NCBI GenBank assembly: GCA_013041925.1
Contig: JABDRB010000013.1
Location: 1-64,000 of the forward strand
DNA length: 64,000 nucleotides
Origin: Akkermansiaceae bacterium
GTDB taxonomy: Bacteria > Verrucomicrobiota > Verrucomicrobiia > Verrucomicrobiales > Akkermansiaceae
Reading direction: 5' to 3'
Shown here: positions 1 to 64,000 of the stretch, in pieces
Position numbering within the stretch: the first letter of the stretch is position 1
Layout: each line of letters begins with the position of its first letter
Program-made: the position numbers and the translations under genes
Notes under the pieces: model-generated
What the model was told of the DNA's origin: nothing
The model's database searches: none
What the model saw: only the letters and a program-made list of their open reading frames with translations

Positions 1-80
1 GAAAAACAATTCCCCCCAAAATATCCCGCCCCCCATATTCCTACTTGCCAAGCAAGAAGCCGGAGGCTAAAGCCACGGGC

Positions 81-506
81 ATGGCCACTGAAACATCACT
101 GATCCTTTTTAAACCCGATGCCGTTGAGAAAAAAATCGTCGGCACCGTCCTTGCTCGATTCCAAGCCGAAGGCTTCACCATCCGTGGCATCAAGATGATG
201 CAACTCGATGATGCCATCCTCACCGAGCACTACGCCCACGTTGCCGATAAGCCGTTTTTCCCTGAGATCGCCGCCTTCATGAGCCGCTGCCCCGTGATCG
301 CACTTGCCCTCGAGGGCGTGGACGTCATCAACCGCGTGCGCGACCTGCTCGGACCGACCAATTCCCAGCAAGCTGAGGAAGGCACCATCCGCGGTGACTT
401 TGGCGAGGACATGATGACCAACGTCTGCCACGCTTCTGATGGCCCTGAAACCGCCGCCGCTGAGATCAAACGCTTCTTTAAGGACGACGAACTCTTCTCC
501 CTCTAA
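81..506 (+). CDS. ndk: Nucleoside diphosphate kinase
   Basis: Transfers the gamma-phosphate of an NTP to an NDP through a phosphohistidine and so balances nucleotide pools in the cytosol. The 141-residue product starts ETSLILFKPDAVEKK, the usual N-terminal strand with the substrate lysine. It carries the active-site histidine in NVCHASD and ends in the typical ETAAAEIKRFF helix. The frame stays open to an upstream ATG at 45, but the family begins near the ATG at 81, which also has a GGAGG upstream, so I chose 81. It stands alone, followed by a strong hairpin terminator before sdhC. Confidence 0.95.
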   Translation: MATETSLILFKPDAVEKKIVGTVLARFQAEGFTIRGIKMMQLDDAILTEHYAHVADKPFFPEIAAFMSRCPVIALALEGVDVINRVRDLLGPTNSQQAEEGTIRGDFGEDMMTNVCHASDGPETAAAEIKRFFKDDELFSL

Positions 507-531
507 AAAAGACACCCTAACACCCCTTCAA

Positions 532-575
532 AACAAGGCCTGCTGGTAAATTCCTGCAGGCCTTGTTCATTTTCT
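532..575 (+). terminator. Rho-independent terminator of ndk
   Basis: A perfect 12-bp stem (aacaaggcctgc paired with gcaggccttgtt) with a 12-nt loop lies 26 nt after the ndk stop and is followed by a T-rich stretch. Confidence 0.8.
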
Positions 576-677
576 GCATTTTGTCGGTCATATCTTGATT
601 CTCGACCTGTTGGTTCTTGCTTATTTCACCACTTCTACTTACAGAACTCCTGCCCACATACACGCCCTATTTTTTCT

Positions 678-1448
678 ATGAGCCTATCCACCTGCGCCCC
701 CTGCCTTTTCTGGCAGTCATCCATCGGTAAAAAAATCGTCGTCGCCCTCACCGGAGCTTTTCTCGTTGTGTTCCTTGCCGGACACCTCGTTGGTAACCTC
801 CTTATCTTTCAAAGTTCCGAGTCCTTCAATCACTACGCTGATTTTCTGCACACGATGCTACACGGCTGGGGTATCTGGCTATTCCGCGCAACCATGCTCG
901 TCGCACTCGCGCTGCACATCATTGCCACGGTTCAACTGACTGCAGCCAACCGCATTGCCCGGCCAACCCGTTACCAAAAAGATGCCACCATGGTAGCATC
1001 CCGTTCATCACGCTTGATGATCTGGAGCGGCCTGACCATCCTCGTCTTCTTTGTTTTCCATATTCTCCACTACACCGTGCGCGTTGATGGAGATTTAAAA
1101 CAACTCGCTGATTTCCATCAGAACTGGGCGATGACTGTTGCCGGATTCCAAAGCATACCTGTGGTTCTTTTCTACATCCTTGCGATGGGGCTGCTCTGCT
1201 CCCACCTTAGCCACGGTGTCGGATCCATCTTCCAGACGCTCGGCCTGCGCACTAAAAAATCGGCCAACGTCATCAACCTCTTCTCCAAGGCCTACGCCGT
1301 CGTCCTCTTCTTCGGCTTTATCTCCATCCCCGTGAGCATCTGCTTCTTCGGGCTAGGCGAAAAAGAAATGAACGAAACCATCCAAAAAGTAGAAGCTGCC
1401 GCCAAGGCCGGCCTCACCTCTCTCCCCGATGCGGGAGACAAACACTAA
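678..1448 (+). CDS. sdhC: Succinate dehydrogenase cytochrome b subunit (b558 family)
   Basis: Membrane anchor of complex II. It binds heme b and passes electrons from the iron-sulfur subunit to quinone. The 256-residue protein starts with the SSIGKKIVVALTGAF signature of the b558 family and has about five hydrophobic helices with histidines placed to ligate heme (GHLVGN near residue 38, LHIIAT, FHILHY). There is no separate SdhD, as expected for this single-anchor type. It is the first gene of sdhC-sdhA-sdhB, with 46 nt to sdhA. The C-terminal 25 residues are a Lys/Ala/Glu-rich soluble tail. Confidence 0.92.
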   Translation: MSLSTCAPCLFWQSSIGKKIVVALTGAFLVVFLAGHLVGNLLIFQSSESFNHYADFLHTMLHGWGIWLFRATMLVALALHIIATVQLTAANRIARPTRYQKDATMVASRSSRLMIWSGLTILVFFVFHILHYTVRVDGDLKQLADFHQNWAMTVAGFQSIPVVLFYILAMGLLCSHLSHGVGSIFQTLGLRTKKSANVINLFSKAYAVVLFFGFISIPVSICFFGLGEKEMNETIQKVEAAAKAGLTSLPDAGDKH

Positions 1449-1494
1449 TACCTCCACCCACTGAAATCCGGCACACCAACCAACTTTTATCACC

Positions 1495-3465
1495 ATGTCA
1501 CTAGATAGCAAAATACCCGAAGGTCCAATGGACCAAAAGTGGACCAAACACAAGATGGACTCGAAGCTCATCAACCCGGCAAACAAACGAAAATACACCG
1601 TCATCGTGGTTGGCTCCGGTCTCGCAGGTGGTGCCGCCGCTGCGTCCCTCGCTGAGATGGGATACCAAGTCAAATGCTTCTGCTACCAAGACAGTCCACG
1701 CCGCGCGCACTCAATTGCTGCCCAGGGTGGTATCAACGCTGCTAAAAACTACCAGAACGACGGCGACTCGGTTCACCGTCTGTTCTACGACACCGTCAAA
1801 GGTGGTGATTTCCGCGCTCGCGAAGCCAACGTCCACAGACTGGCTGAGGTATCCAATGCCATCATCGACCAATGCACCGCCCAAGGTGTGCCATTCGCCC
1901 GCGAATACGGCGGACTGCTCGACAACCGCTCATTCGGTGGTGCCCAGGTATCCCGCACGTTCTACGCTCGTGGCCAGACCGGTCAGCAGCTCCTCATCGG
2001 TTGCTATCAAGCGCTCGAAAAAGAAATCTCGAAAGGTGGCGTCACCATGTATCCGCGCACGGAAATGATGGACGTCGTCAAGGTGAACGGCCACGCCAAG
2101 GGGATCGTTGTCCGCGACATGATCACCGGCAAAGTGGAATCCCATGCTGCCGATGCCGTCATCCTGGCCACCGGCGGATATGGCAACGTTTTCTTCCTCT
2201 CCACCAATGCCATGGGCTGCAACGTCACTGCCGCCCTCCGCGCCCACAAACGCGGCGCCTACTTCGCCAACCCATGTTACACACAGATCCACCCGACCTG
2301 TATCCCAGTGAGTGGCGACTACCAGTCAAAGCTCACCCTGATGTCCGAGTCGCTCCGTAATGACGGACGCATCTGGGTACCAAAGGGCAAGGATGACGCT
2401 GAAGCCATCCGCACCGGTAAAAAGAGCCCCGAGGACATCGCCGAAGATGACCGCGATTACTACCTCGAGCGCAAGTATCCGTCTTATGGAAACCTCGCAC
2501 CTCGTGACGTTTCCTCCCGTGCCGCCAAGGAAGTCTGCGACGATGGTCGTGGTGTCGCTCCCACTGGGCTCGGTGTTTACCTCGACTTCAAAGATGCCAT
2601 TGCACGCCTCGGCGAGGATGTCATCCGCGCACGTTACGGCAACCTTTTCCAGATGTATGAAAAGATCACCGGCGACAACCCATACGGCACACCCATGCAA
2701 ATTTTCCCAGCTGTGCACTACACCATGGGCGGACTCTGGGTCGACTACAACCTCCAGACCACCGTTCCCGGCCTCCACTGCCTCGGTGAAGCCAACTTCT
2801 CCGATCACGGAGCCAACCGCCTTGGTGCTTCCGCACTCATGCAGGGACTTGCCGACGGATACTACGTTATCCCCTCCACCATCGCGGTTTACCTCGCTGG
2901 AGAAAAACCAGGAACCATCACCACAGACATGGATGAGTTCAAGGAGGTGGAAAAAGAGGTCGACGAGCGCATGAACGCCCTAGTCAACGTCAAGGGTAAC
3001 CGTACCGTTGATAGCTTCCACAAAGAACTCGGTCTCATCATGTGGGACAACTGCGGCATGGCCCGCACCGAGGAATCACTCAAACACGCGCTCAAGCGTA
3101 TCCCTGAAATCCGTGACGATTTCTGGAAAAATGTGCGGGTTCCTGGCAAGGCTAACGGGATTAACGCAGAGCTCGAAAAAGCAGCCCGCGTGGCCGACTT
3201 CCTCGAGTTTGCCGAAGTCATGTGCTACGACGCGCTCGAACGCGCCGAGTCATGCGGCGGCCACTTCCGCCTCGAGTATCAGTTTACAGAAGACTCTCCT
3301 GAGGTCAAATCTGGCTCAACCCAACCCGGTGAAGCCCTTCGCCGCGATGATAAGTTCGCCTACGTCGCCGCTTGGGAATTCAAAGGCGTCGGAGCCGAGC
3401 CAACCCTCCACAAAGAGGAACTCACCTTCGACAGCGTCCACCTCGCCATCCGAAGCTACGCCTAA
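1495..3465 (+). CDS. sdhA: Succinate dehydrogenase flavoprotein subunit
   Basis: Oxidises succinate to fumarate in the TCA cycle using covalently bound FAD. The 656-residue product has an N-terminal dinucleotide fold ([19 protein letters not shown]), the FAD-attachment histidine in [16 protein letters not shown], and substrate-site motifs such as [12 protein letters not shown] and the late [18 protein letters not shown]. Length fits the long form that pairs with b558 anchors. The start is set by the ATG at 1495; a later Met (MDQKW) would also leave the fold intact. It lies between sdhC and sdhB in the same operon. Confidence 0.96.
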
Positions 3466-3515
3466 ATGCTATTCATTCTGAAATCTGAAATTATCCACTT
3501 CTTCTCTTAACCACC

Positions 3516-4268
3516 ATGAATTTAACACTCAAAGTCTGGCGCCAATACGACATCCAAGATGATGGTCGCCTCGAGACCTACGACGCTAAAGACATCCCGA
3601 TCGAAGCGTCCTTCCTTGAAATGCTTGATATCGTCAACGAACGTATCATCAACGATGGCGGTGAGCCCATTCACTTCGATCACGACTGCCGTGAAGGTAT
3701 CTGTGGCCAGTGTTCACTCACCGTCAACGGCATCCCTCACTCGAAGGAACAAGGCATCACCGTTTGCCAGCTTCACATGCGTAAATTCAAGGACGGCGAG
3801 ACCATCTGGATCGAGCCATTCCGCGCCAAGGCCTTCCCTTTGCTTCGTGACCTGATGGTAGACCGCTCAGCATTCGACCGAATCATCGCTGCCGGAGGAT
3901 TTATCGACGTTCGCACGGGTTCAGCTCAGGACGCCAATAACCTACCTGTTGCCAAGACCCGAGCAGAAGCATCCATGGACGCTGCTGCTTGTATCGGTTG
4001 TGGCGCTTGTGTTGCTGCCTGTAAAAACGCCAGTGCTATGCTGTTCGTTTCAGCCAAGGCCGCCCACCTCAATTTACTTCCACAAGGAGCACCTGAAAAA
4101 GACAAACGCGTGCTTGGCATGGTTCGTCAGATGGACGCTGAAGGTTTTGGTAACTGCACCAACCTCTACGAATGCGAGGCTGTCTGCCCGAAAGAGATCA
4201 GCGTTGAAAACATCGCTCGCCTCAACCGCGACTACGCTGTTGCACTGGCCAAAGAGGCTGCCGTTTAA
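3516..4268 (+). CDS. sdhB: Succinate dehydrogenase iron-sulfur subunit
   Basis: Relays electrons from the flavoprotein to the membrane anchor. The 250-residue protein shows the [2Fe-2S] ferredoxin motif [11 protein letters not shown], a [4Fe-4S] motif [11 protein letters not shown] and a final [12 protein letters not shown] segment with the remaining cluster ligands. It is the last gene of the operon, 50 nt after sdhA, and is followed by a strong hairpin. Confidence 0.96.
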
Positions 4269-4297
4269 CAGGAAAATTTCGTTTCAACCATCTACAC

Positions 4298-4326
4298 AAA
4301 AGGGCAAGCCATGGCTTGCCCTTTTT
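4298..4326 (+). terminator. Terminator between sdhB and the convergent 4382 gene
   Basis: A near-continuous palindrome with 13-bp arms (aaaagggcaagcc / ggcttgccctttt) is followed by a T-run on the plus strand. The minus strand also ends in four Ts, so it can serve both convergent genes. Confidence 0.85.
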
Positions 4327-4381
4327 GATGCCTCTTAATCTACAAATCGTGTGCATTAACTCGCTGTAGAGCAAGCAACCG

Positions 4382-5284
4382 CTACCAAACGATCCTCCTC
4401 ACACCAAGCCTCACAAACCAACCCATATCGGCCGACTGATCGAACTGTCGATTGCCCGAGGCGGTTTCAATTTCCAAATCATTGGCAAAGGTGACGCCAG
4501 CCCAGACGCCGAGCCATACCTTATCGGAGAGTCGACGCTCAACCCCAAGCGCAGCCTGATAGCTGCGAAGTTTGACATCAAAGCTGCCAACACGATCTTC
4601 CACGTTCCAATAACCACCCGCTGGGGAAATTTGTGCGAGCCACAGCCAATCCTCATCTGGCTGCCATGACGCTTTCAGACTGGGTCCCGCCCAGCTCACC
4701 TGAAAATCATCGCTTGGTCGCCACTGGAATCCGATCCCTGGGTAAACACGCGTTTCAAGTGAGTTGTTAAAAAAGACAACACCACCGAGCCACGCGAAGT
4801 GGGAGGATTTCCTGTAACGAAAGCCCATCTGGCCATTCAAGGAAAAATCATCCCCATCAACCCCCTCGCCATCCGAAGCCAGGCCAGGAGAAAGTCGAGC
4901 CGTCCATGACCACTGGCTACCAGGCTCACGGTAGATCCATCGCACATTCAAACGAAAATCGTGCAATTCCATGTCAGACAAAAAGGTATCCGTATCAAGT
5001 CGGGTAGTCTCATAACCTGCACTCAGGATCAGAGCATTGCACGGGTTGGCATACCTTGGCGCCATCAGCGGGACATCGAGCTCGAGTCGCTGATAGGAAA
5101 AACCACCTGCCGCCGCATCAAAATCCACCTCCGAGGAAGAACTGTAACTGATCTTTGTTGATGGCGCTGTAGCTGGCGACCGAGAAATCAAAAAATCGCC
5201 TAGACTCACCCGCCCCGCATTCTGGGCCAGAGTTGACAGCGAGGAAATCAGCAGAAAAGCGGGAAGCAACGTTTTGTTAAACAT
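4382..5284 (-). CDS. Putative outer-membrane beta-barrel protein (DUF6268-like)
   Basis: Function unknown. The 300-residue product has an N-terminal signal peptide (hydrophobic LLPAFLLISSLSTLAQNA). The rest alternates polar and aromatic residues in short strands (for example LNVRWIYREPGSQWSWTARLSP and FAWLGGVVFFNNSLETRVYPG), ending in an aromatic-terminated strand FVRLGVRRIVW, typical of outer-membrane barrels. I used the Met of MFNKTLL as start because it places the signal peptide at the N-terminus; five upstream codons are also open. It is convergent with sdhB and transcribed alone. The DUF6268 comparison is from memory of that family's look, not from a search. Confidence 0.6.
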   Translation of the reverse strand: MFNKTLLPAFLLISSLSTLAQNAGRVSLGDFLISRSPATAPSTKISYSSSSEVDFDAAAGGFSYQRLELDVPLMAPRYANPCNALILSAGYETTRLDTDTFLSDMELHDFRLNVRWIYREPGSQWSWTARLSPGLASDGEGVDGDDFSLNGQMGFRYRKSSHFAWLGGVVFFNNSLETRVYPGIGFQWRPSDDFQVSWAGPSLKASWQPDEDWLWLAQISPAGGYWNVEDRVGSFDVKLRSYQAALGVERRLSDKVWLGVWAGVTFANDLEIETASGNRQFDQSADMGWFVRLGVRRIVW

Positions 5285-5711
5285 GCCCATGCATACCACA
5301 GGTCAACCGGCTTGAGGAGATAATTGTGTTGGCGCCGCATGAGTAAAAATACGGCAAGGCTGTGGTGCATGCTCGATCCCCATTGCGAAATGCTTGCCCC
5401 ATCTGATCCTGCGTGAGAATTTGACGCCCAAATGTCGTATTTTTAGGCCCGCCAAGGTGCAAGGAAATCTCTACAGGAATGCTGCCACGATAAGTTTCGC
5501 CGAGGCTACCTAGCCAATGAATCGTCCCCCCCCCAGAGTGGGCCATACAATGAAAAGCTGCCACACAACGAGAGAGCCATACCATTAACTTTCATCATCA
5601 AGGCATGAGACCATCTACCTACTCACGACAGACCAAGCTTTCCTATATTAGGTTACTTGTGAGTTTTGATTCAAAAAAACTCACCGCCACAAAGCCTGTT
5701 CGGGCAAATTT
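5285..5711. other. Intergenic stretch, no supported gene
   Basis: About 430 bases between two minus-strand genes. It should hold the promoter of the 4382-5284 gene. A 102-codon minus-strand frame (5277-5585) is open but overlaps the neighbour's signal peptide and has no family-like features. A hairpin at 5659-5684 (9-bp arms, gtgagtttt / aaaactcac) lies just downstream of the PEP-CTERM gene but lacks a T-tail on the minus strand. Confidence 0.5.
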
Positions 5712-6761
5712 CTACTTCCGTCGACGAACGCCAAGAAAGGCAAGTCCAGCCATAAGACCCAGAAGAGAAACACCAGGCTCAGGGACATTTGCGTATAAGT
5801 CAGAACCTTGGTAACCATCCATCGTAAAGTAAAATTCTGTTCCTGATTCGAAGTTCCCTCCTCCATTTCGGGTGATAACAACTGTAGCCGTTTGCGCCAC
5901 TAATTGTTCGTGATCCGAAACAATTCCATTAGATAGTTCAGCTATACTAATATTTGATCCGTCACCGTTTTGAGTATCAGGGTCGACCGTTTCTGATGCT
6001 GGGAGGGTGCCTGTCAAAAGATAACGCTTCAGACCGATGAAGTTTTCATTTGTACCTCCAATACGATTGCCGACATTAGTAACCGATAAGTTAATTGTTT
6101 CACCGATTTCTGATAAAGTTCCCAAACCATTAAAGATGGTGGAATCTGACACAGTTCCATTAATGCCGCTCGTCAAATTATAGCTTGCGTCGAGTGTTGA
6201 AATATTAGAGAGGGTAAGATTAAAATCGGCATTTGTAGGACTACTTGCTTTACTCGCAGACAATAGCCAAGGGTAATACGCTGACCAATTGCCGGTGATG
6301 TTGTGTGTGTCTCTTGCGTGCAAGGGAGATGAGAAATCCACTTGCAACGTAATAGAGGAGGTGTTTGCGTCGAGCAATTCAATCACTTGCCTACCAACTG
6401 CAGCATTGCTGCCATCCACGCCGCCAGTGACACTCAGGTTTGCAGAACCACTACCTGCAAGGGTGTAGGTGCTGGTTAATGTCATATCAGGATCAAAAAG
6501 TGACTCAGCATTATCGGATTCAAGATTATTCATAGTGAGGACACCTGTACCTGAAAAACCGCTGATCAATACGGGGCCTGAGCCAATGTTTGTAGCGTCA
6601 ACATCATTGATGGTGCCATCTCCACTCCACGAACCCCCACTCGTGAATGTGCCCGAAGTCCCTGAATCAATCAAAGATTTAATGGCCGCAGAAGAAGGGC
6701 TAATTAACGAAGGTATCGCTAAAATACAGGCAAGTTTAGTTAGGGATTTATGGCTTTTCAT
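5712..6761 (-). CDS. PEP-CTERM sorting domain protein
   Basis: A secreted surface or matrix protein of unknown function, about 349 residues from the Met of MKSHKSLTK, which opens a signal peptide ending near SPSSAA. The middle is Ser/Thr/Asn/Gly-rich and beta-like. The C-terminus has a VPEP motif, a hydrophobic helix (SLLGLMAGLAFLGV) and a final RRRK, the classic exosortase-recognised signal. Base use is more A+T-rich than in flanking genes. No exosortase gene lies in the window. Confidence 0.8.
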   Translation of the reverse strand: MKSHKSLTKLACILAIPSLISPSSAAIKSLIDSGTSGTFTSGGSWSGDGTINDVDATNIGSGPVLISGFSGTGVLTMNNLESDNAESLFDPDMTLTSTYTLAGSGSANLSVTGGVDGSNAAVGRQVIELLDANTSSITLQVDFSSPLHARDTHNITGNWSAYYPWLLSASKASSPTNADFNLTLSNISTLDASYNLTSGINGTVSDSTIFNGLGTLSEIGETINLSVTNVGNRIGGTNENFIGLKRYLLTGTLPASETVDPDTQNGDGSNISIAELSNGIVSDHEQLVAQTATVVITRNGGGNFESGTEFYFTMDGYQGSDLYANVPEPGVSLLGLMAGLAFLGVRRRK

Positions 6762-6966
6762 AAGCTTTGAGCGAGTATTGAGAAAACAAGTAGAGAATAC
6801 CCAGCAACTTGGCAATAAAAAAATGCGTGTTGCCTCATATTAAAGCTGAATCTCGAAATGCAGGAAAGTGGTCTCGTTGCCTCATCAATGAGGCAATTGA
6901 CTTTTTTCTCATGAATTTTTCCGCAACACTTATCTGAGCTCGCCTGATTGTTTTTAAAACAGTTCA

Positions 6967-7494
6967 TTAGCTGACCGTTTCCTGACCATCCCTCAATGAC
7001 AGCTTAGGGTTTTTTAGCGGCCATGTGATGGCGAACCGCTCGTCGTCCCATGGGATCAATTGCTCATTGTCTGGTCTCCACGGTCGCGAGACGTGATAGA
7101 CGACAGATGCAGGCCCTACGGGAGTTGCAAACCCGTGCGCAAGGCCTTCTGGGAGATAGATCTGGTTGGGCAAGCCTCCCCCCCCTGCTGACAACTCAAA
7201 CGACTCAAAGCTGCCAAAGGTGGGTGAGTCGGGTCGTAGATCCAGCGCGACATCAAAGATCGTCCCGGAAACCACAGTGACCAGCTTGGCTTGCGGTTCG
7301 GGGTCTTGGAAGTGGAGCCCGCGGATCACCCCCTGCTCAGAAACGGACAGATTGGTTTCAGCCCACTGTGTTGGGATACCATGAGTCGCATGCAAGCGCT
7401 CCGCAATGAGGGGCATGAAGCACCCCCGGGAATCTGGAAATACTGGGAGCTCCATCAGCTTAACTCCGGGAATACGGCAGGTGGTGACTTTCAT
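6967..7494 (-). CDS. dTDP-4-dehydrorhamnose 3,5-epimerase-like cupin (RmlC family)
   Basis: Probably a nucleotide-sugar epimerase. The 175-residue protein keeps RmlC landmarks: an early DSRGCF (family D-x-RG-x-F), NLSVSEQGVIRGLHFQDP with the family's RG(L/M)H, then the cupin lines AKLVTVVSGTIFDVALDLR and PEGLAHGFATP (family P-x-GFAHGF). The start is the ATG at 7494, which overlaps the stop of the upstream flavoprotein by 4 nt (ATGA), so translation is coupled. It is the last gene of the minus-strand glycan cluster. Epimerisation fits the family; the sugar cannot be read from sequence. Confidence 0.82.
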   Translation of the reverse strand: MKVTTCRIPGVKLMELPVFPDSRGCFMPLIAERLHATHGIPTQWAETNLSVSEQGVIRGLHFQDPEPQAKLVTVVSGTIFDVALDLRPDSPTFGSFESFELSAGGGGLPNQIYLPEGLAHGFATPVGPASVVYHVSRPWRPDNEQLIPWDDERFAITWPLKNPKLSLRDGQETVS

Positions 7495-8843
7495 GATTGT
7501 AGGAGAGATTTTACAGCTTCCGCGCCCATGCGCATGGCTGAATGCATGTTGGGATAAGTGAAGGCACCTTGGCGGCCGGTCGTGCGTAGGTTTTTGAAGC
7601 AACTCAGGTAGTCGGTGACGCATGCGAGGTGCTTTTGGAAACCGTGGGCGAAGATGGGATAGGCATGGGCAGAGTGAATGAGATGGTGCTCGACGAGATC
7701 ATCTGGTTCACAAAGCCCTTCGAGACTAAGTCCAGTGAGGATTTCATCAAGAGCATCGCCTTGCCAGTAGCGGTCACCGATTTCGCAGGTGGTCTCGACA
7801 ATGAGCGTGGTGTGGCCTGCGGGCGTGACCTCAAGCCCTGCGTTTTTGGGCTCCCCGACACGATGAAATACCTGGTCACGGTAATAGGTGTAGAGTGCGT
7901 CCATGCAGCGATCTTTGCGGATGAGTAAGGCGTAAATGGTGAGTGGCTTGAAGCGCAACTGGTTGGCTGCATCGAGGACATCGGGTGGCGCAGCAGGGTG
8001 CAAGCAGTGAACGAGATCTGGCAGAGGCAAGGTAGAAACAAAGTCGGTGCCCGTCAGGATCTTGTTACCTGTGACCACTTCGGTGATGCTATTCTCGTCG
8101 TGATGTATTTCAATGATCGTCTCACCTGTCAACATGGTTACGCCGGCGGACTGAAGGCTTTCACCTAGGAGCCGAGGCATGGCTTCAGCACCGGTGCGGG
8201 AGTAGTGCAGTGTCTCGAAGCGCATGGCCCCCTCTCTCGCGTCGCGAGGCTTGGCTATGCCGAGCTTTTCCAGACCATTTTTCAGCACATCGACGGCGGA
8301 GAGCCGTGGCATTTTCCGACGGATGAACTCAGCATCGAGGGAGCGTGGGTGCCTACCCCAGTAACGGTGGGTGAAGTCCTCGAAGAAAAATTCGTAAAGA
8401 GGAACGCCATAAAGTTCGATGAGAGCTGATTCTGCGTCGGTGCCATGGGGTTTGGCAGAGAAACGGGAGCGAAGTTCCGCGATGCCAAGGCCGAGGAGGC
8501 AGCGCGCCAAGGTCAAAGGCGCAATGCCAGAGAGGATATCACGACCACGCAGCGGGTAGTGATAGGTTTTCCCCTGCCACTGGATGTGAGACTTGAGGGG
8601 CACCTCGATACGTTCCTCGCCCATAACCTCCGCACAATCTTGAAAAATCTCAGCATCGAAGGCGTGCAGCATGTGCACGCCGAGGTCATACCAGTTCTCG
8701 CCGAGCCGGTGGCCAGCGGCGAGACCGCCGAGGGACTTACCTTTTTCGACAAGTTGCACATGGGCACCCAGACGGCAGGCGGTGTGCGCAGCGTATAATC
8801 CGCAGACTCCGCCGCCAAGGATGGTGACATCGGCAGAGCTCAC
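7491..8843 (-). CDS. FAD-dependent oxidoreductase (protoporphyrinogen oxidase / UDP-galactopyranose mutase-like)
   Basis: A 450-residue flavoprotein. The N-terminus is a textbook FAD-binding Rossmann motif, VTILGGGVCGLYAAHTACRLGAHVQLVEKG, followed by LGGLAAG. Residues around WYDLGVHMLHAFDAE and HYPLRGRDILSG resemble the amine-oxidase/UGM-like group found in polysaccharide loci. It overlaps the upstream oxidoreductase gene and the downstream epimerase gene by 4 nt each. Likely role: redox or ring rearrangement of a sugar or lipid-linked intermediate. This is inferred from context; a heme-pathway role is less likely because hemB is far away and no other heme genes are adjacent. Confidence 0.75.
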   Translation of the reverse strand: MSSADVTILGGGVCGLYAAHTACRLGAHVQLVEKGKSLGGLAAGHRLGENWYDLGVHMLHAFDAEIFQDCAEVMGEERIEVPLKSHIQWQGKTYHYPLRGRDILSGIAPLTLARCLLGLGIAELRSRFSAKPHGTDAESALIELYGVPLYEFFFEDFTHRYWGRHPRSLDAEFIRRKMPRLSAVDVLKNGLEKLGIAKPRDAREGAMRFETLHYSRTGAEAMPRLLGESLQSAGVTMLTGETIIEIHHDENSITEVVTGNKILTGTDFVSTLPLPDLVHCLHPAAPPDVLDAANQLRFKPLTIYALLIRKDRCMDALYTYYRDQVFHRVGEPKNAGLEVTPAGHTTLIVETTCEIGDRYWQGDALDEILTGLSLEGLCEPDDLVEHHLIHSAHAYPIFAHGFQKHLACVTDYLSCFKNLRTTGRQGAFTYPNMHSAMRMGAEAVKSLLQS

Positions 8844-9997
8844 GTGAGATCCTCCTTAGTGAGAGGTGTGTCTTGCGCGATAGCTCGGCACAGCTCGTGG
8901 GCGGACTCGAGGCTTGCGATGGGCACTTTACTGGAGTCCAGCGGCTCTACCCGCCCATATACCTCAGCTGAACCCATGGCGTGGGAGATGGTAGTGCCCA
9001 CCGGTAGGTCATGCTTGGCGTAGGCGTAGACATCACAGATCTTCTCTGGCATCGGGGCAAGAATCGCTTGCCCAGATACGGCCGCAAGAATCGCTTTCGG
9101 GGTCTCGAGGTGGCAGAGATGGCAAGGGCGATAGAGCAGGCGAAAACGGCCACAGGGGCTGGCCGGGAGCTTGTAGTAGTCAAGGTAGCGTTGCTGCTCA
9201 GAGGGCAGGTCTGGCTTGGGGCGCACGACAAGGTAAACACCGCCGCCAGGCTCAGCACCGAGTAGGTAGTCGATGCGTGGGGTGCCGCCATAGCGATCAA
9301 ACTCAAAAAGGCTTAGTGCCTCTTCGACACGAGTGGCTCGTGGGCCTGTCATGCCCCCCTGAGGCGGCAGGTAGCCGAGCGCATTAGCGAGCACCGCCAT
9401 CTCGATGTGAAGCTTTGTGCCATCGGTGTAAGCGCAGCATTGAACGGCGGAGAGATTGCGCTTTGCGGCTTCGGCTGCAATGCTTTGTGGGGTAGCACGG
9501 ACATCGAGAAACCCCTTAATGTTCCCAGCTTGAACGATATCAAAGCCCATGAGATCCGCCTCTGCGATCATACTGGCAAGCACGCCGTGCTGGTCACCTG
9601 CGTCCGAGGTTACGACACGATCAAACTTTTCTGCCAGAGCGGCCAACTCGGGGCCGAAAGCGAGGTCTACCTCAGCATTCATCAGCACCACGTGAGCACC
9701 GTGCTCCAACGCTTGCCGGCAGTAGGAAAAGGCGGGGGCGATGGAGTTGGTGGCCTCGACAAAGACATCGACAGGAGATGTCGTGAGCAGTTGCTCACAT
9801 GATCGACCACTGGCAGCACCTGGAGCAAGTCCAGCGACCTCCCTGGCCACCTTTTCATCGAGATCGGCAACCCATGCCAGCGACATGCCAGGGGTGTGGT
9901 GAATCTGAAAGGCAATCCCCCTCCCCATACAACCAGCCCCGACAAGGCCAACACGGATGGGAGCAGGAGGAATTAGAGGTGATACTGGTCGAGCCAC
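8840..9997 (-). CDS. NAD(P)-binding oxidoreductase with C-terminal SAF-like domain (homoserine-dehydrogenase-like)
   Basis: The 385-residue protein opens, after a short Pro-rich leader, with an NAD(P) fold (IRVGLVGAGCMGRGIAFQI), then a substrate half including LVVRPKP, and ends in a region (DLPVGTTISHAMGSAEVYG) that looks like the SAF domain of the COG4091 'predicted homoserine dehydrogenase' group. Such proteins recur in cell-surface glycan clusters; the substrate is unknown. Its start lies 25 nt inside asnB, and its stop overlaps the flavoprotein start, so the four genes form one tight operon. Confidence 0.72.
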   Translation of the reverse strand: MARPVSPLIPPAPIRVGLVGAGCMGRGIAFQIHHTPGMSLAWVADLDEKVAREVAGLAPGAASGRSCEQLLTTSPVDVFVEATNSIAPAFSYCRQALEHGAHVVLMNAEVDLAFGPELAALAEKFDRVVTSDAGDQHGVLASMIAEADLMGFDIVQAGNIKGFLDVRATPQSIAAEAAKRNLSAVQCCAYTDGTKLHIEMAVLANALGYLPPQGGMTGPRATRVEEALSLFEFDRYGGTPRIDYLLGAEPGGGVYLVVRPKPDLPSEQQRYLDYYKLPASPCGRFRLLYRPCHLCHLETPKAILAAVSGQAILAPMPEKICDVYAYAKHDLPVGTTISHAMGSAEVYGRVEPLDSSKVPIASLESAHELCRAIAQDTPLTKEDLT

Positions 9998-11829
9998 AGC
10001 TGGAGAATAACAACTGCAGCAAGCTTCTTCAAGGGTAAGAATGTTTTTCCTTGAAGTAGGGTACGGACGGCGTCGGGATTGAGCAGACCACCACAGGAAA
10101 AGCCGTGGGGGGAAAGAACATCGTGAGCAAGGTCAACAAACGGACGGCGCCACTCGGGGGACTCGAGCGGAAGATAAAATGGTTGCTTAGGCCGTTGTGT
10201 AATCGCCTTGGGTAGGTGTCGCGCAGCGAGGGCTCGCCAAAGGATCTTGTCGTGACGCAGGGTCGTTTTCGCCCGGCGCGGCAGGCTGAAACTGTAGTCG
10301 ATAAGACGATGATCTAGAAACGGTGCACGATATTCCAGCGAATGCGCCATGGTGTTGCGGTCTTGGCGAATAAGTGACCAATCGGGCAGCCATGATTGAT
10401 ACTGGCTGGCGAGCAGGTCAGTAAAACTTTCCGGCTCGTTATTGTTCAAAGAGAAGCTAAGTTGCTCGTCGAGCAACTCTGGAGCGAGCAGCTCATCGGC
10501 CTCCAGCGGGTTGTGTAGTCGATGGAGTGATGTGTAACGGAGCGTGCGGTTGAGTCCTCCGAAGTCCTTGAGGTAGTGGGCGACTTTCAGGCGACCTTCA
10601 CTCCCGAGTTTAGCAGGGAAATTGGAGACAGCATCGAGCAAGGCGGGTGGTGTAACGGTGAGTGCAGCCCCTACAGCGGCCCGACCTGCAGCGCCTAGCA
10701 TTCGAGCGGCGAGGTAGACACGATGGAACGAGTATCCTCCAAAGTGCTCGTCAGGCCCTTCGCCGCCGAGCACGACCTTCGCACCCGTGCTGGCCGCCTC
10801 GCTAGCTAGGCGATCGAAGGCTAAGATGAGGGCATCACCGACGGGGCGGCCCATCTGGCGGACGACCCGTGGAAGGTCGTCGAGTGCTGCGGGCGTGAGG
10901 CGGATATCGTGGTGTTCAAACCCAAATAGAGTGGCGGTTTCTGCGGCAGTTTGGGATTCATCCGAGCCTGCCCCGAAGCCGATGGAAAACGCAGGTGGAG
11001 ACACGCCTGCTTGCTTGAGGTAATGGCCGAGAAGTGCAGAGTCGACACCGCCAGACAGATAGGTTCCGATCGGGGCCTCTGATTCGAGAGCAAGCTCAAC
11101 AGCGGATCGGGTGAGGTCATCCAGTTCGTCTGGCTCTGGGCATTTTCCTCGGACCTCACCATGGCTGGAAACTTGTGGCTGCCAATAACGCTCAAGCTGG
11201 CGTGAGCCATCGGCTTTGAGCAGTAACGAGTGAGCCGCAGGCAGCGTGATGATCCCCTGAAACAAAGTCGCGGGCTCTGGCACATAACGGAGCCCGAGCC
11301 AGTCGCCAAGGTAGCGAGGATCGGCGGCAAGTCGGACGCCTGCGGCAGCTAGGGCTCCGATCTCAGAGGCGAAGCGCATGGGGCCCGCATCACAGTCTGT
11401 CAGATAGATAGGCTTTTGCCCGCAGCGGTCGCGCGCGAGAAATAAGCTTCCAGCCGAGCGGTCATGGATGGCGAGAGCGAACATCCCATTGAGGCGCTCT
11501 GGCAAATCAACACCCCACTCACGCCACGCGGCTGGCAGGATTTCGGTATCACACTCGGTGTGAAAAGTGTGGCCGAGCTGACCAAGCTCGTCACGCAACT
11601 GCCGCCAGTTATAAATTTCTCCATTGCAAATGGCATGGATGGAATCATCTGGGCTAGAGAAGATCGGTCGGCCGTGGGCGCGATCAAGGATCGCTAGGCG
11701 GCTAGAACCAAGCGAGATGCCGTCGCATACCGAAAAGTCACGTGCATCAGGGCCGCGATGATCGAGGGCCGCAATCATACGTCCTAGAGGGTTTTGGCCA
11801 AGATTGATGCCTCCAGCGATGCCGCACAT
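9973..11829 (-). CDS. asnB: Asparagine synthase (glutamine-hydrolysing) family amidotransferase
   Basis: A 618-residue two-domain enzyme. The N-terminal Ntn glutaminase starts with Met-Cys (MCGIAGGINLG), so Cys2 is the nucleophile, and shows NGEIYNWRQLR and the RDRCGQKPIYL strand. The C-terminal half has the PP-loop ATP motif YLSGGVDSALL and DRNTMAHSLEYRAPFLDH. Paralogues in glycan clusters amidate sugars or other carboxylates rather than make free asparagine, and the position between a TMTC-type transferase and sugar-modifying enzymes favours that. Catalysis is certain by family; the acceptor is inferred. Confidence 0.88.
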   Translation of the reverse strand: MCGIAGGINLGQNPLGRMIAALDHRGPDARDFSVCDGISLGSSRLAILDRAHGRPIFSSPDDSIHAICNGEIYNWRQLRDELGQLGHTFHTECDTEILPAAWREWGVDLPERLNGMFALAIHDRSAGSLFLARDRCGQKPIYLTDCDAGPMRFASEIGALAAAGVRLAADPRYLGDWLGLRYVPEPATLFQGIITLPAAHSLLLKADGSRQLERYWQPQVSSHGEVRGKCPEPDELDDLTRSAVELALESEAPIGTYLSGGVDSALLGHYLKQAGVSPPAFSIGFGAGSDESQTAAETATLFGFEHHDIRLTPAALDDLPRVVRQMGRPVGDALILAFDRLASEAASTGAKVVLGGEGPDEHFGGYSFHRVYLAARMLGAAGRAAVGAALTVTPPALLDAVSNFPAKLGSEGRLKVAHYLKDFGGLNRTLRYTSLHRLHNPLEADELLAPELLDEQLSFSLNNNEPESFTDLLASQYQSWLPDWSLIRQDRNTMAHSLEYRAPFLDHRLIDYSFSLPRRAKTTLRHDKILWRALAARHLPKAITQRPKQPFYLPLESPEWRRPFVDLAHDVLSPHGFSCGGLLNPDAVRTLLQGKTFLPLKKLAAVVILQLWLDQYHL

Positions 11830-11857
11830 GATGGTTCAGATTAAAGTGTTACCCCCC

Positions 11858-13549
11858 TCACATCTCTGCGTTACCGGGAAGCCTTCGAAGCTTAAGAGCT
11901 TGCGCTTTTGCTTCATTACTACGATTGAGTTTAAGTAGAATCTTAATTTCAAAGCCCAACATCTGCGGATCACGTTCTTTGACCGCAGTGTTATAGCGTT
12001 TTGTGAAGTTGAGAGCTTTTTCAAGATGATACATTTCAGGCACTATGAGGTAAAGCTTTGCAAGTGATTTCATACTTGGTGCATAATGCTCATAATTTTT
12101 CAATGCCATCAGGAGCGAACGCTCAGCACGACTCCATTGTTTTTGTGCCAAGTGAATCTGTGCAAGATTATGATAGGCGATGTAATCATGAGGGGAGATC
12201 TCAATGGCTTTCTCGAAAAGCGGGGCCGCCTTATCAAGCTGGCCATCCAATTTGTATTTAGCACCTAGGTTGACGTAGCCGATTGCGCTGCGTGGCTGGG
12301 CCTCAATGGCATTGGAAAAGAGCGCGTAGGAATCCTTCCATGTTTGAGTCTGCTGCTTGGCTAGCCAAACACAAGTCAGCACGATCAGGGTAAGGGCGAT
12401 GTAGGCAAGTCGTTGAGGCAAATACTTGATGAGGGCAGCCGAGACACAGGCAAAGATGCCGATAATCGCGAGATAGGTATACCGGTCAGCAATAAAGCTG
12501 GTACCAACGTGCACGATGCCAGACATGGGAAGAATGCAGACATAAAACCAAAGTAAGGCGAAGATGGCGAGCGGGAAACGCATACGAACGCGATAACAGA
12601 ATACCGTTAAAACAATCAATCCTATCGAGCAACAGGCCGATATAAGCGGCGCAGAAAATGGAGGTGGGGCGTAATGGAAACTCAAACCTGTAGGGCTGAA
12701 GGTGTGATAAAGGTAATAACTAAGACGCGTAGGGATGAGAACAATGCGATCCCCGAGGCTCATACCATGCATAAAATATCCGTGAGACCCCCCTTGTTGA
12801 AAATAGATTGCAGCCAGTGCGGCAACGATGGATGGGATGATCCAGGGAAGCTTGTGAACACATTGTTTTTTAAGAAACTCGACGTCCAGCTTGTTCATCT
12901 GGTGCCGCTGGTACTGGTCGAGCAACATCAGAATCCCTGGCAGGATCACCACGCTAGGTTTAGCCAGTAATGCCAGCACAAAAAAGACAACGGAGCTGAC
13001 TTGATAACTCCTCGATTGTTTCTCTGCATAAAATTGATAACTCAGGATACTGGCGAAGGCAAAAAGGGCTGAAAGGGTGTCTTTTCGCTCGGATAGCCAT
13101 GCGACTGATTCCACGTGTAGCGGGTGAATGCAGAACAGGATGGCTGTCGCCAACGCTACCACATGGTTCTTCAGAAGCTTGAGAAATATAAAAAAGAGCA
13201 GCACCCCAGCTATGAGGTGGATAGCTAGGTTGACGATGTGCTGAGCACCTGGTGAGGCAACACCAAATACTTCGACATCGATCATGTGCGATATCCACGT
13301 GATTGGGTGGTAAAGGTTTTGAATACCATCGTAAACAGGAAGGCCTTTGCTTTCCTCAAAGGTGAATGCCCATTGGATATTTTGAACATCCAATCCACTG
13401 TTCACGTAGGGATTATCTGCGATATACGCAGGGTCGTCGTAGTCAATATAACCAAATGAATGAACAGGGTGGTATGTCCAAGCTGTGATTATCGCTAAAG
13501 TTATAACGCTTAAAAAGAGGGCAAGTCTTTTAGCTGACGGGTTTTTCAT
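11858..13549 (-). CDS. TMTC-like membrane glycosyltransferase with C-terminal TPRs
   Basis: A 563-residue membrane protein. After the first membrane segment comes FGYIDYDDPAYIADNPYV, the Asp-Asp region characteristic of bacterial TMTC/PMT-like proteins, then HPITWISHMID and about nine further hydrophobic helices including CIHPLHVESVAWLSERKD. Residues from about 400 on form two to three TPR units (AIGYVNLGAKYKLDGQLDKA, AYHNLAQIHLAQKQWSRA). These proteins are thought to move sugars from polyprenyl-phosphate carriers on the outer face of the membrane. It is the first gene of the minus-strand cluster, 28 nt before asnB. Confidence 0.78.
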   Translation of the reverse strand: MKNPSAKRLALFLSVITLAIITAWTYHPVHSFGYIDYDDPAYIADNPYVNSGLDVQNIQWAFTFEESKGLPVYDGIQNLYHPITWISHMIDVEVFGVASPGAQHIVNLAIHLIAGVLLFFIFLKLLKNHVVALATAILFCIHPLHVESVAWLSERKDTLSALFAFASILSYQFYAEKQSRSYQVSSVVFFVLALLAKPSVVILPGILMLLDQYQRHQMNKLDVEFLKKQCVHKLPWIIPSIVAALAAIYFQQGGSHGYFMHGMSLGDRIVLIPTRLSYYLYHTFSPTGLSFHYAPPPFSAPLISACCSIGLIVLTVFCYRVRMRFPLAIFALLWFYVCILPMSGIVHVGTSFIADRYTYLAIIGIFACVSAALIKYLPQRLAYIALTLIVLTCVWLAKQQTQTWKDSYALFSNAIEAQPRSAIGYVNLGAKYKLDGQLDKAAPLFEKAIEISPHDYIAYHNLAQIHLAQKQWSRAERSLLMALKNYEHYAPSMKSLAKLYLIVPEMYHLEKALNFTKRYNTAVKERDPQMLGFEIKILLKLNRSNEAKAQALKLRRLPGNAEM

Positions 13550-13895
13550 CTGAGAGGAACTTACATCATAGCGCTAGAGTGAATCAATCACTATGCTAAT
13601 AACTTGTGCCATCCGCGAGATCTATAGAGGGCGTTTCCTTAGAGGGCGTTTCCTATAACCTAAAGCCATCGACGGATAGGTCTGGCGGTTCGATAACCGA
13701 ATCGCCAAGCAAGAAAAGATAACATGGGCCAAAAATTTTCTACACCGAACCACCAATATATCCCCCAAGTTATGAGCTAAATCGCCCGCATGATCTGGTT
13801 TTTTATCATTCAGCCGACTTGTGAGCAAAATACGGCTCTATTTGTATGTCACATGCATAGCCGCAGGTCTTGCCAGAGGTAGCACTCTGTGGTAA
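13550..13895. other. Divergent intergenic region upstream of the glycan cluster and fba
   Basis: 346 bases between divergent genes, so both promoters should lie here; I cannot place them with confidence. A perfect tandem duplication of the 15-mer tagagggcgtttcct occupies 13625-13639 and 13640-13654. A 68-codon minus-strand frame (13622-13828) has no protein-like features. Confidence 0.5.
13625..13654. repeat. Perfect 15-bp tandem duplication
   Basis: tagagggcgtttcct occurs twice head to tail in the divergent region upstream of fba and the glycan cluster. Could be a repeated regulator site or a replication slip. Confidence 0.8.
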
Positions 13896-13907
13896 ATGCC
13901 ACGCGTC

Positions 13908-14939
13908 ATGCCAGTAGCAACACCAGAACAATATGCCGCTATGCTCGATGCCGCCCAGAAGGGTGGCTACGCATACCCCGCCATCAATATCACGTCCCTC
14001 ACCACCATCAGCGGTGCCCTCAAAGCCTTCGCCGAAGCTGGATCCGATGGGATCATTCAAGTCTCCACCGGTGGCGGCAGTTTTGCCTCCGGCACCGCCG
14101 TCGGCGACGAAGCCTTCGGTGCCATCGTGCTTGCCGAAGCCACTCACCTGCTTGCTGAGAAATACGATATCCTCGTAGCCCTGCACACCGACCACTGCCA
14201 CCCGGCGAAGGTTGACAGCTTCCTCAAGCCGCTTCTTCAAGCCTCCCGTGAGCGTATTGCCGCCGGTAAAGGTCCCCTATTCCAATCACACATGTTCGAC
14301 GGCTCCGTGGTTGAACTCGACGAAAACCTCACAATCTCCAAGGAACTGCTCGCCGAGTGCGCCGAGCTCAACATCATCCTCGAAATCGAAGCCGGCTGCG
14401 TCGGTGGAGAAGAAGATGGCCACGACACCTCGGGTCTTCCTGCCGAAAAACTCTACACCTCCACCGAGGACATGGTGGAAGTTTACGAGAGCCTGCACAG
14501 TATCGGCCGCTTCATGTTTGCCGCCACCTTCGGCAACGTCCACGGCGCCTACAAGCCAGGCTCGGTGAAACTCAAGCCAACCATCTTACGCGATGGACAA
14601 AATGCCGTCATCGAGAAATACGGTGCCGATGCCGAAATGGACCTCGTGTTCCACGGTGGTTCTGGATCCGACCTCGACGACATCCGCGAGACCCTCGGCT
14701 ACGGTGTGGTGAAGATGAACATCGATACCGATACCCAGTATGCCTTCACCCGCCCAATCGTCACCCACATGTGCGAAAACATCGAAGGCGTGCTGAAAAT
14801 CGACGGTGAAGTCGGCAACAAAAAAGTCTACGATCCACGTGGCTACCTCAAAAAAGGTGAGCAAGGACTCTGCGACCGACTCAAGGAGGCCTGTGACGAC
14901 CTGCTTTCGACCGGCAAGTCGATCTTCGGCACCGTCTAA
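13908..14939 (+). CDS. fba: Class II fructose-bisphosphate aldolase
   Basis: Cleaves fructose 1,6-bisphosphate to DHAP and glyceraldehyde 3-phosphate with a zinc ion. The 343-residue product aligns along its length with the E. coli FbaA (class IIA) pattern: VSTGGGSFASG, the metal-binding LHTDHCHPAKVD, PLFQSHMFDGS, EIEAGCVGGEEDG, SFGNVHG-like ATFGNVHGAYKPGSV, and VFHGGSGSDLDDI with NIDTDTQ. I chose the ATG at 13908 (MPVATPEQYA) because the family begins there; an ATG four codons upstream at 13896 is also possible. It stands alone and ends with a hairpin terminator. Confidence 0.95.
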   Translation: MPVATPEQYAAMLDAAQKGGYAYPAINITSLTTISGALKAFAEAGSDGIIQVSTGGGSFASGTAVGDEAFGAIVLAEATHLLAEKYDILVALHTDHCHPAKVDSFLKPLLQASRERIAAGKGPLFQSHMFDGSVVELDENLTISKELLAECAELNIILEIEAGCVGGEEDGHDTSGLPAEKLYTSTEDMVEVYESLHSIGRFMFAATFGNVHGAYKPGSVKLKPTILRDGQNAVIEKYGADAEMDLVFHGGSGSDLDDIRETLGYGVVKMNIDTDTQYAFTRPIVTHMCENIEGVLKIDGEVGNKKVYDPRGYLKKGEQGLCDRLKEACDDLLSTGKSIFGTV

Positions 14940-14958
14940 GTCACCCGCATTTTTTTCC

Positions 14959-15000
14959 ATAGCGGCGATTCCTGGCACCCCCAGGGTCGCCGCTATTTTC
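14959..15000 (+). terminator. Terminator of fba
   Basis: A 10-bp perfect stem (atagcggcga / tcgccgctat) with an 18-nt loop, followed by tttt, begins 20 nt after the fba stop. Confidence 0.8.
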
Positions 15001-15038
15001 TTGCATCTTTGTTCCCACCTCTTACTTCTCCCCCACCC

Positions 15039-15770
15039 ATGGCCAAAAAACAACAAGACAACCCGCTCGCCAATATTATGTGGAATGTTCTCATTCCCAT
15101 CGTAGCCCTGAGCTTTCTCGGAAAAAATGGCGACAAGTTCTGGCATGTGGGACCGGTTATGGGCATGTTGATCGCTGTCTCCTTACCCGTCGTCTACGGG
15201 ATCCACCACCTGATCAAAACGAAGAAACCGAACTTCTTCTCCATCCTCGGAGTCATCAGTATTTTGCTGACGGGAGGCATCGCCATCATGGCCTACAAGG
15301 ACAATGGCACCGTGGATGCCGAAGCCCCCTTATGGTTCGCCCTGAAAGAGGCCGCCATCCCCTTTGTTTTTGGCGTCACCATCCTTATTTCCCACTGGAC
15401 CAAAACGCCCCTGGTGCGCGTTTTCCTCTATAACCCCGACTTCTTTAATATCCCCGCAATTGAAAAACGGGTCCAAGAAAAATCCAACACCACCGGATAT
15501 AAAAAACTCCTCTTCTCTGGCACGCTTCTGTTAGCCTGTTCCTTTTTTCTCAGTATGGTGATGAACTATTTCCTTGCGATGAAGTTTCTCAAAAACGAAA
15601 CAGGATCCCAAGAGGCCTTCAATGACGGCGTCGCCAAGCTCACGGGTTGGGGGTTTGCCGTTATCGGGATCCCGATGATGATCATCCTCATGGTCACGAT
15701 GTGGCGGTTTGTTTCCGGGCTAAGAAAACTCACTGGCATGGAAAACGAGGAAATCCTCCTCCCCCGATAA
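15039..15770 (+). CDS. Multi-pass membrane protein (VC0807-like family)
   Basis: A 243-residue inner-membrane protein with six to seven hydrophobic segments (VLIPIVALSFLG, VGPVMGMLIAVSLPVVYGI, FFSILGVISILLTGGIAIMAY, AIPFVFGVTILIS, LFSGTLLLACSFFLSMVMNYFL, GFAVIGIPMMIILMVTMWRF). The layout and the NTTGYKKLLFSGTLL segment recall VC0807 proteins, a family without a settled function. The start is the ATG of MAKKQQ; the frame is open ten codons further. It lies between fba and a convergent gene. Confidence 0.65.
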   Translation: MAKKQQDNPLANIMWNVLIPIVALSFLGKNGDKFWHVGPVMGMLIAVSLPVVYGIHHLIKTKKPNFFSILGVISILLTGGIAIMAYKDNGTVDAEAPLWFALKEAAIPFVFGVTILISHWTKTPLVRVFLYNPDFFNIPAIEKRVQEKSNTTGYKKLLFSGTLLLACSFFLSMVMNYFLAMKFLKNETGSQEAFNDGVAKLTGWGFAVIGIPMMIILMVTMWRFVSGLRKLTGMENEEILLPR

Positions 15771-15795
15771 GCCCCGCCCAAAAAACAAACAAAAT

Positions 15796-15820
15796 GGCGG
15801 CACGCCCGATGCCTGCCGCC
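15796..15820 (+). terminator. Hairpin between convergent genes
   Basis: A 7-bp stem (ggcggca / tgccgcc) 25 nt after the membrane-protein stop, followed by an A+T-rich but not T-only tail. A 13-bp imperfect tandem repeat (aataggctactga / aataggctattga) follows at 15827-15852. Terminator function is only probable. Confidence 0.4.
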
Positions 15821-15903
15821 TATTATAATAGGCTACTGAAATAGGCTATTGAAATCAATACGGGTCCTGACCGCATAGTGGCAGCACCCGTTAGACGAGG
15901 AAA

Positions 15904-16191
15904 CTAGTCCACGAGGTTGTCAATGCGCGAGGCAAGCTCGACGTCAAGATCCGTAACGCCACCGGCATCTTCCGTTTTGAGACGCAAGGTCACGCTGCCG
16001 TCCCGGATATCGATCTCAGGAATATGCTGAGCTTCTTCGACAACCTCAGCGATCTCGTTCACAAAATCAATCCCCTCCATGTATTCTTCAAATTCAATGG
16101 TACGGGTAATGGCATCACCATCAGCTTCCCATTCAGGGGCTCGCTTCAGGGCATCGTCTAGTTCTTCGGCAGGAATAAGTTCTTCTGACAT
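15904..16191 (-). CDS. Pterin-4a-carbinolamine dehydratase-like protein, active site altered
   Basis: The 95-residue product has the length and full pattern of the PCD/PhhB family: APEWEADGDAITRTIEFEEY, then the FVNEIAEVVEEAQ helix and GGVTDLDVELASRIDNLV. Family members dehydrate 4a-hydroxytetrahydropterin using three histidines (the HHP pair and a later TH). Here the pair reads Gln-His-Ile-Pro and the later histidine position reads Lys-Thr-Glu, so two of three catalytic histidines appear to be missing. The start at 16191 (MSEELIP) fits the family; an upstream in-frame ATG would add 24 atypical residues. Function as a dehydratase is therefore doubtful. Confidence 0.75.
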   Translation of the reverse strand: MSEELIPAEELDDALKRAPEWEADGDAITRTIEFEEYMEGIDFVNEIAEVVEEAQHIPEIDIRDGSVTLRLKTEDAGGVTDLDVELASRIDNLVD

Positions 16192-16345
16192 CGTTTGTAA
16201 CTGTATCGAGGTTGGGCCAAATTGGCTGGAACAAGATTGATTGCTTTTGCTTGGTTTTGGCAAGCCTGTTTCTTACTCTTTTTTATTTTTTTAAGTTCAT
16301 TGCCCAATTGCATCTGCCGGCACGTTCGATTATGCTGCTTACATC

Positions 16346-16789
16346 ATGAAAATTCACCATCTACTCATCATTCCGCTTATTGCCTTGCTGGCCAGCTGCA
16401 GCAGTAATCCGACAACCCGCATTCAGAAAAACCCAGCACTTTATCGCCAACTCCCGACCGAGCATCAGGAGCTGGTAAGCCAAGGGAAAATAGCACGCGG
16501 CATGACTCCACCCGCCGTCTTTTTAGCCATGGGAAACCCCGACTCAAAAACGACGGGTGAACAACACGGCAAAAACTTTGAACGATGGAACTACAATGTG
16601 ATGGTCCCCGTCTACAGCCACTCATTCAGTCCTCACTACGGATCTCGATACGGTCGCTGCGGCTACCGCAATGACTATTATGGCCTCGGCCTTCATCCGT
16701 CGGTCCACTACACCATCGGTCACAGTGCCTCAGTCCAGTTCAGTAAAGGGAAGGTGACAGAATGGAACAGCGTCCGCAAAAATTTCTAA
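16346..16789 (+). CDS. Small lipoprotein of unknown function
   Basis: A 147-residue protein with a clear lipobox: after a hydrophobic stretch (IIPLIALLAS) comes Cys18 followed by Ser-Ser-Asn, predicting diacylglycerol attachment and, without Asp at +2, likely outer-membrane sorting. A central segment, HQELVSQGKIARGMTPPAVFLAMGNPD, resembles the helix-turn of SmpA/OmlA-like small lipoproteins. The C-terminal third is Tyr/His/Gly-rich (SPHYGSRYGRCGYRNDYYG) and ends SVQFSKGKVTEWNSVRKNF. I do not recognise a named family with confidence. Confidence 0.75.
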   Translation: MKIHHLLIIPLIALLASCSSNPTTRIQKNPALYRQLPTEHQELVSQGKIARGMTPPAVFLAMGNPDSKTTGEQHGKNFERWNYNVMVPVYSHSFSPHYGSRYGRCGYRNDYYGLGLHPSVHYTIGHSASVQFSKGKVTEWNSVRKNF

Positions 16790-16855
16790 GCTCCGCCAAG
16801 GTGACATACCTCATAGTGCCTTAGCTGTGACCATTGCACCCTTGCCGGGCGCACA

Positions 16856-16896
16856 TAAAAAAACAAGGCCAGCTGCATGACGCAACCGACCTTGGT
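16856..16896 (-). terminator. Terminator of the H1-like gene
   Basis: On the minus strand a 7-bp stem (caaggtc / ggccttg, one G-U) is followed by seven Ts, about 40 nt after the H1-like stop codon. Confidence 0.6.
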
Positions 16897-16936
16897 GTAA
16901 ATTGTAAAAGAAGAACCTGAATGAAAAACAAGCAGC

Positions 16937-17233
16937 TTACTCAGCCTCTTTTTTGGGTGCGGCTTTTTTAGCGGCTGCCTTTTTAGCGGTTTTCTTAGCG
17001 GCTACTTTTTTAGTGGCCTTTTTAGCGACCTTCTTGACGGCAGCTTTTTTAGCGGCGGTCTTTTTAGCCGCGGTCTTTTTGGTGGCTACTTTTTTAGCAG
17101 CGGCCTTCTTTGCAGTCTTTTTAGCGGGGGCAGACACCTTGCGTGTAAGGCTGGCTTTGACCTGCTCTTTTTTACGCTTTAGATACTGTTTGCGACGGCT
17201 ACGCTTGACGGTTGTTTTATGTTGCTTACCCAT
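16937..17233 (-). CDS. Lysine/alanine-rich histone H1-like DNA-binding protein
   Basis: The 98-residue protein has a basic N-terminus (MGKQHKTTVKRSRRKQYLKRKKEQ) and then about 60 residues of AAKK/TAKK-type repeats, ending APKKEAE. This resembles the C-terminal tail of eukaryotic histone H1 and bacterial H1-like nucleoid proteins (Hc1 and similar). It most likely binds nucleic acid non-specifically. The start is the Met of MGKQHK; 17 upstream codons are open but lack family character. The antisense strand of the repeat gives an artificial Phe/Leu-rich frame. Confidence 0.75.
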   Translation of the reverse strand: MGKQHKTTVKRSRRKQYLKRKKEQVKASLTRKVSAPAKKTAKKAAAKKVATKKTAAKKTAAKKAAVKKVAKKATKKVAAKKTAKKAAAKKAAPKKEAE

Positions 17234-17355
17234 GGGAAGTGATTGATGTGCAGGGGAATTAACGTCTGCGCGGGTGTCACGCAAGCCCTAAATGCAGGGA
17301 ATCATCCGAGATCGATCCCGCATGGCTGAATGACAGCCGCTGTAATCGGTGGGAA

Positions 17356-18930
17356 TCAGGATTCCGCACGGCGATTTCCAGTGAGTCGATAGAAGATTTC
17401 GTCACTCACCTCACGGGCAGCGCGAATACACCCCCGCTGGTCGTGCTGCATCTTCATCATCCGATCGAGGCAGCGGTCTCGGTCCTGCGCACGAGAAAAC
17501 TCCATCCCGACCAAGGCCCGCCCTACCCGCTCGCCCGAGTAGGCGTAATTAAAGTAACAAAGGCTGGCGATATCCTTGACCTCGGTCATAAACTGGAGAA
17601 ATGCCCCTGCCCGCTCAGGAAACTCAATATTTACAAACAGCGGGTTCTCAAATAGTTCGGGGGTATAGTTGATGATCCGGTAATCCACATCCTCATCGGT
17701 GGACACATCACTGGCGGAAACGCCACGTTGAGCCAAAACATCATCCAGAACCGCGTAATCATCCTCTGCCCCCATTAACCCGAGCACAGGATACTGCACC
17801 TTGGAATCGATTCTTCCGTATTGCAGGTCAATGATGCTGACACTCTCAGGAAGCTGCTCAAGGTAATCGACCAGTGTTCCTTTTCCTTCAGGAACGGGAA
17901 CACGGAGGAACCTGCGGTGCTTCGCACCGATCCCCGCTCGGTGGGCAATGGCACCTAGTTGAGAAAAATCCATGTTGGCACCACTAACGATGGTCAGGAC
18001 TTTTTCACCCGCTTTGACCTCACCCGCCTCGTAATGTTTCTGAAATCCTGCTAAGGCCATAGCACCACTGGGTTCAGGAATGACACGTAAGGTTTCCCAC
18101 AGCGTTCTGATCGAGTGGCAGACCTCGTCATTCGTAACGGTGAGCATACCATCCAGTAAATCTCGACAATAATCAAATGTCACAGCCCCTGCTTTCCTGA
18201 CAGCGGTTCCATCGCAAAAGACATCAAGATAATCCAATGTCACTGGCTGGCCCGCATCCATGGCGGCTTGCATCGATGCCTGCCCGACACCTTCTACTCC
18301 GTAAACTTGCACACCCGGCCAGTAGCGCTTTAACCAGCATGCCACTGCCGCAGCCAGCCCCCCGCCACCAATCGCCACATAAACACGATCGAATGGCCCC
18401 TTACCGCTCATCACCACTTCGTCAGCCAAAGTCCCCTGCCCCCCCATCACCATTAAATCATCGTAGGGGTGGATATAGACCCCCTTGGTTGCCTCACAAA
18501 ACTTCCACGCTGTCATTCCGGCATCATCGTAAGTATCACCGATCAAGCGAATTTCCACTGCATCCTGACCAAGGCGACGCACCTCGCACTGCTTCACCTC
18601 AGGCGTCGACTGGGGCATAAAAATAACGGCCTTGCAGCCCAGTGACTTGGCCGCCAACGCCACGCCCTGGGCATGATTTCCTGCGGAGGCCGCAACAATC
18701 CCCTGATCGCGCTGCTCCGGGGTGAGAGCCGCCATGGCATTGTATGCCCCGCGCCATTTATATGCCTTGATCGGCCCCAAGTCCTCACGCTTCACCCAAA
18801 CCTCTGCATCGGTTTGCGATAAGGGAAGCTGCTGAAGTGGAGTCGCCTTACCCATCGAATACACCCGCTCGCGTGCGGCGAGAATTTCCTCAAACAGGCG
18901 GTCTGGGTTATTACGGTCAGTTAGCTGCAT
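17356..18930 (-). CDS. ilvA: Threonine ammonia-lyase, biosynthetic
   Basis: Converts L-threonine to 2-oxobutanoate and ammonia, the first committed step to isoleucine. In the 524-residue product the PLP lysine sits in IKAYKWRGA, the substrate loop is SAGNHAQGVA, and the phosphate-binding glycine run is AIGGGGLAAAV. The C-terminal 190 residues carry two ACT-like regulatory halves (RFLRVPVPEGKGTLVDYLEQL, then LFVNIEFPERAGAFLQFM), as in the isoleucine-inhibited enzyme. Length fits the biosynthetic form, not the short catabolic one. It is monocistronic, downstream of secY on the same strand. Confidence 0.93.
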   Translation of the reverse strand: MQLTDRNNPDRLFEEILAARERVYSMGKATPLQQLPLSQTDAEVWVKREDLGPIKAYKWRGAYNAMAALTPEQRDQGIVAASAGNHAQGVALAAKSLGCKAVIFMPQSTPEVKQCEVRRLGQDAVEIRLIGDTYDDAGMTAWKFCEATKGVYIHPYDDLMVMGGQGTLADEVVMSGKGPFDRVYVAIGGGGLAAAVACWLKRYWPGVQVYGVEGVGQASMQAAMDAGQPVTLDYLDVFCDGTAVRKAGAVTFDYCRDLLDGMLTVTNDEVCHSIRTLWETLRVIPEPSGAMALAGFQKHYEAGEVKAGEKVLTIVSGANMDFSQLGAIAHRAGIGAKHRRFLRVPVPEGKGTLVDYLEQLPESVSIIDLQYGRIDSKVQYPVLGLMGAEDDYAVLDDVLAQRGVSASDVSTDEDVDYRIINYTPELFENPLFVNIEFPERAGAFLQFMTEVKDIASLCYFNYAYSGERVGRALVGMEFSRAQDRDRCLDRMMKMQHDQRGCIRAAREVSDEIFYRLTGNRRAES

Positions 18931-19066
18931 TCAATGCATCCTATAAACGTATTCTTACCAAAGTCAAAGAGGTAAATCGCGCCTCATCACATCGATCGGC
19001 CATGCAGCTTGCCTCTGCTCGCTGGCGGGTTGGCAGGAGGCAAAGTGAGCGAGGAGTCCCGTCAAC

Positions 19067-19101
19067 AAAATTTCAGCGGAGTGCCAAGGCGCTCCGCTGA
19101 A
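19067..19101 (-). terminator. Terminator at the end of the ribosomal protein array
   Basis: A perfect 10-bp stem (ttcagcggag / ctccgctgaa) with a 10-nt loop, followed on the minus strand by atttt, about 35 nt after the secY stop. It closes the str-S10-spc array. Confidence 0.8.
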
Positions 19102-19135
19102 GGTTAAAATCCGTTGACGGGGGCAACCCGTATGA

Positions 19136-20641
19136 CTAACTCCCGGTGTAAATCCAGTAGGAAACAGCGGCGACAATCAGCACAGCGATGAATACCCAGA
19201 GGTAAACGATGGTGCCACTGGAAGCACGCTCACCCGTATTCTGGAGGCGGTCATAACGGCCCTTGATCTTACCCTTACGGAGGAAACCATCGTAGTGACG
19301 CTGCAGCAGATGGGTTTCGACTTGGCGCATCATATCAAGCAGCACACCGACGAGAATCAACATACTGGTTCCACCGAAAAAGGACGTGACCAAGAATGGT
19401 AACTCTTTCCCAATGATACCAATCGGCATTTTCTGAACCATATACGGGAGAATGAAGATAATGGTTAGGAAGATAGCCCCCGCGAAGGTGAGCCGTGTCA
19501 TGGTGAAATCAAGGAAGTCAGCGGTCGGCTTACCCGGACGCACACCTGGGATATATCCACCACTACGTTTCAGGTTTTCAGAAATCTCACTAGGCTGGAA
19601 CATGGTTGCGACCCAGAAGTAGGAGAAGAAAAAGATCATCACACCCGCTACAAGATAGTAGCCAAGCTGACCACCAGCCAGCACGTCCTGAATCTTACGG
19701 GACCACTCGGCGGTCGGGAAGGCCGATTGCAATACAAAGGCAGGAAGCGAGAGAATCGCAGTGGCAAAAATGATCGGCATCACACCCGCGTAGTTTACCT
19801 TGAGCGGGAGATACTGAGTTTGGCCACCGAGTTGTTTGCGACCCATCACGCGCTTGGCGTATTGGACGGCGATCCGGCGTTGCGCCTGAGTGATGGCAAT
19901 GACTGCCGCGATGACAAAGATCAGGAATGCGACGAGGAAAACGAGGAAGGCGGCAGCTCCAGGGCCTGCATTATTACCTGAGACCAGTGTCTGCCAAGTA
20001 ATCACCAAAGCGCCGGGAAGGGCTGAGATAATGTTTACCGTAATAATCAGTGAGATACCATTTCCGAGTCCACGCTCGGTAATTTGGTCACCCAACCACA
20101 TCAGGAGAAGCGTGCCGGTAACAATCGTCAACACGGTCATCGCGATGAATACCCAGTCGTGGTTAGGAACCACAGGGCCGATACCGCCCAAGCCCGGGAT
20201 ATTACCAGGATTCTTCAAGCTGATGGCAAGAAGGTATCCCTGCACCAGAGCAATGATGATGGTGATGACGCGCGTGTATGAGTTGATTTTCTGGCGTCCT
20301 CCGTCTTCACGGGCAAGCTTCGAGAGCTTGGGCACCACAGCGGTCATCAACTGCATCATGATAGAGGCCGAGATGTATGGCATGATACCGAGGGCAAAAA
20401 CCCCCATCTTCTGGAGTCCTCCACCAGAGAAAAAGCCAAGCATGGCACCGACAGCGGCACCAGGACCACTATCGCCTCCCTTGGCTTGTTTATCAGACAG
20501 GTAGTCAGCAATAACGCTGGCATCCACCCCTGGAAGGGTCACGTGGACACCAAGGCGGACGATGACAATCATTGCCAAGGTAAAAAGGATACGCTCCCGG
20601 AGTTCTGGGACTTTCCAAGTGCTCGCAAATGCGGAAATCAT
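19136..20641 (-). CDS. secY: Preprotein translocase subunit SecY
   Basis: Pore of the Sec translocon. The 501-residue product has ten hydrophobic segments and SecY landmarks: the early KVPELRERILFTLAMIVIVRLG, the plug-region GGLQKMGVFALGIMPYISASIMMQL, a cytoplasmic GRKQLGGQTQYLPLKVNYAGVMPIIFA, and SFFGGTSMLILVGVLLDMMRQVETHL near the end. The C-terminus is extended by a basic loop and one more hydrophobic segment (IVYLWVFIAVLIVAAVSYWIYTG), about 50 residues past the usual end. The start at 20641 is chosen because the upstream Met adds an unrelated 18 residues. It is the last gene of the array, 159 nt after rplO. Confidence 0.95.
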   Translation of the reverse strand: MISAFASTWKVPELRERILFTLAMIVIVRLGVHVTLPGVDASVIADYLSDKQAKGGDSGPGAAVGAMLGFFSGGGLQKMGVFALGIMPYISASIMMQLMTAVVPKLSKLAREDGGRQKINSYTRVITIIIALVQGYLLAISLKNPGNIPGLGGIGPVVPNHDWVFIAMTVLTIVTGTLLLMWLGDQITERGLGNGISLIITVNIISALPGALVITWQTLVSGNNAGPGAAAFLVFLVAFLIFVIAAVIAITQAQRRIAVQYAKRVMGRKQLGGQTQYLPLKVNYAGVMPIIFATAILSLPAFVLQSAFPTAEWSRKIQDVLAGGQLGYYLVAGVMIFFFSYFWVATMFQPSEISENLKRSGGYIPGVRPGKPTADFLDFTMTRLTFAGAIFLTIIFILPYMVQKMPIGIIGKELPFLVTSFFGGTSMLILVGVLLDMMRQVETHLLQRHYDGFLRKGKIKGRYDRLQNTGERASSGTIVYLWVFIAVLIVAAVSYWIYTGS

Positions 20642-20730
20642 TAGGTTTAAGTAGTCGGTTAAAAGTTGTGAATGATGGGTAGACCAAGAGATCAATCTCT
20701 CATGCTACCAAGGTGCGCAGGGTTTATACG

Positions 20731-20764
20731 CATGGAGAGGAAGTGCGCAAGCACTTCCCCTCCA
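20731..20764 (-). promoter_or_regulatory. Hairpin in the rplO-secY spacer
   Basis: A perfect 8-bp stem (ggaagtgc / gcacttcc) with a four-base loop lies in the spacer where rpmD usually sits. There is no T-run on either side, so it is more likely an mRNA stability, processing or control element than a terminator. Confidence 0.45.
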
Positions 20765-20800
20765 TAATAAGTTATTTCATAGGGTGAAGCACGAGGCAAC

Positions 20801-21262
20801 TTAGCTAGCAGGCTTATCAGCCACCACTACGCTTCCTCCAGCTTTCTCGATTTTCTCACGCGCAGTCGCACTGACCTTGCAGCCCTCTACGGTGAGTTTT
20901 GTCGTGATTTCGCCAAATCCGAGGACCTTGATACCATCGAAGCTTCCCTTGATCAGGTTAGCTGCGCGCAGTGATTCCTCGCTGACGGTGGCTCCGTCTT
21001 CGAAGCGCTCGTCAAGGGATGCGACGTTCACGACGACGATCTTATCTTGGAAACGGGTATTGTTGAAACCACGTTTAGGAAGACGACGATGCAAGGGCAT
21101 CTGACCACCTTCGAAACCTGGGCGAACGCCACCGCCTGAGCGGGACTTCTGACCTTTGTGGCCACGACCACAGGTCTTACCAAGGCCAGAGCTTTCGCCG
21201 CTACCTAGGCGTTTAACACGATGCTTGGCACCGCGGTTGGGTTTGAGAGTATGCAAATTCAT
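20801..21262 (-). CDS. rplO: 50S ribosomal protein L15
   Basis: A 153-residue protein of the large subunit. It starts with the L15 pattern MNLHTLKPNRGAKHRVKRLG, followed by the glycine-rich SGLGKTCGRGHKGQKSRSGGGVRPGFEGGQMPLHRRLPKRGF. It follows rpsE directly, so L30, which normally sits between S5 and L15, is absent at this position. Confidence 0.96.
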   Translation of the reverse strand: MNLHTLKPNRGAKHRVKRLGSGESSGLGKTCGRGHKGQKSRSGGGVRPGFEGGQMPLHRRLPKRGFNNTRFQDKIVVVNVASLDERFEDGATVSEESLRAANLIKGSFDGIKVLGFGEITTKLTVEGCKVSATAREKIEKAGGSVVVADKPAS

Positions 21263-21308
21263 GATATTAAAATTAGGTTGTTGGTTATAGGAACTTGGAA
21301 CTTAAAGT

Positions 21309-22031
21309 CTAGAGGCTCTCTTTGACCTTTTTACCGCGGCTAGCGAGGACTTCCTCACGGGTGCGGAGTTGTGAAAGTGCCTTCATCGTCGCTTTCACGA
21401 CGTTCGCGTGGTTGTTTGATCCGAGACTCTTACCAAGCACGTCGGTGATCCCCACGGCTTCACAAACAGCACGCACACCACCACCAGCAATAATACCGGT
21501 TCCGGGGCAGGCTGGCTTGAGGAGAACAACACCACCACCGTGCTCAGCTTGCACTTCGTGGGGGATCGTTCCATCGACGAGTTTCATACGCACGAGTGAA
21601 CGTTTCGCATACTCACTTCCCTTACGGATACATTCAGCAACTTCCGTTGCCTTACCGAATCCTACACCAACGCGGCCTTCCTTATCACCGGAGACCATGA
21701 GAGCGGAGAAGCTGAAGCGACGTCCACCTTTAACCACTTTGGCGCATCGGTTGATGAAGACGACTTTTTCAGTCAGTTCCTTACCATCGTCAGTCATCGG
21801 TTTCGGTGGAGCTTGGCGTGGTGGGCGACCACCGCGTCCGCGTCCGCCACCAGGGCCACCGCGTCCGGCACCAGGGCCACCACGGTTGTCGCGGCGATCG
21901 CCGGTAGGCGCTGCTGGGTTAGTGGGTGCGGCACCGGCTTGAGCTGCGGGTGCTGCAGGAGTAGTTGCTGGAGCTGCTGCGGCTTCGGGTGCTGCAGCGG
22001 GTTCGCTTTTTTCGTTTTGATTGTCAGCCAT
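21309..22031 (-). CDS. rpsE: 30S ribosomal protein S5 with long RG-rich N-terminal extension
   Basis: S5 helps form the mRNA entry site and maintain decoding accuracy. The conserved body begins near residue 85 ([24 protein letters not shown]) and runs to the C-terminus with [36 protein letters not shown] and [13 protein letters not shown], a normal S5. The first 80 residues are extra: an Ala/Pro-rich stretch, then RGG-type repeats ([22 protein letters not shown]). The start at 22031 lies 13 nt after the rplR stop. Upstream codons in the frame lie inside rplR and are not used. Confidence 0.94.
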
Positions 22032-22044
22032 GATTTTAGATGGT

Positions 22045-22401
22045 TTAGAATTGAAGTCCTGCTTCACGGGCGGAGTCGGCAAGCGCTTTGATTTTTCCGT
22101 GGTAGAGGTGTCCACCGCGGTCGAAAACGACCTTACTGATGTTGGCTTCCTTGGCGCGAGCAGCGACGAGTTCACCGACTTTCTGAGCCGTAACTTGGTT
22201 AGATGATGCATTTTCCACTTCCTTATCGAGGCTGGAGGCGGCACAGAGTGTGTTACCTGCCACGTCATCGATGATCTGGGCGTAGATATGCTGGTTGGAG
22301 TAATTGACGGCAAGACGTGGGCAAGCAGTGGTTCCGGAGACCTTTTTACGGATACGGCGGTGAATCCGCTTGCGGACTTGTTTACGATTGAGAGTGCTCA
22401 T
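22045..22401 (-). CDS. rplR: 50S ribosomal protein L18
   Basis: A 118-residue 5S rRNA-binding protein. It shows the L18 pattern [40 protein letters not shown] and ends with [28 protein letters not shown], the standard L18 C-terminus. It sits between rplF and rpsE in spc order. Confidence 0.96.
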
Positions 22402-22438
22402 TATATTAAATTGGTTAATCGTTAATGGTTAGACGTAA

Positions 22439-22978
22439 TTACTGGACGCTCTTACCGGCTTTACGGCGAACGCGTTCACCAACGTAGCGGACACCCTTAC
22501 CTTTGAATGGCTCAGGCGGATAGAAGCGGCGGACCTCAGCGGCAAACTGGCCGACGACCTGCTTATCGATTCCCTCCACCTTGATGGCGGTGTTTTTATC
22601 GACGGTGACAGTAACGCCCTCAGGGATGGGGTGTAGAATCGGGTGACTCTTACCAAGGCTCAGGTCAAGTGCCTTGCCTTTGACGGCGGCACGGAAACCA
22701 ACTCCTTGAATTTCGAGTTCCTTGACGAAACCTTTGGTGACGCCTTCGATCATGTTGCTGATCAGGCTGCGGGATGTGCCGTGGAGTGCTTTGTGTGCGC
22801 GGTGCTCGGTGGCGCGTTTGACGGTTACGGTGCCGTCGGCCTCCTCAAGGGAGATGCCGCTGGGCATGGTAAACTCAAGTTTTCCCTTAGGTCCTTCAAC
22901 GACGACGACGCCGTTTGCGTCAGACTTAACGCTGACTTTCTCAGGGAGAGTGATATTTTTTAATCCAATACGTGACAT
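22439..22978 (-). CDS. rplF: 50S ribosomal protein L6
   Basis: A 179-residue two-domain protein near the sarcin-ricin loop. It begins MSRIGLKNITLPEKVSV and carries SLISNMIEGVTKGFVKELEIQGVGFRA. The C-terminal signature PPEPFKGKGVRYVGERVRRKAGK is the L6 consensus. Order and spacing (48 nt from rpsH, 37 nt to rplR) are standard. Confidence 0.97.
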   Translation of the reverse strand: MSRIGLKNITLPEKVSVKSDANGVVVVEGPKGKLEFTMPSGISLEEADGTVTVKRATEHRAHKALHGTSRSLISNMIEGVTKGFVKELEIQGVGFRAAVKGKALDLSLGKSHPILHPIPEGVTVTVDKNTAIKVEGIDKQVVGQFAAEVRRFYPPEPFKGKGVRYVGERVRRKAGKSVQ

Positions 22979-23026
22979 GGTGTAATCCTTTCAGGTGATA
23001 TGGGTTGATAAATCGGGATGTGGTTT

Positions 23027-23428
23027 CTACCAAACGAATGCTAGTAGTTCACCGCCGAGTTTTTCCCTACGGGCAGCTGTGCCTGTCTTCAGACCTTTGG
23101 AGGTCGAGACGATGGAGATGCCGAGGCCATTGAGGACACGCGGGATTTCACCCGCACCAACGTAGCGGCGGATTCCTGGTTTGGAAACGCGCTTGAGATC
23201 AGTGAGAACGGCGGCGCCGTTGTCTGTATATTTTACCTTTACGGTGATCACGGGGAACTTACCCTCGGTATCAACTTCGTAGTTCCAGATGTATCCTTCA
23301 GCTTGGAGAATACGGGCGATTTCGCCTTTGATCTTCGAGTAAGGTGCGGTGAATGTCTCGTTGCCTGCGCGTGATGCGTTTTTCAGGCGGGTGAGAAAAT
23401 CAGAAATGGGGTCACTTAAAACTGCCAT
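23027..23428 (-). CDS. rpsH: 30S ribosomal protein S8
   Basis: A 133-residue 16S rRNA-binding assembly protein. It starts with DPISDFLTRLKNASRAGN and ends with the S8 pattern VLNGLGISIVSTSKGLKT, AARREKLGGELLAFVW. It follows rplE with only 41 nt between them, leaving no room for rpsN (S14), which normally lies here. Confidence 0.97.
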   Translation of the reverse strand: MAVLSDPISDFLTRLKNASRAGNETFTAPYSKIKGEIARILQAEGYIWNYEVDTEGKFPVITVKVKYTDNGAAVLTDLKRVSKPGIRRYVGAGEIPRVLNGLGISIVSTSKGLKTGTAARREKLGGELLAFVW

Positions 23429-23469
23429 GGTGCTTGTAATAATTAGATGGTTAAATTTGTGCTACAGAT

Positions 23470-24036
23470 TTAGGCAGCGTCTTCGGCTTTTTTAGGTTCA
23501 CGGAATGGCATACCGAGTGCCTTAAGGAGGGCGCGGCCCTCGTCATCCGTATTGGCGGAGGTGACAAAAATGAGGTCAAACCCGAGTTGGCGCTTGATTT
23601 TATCGAGCTCAATCTCAGGGAAAATCGCTTGGTCATTTACGCCTAAGGCGTAGTTACCACGGCCGTCAAAGCTCTTGGGAGTGATTCCGCGGAAGTCGCG
23701 GATGTTGGGAGCGGTGACATTGATGAAGCGATCGAGAAATTCCCACATGTGGTTACCACGGAGAGTGACGCGGGCGCCAACGGCCTCGCCTTCACGCACC
23801 TTAAAGTTTGCCACACTCTTACGTGCATAAGAAATGCTTGGCTTCTGGCCGGTGATCTTGGAGATATCTTCGATGGCATCCTCGACAGCTTGCTTACGGT
23901 CTGAAGCAGAGCCAACGTGTGTGGTGACAACGATTTTTTCCAGGTGGGGAACCTGGTGCGGGTTGGTGTATCCCTGTGATTCTTTGAGAGCAGGGATGAC
24001 CTTGTCTTGGTAGTAGGTCTGTAGTGTTGGTTTCAT
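23470..24036 (-). CDS. rplE: 50S ribosomal protein L5
   Basis: A 188-residue 5S rRNA-binding protein contacting the P-site tRNA. Pattern: LQTYYQDKVIPALKESQGYTNPHQVPHLEKIVV, then ITGQKPSISYARKSVANFKVREGEAVGARVTLRG, FLDRFINVTAPNIRDFRGI, and late TSANTDDEGRALLKALGMPF. The 126-nt spacer to upstream rplX is long for this array; I see nothing coding in it. Confidence 0.97.
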   Translation of the reverse strand: MKPTLQTYYQDKVIPALKESQGYTNPHQVPHLEKIVVTTHVGSASDRKQAVEDAIEDISKITGQKPSISYARKSVANFKVREGEAVGARVTLRGNHMWEFLDRFINVTAPNIRDFRGITPKSFDGRGNYALGVNDQAIFPEIELDKIKRQLGFDLIFVTSANTDDEGRALLKALGMPFREPKKAEDAA

Positions 24037-24162
24037 AATAGCGGGTCAGCTTATTGTTTGTGTCGCTTAAGCGCGGGTTGGGTTACAGCGGTTTGATCCA
24101 CTGTGAGAGATTTGGGTGTGATCTGTGTCGAGATGAGAGAAAAGGTTGAGCCCTCTTCCTCG

Positions 24163-24390
24163 TTAGACTTTCTTGACGTTGGAGATGGCGATTGGACCGT
24201 CTTGTTCGAGGATTCCTCCGTCTGGGTGTTGTTCAGACTTACGGATGGTCTTCTTCATGACGCGGGCGCCTTCGACGACGACCTGGCCTTTGGCTGCGTT
24301 GACTTCGAGAACGGTGCCGCGCTTACCTTTGTAGTTGCCGGCAATCACCTCGACTTCGTCGCCTTTTGTTACGTGTGTTTTTTGACGCAT
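24163..24390 (-). CDS. rplX: 50S ribosomal protein L24
   Basis: A 75-residue assembly-initiating protein with the KOW motif [21 protein letters not shown]. It is shorter than the usual 100-105 residues: it stops after [18 protein letters not shown], the position where many L24 proteins continue into a C-terminal tail. The frame has a normal stop codon, so I read this as a short variant rather than a truncation. Confidence 0.93.
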
Positions 24391-24414
24391 TGTAAAATTC
24401 GGTGGAGTGTTTAA

Positions 24415-24780
24415 TTAGAGAACCTCGGGTGCGAGGGAGACGATTTTCATGTATTTTTTGTCGCGCAACTCACGGGCAACAGGGCCAAAGATACGGGTAC
24501 CTTTGGGGTTGCCGTCTTTGTCGATGATGACGACGGCGTTGCTATCGAAGCGAAGCACGGAGCCATCAGGACGACGAACCGGGTAAGCGGAACGCACGAC
24601 GACAGCCTTAACGACCTCACCTTTTTTAATGCTTGCGGTAGGGATGGCTTCGCGCACGTGGGCGGTGATCACGTCACCGACGCGAGCCTCCTTGGAGCGT
24701 TTACCGATGACGCCAATCATCTTGGCGACGCGAGCGCCGGTGTTATCGGCGATTTGAACTTTGGATTCCATCTGGATCAT
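24415..24780 (-). CDS. rplN: 50S ribosomal protein L14
   Basis: A 121-residue, highly conserved protein: [53 protein letters not shown], and [26 protein letters not shown]. Length and order are normal (24 nt before rplX). Confidence 0.97.
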
Positions 24781-24866
24781 GGCAGAAAGTAGTAATTGGT
24801 TATGGGGAAACAGGGATTCGAAATAGGTATTCGGGATCCTATGCCGTCTGAGGACGGCGGATTAAA

Positions 24867-25133
24867 TTAGTGGCTGAGGACTTCCTGAAGTTTCCAACAC
24901 TTCTTCTTGGAGATGGGCTTGGTCTCGATGATGCTGACTTTGTCGCCAACGGCGGCTTTTCCTTCTTCATCGTGTGCATAGAACTTCTTGGAACGCTTAA
25001 TGATTTTCTTAAAGCGTGGGTGTGGGACACGGTTGGTGTATTCGACAACGATGGTTTTATCCATGGATGTGGAGATAACAATGCCGACGCGGGTCTTGCG
25101 CAGACCAGCTGTTTTGGTTTCAGATTCGCTCAT
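24867..25133 (-). CDS. rpsQ: 30S ribosomal protein S17
   Basis: An 88-residue OB-fold protein. A short acidic lead (MSESETKTAG) precedes the S17 body LRKTRVGIVISTSMDKTIVVEYTNRVPHPRFKKII, and KFYAHDEEGKAAVGDKVSIIETKPISKKKCWKL. It is followed by an 86-nt spacer before rplN. Confidence 0.96.
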   Translation of the reverse strand: MSESETKTAGLRKTRVGIVISTSMDKTIVVEYTNRVPHPRFKKIIKRSKKFYAHDEEGKAAVGDKVSIIETKPISKKKCWKLQEVLSH

Positions 25134-25172
25134 GATAATGTGATTTTGTTGGTTGAGTTCGCTTAGCCAGGA

Positions 25173-25376
25173 TTACCCGTTGAGGCGACGCTGAGTCAGG
25201 ATGGTTTGCACGCGTGCCACCTCCTTGCGGACGAGGGTGCGGCGTGATGTATTTTCCAGCTGACCGGTAGCCTGCTGGAGACGCAGGTTGAGTGCCTCTT
25301 GTTTGAGGTCACGCAGGCGGCTGGTGAGCTCATCTGTCGTGAGCTCGCGGATTTCTGTGATTTTTGTCTGGGCCAT
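25173..25376 (-). CDS. rpmC: 50S ribosomal protein L29
   Basis: A 67-residue two-helix protein at the exit tunnel rim. [49 protein letters not shown] is the L29 consensus. It sits between rplP and rpsQ, as is standard. Confidence 0.96.
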
Positions 25377-25411
25377 GGCTTAACAATATTGAATTTTGAT
25401 GGTTGAATTCT

Positions 25412-25831
25412 TTAACCGTGGTTTCCACGGACGATGAAGCGGGTGGGGACACCAAGCTTGTAGGACGCGAGGCGGAGTGCCTCTTTTGCGGCTGTCTCGG
25501 AGACACCGGCTACCTCGAAAAGCATGGTTCCAGGGCGGATCACGGCGACCCACGCTTCGACGGCACCTTTACCTTTACCCATCCGGGTTTCTGGTGGGCG
25601 ACCTGTGATGGACTTGTGAGGGAAGACGCGGATCCAAACTTTTCCTTTACGTTTAAGTTGGCGGTTGATGGCGACACGGCAGGCTTCGATTTGACGGTTG
25701 GTCATCCATCCGCGTCCGAGGCACTGAAGGCCAAAGTCACCGAAACTCACTGTATTACCACGCTGGGCGTTACCACCGCGGTTTCCACGCTGAGTCTTAC
25801 GGAACTTCACTCTTTTGGGCATTAATGGCAT
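25412..25831 (-). CDS. rplP: 50S ribosomal protein L16
   Basis: A 139-residue protein at the A-site side of the 50S. It begins [16 protein letters not shown] and shows [30 protein letters not shown] and [34 protein letters not shown]. Normal length. Confidence 0.97.
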
Positions 25832-25909
25832 ATGATTATCCTCCTAGTTAGGTTTGTTGATTAATTAAGTGCTATGATCTGTGCCGACGTGGGGTCGGCA
25901 CATCGGGTC

Positions 25910-26611
25910 TTAGCGATTGTTGTTGTTGCGGTCGTTGCGGTCGCGACGTTGGCCACCACGGGGACGGCCACCACCTTGTTGTTCTTTCTCTTCCTTTTTG
26001 TTGATCCAGCACTTAACGCCGATGATTCCGTAAACGGTTGCGGCTTCAGCGAATCCGTAGTCGATAGGAACACGCAGTGTTTGAAGTGGCACTTTGCCTT
26101 CGCGATACCACTCGTTACGTGCGATATCTGCACCACCGAGACGACCCCCGCAACGAACACGGATGCCTTCGGCTCCGAACTCCATGGCGGTAGCGACGGC
26201 GCGCTTCATGGCGCGGCGGAATGCAATACGACGTTCAAGCTGCACGGCAATGTTTTCAGCGACAAGCTGAGCATCGAGTTCAGGCTTACGGATCTCGAGG
26301 ATATCGATTTTGACCTGACAACCTCCACAGAGCTGGGAGATCTCGTTCGTCATTCTTTCAATCTCAGAACCTTTGCGGCCGATCACGAGACCGGGGCGCG
26401 CGGTAGAAAGGGTGACGCGGACGCTATTCCAAGCACGTTCGATGATGACTTTGGAGATGCCTGAGTTGTGGAGACGTTTTTTGATATACTTACGGATTTT
26501 AAGATCCTCATGAAGTTTATCGGTGTAGTCGTTTCCAGTGGCATACCACTTAGAGCGCCAGTCTTTGGAGACGGCGAGACGGAAAGAGATCGGATTGATT
26601 TTCTGGCCCAT
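25910..26611 (-). CDS. rpsC: 30S ribosomal protein S3 with Arg/Gly/Asn-rich tail
   Basis: S3 lines the mRNA entry tunnel. The 233-residue protein begins [24 protein letters not shown], has the KH domain ([16 protein letters not shown]) and the C-terminal [40 protein letters not shown]. The last 21 residues are a basic low-complexity tail ([20 protein letters not shown]). Tails in S3 vary between phyla; here it matches in style the RG-rich N-terminus of S5. Confidence 0.97.
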
Positions 26612-26638
26612 GGTGTAGTGTTTTTTTTAAAAGTTATA

Positions 26639-27160
26639 TTACTCGGAATCGGAAGCTTTATCTTCAGCTGGGGCCGCATCTTCAGCAGCAGCCTCGGCTT
26701 TTACTTCTTCGACCTCTTCGGGAGCTTCCTCCTTTTTCTCTGGCTTCGGTGCGGCCGCCTTCTTGGGCTTGGAAACGATGGTGCGTTTCTTTGGCTTGGA
26801 TGAGCGCTCGCGTGGCTCGGGAATTTCAGTTTCGTCGGTGAGGACGATGTAGAGGTGGCTGGTGCGTTTACGGATGGCACTTGCGGACCCGCGGGCACGT
26901 GGCTTGAATCGCTTGAAGGTAGGTCCGTCACCGACGGTTGCCTCCTTGACGGTCAAGTCGTCGGCGATCAATTCGTGATTATTCTCGGCATTGGCAACCG
27001 CGCTCTTCAGCGTCTTACCGACGAGCTGGGCAGCTTTGCGAGGTGTATAAGCAAGGGCATCAAGGGCGTCTGAAACAGGCATGCCTTGAATGGCGCGGGC
27101 AACATCACGGGCCTTCTTAGGCGAGATGCGGGCGTATTTGTAAGTGGATTTAACTTCCAT
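26639..27160 (-). CDS. rplV: 50S ribosomal protein L22 with charged C-terminal extension
   Basis: L22 lines the exit tunnel. The first 110 residues are standard (KYARISPKKARDVARAIQGMPV, KRFKPRARGSASAIRKRTSHLYIVLTD). About 63 residues follow, a Lys/Pro-rich then Glu/Ala-rich run ending AEDKASDSE, making 173 residues against a usual 110-120. It lies 27 nt after the unusual 27188-27940 gene. Confidence 0.95.
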   Translation of the reverse strand: MEVKSTYKYARISPKKARDVARAIQGMPVSDALDALAYTPRKAAQLVGKTLKSAVANAENNHELIADDLTVKEATVGDGPTFKRFKPRARGSASAIRKRTSHLYIVLTDETEIPEPRERSSKPKKRTIVSKPKKAAAPKPEKKEEAPEEVEEVKAEAAAEDAAPAEDKASDSE

Positions 27161-27187
27161 CGGTCTAGTGGGTAAAAATTGAGTTGT

Positions 27188-27940
27188 TTATCGTTGTGTT
27201 ATCTGAACGGATGCGATGTCGCCGGTGCGGATCTGATCCTTGGAGTTGTCGAGGTCTGTTGGCAGCACGCCGCTGAAATCCTTGCGGGTTTCTGCGACAA
27301 TCGCTTCGGCCACCTTGCGGTTGCCACGCGTGATGGCAAAAGTCATCCCGCGTCGGACGGATTGATTTTCACCTGCATTGATAACCAGCATGCCGCTTTC
27401 GGCGTCGATACTGACAATCTTTGCGTGTTGCAGACTGCCTTGGGCAATGTGCGGGCGCGGGTTCTGCCTTAATCTGAGGGCTACGTCAAGCTCTCGTATT
27501 GAAGTTTCCAAACGAAGTCGTGCATCGGGGTCCGCTGCGATGGCCGTGCGTAGATATTCACGCATGTTGACCATCAGCTTCAGAGCCGCTGTTTCGGTAG
27601 CACGGTTCCGTTTATCAAGGACTTCAGCATTCTTAATGGCATCCAGAATCGCATCTTGGCCGCCATTGAGAAGGTTGTCTCCCAGTGCGGCAAACCGAAG
27701 TCGGAGCTCATTGAGGCTCTTCTTCATCGCGGCTTCGCGCATCTTGGAGGCAGCGAGGTCACGAGCCAGTGCTTGGTATTGGCCTTGGGATTTTTGGAGC
27801 TGAAGCTCGAGTCGGCGAACCTCGCGACCCTTGTCTCCATCTGCCCCATTCTGGGCAGCGCACGGGACCACCGATACAGCCTGGGCACCGATGAGTAATA
27901 CTCCGGCGAAGGCTGAGGTGATATGTGCGTTGATCTGCAT
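27188..27940 (-). CDS. Predicted secreted coiled-coil protein inside the S10 operon
   Basis: Not a ribosomal protein and not recognised as a named family. The 250-residue product has an N-terminal signal-peptide-like segment (HITSAFAGVLLIGAQAVSVVPCAAQ). A heptad-like coiled coil follows from about residue 38 to 85 (VRRLELQLQKSQGQYQALARDL), then a helical middle. A compact C-terminal beta domain (KIVSIDAESGMLVINAGENQSVRRGMTFAI, later IRTGDIASVQI) is of a type I associate with envelope proteins of this phylum. It sits between rpsS (88 nt upstream) and rplV (27 nt downstream), co-directional, so it is probably co-transcribed with ribosomal genes. Confidence 0.75.
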   Translation of the reverse strand: MQINAHITSAFAGVLLIGAQAVSVVPCAAQNGADGDKGREVRRLELQLQKSQGQYQALARDLAASKMREAAMKKSLNELRLRFAALGDNLLNGGQDAILDAIKNAEVLDKRNRATETAALKLMVNMREYLRTAIAADPDARLRLETSIRELDVALRLRQNPRPHIAQGSLQHAKIVSIDAESGMLVINAGENQSVRRGMTFAITRGNRKVAEAIVAETRKDFSGVLPTDLDNSKDQIRTGDIASVQITQR

Positions 27941-28028
27941 AGAAAGAGGAGAGATTGACAGGGTGAACGAAGTGTGGGCTGTGGTGGTTGGGTCGATGGC
28001 GTCGCTGTCGTGGACAGCGACGGATCAA

Positions 28029-28298
28029 TTACCTTTTACCAATGCCGCCGTGTGCTTTGAAGATACGTGTTGGTGAAAATTCACCCAGCTTGTGGCCAAC
28101 CATGTTCTCGTTCACGTAAACCGTCGGGAATGACTTGCCGTTGTGGACGTGGAATGTGTGGCCAACGAAGTCAGGAGTGATAACCGAGTTACGGCTCCAT
28201 GTCTTGATGGGTTTTTTGTCGTTGTTGGCTTCGGCAGCATCGATTTTTGCGAGCAGCTTTTGGTCAACGTAGGCACCTTTTTTGAGTGATCTTGGCAT
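28029..28298 (-). CDS. rpsS: 30S ribosomal protein S19
   Basis: An 89-residue protein at the 30S head. [73 protein letters not shown] is the S19 consensus. It follows rplB by 36 nt. Confidence 0.97.
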
Positions 28299-28334
28299 GA
28301 GATTTAGAATTAGTGGTTTAAAATGATGGCTTCC

Positions 28335-29174
28335 TTACTTTTTCTTACGTCGTGAAACAATAAGTTTGTTACTGGACTTGTATTTCTTACGAGTCTTCTG
28401 ACCCTTGACGTGACCCCAAGGTGATTTGAGGTGTTGGCGACCACCACCGGACTTGGACTTACCCTCACCACCACCATTCGGGTGATCGACGGGGTTCATA
28501 CACATTCCGCGGACGGTTGGGCGGATACCCTTCCAGCGACTACGTCCAGCTTTCGCGGAAACCTCGTTCATGTGATCGCGGTTGCCAACTTGGCCGATAG
28601 TGCAGTAGCAGTTCTGGTTGAATTTGCGGATTTCACCGGATGGCATCTTGACGAGTGCCTGACCACCTTCCTCACGGTTAGAGAGGATAGCTTGCTGACC
28701 AGCTGATCGGGCGATTTTACCACCTGTTCCTGGGGTCATTTCAATGTTGTGAATGGCCGTTCCAAGTGGGACGCTCTTGAGGGTCATCGCGTTTCCTGGC
28801 TTAGGAGGAGCGGATTCGCTCGAGATGACGGTAGCGCCAACCTCCAAACCAACGGGGGCGAGGATGTAGCTCTTTACACCGTCTTCATACTGGATGAGGG
28901 CGATGCGGCAGGTGCGGTTGGGATCATACTCGATGCTGAGTACGGATGCGGGCACGTCCATCTTGTTGCGTTTGAAATCAACGAGACGGTATTTGCGTTT
29001 GTGTCCACCTCCTTTGTGACGGCAGGTGATACGGCCCTGATTGTTGCGTCCACCGCTTTTTTTGATTGGGCGGGTGAGGCTTTTTTCAGGATTGGTTTTG
29101 GTAATTTCCTCGTAACTTGGCCACTCTTTGTAGCGGTTTGATGGAGTTACGGGTTTAAATGTTTTTAAAGGCAT
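28335..29174 (-). CDS. rplB: 50S ribosomal protein L2
   Basis: A 279-residue protein needed for subunit joining and peptidyl-transferase structure. It has [26 protein letters not shown], the [25 protein letters not shown] core and the invariant region [24 protein letters not shown] with its conserved histidine. Length is normal. Confidence 0.97.
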
Positions 29175-29235
29175 GATTCGCTATTGGGTTCGATGTGATC
29201 GTTTTTCAGCGGGATAGATTACTGAGTGTCCTGGC

Positions 29236-29520
29236 TTAGACGAGGTCAAGTGACTCGCCATCCTTGAGGCGGACGACGGCTTTTTTCCAGTGTGCGGTGC
29301 GGCCAGCGTCGGCGCGTCGATTGCGCTTTTTCTTGCCCTGACAGTTCATGGTGCGGACGGTATCAACCTTCTTGCCGAAGAGTTGTTCGATAGCACGCTT
29401 GATTTCGAGTTTATTGGCATTGCGATCCACCTTGAACACGTATTCGTTGTTCTCCTCCTGAAGGAGGGTGGCTTTCTCACTGATGAGAACGGTATCGATG
29501 ACCTGATAGATGTCTTTCAT
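29236..29520 (-). CDS. rplW: 50S ribosomal protein L23
   Basis: A 94-residue exit-site protein that docks SRP and trigger factor. YQVIDTVLISEKATLLQEENNEYVFKVDRNANKLEIKRAIEQLFGKKVDTVRTMNCQGK fits L23. It sits between rplD and rplB. Confidence 0.95.
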   Translation of the reverse strand: MKDIYQVIDTVLISEKATLLQEENNEYVFKVDRNANKLEIKRAIEQLFGKKVDTVRTMNCQGKKKRNRRADAGRTAHWKKAVVRLKDGESLDLV

Positions 29521-29553
29521 GGTTACGAGTAGATAAATGGTTGAGGCTACGGA

Positions 29554-30159
29554 TTAAGCAGTGCGGCGAGCGAGGGTCTCGTAGGAGTCCTCCACAAGAA
29601 TAACAGTGTTGGCGTGCAGAAGTTGTTCGATGTTGACTTCAGATGCTGTCATCAGCAGAACGTTTTGCACGTTGCGACCGGCGAGGTAGGTCTTTTCCTC
29701 GAAGCTCTCAGCGACCACAAGCACCTTGCGGGAGTCGGTGAGGGCCTTGATGGCTGCGACAAATGACTTGGTCTTACCGTCGGCGACAGCGAAGCTAGGC
29801 ACTGCGATGATGGAATCTGAAACGATGAGGTCACCGAGGACTTTACGCAGCGCGAGCTTGCGCGTCCCCTTGTTGACGGTCTTCGAGTAATCACGTGGGC
29901 GGGGACCGAAAACGATACCACCACCACGCCAGATTGGGTTTTTGGTGGTGCCTGCTCGGGCGCGGCCGGTGCCTTTTTGTTTCCAGAGTTTTTTATTGGA
30001 ACCCTTCACTTCACCGCGTGTTTTGGTGCATGCGGTGCCGCTACGGCGGTTTGCACGGTAGGCGGTGACGAGGTCGTGCACAGCTTGGTCGCCCTTGTGA
30101 CCTTCGATCACCTGGATGTTGGCTGCTTGCGCATCTTGGATAGAGAGTGTTTTAGACAT
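29554..30159 (-). CDS. rplD: 50S ribosomal protein L4
   Basis: A 201-residue exit-tunnel protein. The tunnel loop region is clear: [63 protein letters not shown]. In E. coli L4 is the autogenous regulator of the S10 operon; no such leader structure can be claimed here. Normal length. Confidence 0.96.
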
Positions 30160-30205
30160 GGTATAAAGTAGCTAGTAGTTAATAGGTAAAAGTAGTTCGC
30201 TCTCT

Positions 30206-30862
30206 CTACTTGGCAGCAGGTGCTGCCTTTTTAATCGCGGGGCGAATGACAACGTAACCACCATTGGGGCCGGGGACGGCTCCGGAGACGAGGACGACGT
30301 TGTCTTCAGGGCGAACCTGAACGACTTTAAGGTTTTGAACGGTGCGGTTGTAGACACCGTGACGACCTGGCATCTTCTTGTTTTTCCAAATACGACCAGG
30401 CCATGTTCCGGCTCCGACACCACCAGGGCGACGGTGCATCATGTGACCGTGGGAGTCAGGCTGACCAGCGAAGTTGTAACGCTTAACAACACCTTGAAAG
30501 CCTTTACCTTTGGTTGTTCCGATCACATCGATCCACTGACCGGCCTCAAAGAGAGACGCGCCTGGGTGATCGGCCTTGGTGTCGGGTAATCCGGCATCGC
30601 TATCGAAACGAAACTCTTTAACGAGCTTTTTCGGGGAGCCTCCGTATTTCTTGAAGTGACCGCGCTTCGGGAGGTTGAGGCGGAATTCCTTCTGGTCGCC
30701 ATAACCAACCTGAACAGCGGAATATCCGTCTGTTTCGGTGGTTTTGACTTGGAGAAACTCGTTGTCTGCAACGTCTACGACGGTGACAGGGATAGATGTG
30801 CCAGCTTCGGCATCAAAGATGCGAGTCATACCGACTTTTTTTCCTAGTAGTCCTAGTGCCAT
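30206..30862 (-). CDS. rplC: 50S ribosomal protein L3
   Basis: A 218-residue protein near the peptidyl-transferase centre. It begins MALGLLGKKVGMTRIFD and holds the L3 signature VIGTTKGKGFQGVVKRYNFAGQPDSHGHMMHRRPGGVG, PGRIWKNKKMPGRHG. It follows rpsJ by 47 nt. Confidence 0.97.
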   Translation of the reverse strand: MALGLLGKKVGMTRIFDAEAGTSIPVTVVDVADNEFLQVKTTETDGYSAVQVGYGDQKEFRLNLPKRGHFKKYGGSPKKLVKEFRFDSDAGLPDTKADHPGASLFEAGQWIDVIGTTKGKGFQGVVKRYNFAGQPDSHGHMMHRRPGGVGAGTWPGRIWKNKKMPGRHGVYNRTVQNLKVVQVRPEDNVVLVSGAVPGPNGGYVVIRPAIKKAAPAAK

Positions 30863-30909
30863 GGTTCTTAGTAGTTTAAATGGTTAGATGATGAGGTTAT
30901 GCCTTGGGG

Positions 30910-31218
30910 TCAGATGCGGATTGCGATATCAACACCTGCGGGGAGGTTAAGCTTCTTAAGTTCGTCCACGGTGCGTGCTGTGGGGTCAACGATATCGAGC
31001 ATCCGTTTGTGGGTGCGGATTTCAAACTGCTCAGCTGACTTCTTATTCTGGTTAACGGAACGGTTCACACTGAACTTCTCAATGCGGGTAGGCAATGGGA
31101 TGGGACCGGCGATTTTTGCTCCTGTACGTTTCGCTGTCTCAACGATTTCCTGAGCGGACTTGTCGATGGCGCGGTGATCGTATGCACGGAGGCGGATTCT
31201 TATTTTCTGCTGTTGCAT
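30910..31218 (-). CDS. rpsJ: 30S ribosomal protein S10
   Basis: A 102-residue protein with a second role in antitermination as NusE in other bacteria. [40 protein letters not shown] and [38 protein letters not shown] are typical. It follows fusA by 46 nt; tuf, usual between them, is missing. Confidence 0.97.
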
Positions 31219-31264
31219 GTCGGTTTTAGTTAGATTGTTTGAGGATGGTTAGTGAGTCTGATGA

Positions 31265-33418
31265 TTAGCTTGCGTATGCGTATTCATTGGTGAGTTCGTC
31301 CACAATATTCTGTGGGACTTGCTCGAAACTTGATGGCTTCATGGTGTAGTCGGCGCGGCCGCTGGAGAGCGTCCTGACGGCGGTGGAGTAACCGAACATC
31401 TGAGCCAAGGGGACGAGTGCCTTGAGGACAGCGTGTCTTGGTTTATTTTCGATCTCTTGGATCTGGCCGCGGCGGCGGTTGAGGTCGCCCATGATATCCC
31501 CTTGATAATCTTCAGGGGTAACAATTTCGACATCCATGACGGGTTCAAGCAGGATGGGTCCTGCATTTTTGAAGGCGTCCCTCATGGCGAGGATGGCTGC
31601 CATTTTGAAAGCGTTTTCGTTGGAATCGACGTCGTGATAGGATCCGTCGGTAATGTTGACGTGGACATCGACCACTGGGTATCCAGCGACGATACCATTG
31701 GTCATGGATAGTCGAACACCAGCCAGAACAGAGTTGATAAATTCTTTAGGGATGGCGCCGCCAACAACGAGGTTATCAATGGTGAGCCCCTTGCCTTTTG
31801 TGCCTGGGGCGACATCGAGCACAACGTGTCCAAATTGGCCACGGCCACCGGATTGTTTTTTGAGGATTCCTTCACCACCAGATGCTATGGTGATCGTTTC
31901 GCGATAAGCGATCTGGGGTTTGCCGACGCCACAGGCGACTTTAAATTCACGCATCATACGATCCACGATGACCTCGAGGTGAAGCTCACCCATACCGGAG
32001 ATGATGGTCTGTCCTGTTTCCTCATCGGTTTTCACCATGAAGGTGGGATCTTCCTCTGAAAGGCGAGCGAGGGCGATGGCCATCTTCTCCTGATCAACCA
32101 CGGTCTTTGGCTCGACGGCCATGGAGATGACGGGCTCAGGGAAGAGTGGGGGCTCGAGCATGATATCGAATTGCTCGGTGCAGAGAGTGTCGCCGGTCTT
32201 TACGTTTTTGAGTCCCACGATGGCGGCAATGTCACCTGAGTAACAGGTTTCAATGTCCTCGTGTTTATCGGCGTGCATCTTAATCAGGCGACCGATGCGC
32301 TCTTTCTTACGGGTGCGCGGGTTGTAGACCATGTCCCCTTTGGAGACGGTGCCTGAGTAGACACGGAAGAAAATAAGTTTGCCGACATACTTATCGGCCC
32401 AAAGTTTGAATGCGAGCGAACAGAACTTTTTATGATCGTCGGTTTCGGCAAGCACCTGAGCTTCATCATCATCGGCCTCCTGCCCTTGGGCAGCGGGGAT
32501 GTCGACGGGGCTTGGGAGGTAGTCAACCACGGCATCGACAAGGAACTGGACCCCTTTGTTTTTAAAGGCAGAACCACCGGCGACGGGGACCACCTGATTG
32601 GCGATTGTAGCACGGCGGAGTGCCATCTTAATATCGGTGGTGGTAATTTCCTCTTCCATGAGGAATTTCTCACCGAGTTCGTCATCGCTATCGCAAAGGA
32701 CGGCAAGTAGCTCCTCGCGGGCTGATTCAGCTTCGGCAAGGAGGTCGCCCTCGAGATCCTTGATTTCGAATGTCGACCCCATGGTGTTATCATCCTTATA
32801 GATGACAGCCTTCAGGTTGATTACGTCGATCTGGCCGATGAGATCTTCCTCGGCACCGATCGGGATGAGAATACGGACGGCGTTGATACCAAACCTATCC
32901 TTAACCTCTTGGAAAACGTTTTCAAAATTGGCTCCTGTGCGATCCATCTTATTGATAAAGATGATGCGCGGAACGTTATACTTATCAGCTTGGCGCCAGA
33001 CGGTTTCCGTCTGTGGCTGCACGCCGGCGACACCACAGAAAAGAACAATAGCACCATCGAGCACACGCAGCGAGCGCTCGACCTCGGCCGTGAAGTCGAC
33101 GTGACCCGGGGTATCAATAATATTGATGCGCTGCTTCTGTTTCTCGTAGAGCTTAACCACGCCATCGCTCGGGTGCTGCACCCATTCGCAGGTAACGGCA
33201 GCGGAGGTAATGGTGATGCCACGCTCACGCTCTTGCTCCATATGATCTGTGACCGTAGCGCCGTCATGCACCTCCCCGATTCGATGAATCATTCCGGTAT
33301 AGAAAAGAATACGCTCGGTGAGCGTCGTCTTACCGGCGTCGATGTGCGCAGCAATCCCAATATTCCGCGTCCGTTCCAGGAGGTATGGACGTTTTGGATG
33401 ATTAGGATTCTCAGACAT
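31265..33418 (-). CDS. fusA: Elongation factor G (str-operon copy)
   Basis: A translocation GTPase of 717 residues. G1 is GIAAHIDAGKTTLTERILF, the switch region RGITITSAA, G3 DTPGHVDF and G4 NKMD. Domain III/IV landmarks include GMGELHLEVIVDRMMREF and AGVRLSMTNGIVAGYPVVDV, and domain [15 protein letters not shown]. Its place between rpsG and rpsJ marks it as the canonical copy. A second EF-G lies at 35223-37349 on the other strand. Confidence 0.96.
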   Translation of the reverse strand: MSENPNHPKRPYLLERTRNIGIAAHIDAGKTTLTERILFYTGMIHRIGEVHDGATVTDHMEQERERGITITSAAVTCEWVQHPSDGVVKLYEKQKQRINIIDTPGHVDFTAEVERSLRVLDGAIVLFCGVAGVQPQTETVWRQADKYNVPRIIFINKMDRTGANFENVFQEVKDRFGINAVRILIPIGAEEDLIGQIDVINLKAVIYKDDNTMGSTFEIKDLEGDLLAEAESAREELLAVLCDSDDELGEKFLMEEEITTTDIKMALRRATIANQVVPVAGGSAFKNKGVQFLVDAVVDYLPSPVDIPAAQGQEADDDEAQVLAETDDHKKFCSLAFKLWADKYVGKLIFFRVYSGTVSKGDMVYNPRTRKKERIGRLIKMHADKHEDIETCYSGDIAAIVGLKNVKTGDTLCTEQFDIMLEPPLFPEPVISMAVEPKTVVDQEKMAIALARLSEEDPTFMVKTDEETGQTIISGMGELHLEVIVDRMMREFKVACGVGKPQIAYRETITIASGGEGILKKQSGGRGQFGHVVLDVAPGTKGKGLTIDNLVVGGAIPKEFINSVLAGVRLSMTNGIVAGYPVVDVHVNITDGSYHDVDSNENAFKMAAILAMRDAFKNAGPILLEPVMDVEIVTPEDYQGDIMGDLNRRRGQIQEIENKPRHAVLKALVPLAQMFGYSTAVRTLSSGRADYTMKPSSFEQVPQNIVDELTNEYAYAS

Positions 33419-33489
33419 GACGTTGGGAAGGGTAGAATTAGTGCATGGGTTGCATCAAGACCGCTGATTGCGGGATGAGCAGAGTGCAA

Positions 33490-33963
33490 TTACCAGCGGA
33501 AGTGAGCGAATGCGCGGTTGGCCTGAGCCATCTTGTGCATGTCGTCGCGCTTACGAACGGCATTGCCTTGATTGTTGGCTGCGTCTTTGATCTCGTTAGA
33601 GAGTGCAACATGCATGGGAGTGCCTTTTTTGTTGCGTGCAAAGGTAACGAGCCAACGCATCGCTAGGGATTCGGAACGCTTAGGATCAACTTCGAGAGGC
33701 ACCTGATAGGTAGCACCACCGACACGGCGGCTTTTCACCTCAACGCGAGGCTTAGCATTCTCAAGGGCGCGAGTGACAACTTCGAGAGGATCGACGGTGT
33801 CGGTTCCTTCGTTTGCTTTGTCGATGGCGGCATAGACGATCCGCTCAGAGAGTGATCGTTTTCCGTCACGCATGACCTTGCTGATGAGCTTTCCGACTAC
33901 GGGGCTATCGTAGCGAGGGTCCCGTGTTTCAGGGCGATTGTAAACTTTTTTACGGCGAGCCAT
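33490..33963 (-). CDS. rpsG: 30S ribosomal protein S7
   Basis: A 157-residue primary 16S-binding protein of the 30S head. It begins MARRKKVYNRPETRDPRY and includes LISKVMRDGKRSLSERIVYAA, ALENAKPRVEVKSRRVGGATYQVPLEV and the final NRAFAHFRW. It is 41 nt after rpsL. Confidence 0.97.
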   Translation of the reverse strand: MARRKKVYNRPETRDPRYDSPVVGKLISKVMRDGKRSLSERIVYAAIDKANEGTDTVDPLEVVTRALENAKPRVEVKSRRVGGATYQVPLEVDPKRSESLAMRWLVTFARNKKGTPMHVALSNEIKDAANNQGNAVRKRDDMHKMAQANRAFAHFRW

Positions 33964-34004
33964 AGTATTGTTAAAGTTAAGATTGAGTTAATGATGGGAG
34001 AAAT

Positions 34005-34379
34005 TTACTTCTTGGGGCGCTTGGTTCCATACTTGGAGCGCGACTGATTACGTTTATCGACGCCGAGCGTATCGAGAGCACCACGAACGATGTGGTAACG
34101 AACACCTGGAAGGTCTTTCACCCGACCACCGCGCACAAGGACGATGGAGTGCTCTTGAAGGTTGTGTCCCTCACCACCGATGTAGGCGATAACTTCCTGA
34201 CCGTTCGTAAGGCGAACTTTAGCGACCTTACGGAGCGCTGAGTTGGGCTTCTTCGGCGTGCGGGTCATGACCTGAAGACAAACGCCACGGCGCTGCGGGC
34301 AGTTATTCAGGGCACGTGACTTCGACTTGGTCACTGGTGTTTTGCGCCCTTTGCGGACGAGCTGGTTAATAGTAGGCAT
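34005..34379 (-). CDS. rpsL: 30S ribosomal protein S12
   Basis: A 124-residue decoding-centre protein. [51 protein letters not shown] and [22 protein letters not shown] are the S12 consensus. The lysines whose mutation gives streptomycin resistance in other species are present (TPKKPNS and GRVKDLPG). It is the first gene of the long array; rpoBC is not upstream. Confidence 0.97.
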
Positions 34380-34915
34380 ATTCCTGCGTGGTTTTAGTTG
34401 GTAAATGAAATGAATGATTCAGAAATCGATGGATTAAAAATCCGGCTGGTGGTCAGGGAAAATAGAAAACCACCGAGGTGCGCCCAAGAGGCACGAGGTA
34501 TATAAAGTGACCTCGAAAACCGCCTCTTATCCGGAGCTACCCGATAGTTTAACTGCTTTCCTGCAGCTTTCTTCTTAATGTTTCAGCCCTTTGTTTTCTC
34601 GCAAGGCTGCGGCGAGGGGCGGCGAATATACAAATGAGTCCCCATCTGGCAAGCCGTATTTCGACTTTTTTTCGATTATTTTTTACAACACCCCTCAAAT
34701 GAGGCCTAAACGACCTCCCCATTGTGCATCCGAACGCCTCCCGCCGAGAACTTGCCATCAAGCGACTCCGCCAATGCGCACTAGGATGAATCCAACTCAC
34801 CTTGACCAGAAAAAGATCGCGAGGCGAACCTCAGCGTTCGAGGCGGCTACCATTTCGCCTCGTCGGGCTATTTGGGCCATTCAAAAATCATGGCGATAAC
34901 GAGTGATGGTGAAAA
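34380..34915. other. Leader/intergenic region upstream of rpsL
   Basis: About 535 bases between rpsL and the tRNA, with no supported gene. It must include the promoter and leader of the ribosomal array. On the minus strand the leader can fold locally, for example cgaggt...acctcg near 34490-34515 and ggtgg...ccacc near 34450-34475, which could be a control structure, but I cannot name a class. An 83-codon minus-strand frame (34549-34800) has no protein-like features. Confidence 0.5.
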
Positions 34916-34990
34916 TGGTAGCAGGACGGAGATTTGAACTCCGGACCTAAGGCTTATGAATCCTCCGCTCTACCCCTGAGCTATCCTGCC
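34916..34990 (-). tRNA. tRNA with CAU anticodon (elongator Met, or Ile2)
   Basis: The minus strand folds as a full cloverleaf of 75 nt including an encoded CCA. The acceptor stem is ggcagga / tcctgct (first pair G-U), the D-arm gctc...gagc, the anticodon loop ttcataa with CAT, and the T-arm cggag-ttcaaat-ctccg. It is not an initiator, because position 1 pairs and the anticodon stem lacks three G-C pairs. Met and lysidine-type Ile cannot be separated by sequence alone. The closing pair of the anticodon stem (31/39) is A-G. Confidence 0.85.
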
Positions 34991-35222
34991 ATTCCATTTC
35001 ACGGCTGAAGCAGAACCTCAGCGCGGAGCGGAATTAAATCGAGTCATGCGATTTGTCGATAAAAAATAGCACAAAAAACACATATTTATCAATCTAAGGT
35101 TGCCAAATGTTCATAATCCGCTAGTTACACGCCGCCGGAGACGATTATTTGTCGCTCCAAAATCCGCCCCTTTGTTACTATTTCCTGCAAAGGGCACACT
35201 CACAAACACAGAACCTAAAGCC

Positions 35223-37349
<2,127 letters not shown>

Positions 37350-37376
37350 GTTTCTTATTCGATTTAATCTACCAAG

Positions 37377-37405
37377 CGCCGACTCGAAAGGGTCGGCGTT
37401 TTTTT
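37377..37405 (+). terminator. Terminator of fusA2
   Basis: A 7-bp G+C-rich stem (cgccgac / gtcggcg) with an 8-nt loop, followed by seven Ts, 27 nt after the fusA2 stop. Confidence 0.85.
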
Positions 37406-37466
37406 GTTACCCCTGTAACGGCTATCGGTAAGCACTAAGCGGCAAGGCTCAGTGATCACTCTCTTG

Positions 37467-38501
37467 CTAGCTCAACGTTTTACCAAAGACTCGGGAATCC
37501 CGGTTGCTGGTGAGAAGCTGCTGATGGCGCTGCGCGGGAATCCGGTCAGGTGCCCACTCCTCATACCCAAGCCGACTTTGAAAAAATTCGGCCGCACGGT
37601 TCGTGAGAGCAAAAACCGAGGATAAGCCCAACTCGTGTGCGCGCTGCTCGGCGTGTTTGACCAATTCAACCCCATAACCGAGACCTTCGTGGCTTTGTTT
37701 GATGTAGAGACAGCCAACCTCCGCGCTATCGCTGTCGGGGTAACGCAGCAAGGCAACGGAACCGACGACGTTCCCGTCAATTTCCATCATCGAGTAATCC
37801 GTGAGGTTTTTTTCAATGTCCGCGTAATCGCGGGGCACGAGATGCGCATTCCTGACCGAACGCCCAATCATCCCAAGGAGCTCAACGATATCATCCTCGC
37901 GCAGCGGCCGGATGACACGATAACTATCAGCATACACCATCGTGCCAACACCTTCGTTGGAAAAAAGTTCACTGAGTAAAACACCGGGAGTTTCGCCATC
38001 AAGCACGTGCACGCGGGGAATACCGACCTGACACGCAGCGGCTGCGGATCGCATGATCTGGTCTGGGGCGCTGGCCACCTCTACGGCTCGCATCGCCCCT
38101 CTGGGAAGGTCCTCACCCACTCCACGGAGCAAGATGAGCTTTTCGGCCGAGACTGATTGGGCAAACGTTGCGAGGTTAGCCGACAGGGGGTCACCTGCAG
38201 AAACATCCAACACAACGGCCTGCCCGCGCCCCAGTGCCGCAAGTGCCTCGTCGGGTCCAGACTCTGTATTCAGCAGACTCTGGTTGTATTTCAACTCCAC
38301 CTCAGCGGCCCGATCGAGCAAGTCGTCCTTACTATGCACGGTGCTACCGATCACGAGCTGGACACCAATATTCTGGAGGGTTACGAGATCCAGCATCGTT
38401 TCTGCAAGAGCAGGAACGGGTGCATCGATTACAATGACAAATACCTTACCACTGAATCGTGGAACGTATTGCAATAGACCTCTAACATCTCCCCATGGCA
38501 T
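37467..38501 (-). CDS. N-acetylglutamate synthase-like protein (amino-acid-kinase-like + GNAT)
   Basis: Probably acetylates glutamate, the first step of arginine synthesis. The 344-residue protein has an N-terminal amino-acid-kinase-like fold (FSGKVFVIVIDAP, LVTLQNIGVQLVIGST), without the phosphate-binding glycines of a working kinase. It ends in a GNAT domain with SAEVGCLYIKQSHEGLGYGVELVKHAEQRA, whose GLGYG is the acetyl-CoA loop. This matches ArgA architecture at slightly shorter length (ArgA is about 440). The start at 38501 (MPWGDVRGLLQY) fits the family; the longer frame adds 37 unrelated residues. It is the last gene of a minus-strand run; no arg genes are adjacent. Confidence 0.75.
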   Translation of the reverse strand: MPWGDVRGLLQYVPRFSGKVFVIVIDAPVPALAETMLDLVTLQNIGVQLVIGSTVHSKDDLLDRAAEVELKYNQSLLNTESGPDEALAALGRGQAVVLDVSAGDPLSANLATFAQSVSAEKLILLRGVGEDLPRGAMRAVEVASAPDQIMRSAAAACQVGIPRVHVLDGETPGVLLSELFSNEGVGTMVYADSYRVIRPLREDDIVELLGMIGRSVRNAHLVPRDYADIEKNLTDYSMMEIDGNVVGSVALLRYPDSDSAEVGCLYIKQSHEGLGYGVELVKHAEQRAHELGLSSVFALTNRAAEFFQSRLGYEEWAPDRIPAQRHQQLLTSNRDSRVFGKTLS

Positions 38502-38544
38502 GATTTTTTTCTTTGGTAGTTGGTGAATAATGGTGGCACTTAGA

Positions 38545-39945
38545 CTAGTGCAGTGCTGATCGATGGGCTTGTTCAGGAACGAGAGATCTCCACGTTTCAT
38601 CCTTGGCGGCAATCATTCTTTGCACATCCCGCCCCGTGAACTGCAGTAAACTTTCATCTCCACACGGGATCGGGTGGATCATTCCGTTCTTTCTGAAATA
38701 TTGATAGAGGTGATCTAAATTCTCTGGGGTTTGAAAATTATCTGCCGTAACTAACTCACCAGATAGTCGATTTTTCCACGGGTAAACGTAGAGCGACAAC
38801 TCGTGTTTAAAGAGCCGACCAAACGACTCAAGGATGCCGCCTGAAAGACTCTCTGACCACTTTTCCTTAAACAACTCATTAAGCAACCCGATACTGAGAA
38901 CGATACCGATGGGGCTATTGGTATAACGACTGAGGTAGCTGGCGATGCGGTGAAACTCGGGGCAACGGGAAACGAGAACCGTTTTACCAAGTGCCTGCAG
39001 GGCATCGGCCCGCTCGAGAAAAGCCAGGTGGTCAACCTTGCCAGGATCGCCAGATCCATCATGACGCAGAAGATTATTCATGGAAATCTCGCAGAGCTCG
39101 ATTGTCTCCCCCTTCTGTTCATCGGACAGATGATCCTGAAACTCTCCACGCGTCTGCTGAAGCATGTCGAGGTGAAGGTTGGTAACAGGATCGAAGCTAC
39201 CGCGTAGGAGGATGAGAGGTTTTTTATACAGAGCCTCCGCAGGTTGCACCACTTCCCCGTTGGATAAAAACATCGCGGCGTCCGTGAGCCCACTGGTGAC
39301 CAACTGGAGGTGGCAAAGACGGTTATCGACCATTTTAAAACCCTCACCACTGAACTTCAGCATATCCACTTCAACACGGTCATGACTAAGACCGTCCATG
39401 AGGGATTCCACAAAAAGGGCCAGGTGGTCACGATAATAAAAGGCGGCGTAGATCAAGTTCGTCCCGATAATCCCCAACGCCTCCATCTGCTCGAAGTTCT
39501 CCTGATCGAGCAGACGAACGTGGATCAATATCTGGCACGGCTCTCCACCTGGTTTAAGTTGAAGGCGGATACCCAACCAACCGTGGCACTCCCCAGTATC
39601 CTTGTAACCGCGTGCACGCACGGTGTTACTGAAACTGAAGAAGGTCGAGGATGCTCCGCGCTTTTTACCGAGGCGCTCGATCAAAAGATCATACTCATAC
39701 TTGAGCATCGCACTGACTCGGTCCCGGGAGACGTAGCGATTTGCCTTACCATAAATGGCATCACTCATCGTCATATCATAGGCCGAAATCGTCTTGGCCA
39801 TCGTCCCAGCCGTTCCGGATGCTCGGAAAAACCAGTTCGCCACTTCCTGGCCAGCACCGATCTCTGCAAATGTTCCGTATTTCCCCTCGTCGAGGTTGAT
39901 ACGGAGTGCTTTATCGTAGGTTGATAGATTATCTCGCTTACTCAT
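38545..39945 (-). CDS. Large protein with nucleotidyltransferase-like (NMNAT-type) domain
   Basis: A 466-residue cytosolic protein. The N-terminal 270 residues are of an unknown fold (YGTFAEIGAGQEVANWFF near the start). From about 275 on it resembles the NadD/NMNAT superfamily: LILLRGSFDPVTNLHLDML echoes the family's GxFDPxHxGH, with the first His replaced by Thr and the second kept. Whether it still transfers nucleotides is uncertain. The start at 39945 overlaps the upstream gene's end by 8 nt, showing coupling; the frame is open further but lies in that gene. Confidence 0.6.
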   Translation of the reverse strand: MSKRDNLSTYDKALRINLDEGKYGTFAEIGAGQEVANWFFRASGTAGTMAKTISAYDMTMSDAIYGKANRYVSRDRVSAMLKYEYDLLIERLGKKRGASSTFFSFSNTVRARGYKDTGECHGWLGIRLQLKPGGEPCQILIHVRLLDQENFEQMEALGIIGTNLIYAAFYYRDHLALFVESLMDGLSHDRVEVDMLKFSGEGFKMVDNRLCHLQLVTSGLTDAAMFLSNGEVVQPAEALYKKPLILLRGSFDPVTNLHLDMLQQTRGEFQDHLSDEQKGETIELCEISMNNLLRHDGSGDPGKVDHLAFLERADALQALGKTVLVSRCPEFHRIASYLSRYTNSPIGIVLSIGLLNELFKEKWSESLSGGILESFGRLFKHELSLYVYPWKNRLSGELVTADNFQTPENLDHLYQYFRKNGMIHPIPCGDESLLQFTGRDVQRMIAAKDETWRSLVPEQAHRSALH

Positions 39946-41212
39946 CGGATGTATTGGGGGAAAGTGTTTTATTCTCAGCGGATCCCGCGTCGCCCTGCCT
40001 GACCCACCCTGTCTGCACACACTCGCTGATAATGACCTGATTATCAGCCACGGCGTTTTCAGGGTAATGAATTTTGAGGGTGAAGAATGACTGATCCCTA
40101 TTCTCAAAATTCGTGAGCGAGCGGATCAGGGAGGTAGCATCCCTCGCAATGTAACCATAGATCGTGCGCTCTGAAGAAGGATGGATCAGTCTGACCGAAA
40201 GCCATTTTCGATCATCGTCAAACTGCCTGTTATAATAATTTCCTAAACTACAACGCACACGCACCTCTACGGGTTCAGTCGGACGCTTTTCAAAGAGTTC
40301 ATGCCAATCCATCGAGCACCACGCTACCCAGCTTTCCCAGTCGACCAAATATCCCTCCGGTGTTTTTTCAAGCGCCGCAGATTGAACCGAATAATCATCC
40401 AAGCGAACGAGCATGATACCGATGAACCCCTGCACGCTGACGCCACCACCATACGGCATCTCTTTGGCCGCCTGTGGCTTCCTCTCATGGGTGGCATACC
40501 AAGCACGCATCCGAGGCACCGTTACCTCCGGCGTCCTCACGAGTGATTCCAATTCGGCCGTTGATTTTGCAGCAAGAAATTTTTCGAAAACGGCACAACC
40601 ATCATCAAGAAAACCCGTTTGAGCTTCTAGGGCATCTGCGATGTCTTTTTTGAACCTCTTTTCATCCGGTGTTATCTGATCTTCCGCCAATGGGGGCGGG
40701 GTATCTGGCTCCGTTGAAAAAACCGTAGAGGCATCGACATCTGAAGTATTGCCTTTATCCAAGGACCCCATGACCAGCCAAGTAGCGACAGCTACGACGG
40801 CAAGACCCAATAGTGACCCGCCGATAATCCAGCTCACGGGGTTTGATTCCCCGGATTGACTCGACTCTCGATTACGTTCCCATTTAGGCGCGATGTGAGA
40901 GCCGTCAACTCTCCGGCGCGCACGGAGATTTTCGGGCGATGAGGAGTTCCCTGATTGCAACCATGTATCGCTCTTGTCCATCGGCCGGGAAACAATGGCT
41001 TTGGTATCTTTTTGCTCCCTTGGAATCTCTTTTTTCTCCCTTGGTTTTGGCGCGATTCCTTCAGGTCGATCTCCCGATGAGTTCGCTCCAAATCTGCCTC
41101 TTTTTCTCTCCTTCGGCATCTTGAGAAGGTAGTGACACGCAGGACAGATCACCCCCACGCCAGGGTGGCTCTTGGGCACACGAAAGACAAACCGGCACAC
41201 TGGACAAGCCAT
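39938..41212 (-). CDS. Zinc-ribbon single-pass membrane protein, function unknown
   Basis: The 424-residue product starts with a zinc-ribbon of two CxxC knuckles (MACPVCRF and VICPACHYLL), then a basic, disordered linker (KERKRGRFG, KPREKKEIPREQK), one membrane helix (WIIGGSLLGLAVVAVATWLVM near residue 155) and a C-terminal region of about 240 residues with no motif I can name. The topology suggests the ribbon in the cytosol and a periplasmic sensor-like part. I chose the Met of MACPVC. It overlaps the next gene by 8 nt, and 119 nt separate it from the PBP gene upstream. Confidence 0.65.
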   Translation of the reverse strand: MACPVCRFVFRVPKSHPGVGVICPACHYLLKMPKERKRGRFGANSSGDRPEGIAPKPREKKEIPREQKDTKAIVSRPMDKSDTWLQSGNSSSPENLRARRRVDGSHIAPKWERNRESSQSGESNPVSWIIGGSLLGLAVVAVATWLVMGSLDKGNTSDVDASTVFSTEPDTPPPLAEDQITPDEKRFKKDIADALEAQTGFLDDGCAVFEKFLAAKSTAELESLVRTPEVTVPRMRAWYATHERKPQAAKEMPYGGGVSVQGFIGIMLVRLDDYSVQSAALEKTPEGYLVDWESWVAWCSMDWHELFEKRPTEPVEVRVRCSLGNYYNRQFDDDRKWLSVRLIHPSSERTIYGYIARDATSLIRSLTNFENRDQSFFTLKIHYPENAVADNQVIISECVQTGWVRQGDAGSAENKTLSPNTSDE

Positions 41213-41331
41213 CCCCCCCCATGTTCGTTTCTTTCTTGCGGCATCAGTCACGCGGAAACGATGTTCCAGCGCCCGTGAAAGTGCAAGCAAGCAGTTATAC
41301 GATTTCGTCTGACGCCATTGATCTTACGGGA

Positions 41332-43779
41332 TTACTCCTCGTGAATCTGAATACGTTGAGGTCGCTCAAGGAGGATCGCGGCATCACCATCCTCTTGATC
41401 AAGCTGGTCAAAATCCATCACCTCCTGGTCACGCCGACTGGATCGTTTATCCTTAGGGGCAAAATCGGGTTGCTCAGAGCCATACGGGTCGTTCCCGAGT
41501 AACAGCGGCTGCTTCGGCCGGATCGGGATCGTAGAGGATTGCGCTACCCGAGAAGTATGAGAGCCAAAGTCATGGACACCGCTGAGAGCAGGGTCAACAA
41601 CACCGTGAACGTCACAGTAACCCGTCGGTCCCCCCCCCTTGATAAAATATTCATTCACAATGGTGGCCGCATAGGACTCGGCCCCAGTCACGACATCACG
41701 GCTATGTTGCTGACAGTAGCGGGTTTTTCTTAAACCAGAGTCCTTGCAGATTTCAAGGCCGACAACCCGCTCAGGAGCCTGAATAAGCTCTCCAGCAAAT
41801 TCTTGATTCGCCGCGTTCATACTCTCCACCCATACAGGCATCACCGTTTCACGACTAAAGGCGCCGGGATAGATGGCATTTCTTGATCCATGCAAAAACC
41901 CCGCCCAGACACCGCAGGTGACATTGCTGTTGTAACCCACAAACCAGTTGTCCGCAAAGTCATACGTGGTCCCCGTCTTGCCCGCAATCGACGCATCATC
42001 AGCCAGAGCGGATACTCCATCCGTGCCCGTGCCATTGCGTAACGCACTCTGCAGCATGGTGTGCATTAAAAAGGCGGTCTCCTCACTCGTGACACGCTTC
42101 GCCTCGTTCTCAATCGCCACCTCGTAGCGAGTGGATCCTTTCGAATCAACAATACGATCGATAAAATAGGCTGACGGGGGGATCGTCCCGCCATTGGGGA
42201 AACTGGCATAAGCTCGGACGAGCTCAGGAAGTGATACGTCAGATGTCCCAACCAACATCCGGGCAAGGAGCTTTGTCTCGGGAAAACGAAACCCGTATTG
42301 ACGGGCCATATCCATCACGGACTCAAGTCCCAATTTTTTTCCCAGCCTGACGGACGCGGCAATTTTAGAAACATCCAAGGCACGGCGCATACTGATATCG
42401 CCCTCGTAATCAGGGGTCAGCGTTTCCATCCCCCATTCGCCAAGAATCCCCTCACGACCATCCACCATCACCGCTCGGTTATCCATCGGACGGTCGATCA
42501 ACCTTGTGCTGATTGACCATTTTTTTTCGAGCGCCGCGGTATAGATAAAAGGGAAAAAAGCCGTGCCGATAGGCTTCCGGCCCGACTGAACAAAATCATA
42601 TTGGTTATGCGTAAAATTTCTCCCCCCGACATAAGCGAGGACGGCCCCGTTCGAGTTATCAATCATCAATCCTGCACCTTGCAGGTAAGTAGGTTTCCCG
42701 TCATCCTTATGGTAGTCGGCATAATGCGGGTGTGCGTATTGCTCGTTCGCCTCAATGGCATTGAGCTGCCTGAGCAGGCCCACCTCCATCGCCCTTTGCA
42801 CATCCCGATCAATACTCGTGTGAATCTGAAAGCCCCCCTCAGTCAGCGCGTCCTCACCCAGACGTTCACGGACGGCACTGGCGATACGTTCATAGAGGTG
42901 TGACGTCCCTCGTCGGATCGGCTTCGCGTTCACCACCACAGCTTCCTGCTGAAGTTGCTCACCCTCCGAGGCCGATATAAACCCTTCTGCCACCATGCGC
43001 CGCAACACCTGGTTGCGCGCTTTTTTGTTCTCTTCCAGATTGTTGATCGGTGAAATCCTTGTTGGATTTTTAATGCAGCCGACCAAGGAAGCACACTCCA
43101 GTGTCGTAAGGTCACGTGGTTCTTTACCGAAATACCCGAGGGCGGCGGATCTGATGCCATAAAATCCACTGCCAAACGGGATACGGTTCAAGTAGAATTC
43201 AAGGATTTCAGGTTTGCTGTAGTCTTGCTCAATCCGCATGGCTAGAAAGGCCTCCACGGCCTTTCGCTCAAGACCACCCTCGCCACGTTTATTGGCCTCT
43301 TCTTTCAAATGAAAGGCATTACGCGCTAGCTGCTGGGTCAAGGTGCTCGCCCCCTGTGTCTGCCTACGCGCCCTCAGATTCAGATAGACGGCACGGATGA
43401 CACCCACACGGTCCACTCCATCATGCTCAAAAAACCGCTGATCCTCACCGGCCACCAAGGCATTAATCATCGTCTGCGGCACCTCCTTGATGCTAATCTT
43501 ATCGCGGTTCTCCACAAAAATCCGCCCAATCTCCCTCCCTTTGCGGTCGAGAATCAGACTCTTCACCTCAACATCATCGATCTTACTTAAATCATATGTC
43601 TCCGCCCGGTCTTTAAAAGGTTGGGTTTTCGCCTGAAAGACGACATAACCGATGCCGCAGACCACTCCGCCTAAAACAAGAAGATAAAGCAAAGCTTTGA
43701 GCTTGAAGAATCTTCTTTTACGACGCTTGCTGCCTGTGCCACTGCGTATCTTTTCTAAACTGGAACGTTTTTTACCCAT
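41332..43779 (-). CDS. Class A penicillin-binding protein-like (PBP1), transpeptidase site degenerate
   Basis: An 815-residue bitopic protein: a basic cytosolic tail, one membrane helix (LKALLYLLVLGGVVCGIGYVVF), then a GT51 glycosyltransferase with intact motifs (AGEDQRFFEHDGVD with its catalytic Glu, and GASTLTQQLARN). The C-terminal transpeptidase domain keeps KTGTT at 601-605, but the SxxK motif reads Thr-Ala-Phe-Phe at 406-409 and SxN reads Ser-Lys-Ile at 471-473. The acylated serine and its lysine are therefore missing. It probably still polymerises lipid II, while cross-linking looks lost. The start at 43779 (MGKKRSS) leaves 14 bases to the divergent midA gene. It heads a minus-strand run. 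Confidence 0.88.
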   Translation of the reverse strand: MGKKRSSLEKIRSGTGSKRRKRRFFKLKALLYLLVLGGVVCGIGYVVFQAKTQPFKDRAETYDLSKIDDVEVKSLILDRKGREIGRIFVENRDKISIKEVPQTMINALVAGEDQRFFEHDGVDRVGVIRAVYLNLRARRQTQGASTLTQQLARNAFHLKEEANKRGEGGLERKAVEAFLAMRIEQDYSKPEILEFYLNRIPFGSGFYGIRSAALGYFGKEPRDLTTLECASLVGCIKNPTRISPINNLEENKKARNQVLRRMVAEGFISASEGEQLQQEAVVVNAKPIRRGTSHLYERIASAVRERLGEDALTEGGFQIHTSIDRDVQRAMEVGLLRQLNAIEANEQYAHPHYADYHKDDGKPTYLQGAGLMIDNSNGAVLAYVGGRNFTHNQYDFVQSGRKPIGTAFFPFIYTAALEKKWSISTRLIDRPMDNRAVMVDGREGILGEWGMETLTPDYEGDISMRRALDVSKIAASVRLGKKLGLESVMDMARQYGFRFPETKLLARMLVGTSDVSLPELVRAYASFPNGGTIPPSAYFIDRIVDSKGSTRYEVAIENEAKRVTSEETAFLMHTMLQSALRNGTGTDGVSALADDASIAGKTGTTYDFADNWFVGYNSNVTCGVWAGFLHGSRNAIYPGAFSRETVMPVWVESMNAANQEFAGELIQAPERVVGLEICKDSGLRKTRYCQQHSRDVVTGAESYAATIVNEYFIKGGGPTGYCDVHGVVDPALSGVHDFGSHTSRVAQSSTIPIRPKQPLLLGNDPYGSEQPDFAPKDKRSSRRDQEVMDFDQLDQEDGDAAILLERPQRIQIHEE

Positions 43780-43793
43780 TACTTTATTTTTCA

Positions 43794-44975
43794 ATGGCGG
43801 AGAAATCATCACACGGACTGCCCCCCAACAAGAGTCCCCACTCATACCCTCAGACCGAGCCAAACGCAACCCCCGCTTTTCAGCTTAATCATCGGGCCGA
43901 CTCGTCTCATTTGTTAAAAAAAATACGCCGTCGACTCACCGAGCATGGGCCCATCACATTCCGCCAATGGATGGAGGTCGCCCTCTACGACCCCACCTAC
44001 GGGTATTACGCCGCGGACATCAAACGCGTGGGTATGGGAGGCGACTTCATTACCAGCATCAGCATCGGCCGGTGCTTCGGCTTGCTGCTCGCACGACGAC
44101 TCGCTGGCTTCTGGAAGGAATGTGGAAAACCTGACACCTTCCACATCATCGAACCCGGAGCACATGACGGCTCGCTCTGCGCGGATATCCTCGATGAAGC
44201 GCGGGCATTTTGCCCCGAGTTTTATCAAGCCGCCCACTACCACCTGATCGAAACCACCCCTGCCCTCCGCCGAGCACAGGAAAAAAAACTCGGCAACTCC
44301 CTGAGTGGAAAATACACCACACACACCGCATTGTCTGACATCCATGGACTCCACGGCGCGGTTTTATCCAATGAACTCATCGACGCATTCCCTGTGGACC
44401 TCATTCGTTTTGAGCACGGCCAATGGTGGCAACTTCTCGTTGAAGAAACACAGGAGGGCCCTCAATGGCTCCCCACCCAATGCCAAGCACCCGAGCTCCG
44501 TGGGTTCTGCCAATCCCTAGGCACATCCTTCCCTGAAGGATACACAACGGAATACAACCCCGGCATCACCCGATTTACGCAGGAAGCGTCAGCGGCGCTC
44601 GCCAAGGGGCTTTTTATCACCATCGACTACGGTTACCACGCAGACGACTACTACCACCCTGACCGCTGCACGGGCACACTGCAAACTTATCACAAGCATC
44701 AGAAATCCGATAACCCACTGGAGAGACCAGGTGAGATCGATATCACCTGCCACGTCGACTTTACCCGGCTCACCACCGCTGCCGAGTCGGCAGGCTTTGA
44801 ATCCCCCACCCTCAGCCCCCAAGCCAGCTACCTCACTCAGCACGCACGTCCTTGGCTACTGAGCTTGGAAACGTCACCCACCGATGAAACACCCGCACTC
44901 TTAAGGCAATTTCAAACCTTGACCCACCCAGCCATGCTGGGAACCAAATTTTCAGTGCTTGAAATGCAAAAGTGA
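43794..44975 (+). CDS. SAM-dependent methyltransferase, MidA/NDUFAF7 family
   Basis: A 393-residue protein. The family signature FRQWMEVALYDPTYGYY sits near residue 58. MGGDFITSISIGRCFGLLLARRL, then IIEPGAHDGSLCADIL (SAM-binding glycine motif) and GAVLSNELIDAFPVDLIRFE follow, with ITIDYGYHADDYYHPDRCTGTL further on. NDUFAF7 in mitochondria methylates an arginine of complex I; bacterial substrates are unknown. The ATG at 43794 gives a long atypical leader (about 40 residues) that overlaps the shared promoter region with the PBP, so the true start may be a downstream non-ATG codon. Confidence 0.85.
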   Translation: MAEKSSHGLPPNKSPHSYPQTEPNATPAFQLNHRADSSHLLKKIRRRLTEHGPITFRQWMEVALYDPTYGYYAADIKRVGMGGDFITSISIGRCFGLLLARRLAGFWKECGKPDTFHIIEPGAHDGSLCADILDEARAFCPEFYQAAHYHLIETTPALRRAQEKKLGNSLSGKYTTHTALSDIHGLHGAVLSNELIDAFPVDLIRFEHGQWWQLLVEETQEGPQWLPTQCQAPELRGFCQSLGTSFPEGYTTEYNPGITRFTQEASAALAKGLFITIDYGYHADDYYHPDRCTGTLQTYHKHQKSDNPLERPGEIDITCHVDFTRLTTAAESAGFESPTLSPQASYLTQHARPWLLSLETSPTDETPALLRQFQTLTHPAMLGTKFSVLEMQK

Positions 44976-45225
44976 GGGCTTCACCGCCTGACATCGAGCG
45001 GGAACATACCATTTCTATGACTCGAATCACCCAAGACTATCCTTGCGTAATTGCCTCATCGAATAAAGACGGGGTTGTTTCTTTTTCCATCCATCCCCTC
45101 GCATCGGGCGCGCTCAGGTTTTACGATTTTCGCTCAATCGCTCTCGGGTAGATTCAAACACAACACGTAGGGATAGACTCTTTTTTCAAAGGGGGTTGAT
45201 GCTCAGGCGCTCACGTGTTCCGAAT
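44976..45225. other. Intergenic region after the methyltransferase gene
   Basis: About 250 bases (310 to the next gene end) between convergent genes. No coding signal seen apart from a short minus-strand frame lying mostly inside the methyltransferase gene. The minus-strand terminator of the PEP-CTERM gene follows at 45226-45261. Confidence 0.5.
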
Positions 45226-45261
45226 GAAAAACCCCACACCCCGGTGACGGAATGTGGGGTT
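45226..45261 (-). terminator. Terminator of the 45287-46078 PEP-CTERM gene
   Basis: On the minus strand a perfect 9-bp stem (aaccccaca / tgtggggtt) with a 14-nt loop is followed by tttttc, about 25 nt beyond the stop codon. Confidence 0.85.
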
Positions 45262-45286
45262 GTAAATTGTTTTTTCGAGCGCCGGG

Positions 45287-46078
45287 TTACTTGCGGCGAC
45301 GGAGGATCAGGGCGAGCCCGCCTAAGCCGAGAAGAGCGGTGGAAGATGGCTCGGGGACAACGACGGCATCCACAACCACACCCATGTAGCGGGAGCGGGT
45401 TCCGGTGCTTCCAGTGTAGGTAAATTCGATACTGTCGTAGTTGCCGTCTGAATTATCAAAGGTGAAGGTATTGAGGTAGAGAGTCCGCGCAGTGGACGGA
45501 TCAATATCGCCAGAAGTAGCGACCAAATCGGTCTGTCCAGATCCGCTCATGGTGATGCCTGTCTGAAAAATCGTATCATACCCCCCAGCTAGGATATACA
45601 TGGTGCCAGACGAGTAGCCTGAAATATCCAAGGTGGTTGAGGTGCCAGACGCGCCAGAGATCGTCCATGGTATGCCGGCGTCGCCGCCGGCGTAGTTGGC
45701 GGCGTCAATAGTGGGGTTGTTGGTATCCCAGACGTCGGCCCTGCCGAGTTCATAATCGCGAAGATCACCGGTATTGCCATACGTCGGCGTGCCACCCCAG
45801 CTGCCTTGCTCGGAGTATACCTCGATGTTGTTGTTGGTGCTAGCACCGCCCCCATCATCCACGTTGCGCACCAGTTGCCAGGCCTCGACGGTTGCATCGC
45901 CAAAATTACCACTGATGAGTCCGCTGTAGTCTGCCTGACCAGCGTAGACCGAAATCTCGATAGCGGTGGTGCTTTCGCTCAGCAGCGCACTTGAGCTGTA
46001 GGCTACTGTAGATGCAGCATGTAGGCTGGCGCTGGTTCCCAGCGCGAGAGTCAGAGTGAGGATTGTTTTGGTTTTCAT
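45287..46078 (-). CDS. PEP-CTERM sorting domain protein
   Basis: A 263-residue secreted protein of unknown function. The N-terminus is a clean signal peptide (MKTKTILTLTLALGTSASLHAAS). The body is a beta-rich Ser/Gly/Asp-rich domain. The C-terminus reads VVPEPSSTALLGLGGLALILRRRK, the exosortase signal. It is transcribed divergently from a GntR/LacI-type regulator 222 nt away, which suggests, but does not prove, that the regulator controls it. Confidence 0.85.
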   Translation of the reverse strand: MKTKTILTLTLALGTSASLHAASTVAYSSSALLSESTTAIEISVYAGQADYSGLISGNFGDATVEAWQLVRNVDDGGGASTNNNIEVYSEQGSWGGTPTYGNTGDLRDYELGRADVWDTNNPTIDAANYAGGDAGIPWTISGASGTSTTLDISGYSSGTMYILAGGYDTIFQTGITMSGSGQTDLVATSGDIDPSTARTLYLNTFTFDNSDGNYDSIEFTYTGSTGTRSRYMGVVVDAVVVPEPSSTALLGLGGLALILRRRK

Positions 46079-46300
46079 CTTTATTTATTTTTAGGGGGGG
46101 GCTTGGGCTTTGTGTTTACCCGCAGGGGCAATCCTCTCGGATGGCCCCTTAAGGCTGAACATTGTGGATCAATGCACCGACACCTCTGCATGGCTGCATC
46201 AATCGTGTCAAATGTAGTCTTTTCAAAACTACAACTCTTTTCAGGTGCTTTTGACCTTCCCTCTCGACACCTGCAGGGGTCCTGAGTTATTAAAATAGGC

Positions 46301-47368
46301 ATGGGGGAATTGCGCATCTTGAGTGGCTCCGAGCAGGCGGCGGCGTATCTGCGCACTGAACTGTCCCGGGGGCGCTGGGCGGGGACGATGCCGGGAAGCG
46401 ACCGGTTGGTGCGTTTACTGGGGGTGGGGCGTAATACGGTCGACACCGCGCTGGCCCTATTGGAGAAGGAGGGGCTGCTGGAATCCCAGGGGGTGGGCCG
46501 GGCGCGGCGCATCCTCCGCGGCGAGCAAACGGATACACCCAGCCTTGGCATCCACGTGCTGGCCTATGACCGCGGGGATCTTTCCGGTAATTTCCTCGCC
46601 ACCCTCTGGAACCAACTTCAGTTGGCCGGTCACCGCGTGGAGTTGGCCGATAAGACGCTTGAGGAACTGGGGATGAATCGGCAGCGGGTGGCCCGCATGG
46701 TGCAGCGCAGCGGGGCCAAGAACTGGATCGTATTGGGCGGCCCTCATGAAGTGCTACATTGGTTTTCTGAGCAGGAACTTCACACACTTGCGGTTTCTGG
46801 CAGGCATTCCCGCTTGCCGTTGGCCTCGGCCTCCGTCGACAAGCGACAGGCGATCACGGATTGCGTGGAGCGCCTGGTGGCATTGGGTCACAGCCGCATC
46901 TCGTTGCTCGTCCGCGAGGACCGGCGCAAGCCACATCCGGGGCAGTCAGAGCAGGCTTTTCTTGAGGCTCTCCAGCAGAAGGGAATCAAAACCGGAAGCT
47001 ACCACTTGCCCGATTGGGGCAATGAGGTGGCCGATTTTTATGCCGTTTTGGACTCGTTGCTGCGTTACACGCCGCCCACCGCACTGCTGCTGGGTGGCAG
47101 TTACCTTTACATTGCAGCCGAACGCCACCTCGCCCAACAGGGCATTGTCGCTCCACGCGACATTTCCCTAGTCAGCACGGATTACAACGAAGAGCCGTTC
47201 TATTGGGCCGAGCCCCAAATCTCGCACATACAACTCGACTGGAATCTTGCGGCACGACAAATTGTGCGCTGGTCCGACAGGCTGGCACGTGGCCAAACGG
47301 ATGTGCGCCAAAGCGTCACCCGGGCGAAATTTGTTGAGGGTGGCACCATCGGCCCCGCTCCATCATAG
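46301..47368 (+). CDS. Transcriptional regulator, GntR-type DNA-binding plus LacI-type sensor domain
   Basis: A 355-residue regulator. Residues 10-70 form a winged helix of the GntR type (SEQAAAYLRTELSRGRWAGTMPGSDRLVRLLGVGRNTVDTALALLEKEGLLESQG). The rest resembles the periplasmic-binding fold of LacI/GalR regulators (SASVDKRQAITDCVERLVALGHSRISLL; TALLLGGSYLYIAAERHLAQQGIVAPRDISLVSTDYN; QLDWNLAARQIVRW). This hybrid is found in AraR-like and related sugar regulators. The ligand is unknown, probably a sugar. The regulatory target may be the divergent PEP-CTERM gene. Confidence 0.82.
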   Translation: MGELRILSGSEQAAAYLRTELSRGRWAGTMPGSDRLVRLLGVGRNTVDTALALLEKEGLLESQGVGRARRILRGEQTDTPSLGIHVLAYDRGDLSGNFLATLWNQLQLAGHRVELADKTLEELGMNRQRVARMVQRSGAKNWIVLGGPHEVLHWFSEQELHTLAVSGRHSRLPLASASVDKRQAITDCVERLVALGHSRISLLVREDRRKPHPGQSEQAFLEALQQKGIKTGSYHLPDWGNEVADFYAVLDSLLRYTPPTALLLGGSYLYIAAERHLAQQGIVAPRDISLVSTDYNEEPFYWAEPQISHIQLDWNLAARQIVRWSDRLARGQTDVRQSVTRAKFVEGGTIGPAPS

Positions 47369-47469
47369 GGGCAAGTGCCATCCGGTACGGTCCTTGAATT
47401 TCAATTGAAGCTCATGGCGCGGCTCAGCGATTTTCAATGATCACTCCCTTTGAAAAGGGGTCAGGGGTG

Positions 47470-47489
47470 AATGGCACTTCCTTAAGCGG
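47470..47489. repeat. Left inverted repeat of the IS
   Basis: Perfect inverted match to 49004-49023 (extendable by one base on each side), ending inside the transposase C-terminus at 47482. Confidence 0.85.
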
Positions 47490-48968
47490 TGCTTCTGTGG
47501 CTTGCCTTATGTGCAATTTTCTCAACAATGTGCCTTGGTTTGGTCAGTAGCTGATTACTTTTCGGCCTTCGTTTAACTGCTCTGGGCTCATTTCTGTAAG
47601 GTCGGATGTTGAGTAGTTTTGTGGCGATCACTCGGATGATTTTTGCACGGTATAGAACTCTCTTTTTGCACGTCTTTGCGATGCTCTTGAAGTGGCCATA
47701 ACACGAGGTAACCAGATCCAGTGTTCCTTTGAAGCTGAGGTGATGGACGGGAACTTCCGCGTCGCGAGCTGCACTCTGCATCAGGCTGCGTAGCAGGTTG
47801 TATGCGATCATCATCATGAGCATGGTCTTGTGCGCCATGTCAGGACTTTTTACCGCGAAGAGCTCCATTCCCATCGTGGTTTTTACATCGCGAAGCTTCC
47901 CTTCAATCTCCCAGCGACGTGTGTAAAGTTCGGTTAGTTTCATGCCATCGTATTTGTTTGGATCAAGTAGATCACTGACAACAACGATGGTGCGTTTTTT
48001 GCCGCAGCGATCCTGGTATCCCACTTTGATGAGCCGCATCGTCATCTCTTCTGGCAGTGCCTTCCATTGCTTTTTACTAAGTTCACTTTTGGCGGGTTGC
48101 ACTTTGGGTTTTGACCATGTGACCAGACGCTGATTGGCTCCGATTTTCTTGCCAGCACGCCAGTCGAGTTTGCGATGGCGTGCCTGGTGTAGGCGCATCA
48201 GCACGTGGGCTTTGCGTTCCGTGGTGATGCGGGCGATGTATTCATAGGAGCAAAAGGCCCGATCAGCCATGATGAGATCGTTTTGCTCAATGCATCGAAG
48301 TCGCCTCGGGGCGACAGTGGCGTCATGCTCGCTCCATACGGATGTTTCCATTCCCTCCCAGCCTCCGTGGCTGAGATTGACGAGTCCCATCATTCCCGTA
48401 ACAGGAAAGCCACAACCCTCCTTCTGGCTACCTGGCTGAGGATAGACTCCTTGATTGAGCACAGTGTCGAGAAGCTGAACTGAACTGCCATCGATGGCTT
48501 TCAAGGCCATGCCTTTCCAGTGGTCCTCGTCACGCTCTAACCTCACCAATTCCTTACTAGTTTTCTCAAAAACTGCTTCCAGAAAACTTGTGCTAATGCG
48601 TGATCTTCCTTTGCAGCAGGAGCTGGTTCCTCCCGTGGGAACTGGCAAGCCTACCGCCTGATACCAGCTCTGAAGCATGGCTAATGCCTTGCCGCACGAT
48701 GCGTTTTGATCGAGAACTTGAGCTAACCACGCCCAAAAAACTGGGATGTTCCCGTAACTACGGTGGCGTTTGGCCTGGTCAATTTATTCTAGAAAATCAG
48801 ATCCTAAAACATGTTCAAAGAGCAGCGCGCATCCACTCAAGGAATCGCGCGTTATTCTTTGTCGATCCTCTCGAATGGAAGCTTGTTTTTTGCGCTCAAT
48901 CAGGCCAAATATGTGTAGCGGAAGCCAGTTAGATACGGTTGTTTTTTCACGCTTCTTAACCAGTACAT
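47482..48968 (-). pseudogene. IS4-family transposase, disrupted by a stop and a probable frameshift
   Basis: The intact 398-codon part starts at 48678. It shows the DDE pattern: KAIDGSSVQLLD (first Asp), IMADRAFCSYEYI (second Asp) and the YREK-type motif YTRRWEIEGKLRDVKTTMGM (Glu). The frame continues upstream of 48678 with further transposase-like sequence (HRSYGNIPVFWAWLAQVLDQNASCGKA) up to an in-frame TAA at 48784-48786 and beyond it (LSGCALLFEHVLGSDFLE). The only plausible start, the ATG at 48968, is one base out of frame; adding one A to the A6 run at 48942-48947 would join them. The lesions would stop full-length expression. Confidence 0.75.
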
Positions 48969-49003
48969 AGCTGGCTTTCCGTCAACCCCTTTCCCTTGAA
49001 AAT

Positions 49004-49024
49004 CCGCTTAAGGAAGTGCCATTC
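49004..49024. repeat. Right inverted repeat of the IS
   Basis: Inverted match to 47469-47489. A looser copy of this end plus its flank (aagtgccatccgg) is seen at 47373-47385, on the left side of the element. Confidence 0.8.
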
Positions 49025-49170
49025 GGGACAGGCCTTTTATAAATTACTGTATTCACGATGTTCTCTATGCGCGGTGCTCTGTCTTTCGCCTGAATTTCTT
49101 GAGTAGAAACTTTTACCGTTAGAATAAGTGAAAGAATGAACCAAAGCAGGAGTTTGTGGAGATTTATAAA
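49025..49170 (-). pseudogene. Gene fragment beside the IS (signal-peptide-like stretch)
   Basis: On the minus strand a short open stretch reads KLLLWFILSLILTVKVSTQEIQAKDRAP and ends NTVIYKRPVP exactly at the IS border. The hydrophobic start looks like a secreted protein's signal peptide, but no ATG precedes it and an in-frame stop lies upstream. Its last 19 bases (49025-49043) recur at 54311-54329 directly before a VPEP motif. I read it as the remnant of a PEP-CTERM-type gene cut by the IS. Confidence 0.4.
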
Positions 49171-49221
49171 TTATCGTTAGGGTGCTCGATGTTAGTTTGA
49201 TCCGTCAAGCGGGCGCTGACC

Positions 49222-50532
49222 TTACGAACCTTCTATGACTGTGATTTTGAAATCTTTGATGGCTTTGTGCATTTGTTCGGCCTTGTGAGGATGCTTGCTC
49301 GCCACGTTGGTGGTTTCCTTCAGGTCATTTTTAAGGTCATAGAGTTGGATGTCATTTTCTTTGACGATCATCTTCCAATCGCCGCGGCGCATTGCGGTGC
49401 CGAGCTTGGGTTCATACCCGAAGAAGATGTCGCGCTGAGGAAAGGCTTTCTGCTCCAGTATGTGCGCCTTTGCACTTATGCCATCGAGGTTGTCAGGGTT
49501 ACTGTCAGATAAGCCTGCAATTTCAGTGAAGGTAGGAAAAAGATCCATACCAATGATGAACGCATCGGACTCCGAGCCAGCTTTGACTTTGCCGGGCCAC
49601 CATGCGATAGCGGGGACGCGGTGACCGCCTTCAAATTGGCTGAATTTTCCACCACGGTAAGGACGTTCTTGAGGGCTCATTTTGACATCACCGTTATCGG
49701 AGAAGAAGAACACCAAGGTGTTTTTATCGAGGCCGAGCTCCACGAGGGTATCGAGTATTTCGCCGACGCCTTTGTCCATTTCTTCAAGGATGATCTTATA
49801 ACGTGGGCGATTACTCTCGTTGACGCGGTTCCACCTTCTCTTTGTTCGTGTTTCGGGCTTATCTGCTGGGGTTTGGTACGGGTTGTGCACGGCCGCGTGA
49901 GACACATAAAGGAAGAAGGGTTTATCCTTGTTGCGTTTGATGAAGTCGACGCTGTTGTTCGTAATGAGGTCAGTGCTATAGCCTGGGACGTCCTGAGTTT
50001 TTAGCCCGACTTTCCATTGGTTGTGGACGTGGTAATCGCTGCCGCCATTGAGAAAGCCGATGTATTCGTCGAACCCGTGGTGGATCGGGTTGTATTTGTC
50101 AGCGTGACCGAGGTGCCACTTGCCGAAGATGGCAGTCTGGTAGCCCTTGTCTTTGAAAGCGCGCGGGATAGTGGGGACGGAAGGCAGGAGTCCCCTCGTA
50201 TCTTTTGCTCCTACGATGACATCGACAATGCCATAGCGCTGCTGGTAGCGTCCGGTCAGGAAGGCGGTTCTTGTGGGGCTACAAACGGAGGAGTTGGTGT
50301 GGAAGTCGGTGAAGTTCATTCCCTCGCGCGCCATTTTGTCAATTCTAGGCGTCTTAACCCAGCCGTTGTAGAGGCTGAGGTCTCCACAGCCGAGATCGTC
50401 GGCGAGGATGACGATGATGTTTGGCCGGCGTTCGGCATAAGACGTAAGAGGCGCGACCAATAGTAGCAGGGCGAATAGAAAACTACTGCTAGAAATTTGC
50501 TTTTTAAGTGAGGTGTTCGGAGAGGCTGTCAT
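49222..50532 (-). CDS. Secreted sulfatase (S1 family)
   Basis: Hydrolyses sulfate esters, probably on a polysaccharide. The 436-residue product starts with a signal peptide (FLFALLLLVAPLTSYAE), then RRPNIIVILADDLGCGDLSLYN with the calcium-binding Asp pair, and the formylglycine motif Cys-Ser-Pro-Thr-Arg in NSSVCSPTRTAFLTGRYQQRYG. The second part has GKWHLGHADKYNPIHHGFDEYIG and YLYVSHAAVHNPYQTP-like sequence. The start at 50532 (MTASPNTS) is used; the frame is open 33 codons further with an atypical hydrophobic lead. No sulfatase-maturase gene is adjacent. A fragment of this gene's 5' region recurs at 53920-53986. Confidence 0.9.
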   Translation of the reverse strand: MTASPNTSLKKQISSSSFLFALLLLVAPLTSYAERRPNIIVILADDLGCGDLSLYNGWVKTPRIDKMAREGMNFTDFHTNSSVCSPTRTAFLTGRYQQRYGIVDVIVGAKDTRGLLPSVPTIPRAFKDKGYQTAIFGKWHLGHADKYNPIHHGFDEYIGFLNGGSDYHVHNQWKVGLKTQDVPGYSTDLITNNSVDFIKRNKDKPFFLYVSHAAVHNPYQTPADKPETRTKRRWNRVNESNRPRYKIILEEMDKGVGEILDTLVELGLDKNTLVFFFSDNGDVKMSPQERPYRGGKFSQFEGGHRVPAIAWWPGKVKAGSESDAFIIGMDLFPTFTEIAGLSDSNPDNLDGISAKAHILEQKAFPQRDIFFGYEPKLGTAMRRGDWKMIVKENDIQLYDLKNDLKETTNVASKHPHKAEQMHKAIKDFKITVIEGS

Positions 50533-51296
50533 GGGGTGATAAGGGGGTTGCGGGGGGAAAGAGGGACTGAAATGAACGGACAATGACGGGTAAGCAGTGG
50601 TCACCCAATAATAAAATGCGGAAATGAGCAAAACAATTGAGGAAGAGCTACTTTGGGGTGCAAAAAGAGCTTTAGCACAGTCGATTCGTAGTCTTCACTG
50701 ACGCTCGTGGACGCAGTTTTCCCGAGACGCTTGGTCAAAAAGGGCGTTTTTTGGCAGCGGTTGTTCTCGAGCCCCTATGGGCGGAATCAGGAATCTTCGA
50801 GGATCAGGGTGCGGCCATCGCCGAGCGGGATCTCGATGGGGCACCAATCCGGGCTTTGGTCATACTGCCTGAAATCACCCCCTACAGGCTTCCTTTCCTG
50901 ATTGAACCCGTTCAGGTCAGGTTCGTCGTCGGGAACGCTCCAGCCGCATTTCGGTGGCAAATGATGAAAACAAGATCCGGAGGAGGATCTTGCAGGATGG
51001 CATGGCCAGAGCGGATCGGCGGCAATCCATTCCTTGATCACCTGCCAGGGAGGCTCGATGGGCTCCATGCTGTCCATATCGAAGGGAGGCGGCGGTGGGC
51101 GGGGCAGATGAATGATGCGTTGATGTCGCTAGCGCTCCACCCCTTGCGGGGCCCGTCTATTCGGCTGGCTGTCTCCACTTCGTTCCGGCTCAGCCAACAC
51201 CTCGCGATGCTAACCTTGCCTTCCGCTAGCGGTTCTCTCTACCGAGCCCGCAGGAGACTTGCCCCCCCCCAAGTCAGAGCGCCCTGCCGGGCGGAC
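50533..51296. other. Spacer between sulfatase and PEP-CTERM gene, no certain gene
   Basis: About 760 bases. Upstream of the sulfatase there is A+T-rich promoter-like sequence to about 50700. From 50750 on the sequence is G+C-rich. A 96-codon minus-strand frame at 50787-51077 is described separately. The remainder (51100-51296) is G+C-rich with no coding signal I trust and includes a run of nine C at 51263-51271. Confidence 0.5.
50787..51077 (-). CDS. Possible small hypothetical protein
   Basis: A 96-codon frame (MDSMEPIEPPWQVIKEW..., ending GDGRTLILEDS) with a varied, soluble-protein-like composition, rich in Pro, Trp and Asp. I do not recognise it. It could be a real small gene, a fragment of something larger, or chance. 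A 19-bp segment just inside its 5' side (51077-51095) recurs at 54238-54256 in the scrambled region. Confidence 0.3.
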   Translation of the reverse strand: MDSMEPIEPPWQVIKEWIAADPLWPCHPARSSSGSCFHHLPPKCGWSVPDDEPDLNGFNQERKPVGGDFRQYDQSPDWCPIEIPLGDGRTLILEDS

Positions 51297-51327
51297 CAAA
51301 AAAATACCGCATCCTAGGATGCGGTAT
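51297..51327 (-). terminator. Terminator of the 51351-52103 PEP-CTERM gene
   Basis: A perfect 24-bp palindrome (ataccgcatcct / aggatgcggtat) at 51304-51327 is followed on the minus strand by a run of Ts, 24 nt after the gene's stop. Confidence 0.85.
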
Positions 51328-51350
51328 CGTAAACATTGTTGTGTATCGAA

Positions 51351-52103
51351 CTAGCGGCGACGGCGAATGAAGAGCGCCATGCCTGCAAGGCCGAGAAGTG
51401 CGGAAGTGGAGGGCTCAGGGACAAGTGTAAATTCAACATTGTCGAAGAGTAGTCCACGGCCGTAGTTGGCATAACCGCTGCCGTCGACCAGATCGGTTCT
51501 TGTCTGGCCGACTTCAAACGTCAGCGCTGAGCCCGCAGTTCCCGTCGTGGTGCCGAAAACTGAGCCGTCGAAATCGGCTGCGCTGAAGCTGAAGGTATGC
51601 GTCTGTGCCGCGCTCCAGTTATCCCCTTCATTGTGGGCTGCATCGAATTCAGGCATCGCCCAATCATCTTGATAGAGCAGATTCCCGCTGACCGTTTCGC
51701 TGATGCGGATACGTAGGTGGCGGTCATTCGCGTTACCCCAATTCATTTCCGTAGCATTCAGGTTGACTTCGAACTGGTCGGAAGCCGACCAGTTGTGAGT
51801 CGTGTTACGGGCGATGTAAAAATTCCCGTATTCACTTTGAATGGCTCGATTTGTGCCCGAACCACCATCCGGCACATCCGAATTTGAATACTTGTGTTGC
51901 ATGCGAAAATCGGTAGTTACAGTCCCAACTGTAGACCCATGCCCAACGACCGTCCAGTTCGTGAGCGACCCCGGGGCAGGGTTTCCCGTAAGCGATACAT
52001 CGCTTGTTATTGCGGGGTCATCAAAGCCATCGAAGAATATGACTGTCGCGGCTTCTGCGGAAGCCAATAGTGCCAGAGTTAATGTGAGTATGCGATATTT
52101 CAT
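51351..52103 (-). CDS. PEP-CTERM sorting domain protein
   Basis: A 250-residue secreted protein. The signal peptide is MKYRILTLTLALLASAEA. The body is a beta-sandwich-like region (FFDGFDD near the start, then WSASDQFEVNLNATEMNWG; TFEVGQTRTDLVDGSGYANYGRGLLFDNVEFTL), resembling secreted carbohydrate-binding-like domains. The C-terminus reads LVPEPSTSALLGLAGMALFIRRRR. It shares 62 bp (one mismatch) of its 3' end with 54254-54315. It is co-directional with the downstream sulfatase but has its own terminator. Confidence 0.85.
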   Translation of the reverse strand: MKYRILTLTLALLASAEAATVIFFDGFDDPAITSDVSLTGNPAPGSLTNWTVVGHGSTVGTVTTDFRMQHKYSNSDVPDGGSGTNRAIQSEYGNFYIARNTTHNWSASDQFEVNLNATEMNWGNANDRHLRIRISETVSGNLLYQDDWAMPEFDAAHNEGDNWSAAQTHTFSFSAADFDGSVFGTTTGTAGSALTFEVGQTRTDLVDGSGYANYGRGLLFDNVEFTLVPEPSTSALLGLAGMALFIRRRR

Positions 52104-52219
52104 GGTTCGTTTAGGGTTTGCTGCTGTATGGATAATCAGTTGGGATCTAGATTGACAACGAGAGGAGTTTGATGTGAGCTACATGTGATGTCAAGAAATT
52201 TAGAACATATTTATACAGC

Positions 52220-53815
52220 ATGAAGATTTTCATCCTGATCCCTGTATTCCTGTTGGCGATTCTGCTGGGGCTTGTGTCAATTGTTCAGATGCCGCGGTCG
52301 GCTCAGGCGGATTTTAGCCATGGAGAAAAGCTTGCCCGGATGCATTGTGCCGCCTGTCACAGTTTTCCCGAGCCGGACATCCTTCCCGAGCGAAGCTGGA
52401 GATTTCTGCTCCCTTACATGAGCTTTCGTATGGGTGTGGATGATATTTCACCCCTTGAGGGTGCCTGTCCCGATGTGCTTGACCGGATTGAGAGTCGCAG
52501 GCGACTGACCCGGCAAATAAGGGTCGCTCCGGAGGTGCCCATGCTCGCGCAGGAAGATTGGGAGGCTATTCGGGATTATTACCTGTCTGCCGCTCCCAAG
52601 GCTCCCCTGCCGCAGGCGGCGAAACAGCAACCGGTCGTGGGGCTCGATCTCTTCCGGCCTCTCGAACACGACTTTAGCCACAGGCAGGCGATTACTTCAT
52701 TGCTTCATGTGGATGAAGAAAATCTGGAGGTCATCACCGGAGACAGCCGCTTCCAGTGGCTCATTACCTTGAACAAGGACCTAAAAAGGCAGTTCTTTGT
52801 CAATACCCAGGGTTTTATCTGGCTGCAGGCCAGGCAGAGGAGGGGTGAAGGGATGTATCTACTTTCGATCGGTGACTTGATGGGTGGCTATGCCAACAAC
52901 CGGCTTGGGAAAATCAATTACGTCGAGCGGAGCGGCACCACTTACTTAAACAAAGGGATCGCCCTGACTGGCTTGCATCGTCCCTCGGCCATGGGTTTCG
53001 GTGATTTTGATCGGGACGGCACGGAGGAGGTGGTAATTGCGAATTTTGGATCCTCGATCGGGAGTGTGGGCATTTACAAGGCGAAGGCCAACGGCTGGCA
53101 GTTTCAAACGGAGCCTTCCATTGTCCTTTCAACTCTGCCAGGCGCGGTGGACTGCGAGGTCGCGGATTTCAACGGCGACGGCCTGCCGGATGTCGCGGTG
53201 CTCTTCTCGGATGCACGCGAGAGTCTGACGATTTTCCTCAACCGAGGGCAGGGTGAGTTCGAGCAAAAGGTCATTTTCGAAAAACATTCCGCCTGGGGAT
53301 TTGTGCGCTTCCAGTGGGTCGATTTTGATTCGGACGGCGATCTTGATGTCATCACAGTGAATGGCGATAACGTCGACTCGGATCCTTATAACACACTGAA
53401 ACCCTACCACGGAATACGTCTGTATTTGAACCATGGCGACTTGAGCTTTGAAGAGAGCTTTTCCTATCCGATGTATGGCGCCTATGGGGTGGCTGCCGAG
53501 GACTTTGACCTGGATGGCGACGTCGATATCGCCGCAATCGCCTTCAACCCGGATTTCAGTAGTAAGAACAGGGAGGATTTCGTCTATCTGGAGAATAATG
53601 GGGAGATGGGCTTTGCAGCCAAAACCATTGAGTTCCCCAAAACGGACCGATGGATGACGATTGCATCCGGCGATATCGACGGAGACGGAGATAAAGATTT
53701 GTTGCTTGGTGGTGGTTACCTCTCTGCAGGACTCGACGTGGATTATCGTGAGTTAATGGAAGATATGGATGCCCATGGCAGGACGTTGTTCGTTCTGGAA
53801 AACAAAACAAAGTAG
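52220..53815 (+). CDS. Secreted cytochrome c / FG-GAP (VCBS) repeat protein
   Basis: A 531-residue protein with a membrane or signal anchor at the N-terminus (FILIPVFLLAILLGLVSIVQM), then a heme c site CAACH at about residue 45 (ARMHCAACHSFPEPD). From about 250 on come repeats of the FG-GAP/VCBS type with calcium-binding Asp-rich loops: DFDRDGTEEVVIANFG, DFNGDGLPDVAVLF, DFDSDGDLDVITVNGD, DFDLDGDVDIAAIAF, DIDGDGDKDLLLGGG. It probably forms a periplasmic or surface beta-propeller with an electron-carrying head. Function unknown; such proteins are common in Verrucomicrobia and Planctomycetes. It is divergent from the PEP-CTERM gene. Confidence 0.85.
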   Translation: MKIFILIPVFLLAILLGLVSIVQMPRSAQADFSHGEKLARMHCAACHSFPEPDILPERSWRFLLPYMSFRMGVDDISPLEGACPDVLDRIESRRRLTRQIRVAPEVPMLAQEDWEAIRDYYLSAAPKAPLPQAAKQQPVVGLDLFRPLEHDFSHRQAITSLLHVDEENLEVITGDSRFQWLITLNKDLKRQFFVNTQGFIWLQARQRRGEGMYLLSIGDLMGGYANNRLGKINYVERSGTTYLNKGIALTGLHRPSAMGFGDFDRDGTEEVVIANFGSSIGSVGIYKAKANGWQFQTEPSIVLSTLPGAVDCEVADFNGDGLPDVAVLFSDARESLTIFLNRGQGEFEQKVIFEKHSAWGFVRFQWVDFDSDGDLDVITVNGDNVDSDPYNTLKPYHGIRLYLNHGDLSFEESFSYPMYGAYGVAAEDFDLDGDVDIAAIAFNPDFSSKNREDFVYLENNGEMGFAAKTIEFPKTDRWMTIASGDIDGDGDKDLLLGGGYLSAGLDVDYRELMEDMDAHGRTLFVLENKTK

Positions 53816-53919
53816 CAAACCGTGAAAGGGGTCCGGCATGGGGTCCGAGGATTATGAATTTAGCCTATGTTAGATTGTGCTCCTGGTTAGCTGTAACAGG
53901 AAAAAGTTGCCCTTCAAAC

Positions 53920-53986
53920 TGATAGAAATCTGCTTTTTGGGCGAGATGTTCGGAGAGGCTTTCATGGGGTGGTAAGGGGGTTGGCT
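53920..53986 (-). pseudogene. Decayed 5' fragment of a sulfatase gene
   Basis: On the minus strand it matches the signal-peptide start of the intact sulfatase, including the shared gaggt/gagatgttcggagaggct block, the ATG context tcatggggtg and the taagggggttg upstream piece. The body of the gene is missing. Confidence 0.6.
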
Positions 53987-53997
53987 CTGGGTTTAGC

Positions 53998-54225
53998 TTG
54001 GTCAGACTTAGCTGGAATGCGGAAATGGATGCACGCAAGGCAATGCTAGCCCGGATTGTAAGAAGACATACAGGCATCGGATTGGAATGGATACCGACAA
54101 CGCTCGGAATGCGAGTTAGAAGCAGCGTCATCCGAGCCAAAAAAGAATTACAAAGGAAAATGAGCCATGATAAAAAACTTCAAAAGCAATGGAAAAAAAT
54201 AGAAATGCCCCTTATCTTTTCCTGA
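53998..54225 (+). pseudogene. C-terminal remnant of a REP-associated tyrosine transposase (Y1_Tnp, RAYT)
   Basis: The 75-codon frame includes DARKAMLARIVRRHTGIGLEWIPTTLGM, which has the layout of the helix-turn-helix tail of RAYT proteins (family form: K-x-A-L-A-x-x-L-R-x-x-T, W-I-A-x-x-L-x-M-G). It opens with TTG and lacks the catalytic His-x-His and Tyr region, so only the tail survives. The following cctgacccca is like sequences flanking such elements. The call rests on pattern memory. Confidence 0.45.
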
Positions 54226-54237
54226 CCCCATTTTCTG

Positions 54238-54329
54238 TATCGAAGGGAGGCGGCGGCGAATGAAGAGTGCCATGCCTGCAAGGCCGAGAAGTGCGGAAGT
54301 GGAGGGCTCAGGGACAGGCCTTTTATAAA
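54238..54329. repeat. Mosaic of three sequence blocks found elsewhere in the window
   Basis: 54238-54256 equals 51077-51095 (19 bp); 54254-54315 equals 51361-51422 (62 bp, one mismatch); 54311-54329 equals 49025-49043 (19 bp). Confidence 0.85.
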
Positions 54330-54500
54330 ATAAGGCGGGTCAAGTTGGAGACGAAAGCTTCGTTTATCCTAATGATTCGTATTTTGGCAGCACTTGGATC
54401 AGATTTTTCAAAAATGAAGCCCGACAGACGGATATCGCCTCGCGCTGTTACCCTGTGGCTGTTGGAGAAATTATTACTACTATATTTGACAAAATTGAAA
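54238..54500 (-). pseudogene. Decayed 3' end of a PEP-CTERM gene
   Basis: The minus-strand frame reads FVSNLTRLILYKRPVPEPSTSALLGLAGMALFIRRRL, a perfect PEP-CTERM tail, but the stop after the arginines is replaced and the frame runs on. Upstream the frame is open to about 54613, overlapping the serA start, without signal peptide. The last 62 bases equal the intact gene at 51361-51422. Confidence 0.65.
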
Positions 54501-54520
54501 GTCCCCACTACAGGAATCAC

Positions 54521-56125
54521 ATGGTCAAACAGCGTATTCTTGTATCCGACCCCATTTCGGACAAGGGGGTCAAACTCCTCAGCAATCACCCAGAGCTCGA
54601 GGTGGATGTCCATACAGGACTGAGCCCTGAAGATCTGATCAAAATCATCCCTAATTACCAGGGACTCATCATCCGATCTCAGACGAAAGTCACCAAGGAA
54701 GTGCTAGCTGCAGCCTCTGAACTCAAAGCCGTTGGCCGTGCCGGAGTCGGCGTTGATAACGTGGACCGGGATGCCGCAACCAACCACGGAGTGATCGTGA
54801 TGAACACCCCTACAGGGAACACCATCTCCACAGCCGAACTGGCATTCACCCTGATGCTTTCCGCTGCGCGCAACATCGGATCCGCCCATGCCGCCGTGCT
54901 GGAAGGTGAGTTTGCCGCCGCACGCAAGACCTATAAAGGTATTGAACTCAACGATAAATGCCTCGCTGTCATCGGCATGGGCCGTATCGGCGCAGAATTT
55001 ACCAAACGCGCCCAAGCCTTTGGCATGCACGTCGTCGCCTACGACCCCTTTCTTACCCAAGCCCGAGCTGACCAGCTCAAGATCCAGCTGGCAGCGAGCC
55101 CAGATGAAGCACTGACGGGGGCCGATGTCGTCACCCTGCACGTCCCCCTCACCGACGACACCCGTCACATCATCAATGCCAATCGCCTCGCCCTGATGAA
55201 CCCAGGCGCGCTCGTCGTGAACTGTGCGCGCGGTGGACTCATCGACGAGTCCGCCCTCAGAGCGGCTATCGACACCGGCCACATTGCCGGCTGTGGCTTG
55301 GACGTTTATGAAGACGAACCCCCAGCCTCCGACCACCTCCTTTTCGATCTCCCCAAACACGTTTCCTTTACCCCCCACCTCGGAGCATCCACCCATGAAG
55401 CTCAGGAAAACGTCGGCATCCAAGTCGCCGAGCAACTCCGTGACTTCCTCACCACCGGCGAAATCCGTAATGCCATCAATATGCCCTCGCTCGACGCCAG
55501 TGCGCTGGCCGAAATCGGTGGCTACCTCGATCTTGCCAACTCCCTTGGTAAATTCCTCGCCAAACTCGGCCCCGCCAACCCAGACTCGCTGCGCGTCTCG
55601 TTCCACGGCGACATCGCAGAAAAGGACACCTCGCTGGTCTCCCGCACCGCGCTCACTGGATACCTCGAGGCCGCTCGCCCCGACGGACAGGTCAACATCG
55701 TCAACTCGACATCCGTCGCCCGTGACATGGGACTCGAAATCGTTGAGTCGACCATCAATGCACAAACGGAATACAATGAACTCATCGTTGCCGAACTCCG
55801 CAAAGATGGTAAAAAATTCCGCGTCGCAGGCACCATCATCGGCCAGTCACCTCGGATCGTTGAAATCGACCGCCTCTACGTCGACACCAACATCAAGGGA
55901 CACTTCCTTATCGTCCGCAATGACGACCGACCTGGCATCGTCGGCCTCGTAGGAACCGCCCTCGGCACAGGTGGACTGAACATTGCCAACCTCTCACTGG
56001 CACGCAATAAATCAGAAGGTGATGCCCTCAACGTCATCGAACTCGACACAGCTCCAGATGCTCAAATCATCGATACTCTGGCTACCTCGCCAGGTATTCT
56101 TTCGGTCATCGCCGTTGAAATTTAG
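54521..56125 (+). CDS. serA: D-3-phosphoglycerate dehydrogenase, long form
   Basis: Oxidises 3-phosphoglycerate to phosphohydroxypyruvate, the first step of serine synthesis. The 534-residue protein has the NAD-binding VIGMGRIGAEFTKRAQAFGMHVVAYDP, active-site VNCARGGLIDESAL and the catalytic-histidine region TPHLGASTHEAQENVG. An intervening ASB domain follows, then a C-terminal ACT domain (HFLIVRNDDRPGIVGLVGTALGTGGLNIANLSLARN) for serine feedback. The start at 54521 (MVKQRILVSD) matches the family; 22 upstream codons are open but lie in remnant sequence. Confidence 0.95.
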   Translation: MVKQRILVSDPISDKGVKLLSNHPELEVDVHTGLSPEDLIKIIPNYQGLIIRSQTKVTKEVLAAASELKAVGRAGVGVDNVDRDAATNHGVIVMNTPTGNTISTAELAFTLMLSAARNIGSAHAAVLEGEFAAARKTYKGIELNDKCLAVIGMGRIGAEFTKRAQAFGMHVVAYDPFLTQARADQLKIQLAASPDEALTGADVVTLHVPLTDDTRHIINANRLALMNPGALVVNCARGGLIDESALRAAIDTGHIAGCGLDVYEDEPPASDHLLFDLPKHVSFTPHLGASTHEAQENVGIQVAEQLRDFLTTGEIRNAINMPSLDASALAEIGGYLDLANSLGKFLAKLGPANPDSLRVSFHGDIAEKDTSLVSRTALTGYLEAARPDGQVNIVNSTSVARDMGLEIVESTINAQTEYNELIVAELRKDGKKFRVAGTIIGQSPRIVEIDRLYVDTNIKGHFLIVRNDDRPGIVGLVGTALGTGGLNIANLSLARNKSEGDALNVIELDTAPDAQIIDTLATSPGILSVIAVEI

Positions 56126-56243
56126 TCGACAGCCCGTATTTTTCGCAGAAATAGGCTTTACACAGCACCTGATCTGAGTATTTTCCGCGTCCCGACATCT
56201 GTCCCACCCCCTTTTCAACCTACTTCCCACTTCACTTTAAACC

Positions 56244-56408
56244 ATGAAAGTTCTTTCCTCACTCCTCTCCATGAAAAAGCGCCACGAAGACTGCCAAGTC
56301 GTCAAACGCAAAGGCACGCTCTACGTCATCTGCAAGAGCAACCCGAAGTTTAAGGCCCGCCAAGGAGCCACCAAGGGCACTCGCCTCAGTAAAAAGGGAG
56401 TGAAGTAA
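56244..56408 (+). CDS. rpmJ: 50S ribosomal protein L36
   Basis: A 54-residue protein. [24 protein letters not shown] then [17 protein letters not shown] is the L36 pattern of the form lacking the full set of zinc cysteines (two remain). The usual protein ends at about 41 residues; here [14 protein letters not shown] adds a basic tail. The gene stands alone with its own terminator, away from the alpha operon where rpmJ often lies. Confidence 0.9.
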
Positions 56409-56433
56409 TTCACGAACCCGATCCATTTCCCCA

Positions 56434-56466
56434 AAACCCTTCTCCGTTCGTTCGGGGAAGGGTTTT
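56434..56466. terminator. Terminator between rpmJ and the convergent lipoprotein gene
   Basis: A 12-bp stem (aaacccttctcc / ggggaagggttt, one G-U) with T-runs at the plus-strand end and a shorter run at the minus-strand end. It directly abuts the lipoprotein stop codon at 56467. Confidence 0.8.
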
Positions 56467-57255
56467 TTATGGGGCGTGATTCGTTCCAGTCATCACGCCA
56501 TCCCTGCGACTGGGCCCGTTCTGGCCCTTCTGGCTGCTTCTCGGCTTCCTCACTCTCCACTTCCACACGGCCCAAAAAAGAAGCAGCAAAATCACGAGAC
56601 CTGCGGCATACACCCACCACGGCAGTGGAATCGGTGCGACCATTTGTAGCAAAATGGGTTTTTGCGCACACTCTCTGAGCTTATAGCTCCACATCAGCGT
56701 CCGCCCACCATCCTCCACCACATGGGCATTGCTTTGCTCAACCGCCTCCGGCAGGTGGACGATGTAACGAAACTCGGAGTCCCCGAGGATGGACATCCCC
56801 CCATTCCCCAAATGCTCGTTAAAAAGCGGTTCCAAATACACCTCCCTGCTGAAATCAGCGGATAAACCTTGGAGGGATACCGTGATATCCCCCATGATAG
56901 CATGTAACATTTGATCCGCCTTACTGCGGTTCACCCCAGGCACGTGCTCGGCAAGAGCCCCCTCTATGGCCAGCATATTGTCCGTTTCGATCTCAATGGT
57001 GACAATCCTGCTTCCGTTTTCCTTATCAATACGGTTTGTCATCAGCGTGAGGTGTTTTTCTTTTTCCACCTCCTCCGCGATATTTGTCTTCAACCGCTCC
57101 GCATCCTCTGCCGAAAAAAGCATTCCCGGAACTCGATAGACCGCCTTCACCCGGGCCGAACCATCCGCCTCGATAAACACCTCCTCCTCGCCATCGATAC
57201 AGCTGCTGATCAACACCATCACGAGGGCGAGCATGATAAATATTACACGTCTCAT
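56467..57255 (-). CDS. Lipoprotein with C-terminal membrane helix, function unknown
   Basis: A 262-residue protein. MRRVIFIMLALVMVLISSC is a lipoprotein signal peptide with lipobox ISSC followed by Ile-Asp-Gly, so acylation is expected. The middle is a mixed alpha/beta domain (EEVFIEADGSARVKAVYRVPG). A single membrane segment lies near residue 222 (WWVYAAGLVILLLLFWAVW) with a basic tail. The start is the Met of MRRVIFIM; 26 more open codons upstream lack signal character. I do not recognise the family. Confidence 0.7.
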   Translation of the reverse strand: MRRVIFIMLALVMVLISSCIDGEEEVFIEADGSARVKAVYRVPGMLFSAEDAERLKTNIAEEVEKEKHLTLMTNRIDKENGSRIVTIEIETDNMLAIEGALAEHVPGVNRSKADQMLHAIMGDITVSLQGLSADFSREVYLEPLFNEHLGNGGMSILGDSEFRYIVHLPEAVEQSNAHVVEDGGRTLMWSYKLRECAQKPILLQMVAPIPLPWWVYAAGLVILLLLFWAVWKWRVRKPRSSQKGQNGPSRRDGVMTGTNHAP

Positions 57256-57360
57256 CGGCCATCGACACTGCACCACCCTCCGCTGACTGCAATACCGAAA
57301 ACCTGCCAATCTTACGCATTCTCCTTGCTCCATGGCCCGTCATATGGCAACCCAATCGCC

Positions 57361-58629
57361 GTGAACACTTGGCACAACAAACTCTCGGAATGGTTTTTCC
57401 AACAGGAACATTCCAACCTCGACTGGCACCTCAGCCTCGTGGTCGATGCCGTCCTGTTGATCTTCGTTCTCGTCGGCGCCTACTTCGCCTACCTCGCCGT
57501 GCGCAAAATCGTCACGGGCATCATCTCTCGCGTCATCAAAAAAACCCGCAACATCTGGGATGATGAACTGCTCAATAGCCAGCTCTTTAATTGGATCGCC
57601 CTGCTCGTCCCCGCGGTGATTATCCTCCATGCCGCCCCCCACGCGATTGTCACCCACCACGATGGAGTCCCCCTCTTCTCAGGCTTCATTCAAACATCGG
57701 CCAAGGTTTTCATCATCATCCTCTCCTTTCTGGCCGCCAACTCGCTCCTCAACATCCTCGAACGCATCTACAGCCGCTTTGAGGTCTCGCGCGAACTTCC
57801 GGTCAAGAGTTTCTTTCAGGTCATCAAAATCATCCTCGTCCTTGCCGCGATCATCTTTATCATCTCCACCCTGATCGGCAAATCGCCCGTCCTCATCTTC
57901 TCTGGCCTCGGCGCCATGACCGCCATCATGATGTTGATCTTCAAGGACAGCATCCTCGGGCTGGTCGCTGGCATTCAACTCTCCGCCAACCGCATGGTCG
58001 CACGTGGCGACTGGATCGAAATGCCCAAGTTCGGTGCCGACGGTGAAGTGCTCGAAGTCGCGCTCACCACCGTCAAAGTGCGCAACTGGGATAAAACCAT
58101 CACCACCATCCCAACCTACGCACTGATCTCAGACAGCTTTAAAAACTGGCGTGGCATGGACAACTCCGGCGTCCGCCGCATCAAACGCTCGGTGAGCATT
58201 GATATGTCGACCGTCGAATTCCTCGATCAAACGGATATCGATCGCTTAAAAAGCATTACCCTGATTAAACATTACCTCACGGAAAAACAACAAGAGATCG
58301 AGACGTGGAATACCGAACATGCCGAGCCGACCAACCACATCAACGCCCGCGCCCTCAGCAACCTCGGCACCTTCCGCGCATACATCCGTGAGTATCTTAA
58401 AAATCACCCGAAAATCTCGGAAAACGAAACACTGCTTGTGCGACAACTTCAACCCACTGCGCACGGTATTCCGATTGAGATCTACGTTTTCACCACCGAC
58501 AACGCGTGGGTAAAATTCGAGGATATCCAAAGTGACCTCTTTGATCATTTCCTTTCCGTGCTTCCCGCGTTCAGACTGCGTGCTTTTCAATCACCCTCGG
58601 ACCACTCATTTTTGCCAAGTGACCAATAA
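57361..58629 (+). CDS. Mechanosensitive ion channel, MscS/YbdG-like
   Basis: Opens under membrane tension to release solutes. The 422-residue product starts at a GTG because no in-frame ATG lies close. It has about five membrane segments (LSLVVDAVLLIFVLVGAYFAYLAV; LFNWIALLVPAVIILHAA; TSAKVFIIILSFLAANSLL; IKIILVLAAIIFIISTLIG; GLGAMTAIMMLIFKDSILGLVAGIQL), then the MscS beta domain (ARGDWIEMPKFGADGEVLEVALTTVKVRNWDKTITTIP). The long C-terminal region fits YbdG (415 residues). The cysS start follows 10 nt later, so the two are probably co-transcribed. Confidence 0.85.
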   Translation: MNTWHNKLSEWFFQQEHSNLDWHLSLVVDAVLLIFVLVGAYFAYLAVRKIVTGIISRVIKKTRNIWDDELLNSQLFNWIALLVPAVIILHAAPHAIVTHHDGVPLFSGFIQTSAKVFIIILSFLAANSLLNILERIYSRFEVSRELPVKSFFQVIKIILVLAAIIFIISTLIGKSPVLIFSGLGAMTAIMMLIFKDSILGLVAGIQLSANRMVARGDWIEMPKFGADGEVLEVALTTVKVRNWDKTITTIPTYALISDSFKNWRGMDNSGVRRIKRSVSIDMSTVEFLDQTDIDRLKSITLIKHYLTEKQQEIETWNTEHAEPTNHINARALSNLGTFRAYIREYLKNHPKISENETLLVRQLQPTAHGIPIEIYVFTTDNAWVKFEDIQSDLFDHFLSVLPAFRLRAFQSPSDHSFLPSDQ

Positions 58630-58639
58630 CCATCACCCC

Positions 58640-60031
58640 ATGAACCTTTACGACACACTCACGCGCCAGCAACGCGAACTCAAACCCATCGACGGCGAAA
58701 CCTTCCGATTCTACTGCTGCGGCCCGACCGTTTACGGCCCGGCCCACATCGGCAACTTCCGCACGTTTGTCATGCACGATGTGTTCCGTCGCGCGCTCGA
58801 AGCGGGAGGCATGAAAACGCTGCACGTGAGAAACATCACCGATGTCGACGACAAAACGATCCGTGACGCTCAAGCATCAGGAAAAACGCTCAAGGCGTTC
58901 ACCGCCCACTGGACAGAAAAGTTTCATACCGACTGCTCCGCCCTTGGCTGTTTACCCCCGCATATCGAACCCAGTGCTCTCGAGCACATCCCGCAGCAAA
59001 TCGAGATGATCGAGAAGCTGATCGAAAAAGGCCACGCCTACCCGTCCGATGACGGCTCGGTTTATTTCAGTGTTTCCTCGTTTCCCGACTACGGCAAACT
59101 CTCCCATCTCGACACCCGTGAACTCGATCTCGGAAAAACCCAGAACGCCCGCGCCGATGCCGATGAGTATGAAAAGGACTCCATCGCCGACTTCGTCCTC
59201 TGGAAATCCCGCAAACCTGAAGATGGCGACAATTTCTGGTCGTCACCTTGGGGCGATGGCCGACCTGGCTGGCACCTCGAGTGCTCGGCCATGATCAAAG
59301 AGTATCTCGGCAATGACTTCGACCTCCACTCCGGCGGCGTCGATCTCGTATTCCCCCACCACGAAAACGAAATCGCCCAGAGCCAATGCTCATGCGGCGG
59401 CCAATTTGCCGCCCACTGGTTTCACATCACTCACCTGATGGTCGACGGAGGCAAGATGTCCAAATCCTTGGGGAACCTCTACACCATCGACGACTTAGAG
59501 AAAAAAGGCCACACCGCCATGGAAGTCCGCTACGTCCTCATTTCCGGACATTACCGTAAACAACTCAATTTTACGTTAGACTCGCTGCATGCTGCGAAGG
59601 AGGCGTTGCAGAAACTCGCCAAGGGGCGCGAAGCGTTGCACGCCAAAACTCAAACTTCAAATTACATGGCCAGCTCGGACGACTTTCAGCTATTTCAACC
59701 GGCTTGGGATTCCTTGAACCGTGACTTGAATACGCCTGCGACGTTAGGACATTTGTTCTCAGGGCTTAAAGCGGCACAGAAACTTGAAGATGATGAGGCC
59801 GCTGCTAACCTTGCGGCCTTTGATGCGATTCTCAAGGCCCTCGGCCTCGAGCTCCCCGCCGAAGAACCGGCCTCCGACATCCCAGCCGACGTCCAGAACC
59901 TCGCCGAACGCCGTTGGCAAGCCAAACAAAACAAAGACTGGGCCGCCTCCGATCAATTCCGCGACGAACTCACCGCCCTCGGCTGGACCATCAAAGACAA
60001 CCCCGACGGTTACGAGGTCACTCCTCGCTAG
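58640..60031 (+). CDS. cysS: Cysteinyl-tRNA synthetase
   Basis: Charges tRNA-Cys. The 463-residue class I enzyme shows the zinc-site start FRFYCCGPTVYGPAHIGNFRT (HIGH variant HIGN), DVDDKTIRDA, the HPHHENEIAQSQCSCG-like zinc segment (FPHHENEIAQSQCSC), and KMSKS in DGGKMSKSLGNL. The start at 58640 (MNLYDTLTRQQRE) is the family start; upstream codons lie in the channel gene. It follows the mechanosensitive channel gene by 10 nt. Confidence 0.97.
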   Translation: MNLYDTLTRQQRELKPIDGETFRFYCCGPTVYGPAHIGNFRTFVMHDVFRRALEAGGMKTLHVRNITDVDDKTIRDAQASGKTLKAFTAHWTEKFHTDCSALGCLPPHIEPSALEHIPQQIEMIEKLIEKGHAYPSDDGSVYFSVSSFPDYGKLSHLDTRELDLGKTQNARADADEYEKDSIADFVLWKSRKPEDGDNFWSSPWGDGRPGWHLECSAMIKEYLGNDFDLHSGGVDLVFPHHENEIAQSQCSCGGQFAAHWFHITHLMVDGGKMSKSLGNLYTIDDLEKKGHTAMEVRYVLISGHYRKQLNFTLDSLHAAKEALQKLAKGREALHAKTQTSNYMASSDDFQLFQPAWDSLNRDLNTPATLGHLFSGLKAAQKLEDDEAAANLAAFDAILKALGLELPAEEPASDIPADVQNLAERRWQAKQNKDWAASDQFRDELTALGWTIKDNPDGYEVTPR

Positions 60032-60079
60032 CTTTTCTGTCTAAAATTCACTATTCTCAATCCACCCTTTACCACTCAA

Positions 60080-61054
60080 ATGATCCGCCCGCGCCGTAAT
60101 CGCAAGTCCCCTGCCATCCGTGCCCTCGTCCGCGAGACCACCCTCTCGGCCTCCGATTTCATCTACCCCCTCTTTGTTCACGACAAGGAGGTCGATGAGG
60201 CCATCGACTCCATGCCTGGCTGCACTCGCTGGTCGATTCATGGCCTCGTCCAAGAAGCGGGTGAAGCCCACGCGCTGGGCATCCCCGCCATCGTCATCTT
60301 CCCCGCGATTGCTGAACCGTTAAAAACGTCAGACGCCGAGGAATCCTACAACGACACAGGCCTCGTCCCCCGGGCCATCAAGGCACTCAAAGCCGCCCAC
60401 CCAACTCTCTGCGTCATCACCGATGTCGCACTCGATCCCTACAATGCCGATGGCCACGACGGCTTGGTTCGAGAAAACGACAAGGAAGAACTGGAAATCG
60501 TCAACGACGAAACCGTCGAGGTCCTCTGCCAGCAAGCACTCAGCCATGCACGCGCTGGAGCCGATATTGTATCGCCCTCCGACATGATGGACGGTCGGGT
60601 CGAAGCCATCCGCACCACACTCGATTCCGAAGGCTTTCAGGACGTCTCCATCCTCGCCTACACGGCAAAATACGCCTCTGCCTTCTACGGCCCGTTCCGC
60701 GGCGCGCTCGAGTCCGCTCCCAAAGCGGGCGATAAAAAAACCTACCAGATGGATCCGGCGAATTCCCGCGAGGCGATCCGCGAATCCTTGCTCGACGAAG
60801 ACGAAGGCGCCGACATGATCATGGTCAAACCCGCGGGCCCCTACCTCGACATCATCGCCCAGGTCCGAGAAACAACCACCCTCCCCGTAGCCGCCTATCA
60901 AGTTAGCGGGGAATACCTCATGATCAAAGCCGCAAGCCAAGACGGTTGGCTGGACGAAAAATCCATCATTTTAGAATCCCTCACCGGCATCAAACGCGCT
61001 GGAGCCGACATCATTCTGACCTACTTTGCCAAGGATGCGGCGCAGTGGATTTAG
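60080..61054 (+). CDS. hemB: Delta-aminolevulinic acid dehydratase (porphobilinogen synthase)
   Basis: Condenses two 5-aminolevulinate molecules to porphobilinogen in tetrapyrrole synthesis. The 324-residue protein carries both Schiff-base lysines (YTAKYASAFYGPFR and MIMVKPAGPYLD). The metal site reads DVALDPYNADGHDG, with Asp and Ala in place of the zinc-ligand cysteines, so it is the magnesium/potassium-type enzyme. It follows cysS by 48 nt on the same strand. Confidence 0.96.
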   Translation: MIRPRRNRKSPAIRALVRETTLSASDFIYPLFVHDKEVDEAIDSMPGCTRWSIHGLVQEAGEAHALGIPAIVIFPAIAEPLKTSDAEESYNDTGLVPRAIKALKAAHPTLCVITDVALDPYNADGHDGLVRENDKEELEIVNDETVEVLCQQALSHARAGADIVSPSDMMDGRVEAIRTTLDSEGFQDVSILAYTAKYASAFYGPFRGALESAPKAGDKKTYQMDPANSREAIRESLLDEDEGADMIMVKPAGPYLDIIAQVRETTTLPVAAYQVSGEYLMIKAASQDGWLDEKSIILESLTGIKRAGADIILTYFAKDAAQWI

Positions 61055-61115
61055 GGAGGGGCGACACCTCGGTCGACCTCTCAATAATCGACGCGGACAT
61101 GGTTGACCGCGGCCT

Positions 61116-62255
61116 CTACTTCACCTCGCCATTCACCAGGGTCTTCCAAACACTGAAGTCTTGATCAAGGATCGCGATATCGGCGCAGAAGCCAGGCTCC
61201 AGTTTCCCCACACCCTCCAGACCTAACGATTTAGCCTGATTCCATGAGGTGGCTTTTACCAGTTGATTGAGTGGGATATCCGTCAATTCGACCACGTTAC
61301 GCAACCCCTCGTTGTAGAGCAGCACACTTCCCGCAAGTGCTCCGCCCTCCTTGAGTCGGGCCTCTCCGTCTTTAACGGTCACAGGAAGCCCGCCGAGCTG
61401 AACTTCTCCTTGCCCTATCCATGAGCCGCACATCGAGTCGGTGATCATGATGAGTTGCTCGATCGGCTTCACACTAAAGACCAGTTTTAAAAAGTCGGGG
61501 CATAGGTGAATAGTGTCGCAGATGAGTTCGATTTTCAGGTCAGGATCGAGCAAGCCAGACCCCACCACGCCGATCTCGCGATGGTGTAAACCCGTCATGG
61601 CATTACCAAAGTGGGTGAGGTGAGTCAGACCAGCCTCCTTGGCCGCCATAACTTGATCGTAAGTGGCTGATGTATGCGCCGCTGATGAGCTGATGCCCGC
61701 AGCCTTGGCCTGACGGATACATTCACAAGCACCCGGAACGTCGGGCGCGATTGAAAACACGGCGGCCGGTGCGATCTCGTGCATCCGTTTCAACTCCTTC
61801 CAATTCGGCTCACGCACAAACTGAGGATTCTGGGCGCCGGCATTCGCCTTATTAATAAATGGCCCCTCCACATGCAGTCCGGGAGTTTTGGCAAACTCTT
61901 GGTTGGCCATGTAATCGGCACAGGTGCCCGCAATTTCTTCAAGGAGTTCCTGCGGCTGAGTCAGGGTGGTCGGCAGCCACGTGGTGACACCTTCCCCGAG
62001 TTTCCGTTGGGCAATGTGGCGGATGCTTTCAACATCATTGTCGCACACGTCTTTCCCATCGGCACCATGGGCATGAATGTCGATAAACCCAGGCATGACA
62101 TAACGTCCACCCGCGTCAATCACGTCATCAACCACCGGAAGCGACTCGCTCCCCTCGTGAATAGCCGTAATGACCCCGTCATCCATATCAATCACCCCAT
62201 TGTGGATTTCCACATCCGGAGAAACAATATGCGCGTTTGTTATCCGTAATTTCAT
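61116..62255 (-). CDS. nagA: N-acetylglucosamine-6-phosphate deacetylase
   Basis: Removes acetate from GlcNAc-6-P in amino-sugar recycling. The 379-residue amidohydrolase has the metal-binding FIDIHAHGADG (HxH), GLHVEGPFINKANAGAQNP, SAAHTSATYDQV, LTHFGNAMTGLHHRE, and the catalytic aspartate in MITDSMCGS. The start at 62255 (MKLRITNAHIV) is the family start; the longer frame overlaps pgsA. It lies 32 nt after pgsA. No nagB or PTS gene is near. Confidence 0.92.
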   Translation of the reverse strand: MKLRITNAHIVSPDVEIHNGVIDMDDGVITAIHEGSESLPVVDDVIDAGGRYVMPGFIDIHAHGADGKDVCDNDVESIRHIAQRKLGEGVTTWLPTTLTQPQELLEEIAGTCADYMANQEFAKTPGLHVEGPFINKANAGAQNPQFVREPNWKELKRMHEIAPAAVFSIAPDVPGACECIRQAKAAGISSSAAHTSATYDQVMAAKEAGLTHLTHFGNAMTGLHHREIGVVGSGLLDPDLKIELICDTIHLCPDFLKLVFSVKPIEQLIMITDSMCGSWIGQGEVQLGGLPVTVKDGEARLKEGGALAGSVLLYNEGLRNVVELTDIPLNQLVKATSWNQAKSLGLEGVGKLEPGFCADIAILDQDFSVWKTLVNGEVK

Positions 62256-62287
62256 TTTTGTCTCCTTCTCAGCATCATCCCGAAAAC

Positions 62288-62878
62288 CTAGTCTTGATCG
62301 AGGATGATACTCTTGGAACTCCAAAAATAAGACCACCCCGAGATCACAGTTAAAGCGACGGCAGGCCAGAGCGAAAGAGGAAACAAAAGATGATCCTTAT
62401 TTGATAAATACTGCAACGTCGTCACTATGAAATGCGTGGATTCCACGGATTCAAACGTGAGATAAACCAAAGCCGTAATGATAAAGATGAGTTGGAAGGT
62501 TGTTTTCCATTTCCCCAAACCATCCGCCGCGATCACGGTTCCTTTTTCCACCGCGATCTGCCTGATCCCGGTCACCAAAAACTCACGGCACAAAATCAGC
62601 GCTGTGACCCACACTGGACACAAGCCCTTGGCCGAAAGGTAAACAAACCCCGAACAAACGAGTATTTTATCCGCCAACGGGTCAAGCAACTTCCCCAATG
62701 ACGTCACGAGGTTCAACTTCCGCGCCAAATAGCCATCCAACCAGTCAGAAATCGCACCGAGGATAAAAGCGGATAAGGCAATCGCGTAACCCACCACGCC
62801 TTCAGCCGACGCCGCCCCACAAAAAACAGCGGTCAAAACGAGACGAAAAAGTGTGATCGTGTTGGGTAAATTCATCAT
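62288..62878 (-). CDS. pgsA: CDP-diacylglycerol--glycerol-3-phosphate 3-phosphatidyltransferase
   Basis: Makes phosphatidylglycerol phosphate at the inner membrane. The 196-residue protein has the CDP-alcohol phosphotransferase motif SDWLDGYLARKLNLVTSLGKLLDPLADK and four to five hydrophobic helices. NLPNTITLFRLVLTAVFCG is the standard start, so I use the Met pair at 62875-62878; the frame opens 28 codons earlier. It is upstream of nagA in the same direction and divergent from gnd. Confidence 0.92.
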   Translation of the reverse strand: MMNLPNTITLFRLVLTAVFCGAASAEGVVGYAIALSAFILGAISDWLDGYLARKLNLVTSLGKLLDPLADKILVCSGFVYLSAKGLCPVWVTALILCREFLVTGIRQIAVEKGTVIAADGLGKWKTTFQLIFIITALVYLTFESVESTHFIVTTLQYLSNKDHLLFPLSLWPAVALTVISGWSYFWSSKSIILDQD

Positions 62879-63072
62879 GAAGGTGCCTGTGACAGCCCGA
62901 ATATGAACACAACACGCCCACAGGGCAATGCCCAGCTTCGCGATTCGGTGGATTTTTTTCAAAACCGCAGCCGGTCATGATAAGGAATCGTCACCGTGAC
63001 ACAAGTTCCTATTGCCTCATCGCCCGCTCCGTGAATAATGCCGCGGCATCTACCTACCCAACCCACACCACC

Positions 63073-64000
<928 letters not shown>

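Follow-up and report, generated by a model that had tools for sequence, protein, structure and literature searches.

The window analysed was a 64,000-nucleotide stretch of Akkermansiaceae bacterium DNA (phylum Verrucomicrobiota; GCA_013041925.1, contig JABDRB010000013.1, positions 1 to 64,000). An open reading frame of 250 codons, here termed X, was located on the minus strand between the ribosomal protein genes rpsS and rplV, with its ATG at 27940 and its stop codon ending at 27188. It is separated from rpsS by 88 nt and from rplV by 27 nt, all three genes lie on the same strand, and the gene order on the minus strand is rplB-rpsS-X-rplV-rpsC-rplP, which is canonical for the S10 operon apart from X. 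The original prediction had described a secreted coiled-coil protein gene at this position with these spacings, without giving the strand, and this observation was confirmed. X is single copy in its genome. The features of the locus are as follows.

28335..29174, minus strand: rplB, S10 operon context upstream of rpsS
28029..28298, minus strand: rpsS (S19), upstream neighbour, 88 nt from X
27188..27940, minus strand: gene X, 250-aa exported-type protein with a signal-like N-terminus (residues 1-31), coiled-coil helices (36-154) and a C-terminal small beta-barrel (173-245), as predicted
27848..27940, minus strand: part of X coding for the signal-peptide-like N-terminus (residues 1-31)
27200..27430, minus strand: part of X coding for the C-terminal beta-barrel, the constant core of the family (about residues 171-247)
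26639..27160, minus strand: rplV (L22), downstream neighbour, 27 nt from X, with which X usually stays when the operon is split
25910..26611, minus strand: rpsC, S10 operon context downstream of rplV

The rplV gene was seen to carry lineage-specific C-terminal extensions, with an acidic/lysine-rich tail in the window (26639-27160, minus strand) and, in locus L002 (JALZUH010000197.1, Akkermansiaceae bacterium; 5769-6479, plus strand), a longer tail whose end looks like a helix-hairpin-helix-type domain.

Distribution, inheritance and selection

Loci (L), genomes (G), contigs (C), families (f) and genera (g) are given by working numbers where they must be told apart. X was found in 233 of 260 genomes of the family and in 166 of 172 good ones, and all 31 loci examined had X between rpsS and rplV on the same strand. 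A profile search of genomes drawn from the order gave matches in 138 of 142. In 40 order-level loci covering six families X directly preceded rplV; rpsS was seen upstream in 38 of these, and no rpsS was seen in the stretch examined for L066 and L067. Over both sets, X therefore lay directly upstream of rplV in 71 of 71 loci, with rpsS on the other side in 69. At class level, a broader profile matched 148 of 188 genomes, but some of these matches are weak paralogues and the number is not a count of X in the operon. Of 40 class-level loci, 36 had the match between rpsS and rplV, and the other four (L121, L122, L124 and L125) showed no S10 genes or matches to paralogues elsewhere. In families f13, f17, f39, f44, f47 and f50 the gene is only about 108-130 codons long and comprises a signal-like N-terminus and the beta domain, with no coiled coil; comparison of the short-form profile with the long-form profile (hhalign) gave 98.6% over 79 columns of the barrel.

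Outside the class, X-like genes were found between rpsS and rplV in families f60, f62, f67, f70, f72, f79, f85, f87, f88 and f90, and the profile of 13 of them compared with the class profile gave 99.7%. In many other genomes outside the class the S10 operon is broken exactly between rpsS and rplV, itself an unusual breakpoint, and an X-like gene lies directly upstream of rplV at the second site in most of the loci read for this purpose and also in L129, L133 and L136. Pairing profile hits with rplV positions and the inspected loci gave about 37 such genomes (counted by hand), and comparison of this group with the class profile gave 98.9% (E 1e-17). As a less biased census, the distance between rpsS and rplV was measured in the 124 genomes of one phylum draw in which both genes were listed. 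In the family and order, 22 of 22 genomes had a gap of 745-871 nt; in the rest of the class, 20 had gaps of 337-985 nt, 18 were tight and 1 was intermediate; in the rest of the phylum, 13 had gaps of 574-1134 nt, 14 were tight, 1 was intermediate and 35 were not linked. X is therefore ancestral at least to the order, probably older, and has been lost repeatedly: f12, many f17, f59, f66 and other families have rpsS and rplV tightly adjacent. The 0.9 Mb genomes of genus g61 (G375 and G383) gave no profile match, whereas the 2.5 Mb member G440 of the same genus has X; the rpsS-rplV gaps of the two small genomes (172 and 337 nt) may hold remnants.

In genus g157, 15 genomes carry an X-like gene, which is not next to rplV in the 13 whose rplV was located. 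Five of these loci were read, and in three of them X directly follows an AcrB-family RND-transporter gene (Pfam checked for two of the three). In some operon-split genomes (L133 at 1262-2458, L225 and L226) TatA/TatC-like genes lie directly upstream of the X-rplV segment, and TatA and TatC were confirmed by Pfam in L133.

Vertical inheritance was assessed with Mantel tests over 139 loci. Distances between X proteins tracked those of rpsC (r 0.77) and rplV (r 0.71) as well as rplV tracked rpsC (r 0.70), and 0 of 500 permutations were as high. Within the genus, median dN/dS was 0.14 for X against 0.02-0.04 for four ribosomal genes. X is thus under purifying selection, but it is not constrained like a ribosomal protein.

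Predicted protein and expression signals

Structure prediction with AlphaFold2 using 53 sequences gave a mean pLDDT of 85.8, with helices at residues 36-90, 95-131 and 138-154 and a confident beta-barrel at 173-245. The architecture given in the original prediction (signal-like start, coiled coil, C-terminal beta domain) therefore holds for this protein, although the coiled coil is not essential to the family. In structure comparison the predicted barrel resembled that of FlgT (3w1e, Z 10.6, 77 residues, rmsd 2.0; chain 0 of the LPHT ring 8z5n, Z 11.2; 74-77 residues and rmsd about 2 overall) and, slightly less, the N-terminal barrels of F1-ATPase subunits (Z about 9.5). This is a shared fold that does not point to one function, and the helical part was hardly covered by the fold search. 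Foldseek also returned MreC structures, to which the fit was poorer than to FlgT.

Sequence searches against Pfam, NCBIfam and PDB gave only coiled-coil noise and weak MreC matches; no Pfam or NCBIfam model covers X, and no ribosomal protein model matched over a cut-off. The NCBIfam MreC model NF010532 scored 14.6 bits against a cut-off of 243, PF04085 was not among the Pfam hits, and a bona fide MreC was found elsewhere in the genome (C15, 132 bits). Paralogues with a similar plan exist in the same genome, where two tandem genes for membrane-anchored coiled-coil proteins on C17 (L251, 8734-9558 and 9624-10430) lie between an ABC-transporter-like gene and a primase-like gene; the first matched the X beta-domain profile weakly, and no Pfam family was found over its cut-off.

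A simple hydropathy rule was passed by the N-termini of 90% of 142 X proteins, compared with 32% of 238 ORFs of the own genome. The rule is crude, and start codons of X were chosen with some bias towards signal-like starts. Signal-like N-termini were also present in the forms of about 110-130 aa. Anchor types appear to differ, being cleavable-signal-like in most, lipobox-like in L135 and L137 and transmembrane-anchor-like in L130 and L141. If this is right, what selection keeps is export rather than one anchoring mode.

Gaps flanking X were operon-like, with medians of 23 nt (upstream, 123 loci) and 21 nt (downstream, 142 loci). Two conditions had been set beforehand as grounds for rejecting the operon reading, namely absence of X from close relatives with signs of recent insertion, and a promoter and terminator of its own; neither was fulfilled. 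X is present in relatives as described above, a simple scan of 25000-31300 found no minus-strand promoter-like site, and the only minus-strand terminator-like site lies inside the X coding sequence. No Shine-Dalgarno-like sequence was evident before X or rplV in this genus (window 27161-27187 and 11 genus loci), while the X stop and the bases before rplV are well conserved. Codon adaptation of X to ribosomal genes was 0.540, the 44th percentile of 238 genes, while 15 neighbours, each tested with itself left out, lay at the 79th-100th percentile. Shared transcription is thus likely on indirect evidence, and X is probably translated less than its neighbours even on a shared mRNA. At the X-rplV junction, 11 base pairs were predicted, none with a two-sided compensatory change, and no Rfam match was found.

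Literature searches on rpsS/rplV in Verrucomicrobia, S10-operon gene order and Akkermansia proteome and essential genes found no description of this gene in the open-access papers searched, with subscription papers and supplements outside their reach. The gene is not mentioned in the passages searched of the main text on the essential genome of Verrucomicrobium spinosum, a member of the phylum in which transposon-insertion sequencing (TraDIS) was done (PMC12283558). One paper lists Amuc_0296-0297, Amuc_0301 and Amuc_0304 as ribosomal genes.

Interpretation and known systems

The interpretation in the original prediction, that co-transcription would tie expression of an envelope protein to ribosome synthesis, was only partly supported. 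An export-type coiled-coil and beta-domain protein gene does sit inside the S10 operon and is not part of the standard operon, whereas the link to ribosome synthesis remains an inference. The explanation preferred here, held to be about as likely as not, is that X is an ancestral, vertically inherited, non-ribosomal member of the S10 operon in Verrucomicrobiota. The conserved position immediately upstream of rplV, the export-type N-terminus with its apparent variation in anchor type between lineages and the conserved small C-terminal beta-barrel are established from sequence. It is inferred that X is transcribed on the S10 mRNA, so that its dose would rise with ribosome synthesis and growth rate at lower protein output than that of the ribosomal proteins; that the product crosses or inserts into the inner membrane; that it oligomerises or extends through its coiled coil where one is present; and that the barrel is used as a protein-protein docking module, as in FlgT and MreC. 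In this view X would act in trans as a membrane-associated periplasmic scaffold or adaptor that keeps envelope assembly in step with growth. Ordinary codon adaptation weakens any claim of high, ribosome-like output, and the repeated losses and the sharing of the barrel with F1-ATPases also count against this reading.

The alternatives were each considered unlikely. A role mainly in cis, as a SecM-like export sensor or a membrane-targeting reading frame whose translation or export controls rplV translation or tethers the S10 mRNA to the membrane, is attractive because X usually stays directly upstream of rplV even when the operon breaks at rpsS, the stop-to-start distance is short, codon adaptation is low, and an export signal is nearly universal while the coiled coil is not. 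It is disfavoured because the beta domain is conserved while the last residues, where an arrest motif would lie, vary in sequence and length, because the junction shows no covarying RNA structure, and because X persists away from rplV in g157, which a purely cis role does not predict and which argues for a protein acting in trans rather than a leader of rplV. A diverged MreC paralogue working in the cell-elongation machinery, considered equally doubtful, is supported by the shared order of membrane signal, coiled coil and beta domain, by the weak NCBIfam MreC matches of a few members and by the Foldseek hits. Against it stand the separate MreC of the genome, the scores far below cut-off, the single barrel where MreC has two, the better fit of FlgT and the short forms without a coiled coil.

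Slightly less likely still is a periplasmic partner of an efflux or transport complex (RND or Tat related) that happens to ride on the S10 operon. The RND and TatA/TatC neighbours speak for it, but these occur in only a few genomes of one family and differ between them, and elsewhere X sits in the S10 operon with no transport gene next to it. A cytosolic ribosome-associated factor whose hydrophobic N-terminus is not an export signal is supported by location alone and is very unlikely, given the signal-like N-termini across 142 loci, the lipobox-like versions and an evolutionary rate several times that of ribosomal proteins. Recent insertion, mis-assembly or a spurious ORF is excluded by the occurrence of the same gene in the same place in many independent assemblies of several classes and by purifying selection; no evidence in its favour was found.

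The S10 operon is one of the best conserved gene clusters in bacteria, and rpsS-rplV is one of its tightest neighbour pairs. An unnamed, export-type protein embedded there on a phylum scale is unexpected. The finding gives an uncharacterised conserved family a location and a testable hypothesis, that envelope supply is tied to ribosome supply through a shared mRNA. X is also a possible taxonomic marker for a phylum with unusual cell biology and a medically interesting member, Akkermansia. Genetic tools exist in the phylum. A broader reading, held to be less likely than not, is that X is an ancestral device of the phylum linking cell-envelope construction to ribosome synthesis, an exported barrel protein built into the S10 operon before the phylum diversified, kept in front of rplV even when the operon broke apart, and lost only in some lineages.

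Compared with the canonical S10 operon (rpsJ-rplC-rplD-rplW-rplB-rpsS-rplV-rpsC-rplP-rpmC-rpsQ), gene order and strand around X are the same, and the difference is an extra, non-ribosomal gene for an export-type protein between rpsS and rplV, where no such member is known in the standard operon. A precedent for an envelope/export gene inside a ribosomal-protein operon is secY in the spc operon, but SecY is universal and integral to the membrane, whereas X is limited to part of one phylum as far as tested and has a periplasmic-type barrel. The PVC signature protein (CT421.2-like, PMC3444138) is likewise an uncharacterised protein, proposed as a marker of the PVC group, but is about 53 to more than 80 aa long, while X is 110-400 aa with a signal and a barrel. 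MreC shares the membrane signal, coiled coil and beta domain with weak profile and fold similarity, and differs in the points given above. SecM-type arrest peptides are also exported proteins encoded directly upstream of another gene; X has no conserved C-terminal arrest motif, has a conserved folded domain and is kept when unlinked. FlgT, the periplasmic Vibrio flagellar H-ring protein, has a C-terminal small beta-barrel on which the predicted barrel of X superposes, at only about 9-10% identity, while the rest of X is predicted to be helical, with a coiled coil in place of the other FlgT domains, and its gene neighbourhood is ribosomal rather than flagellar.
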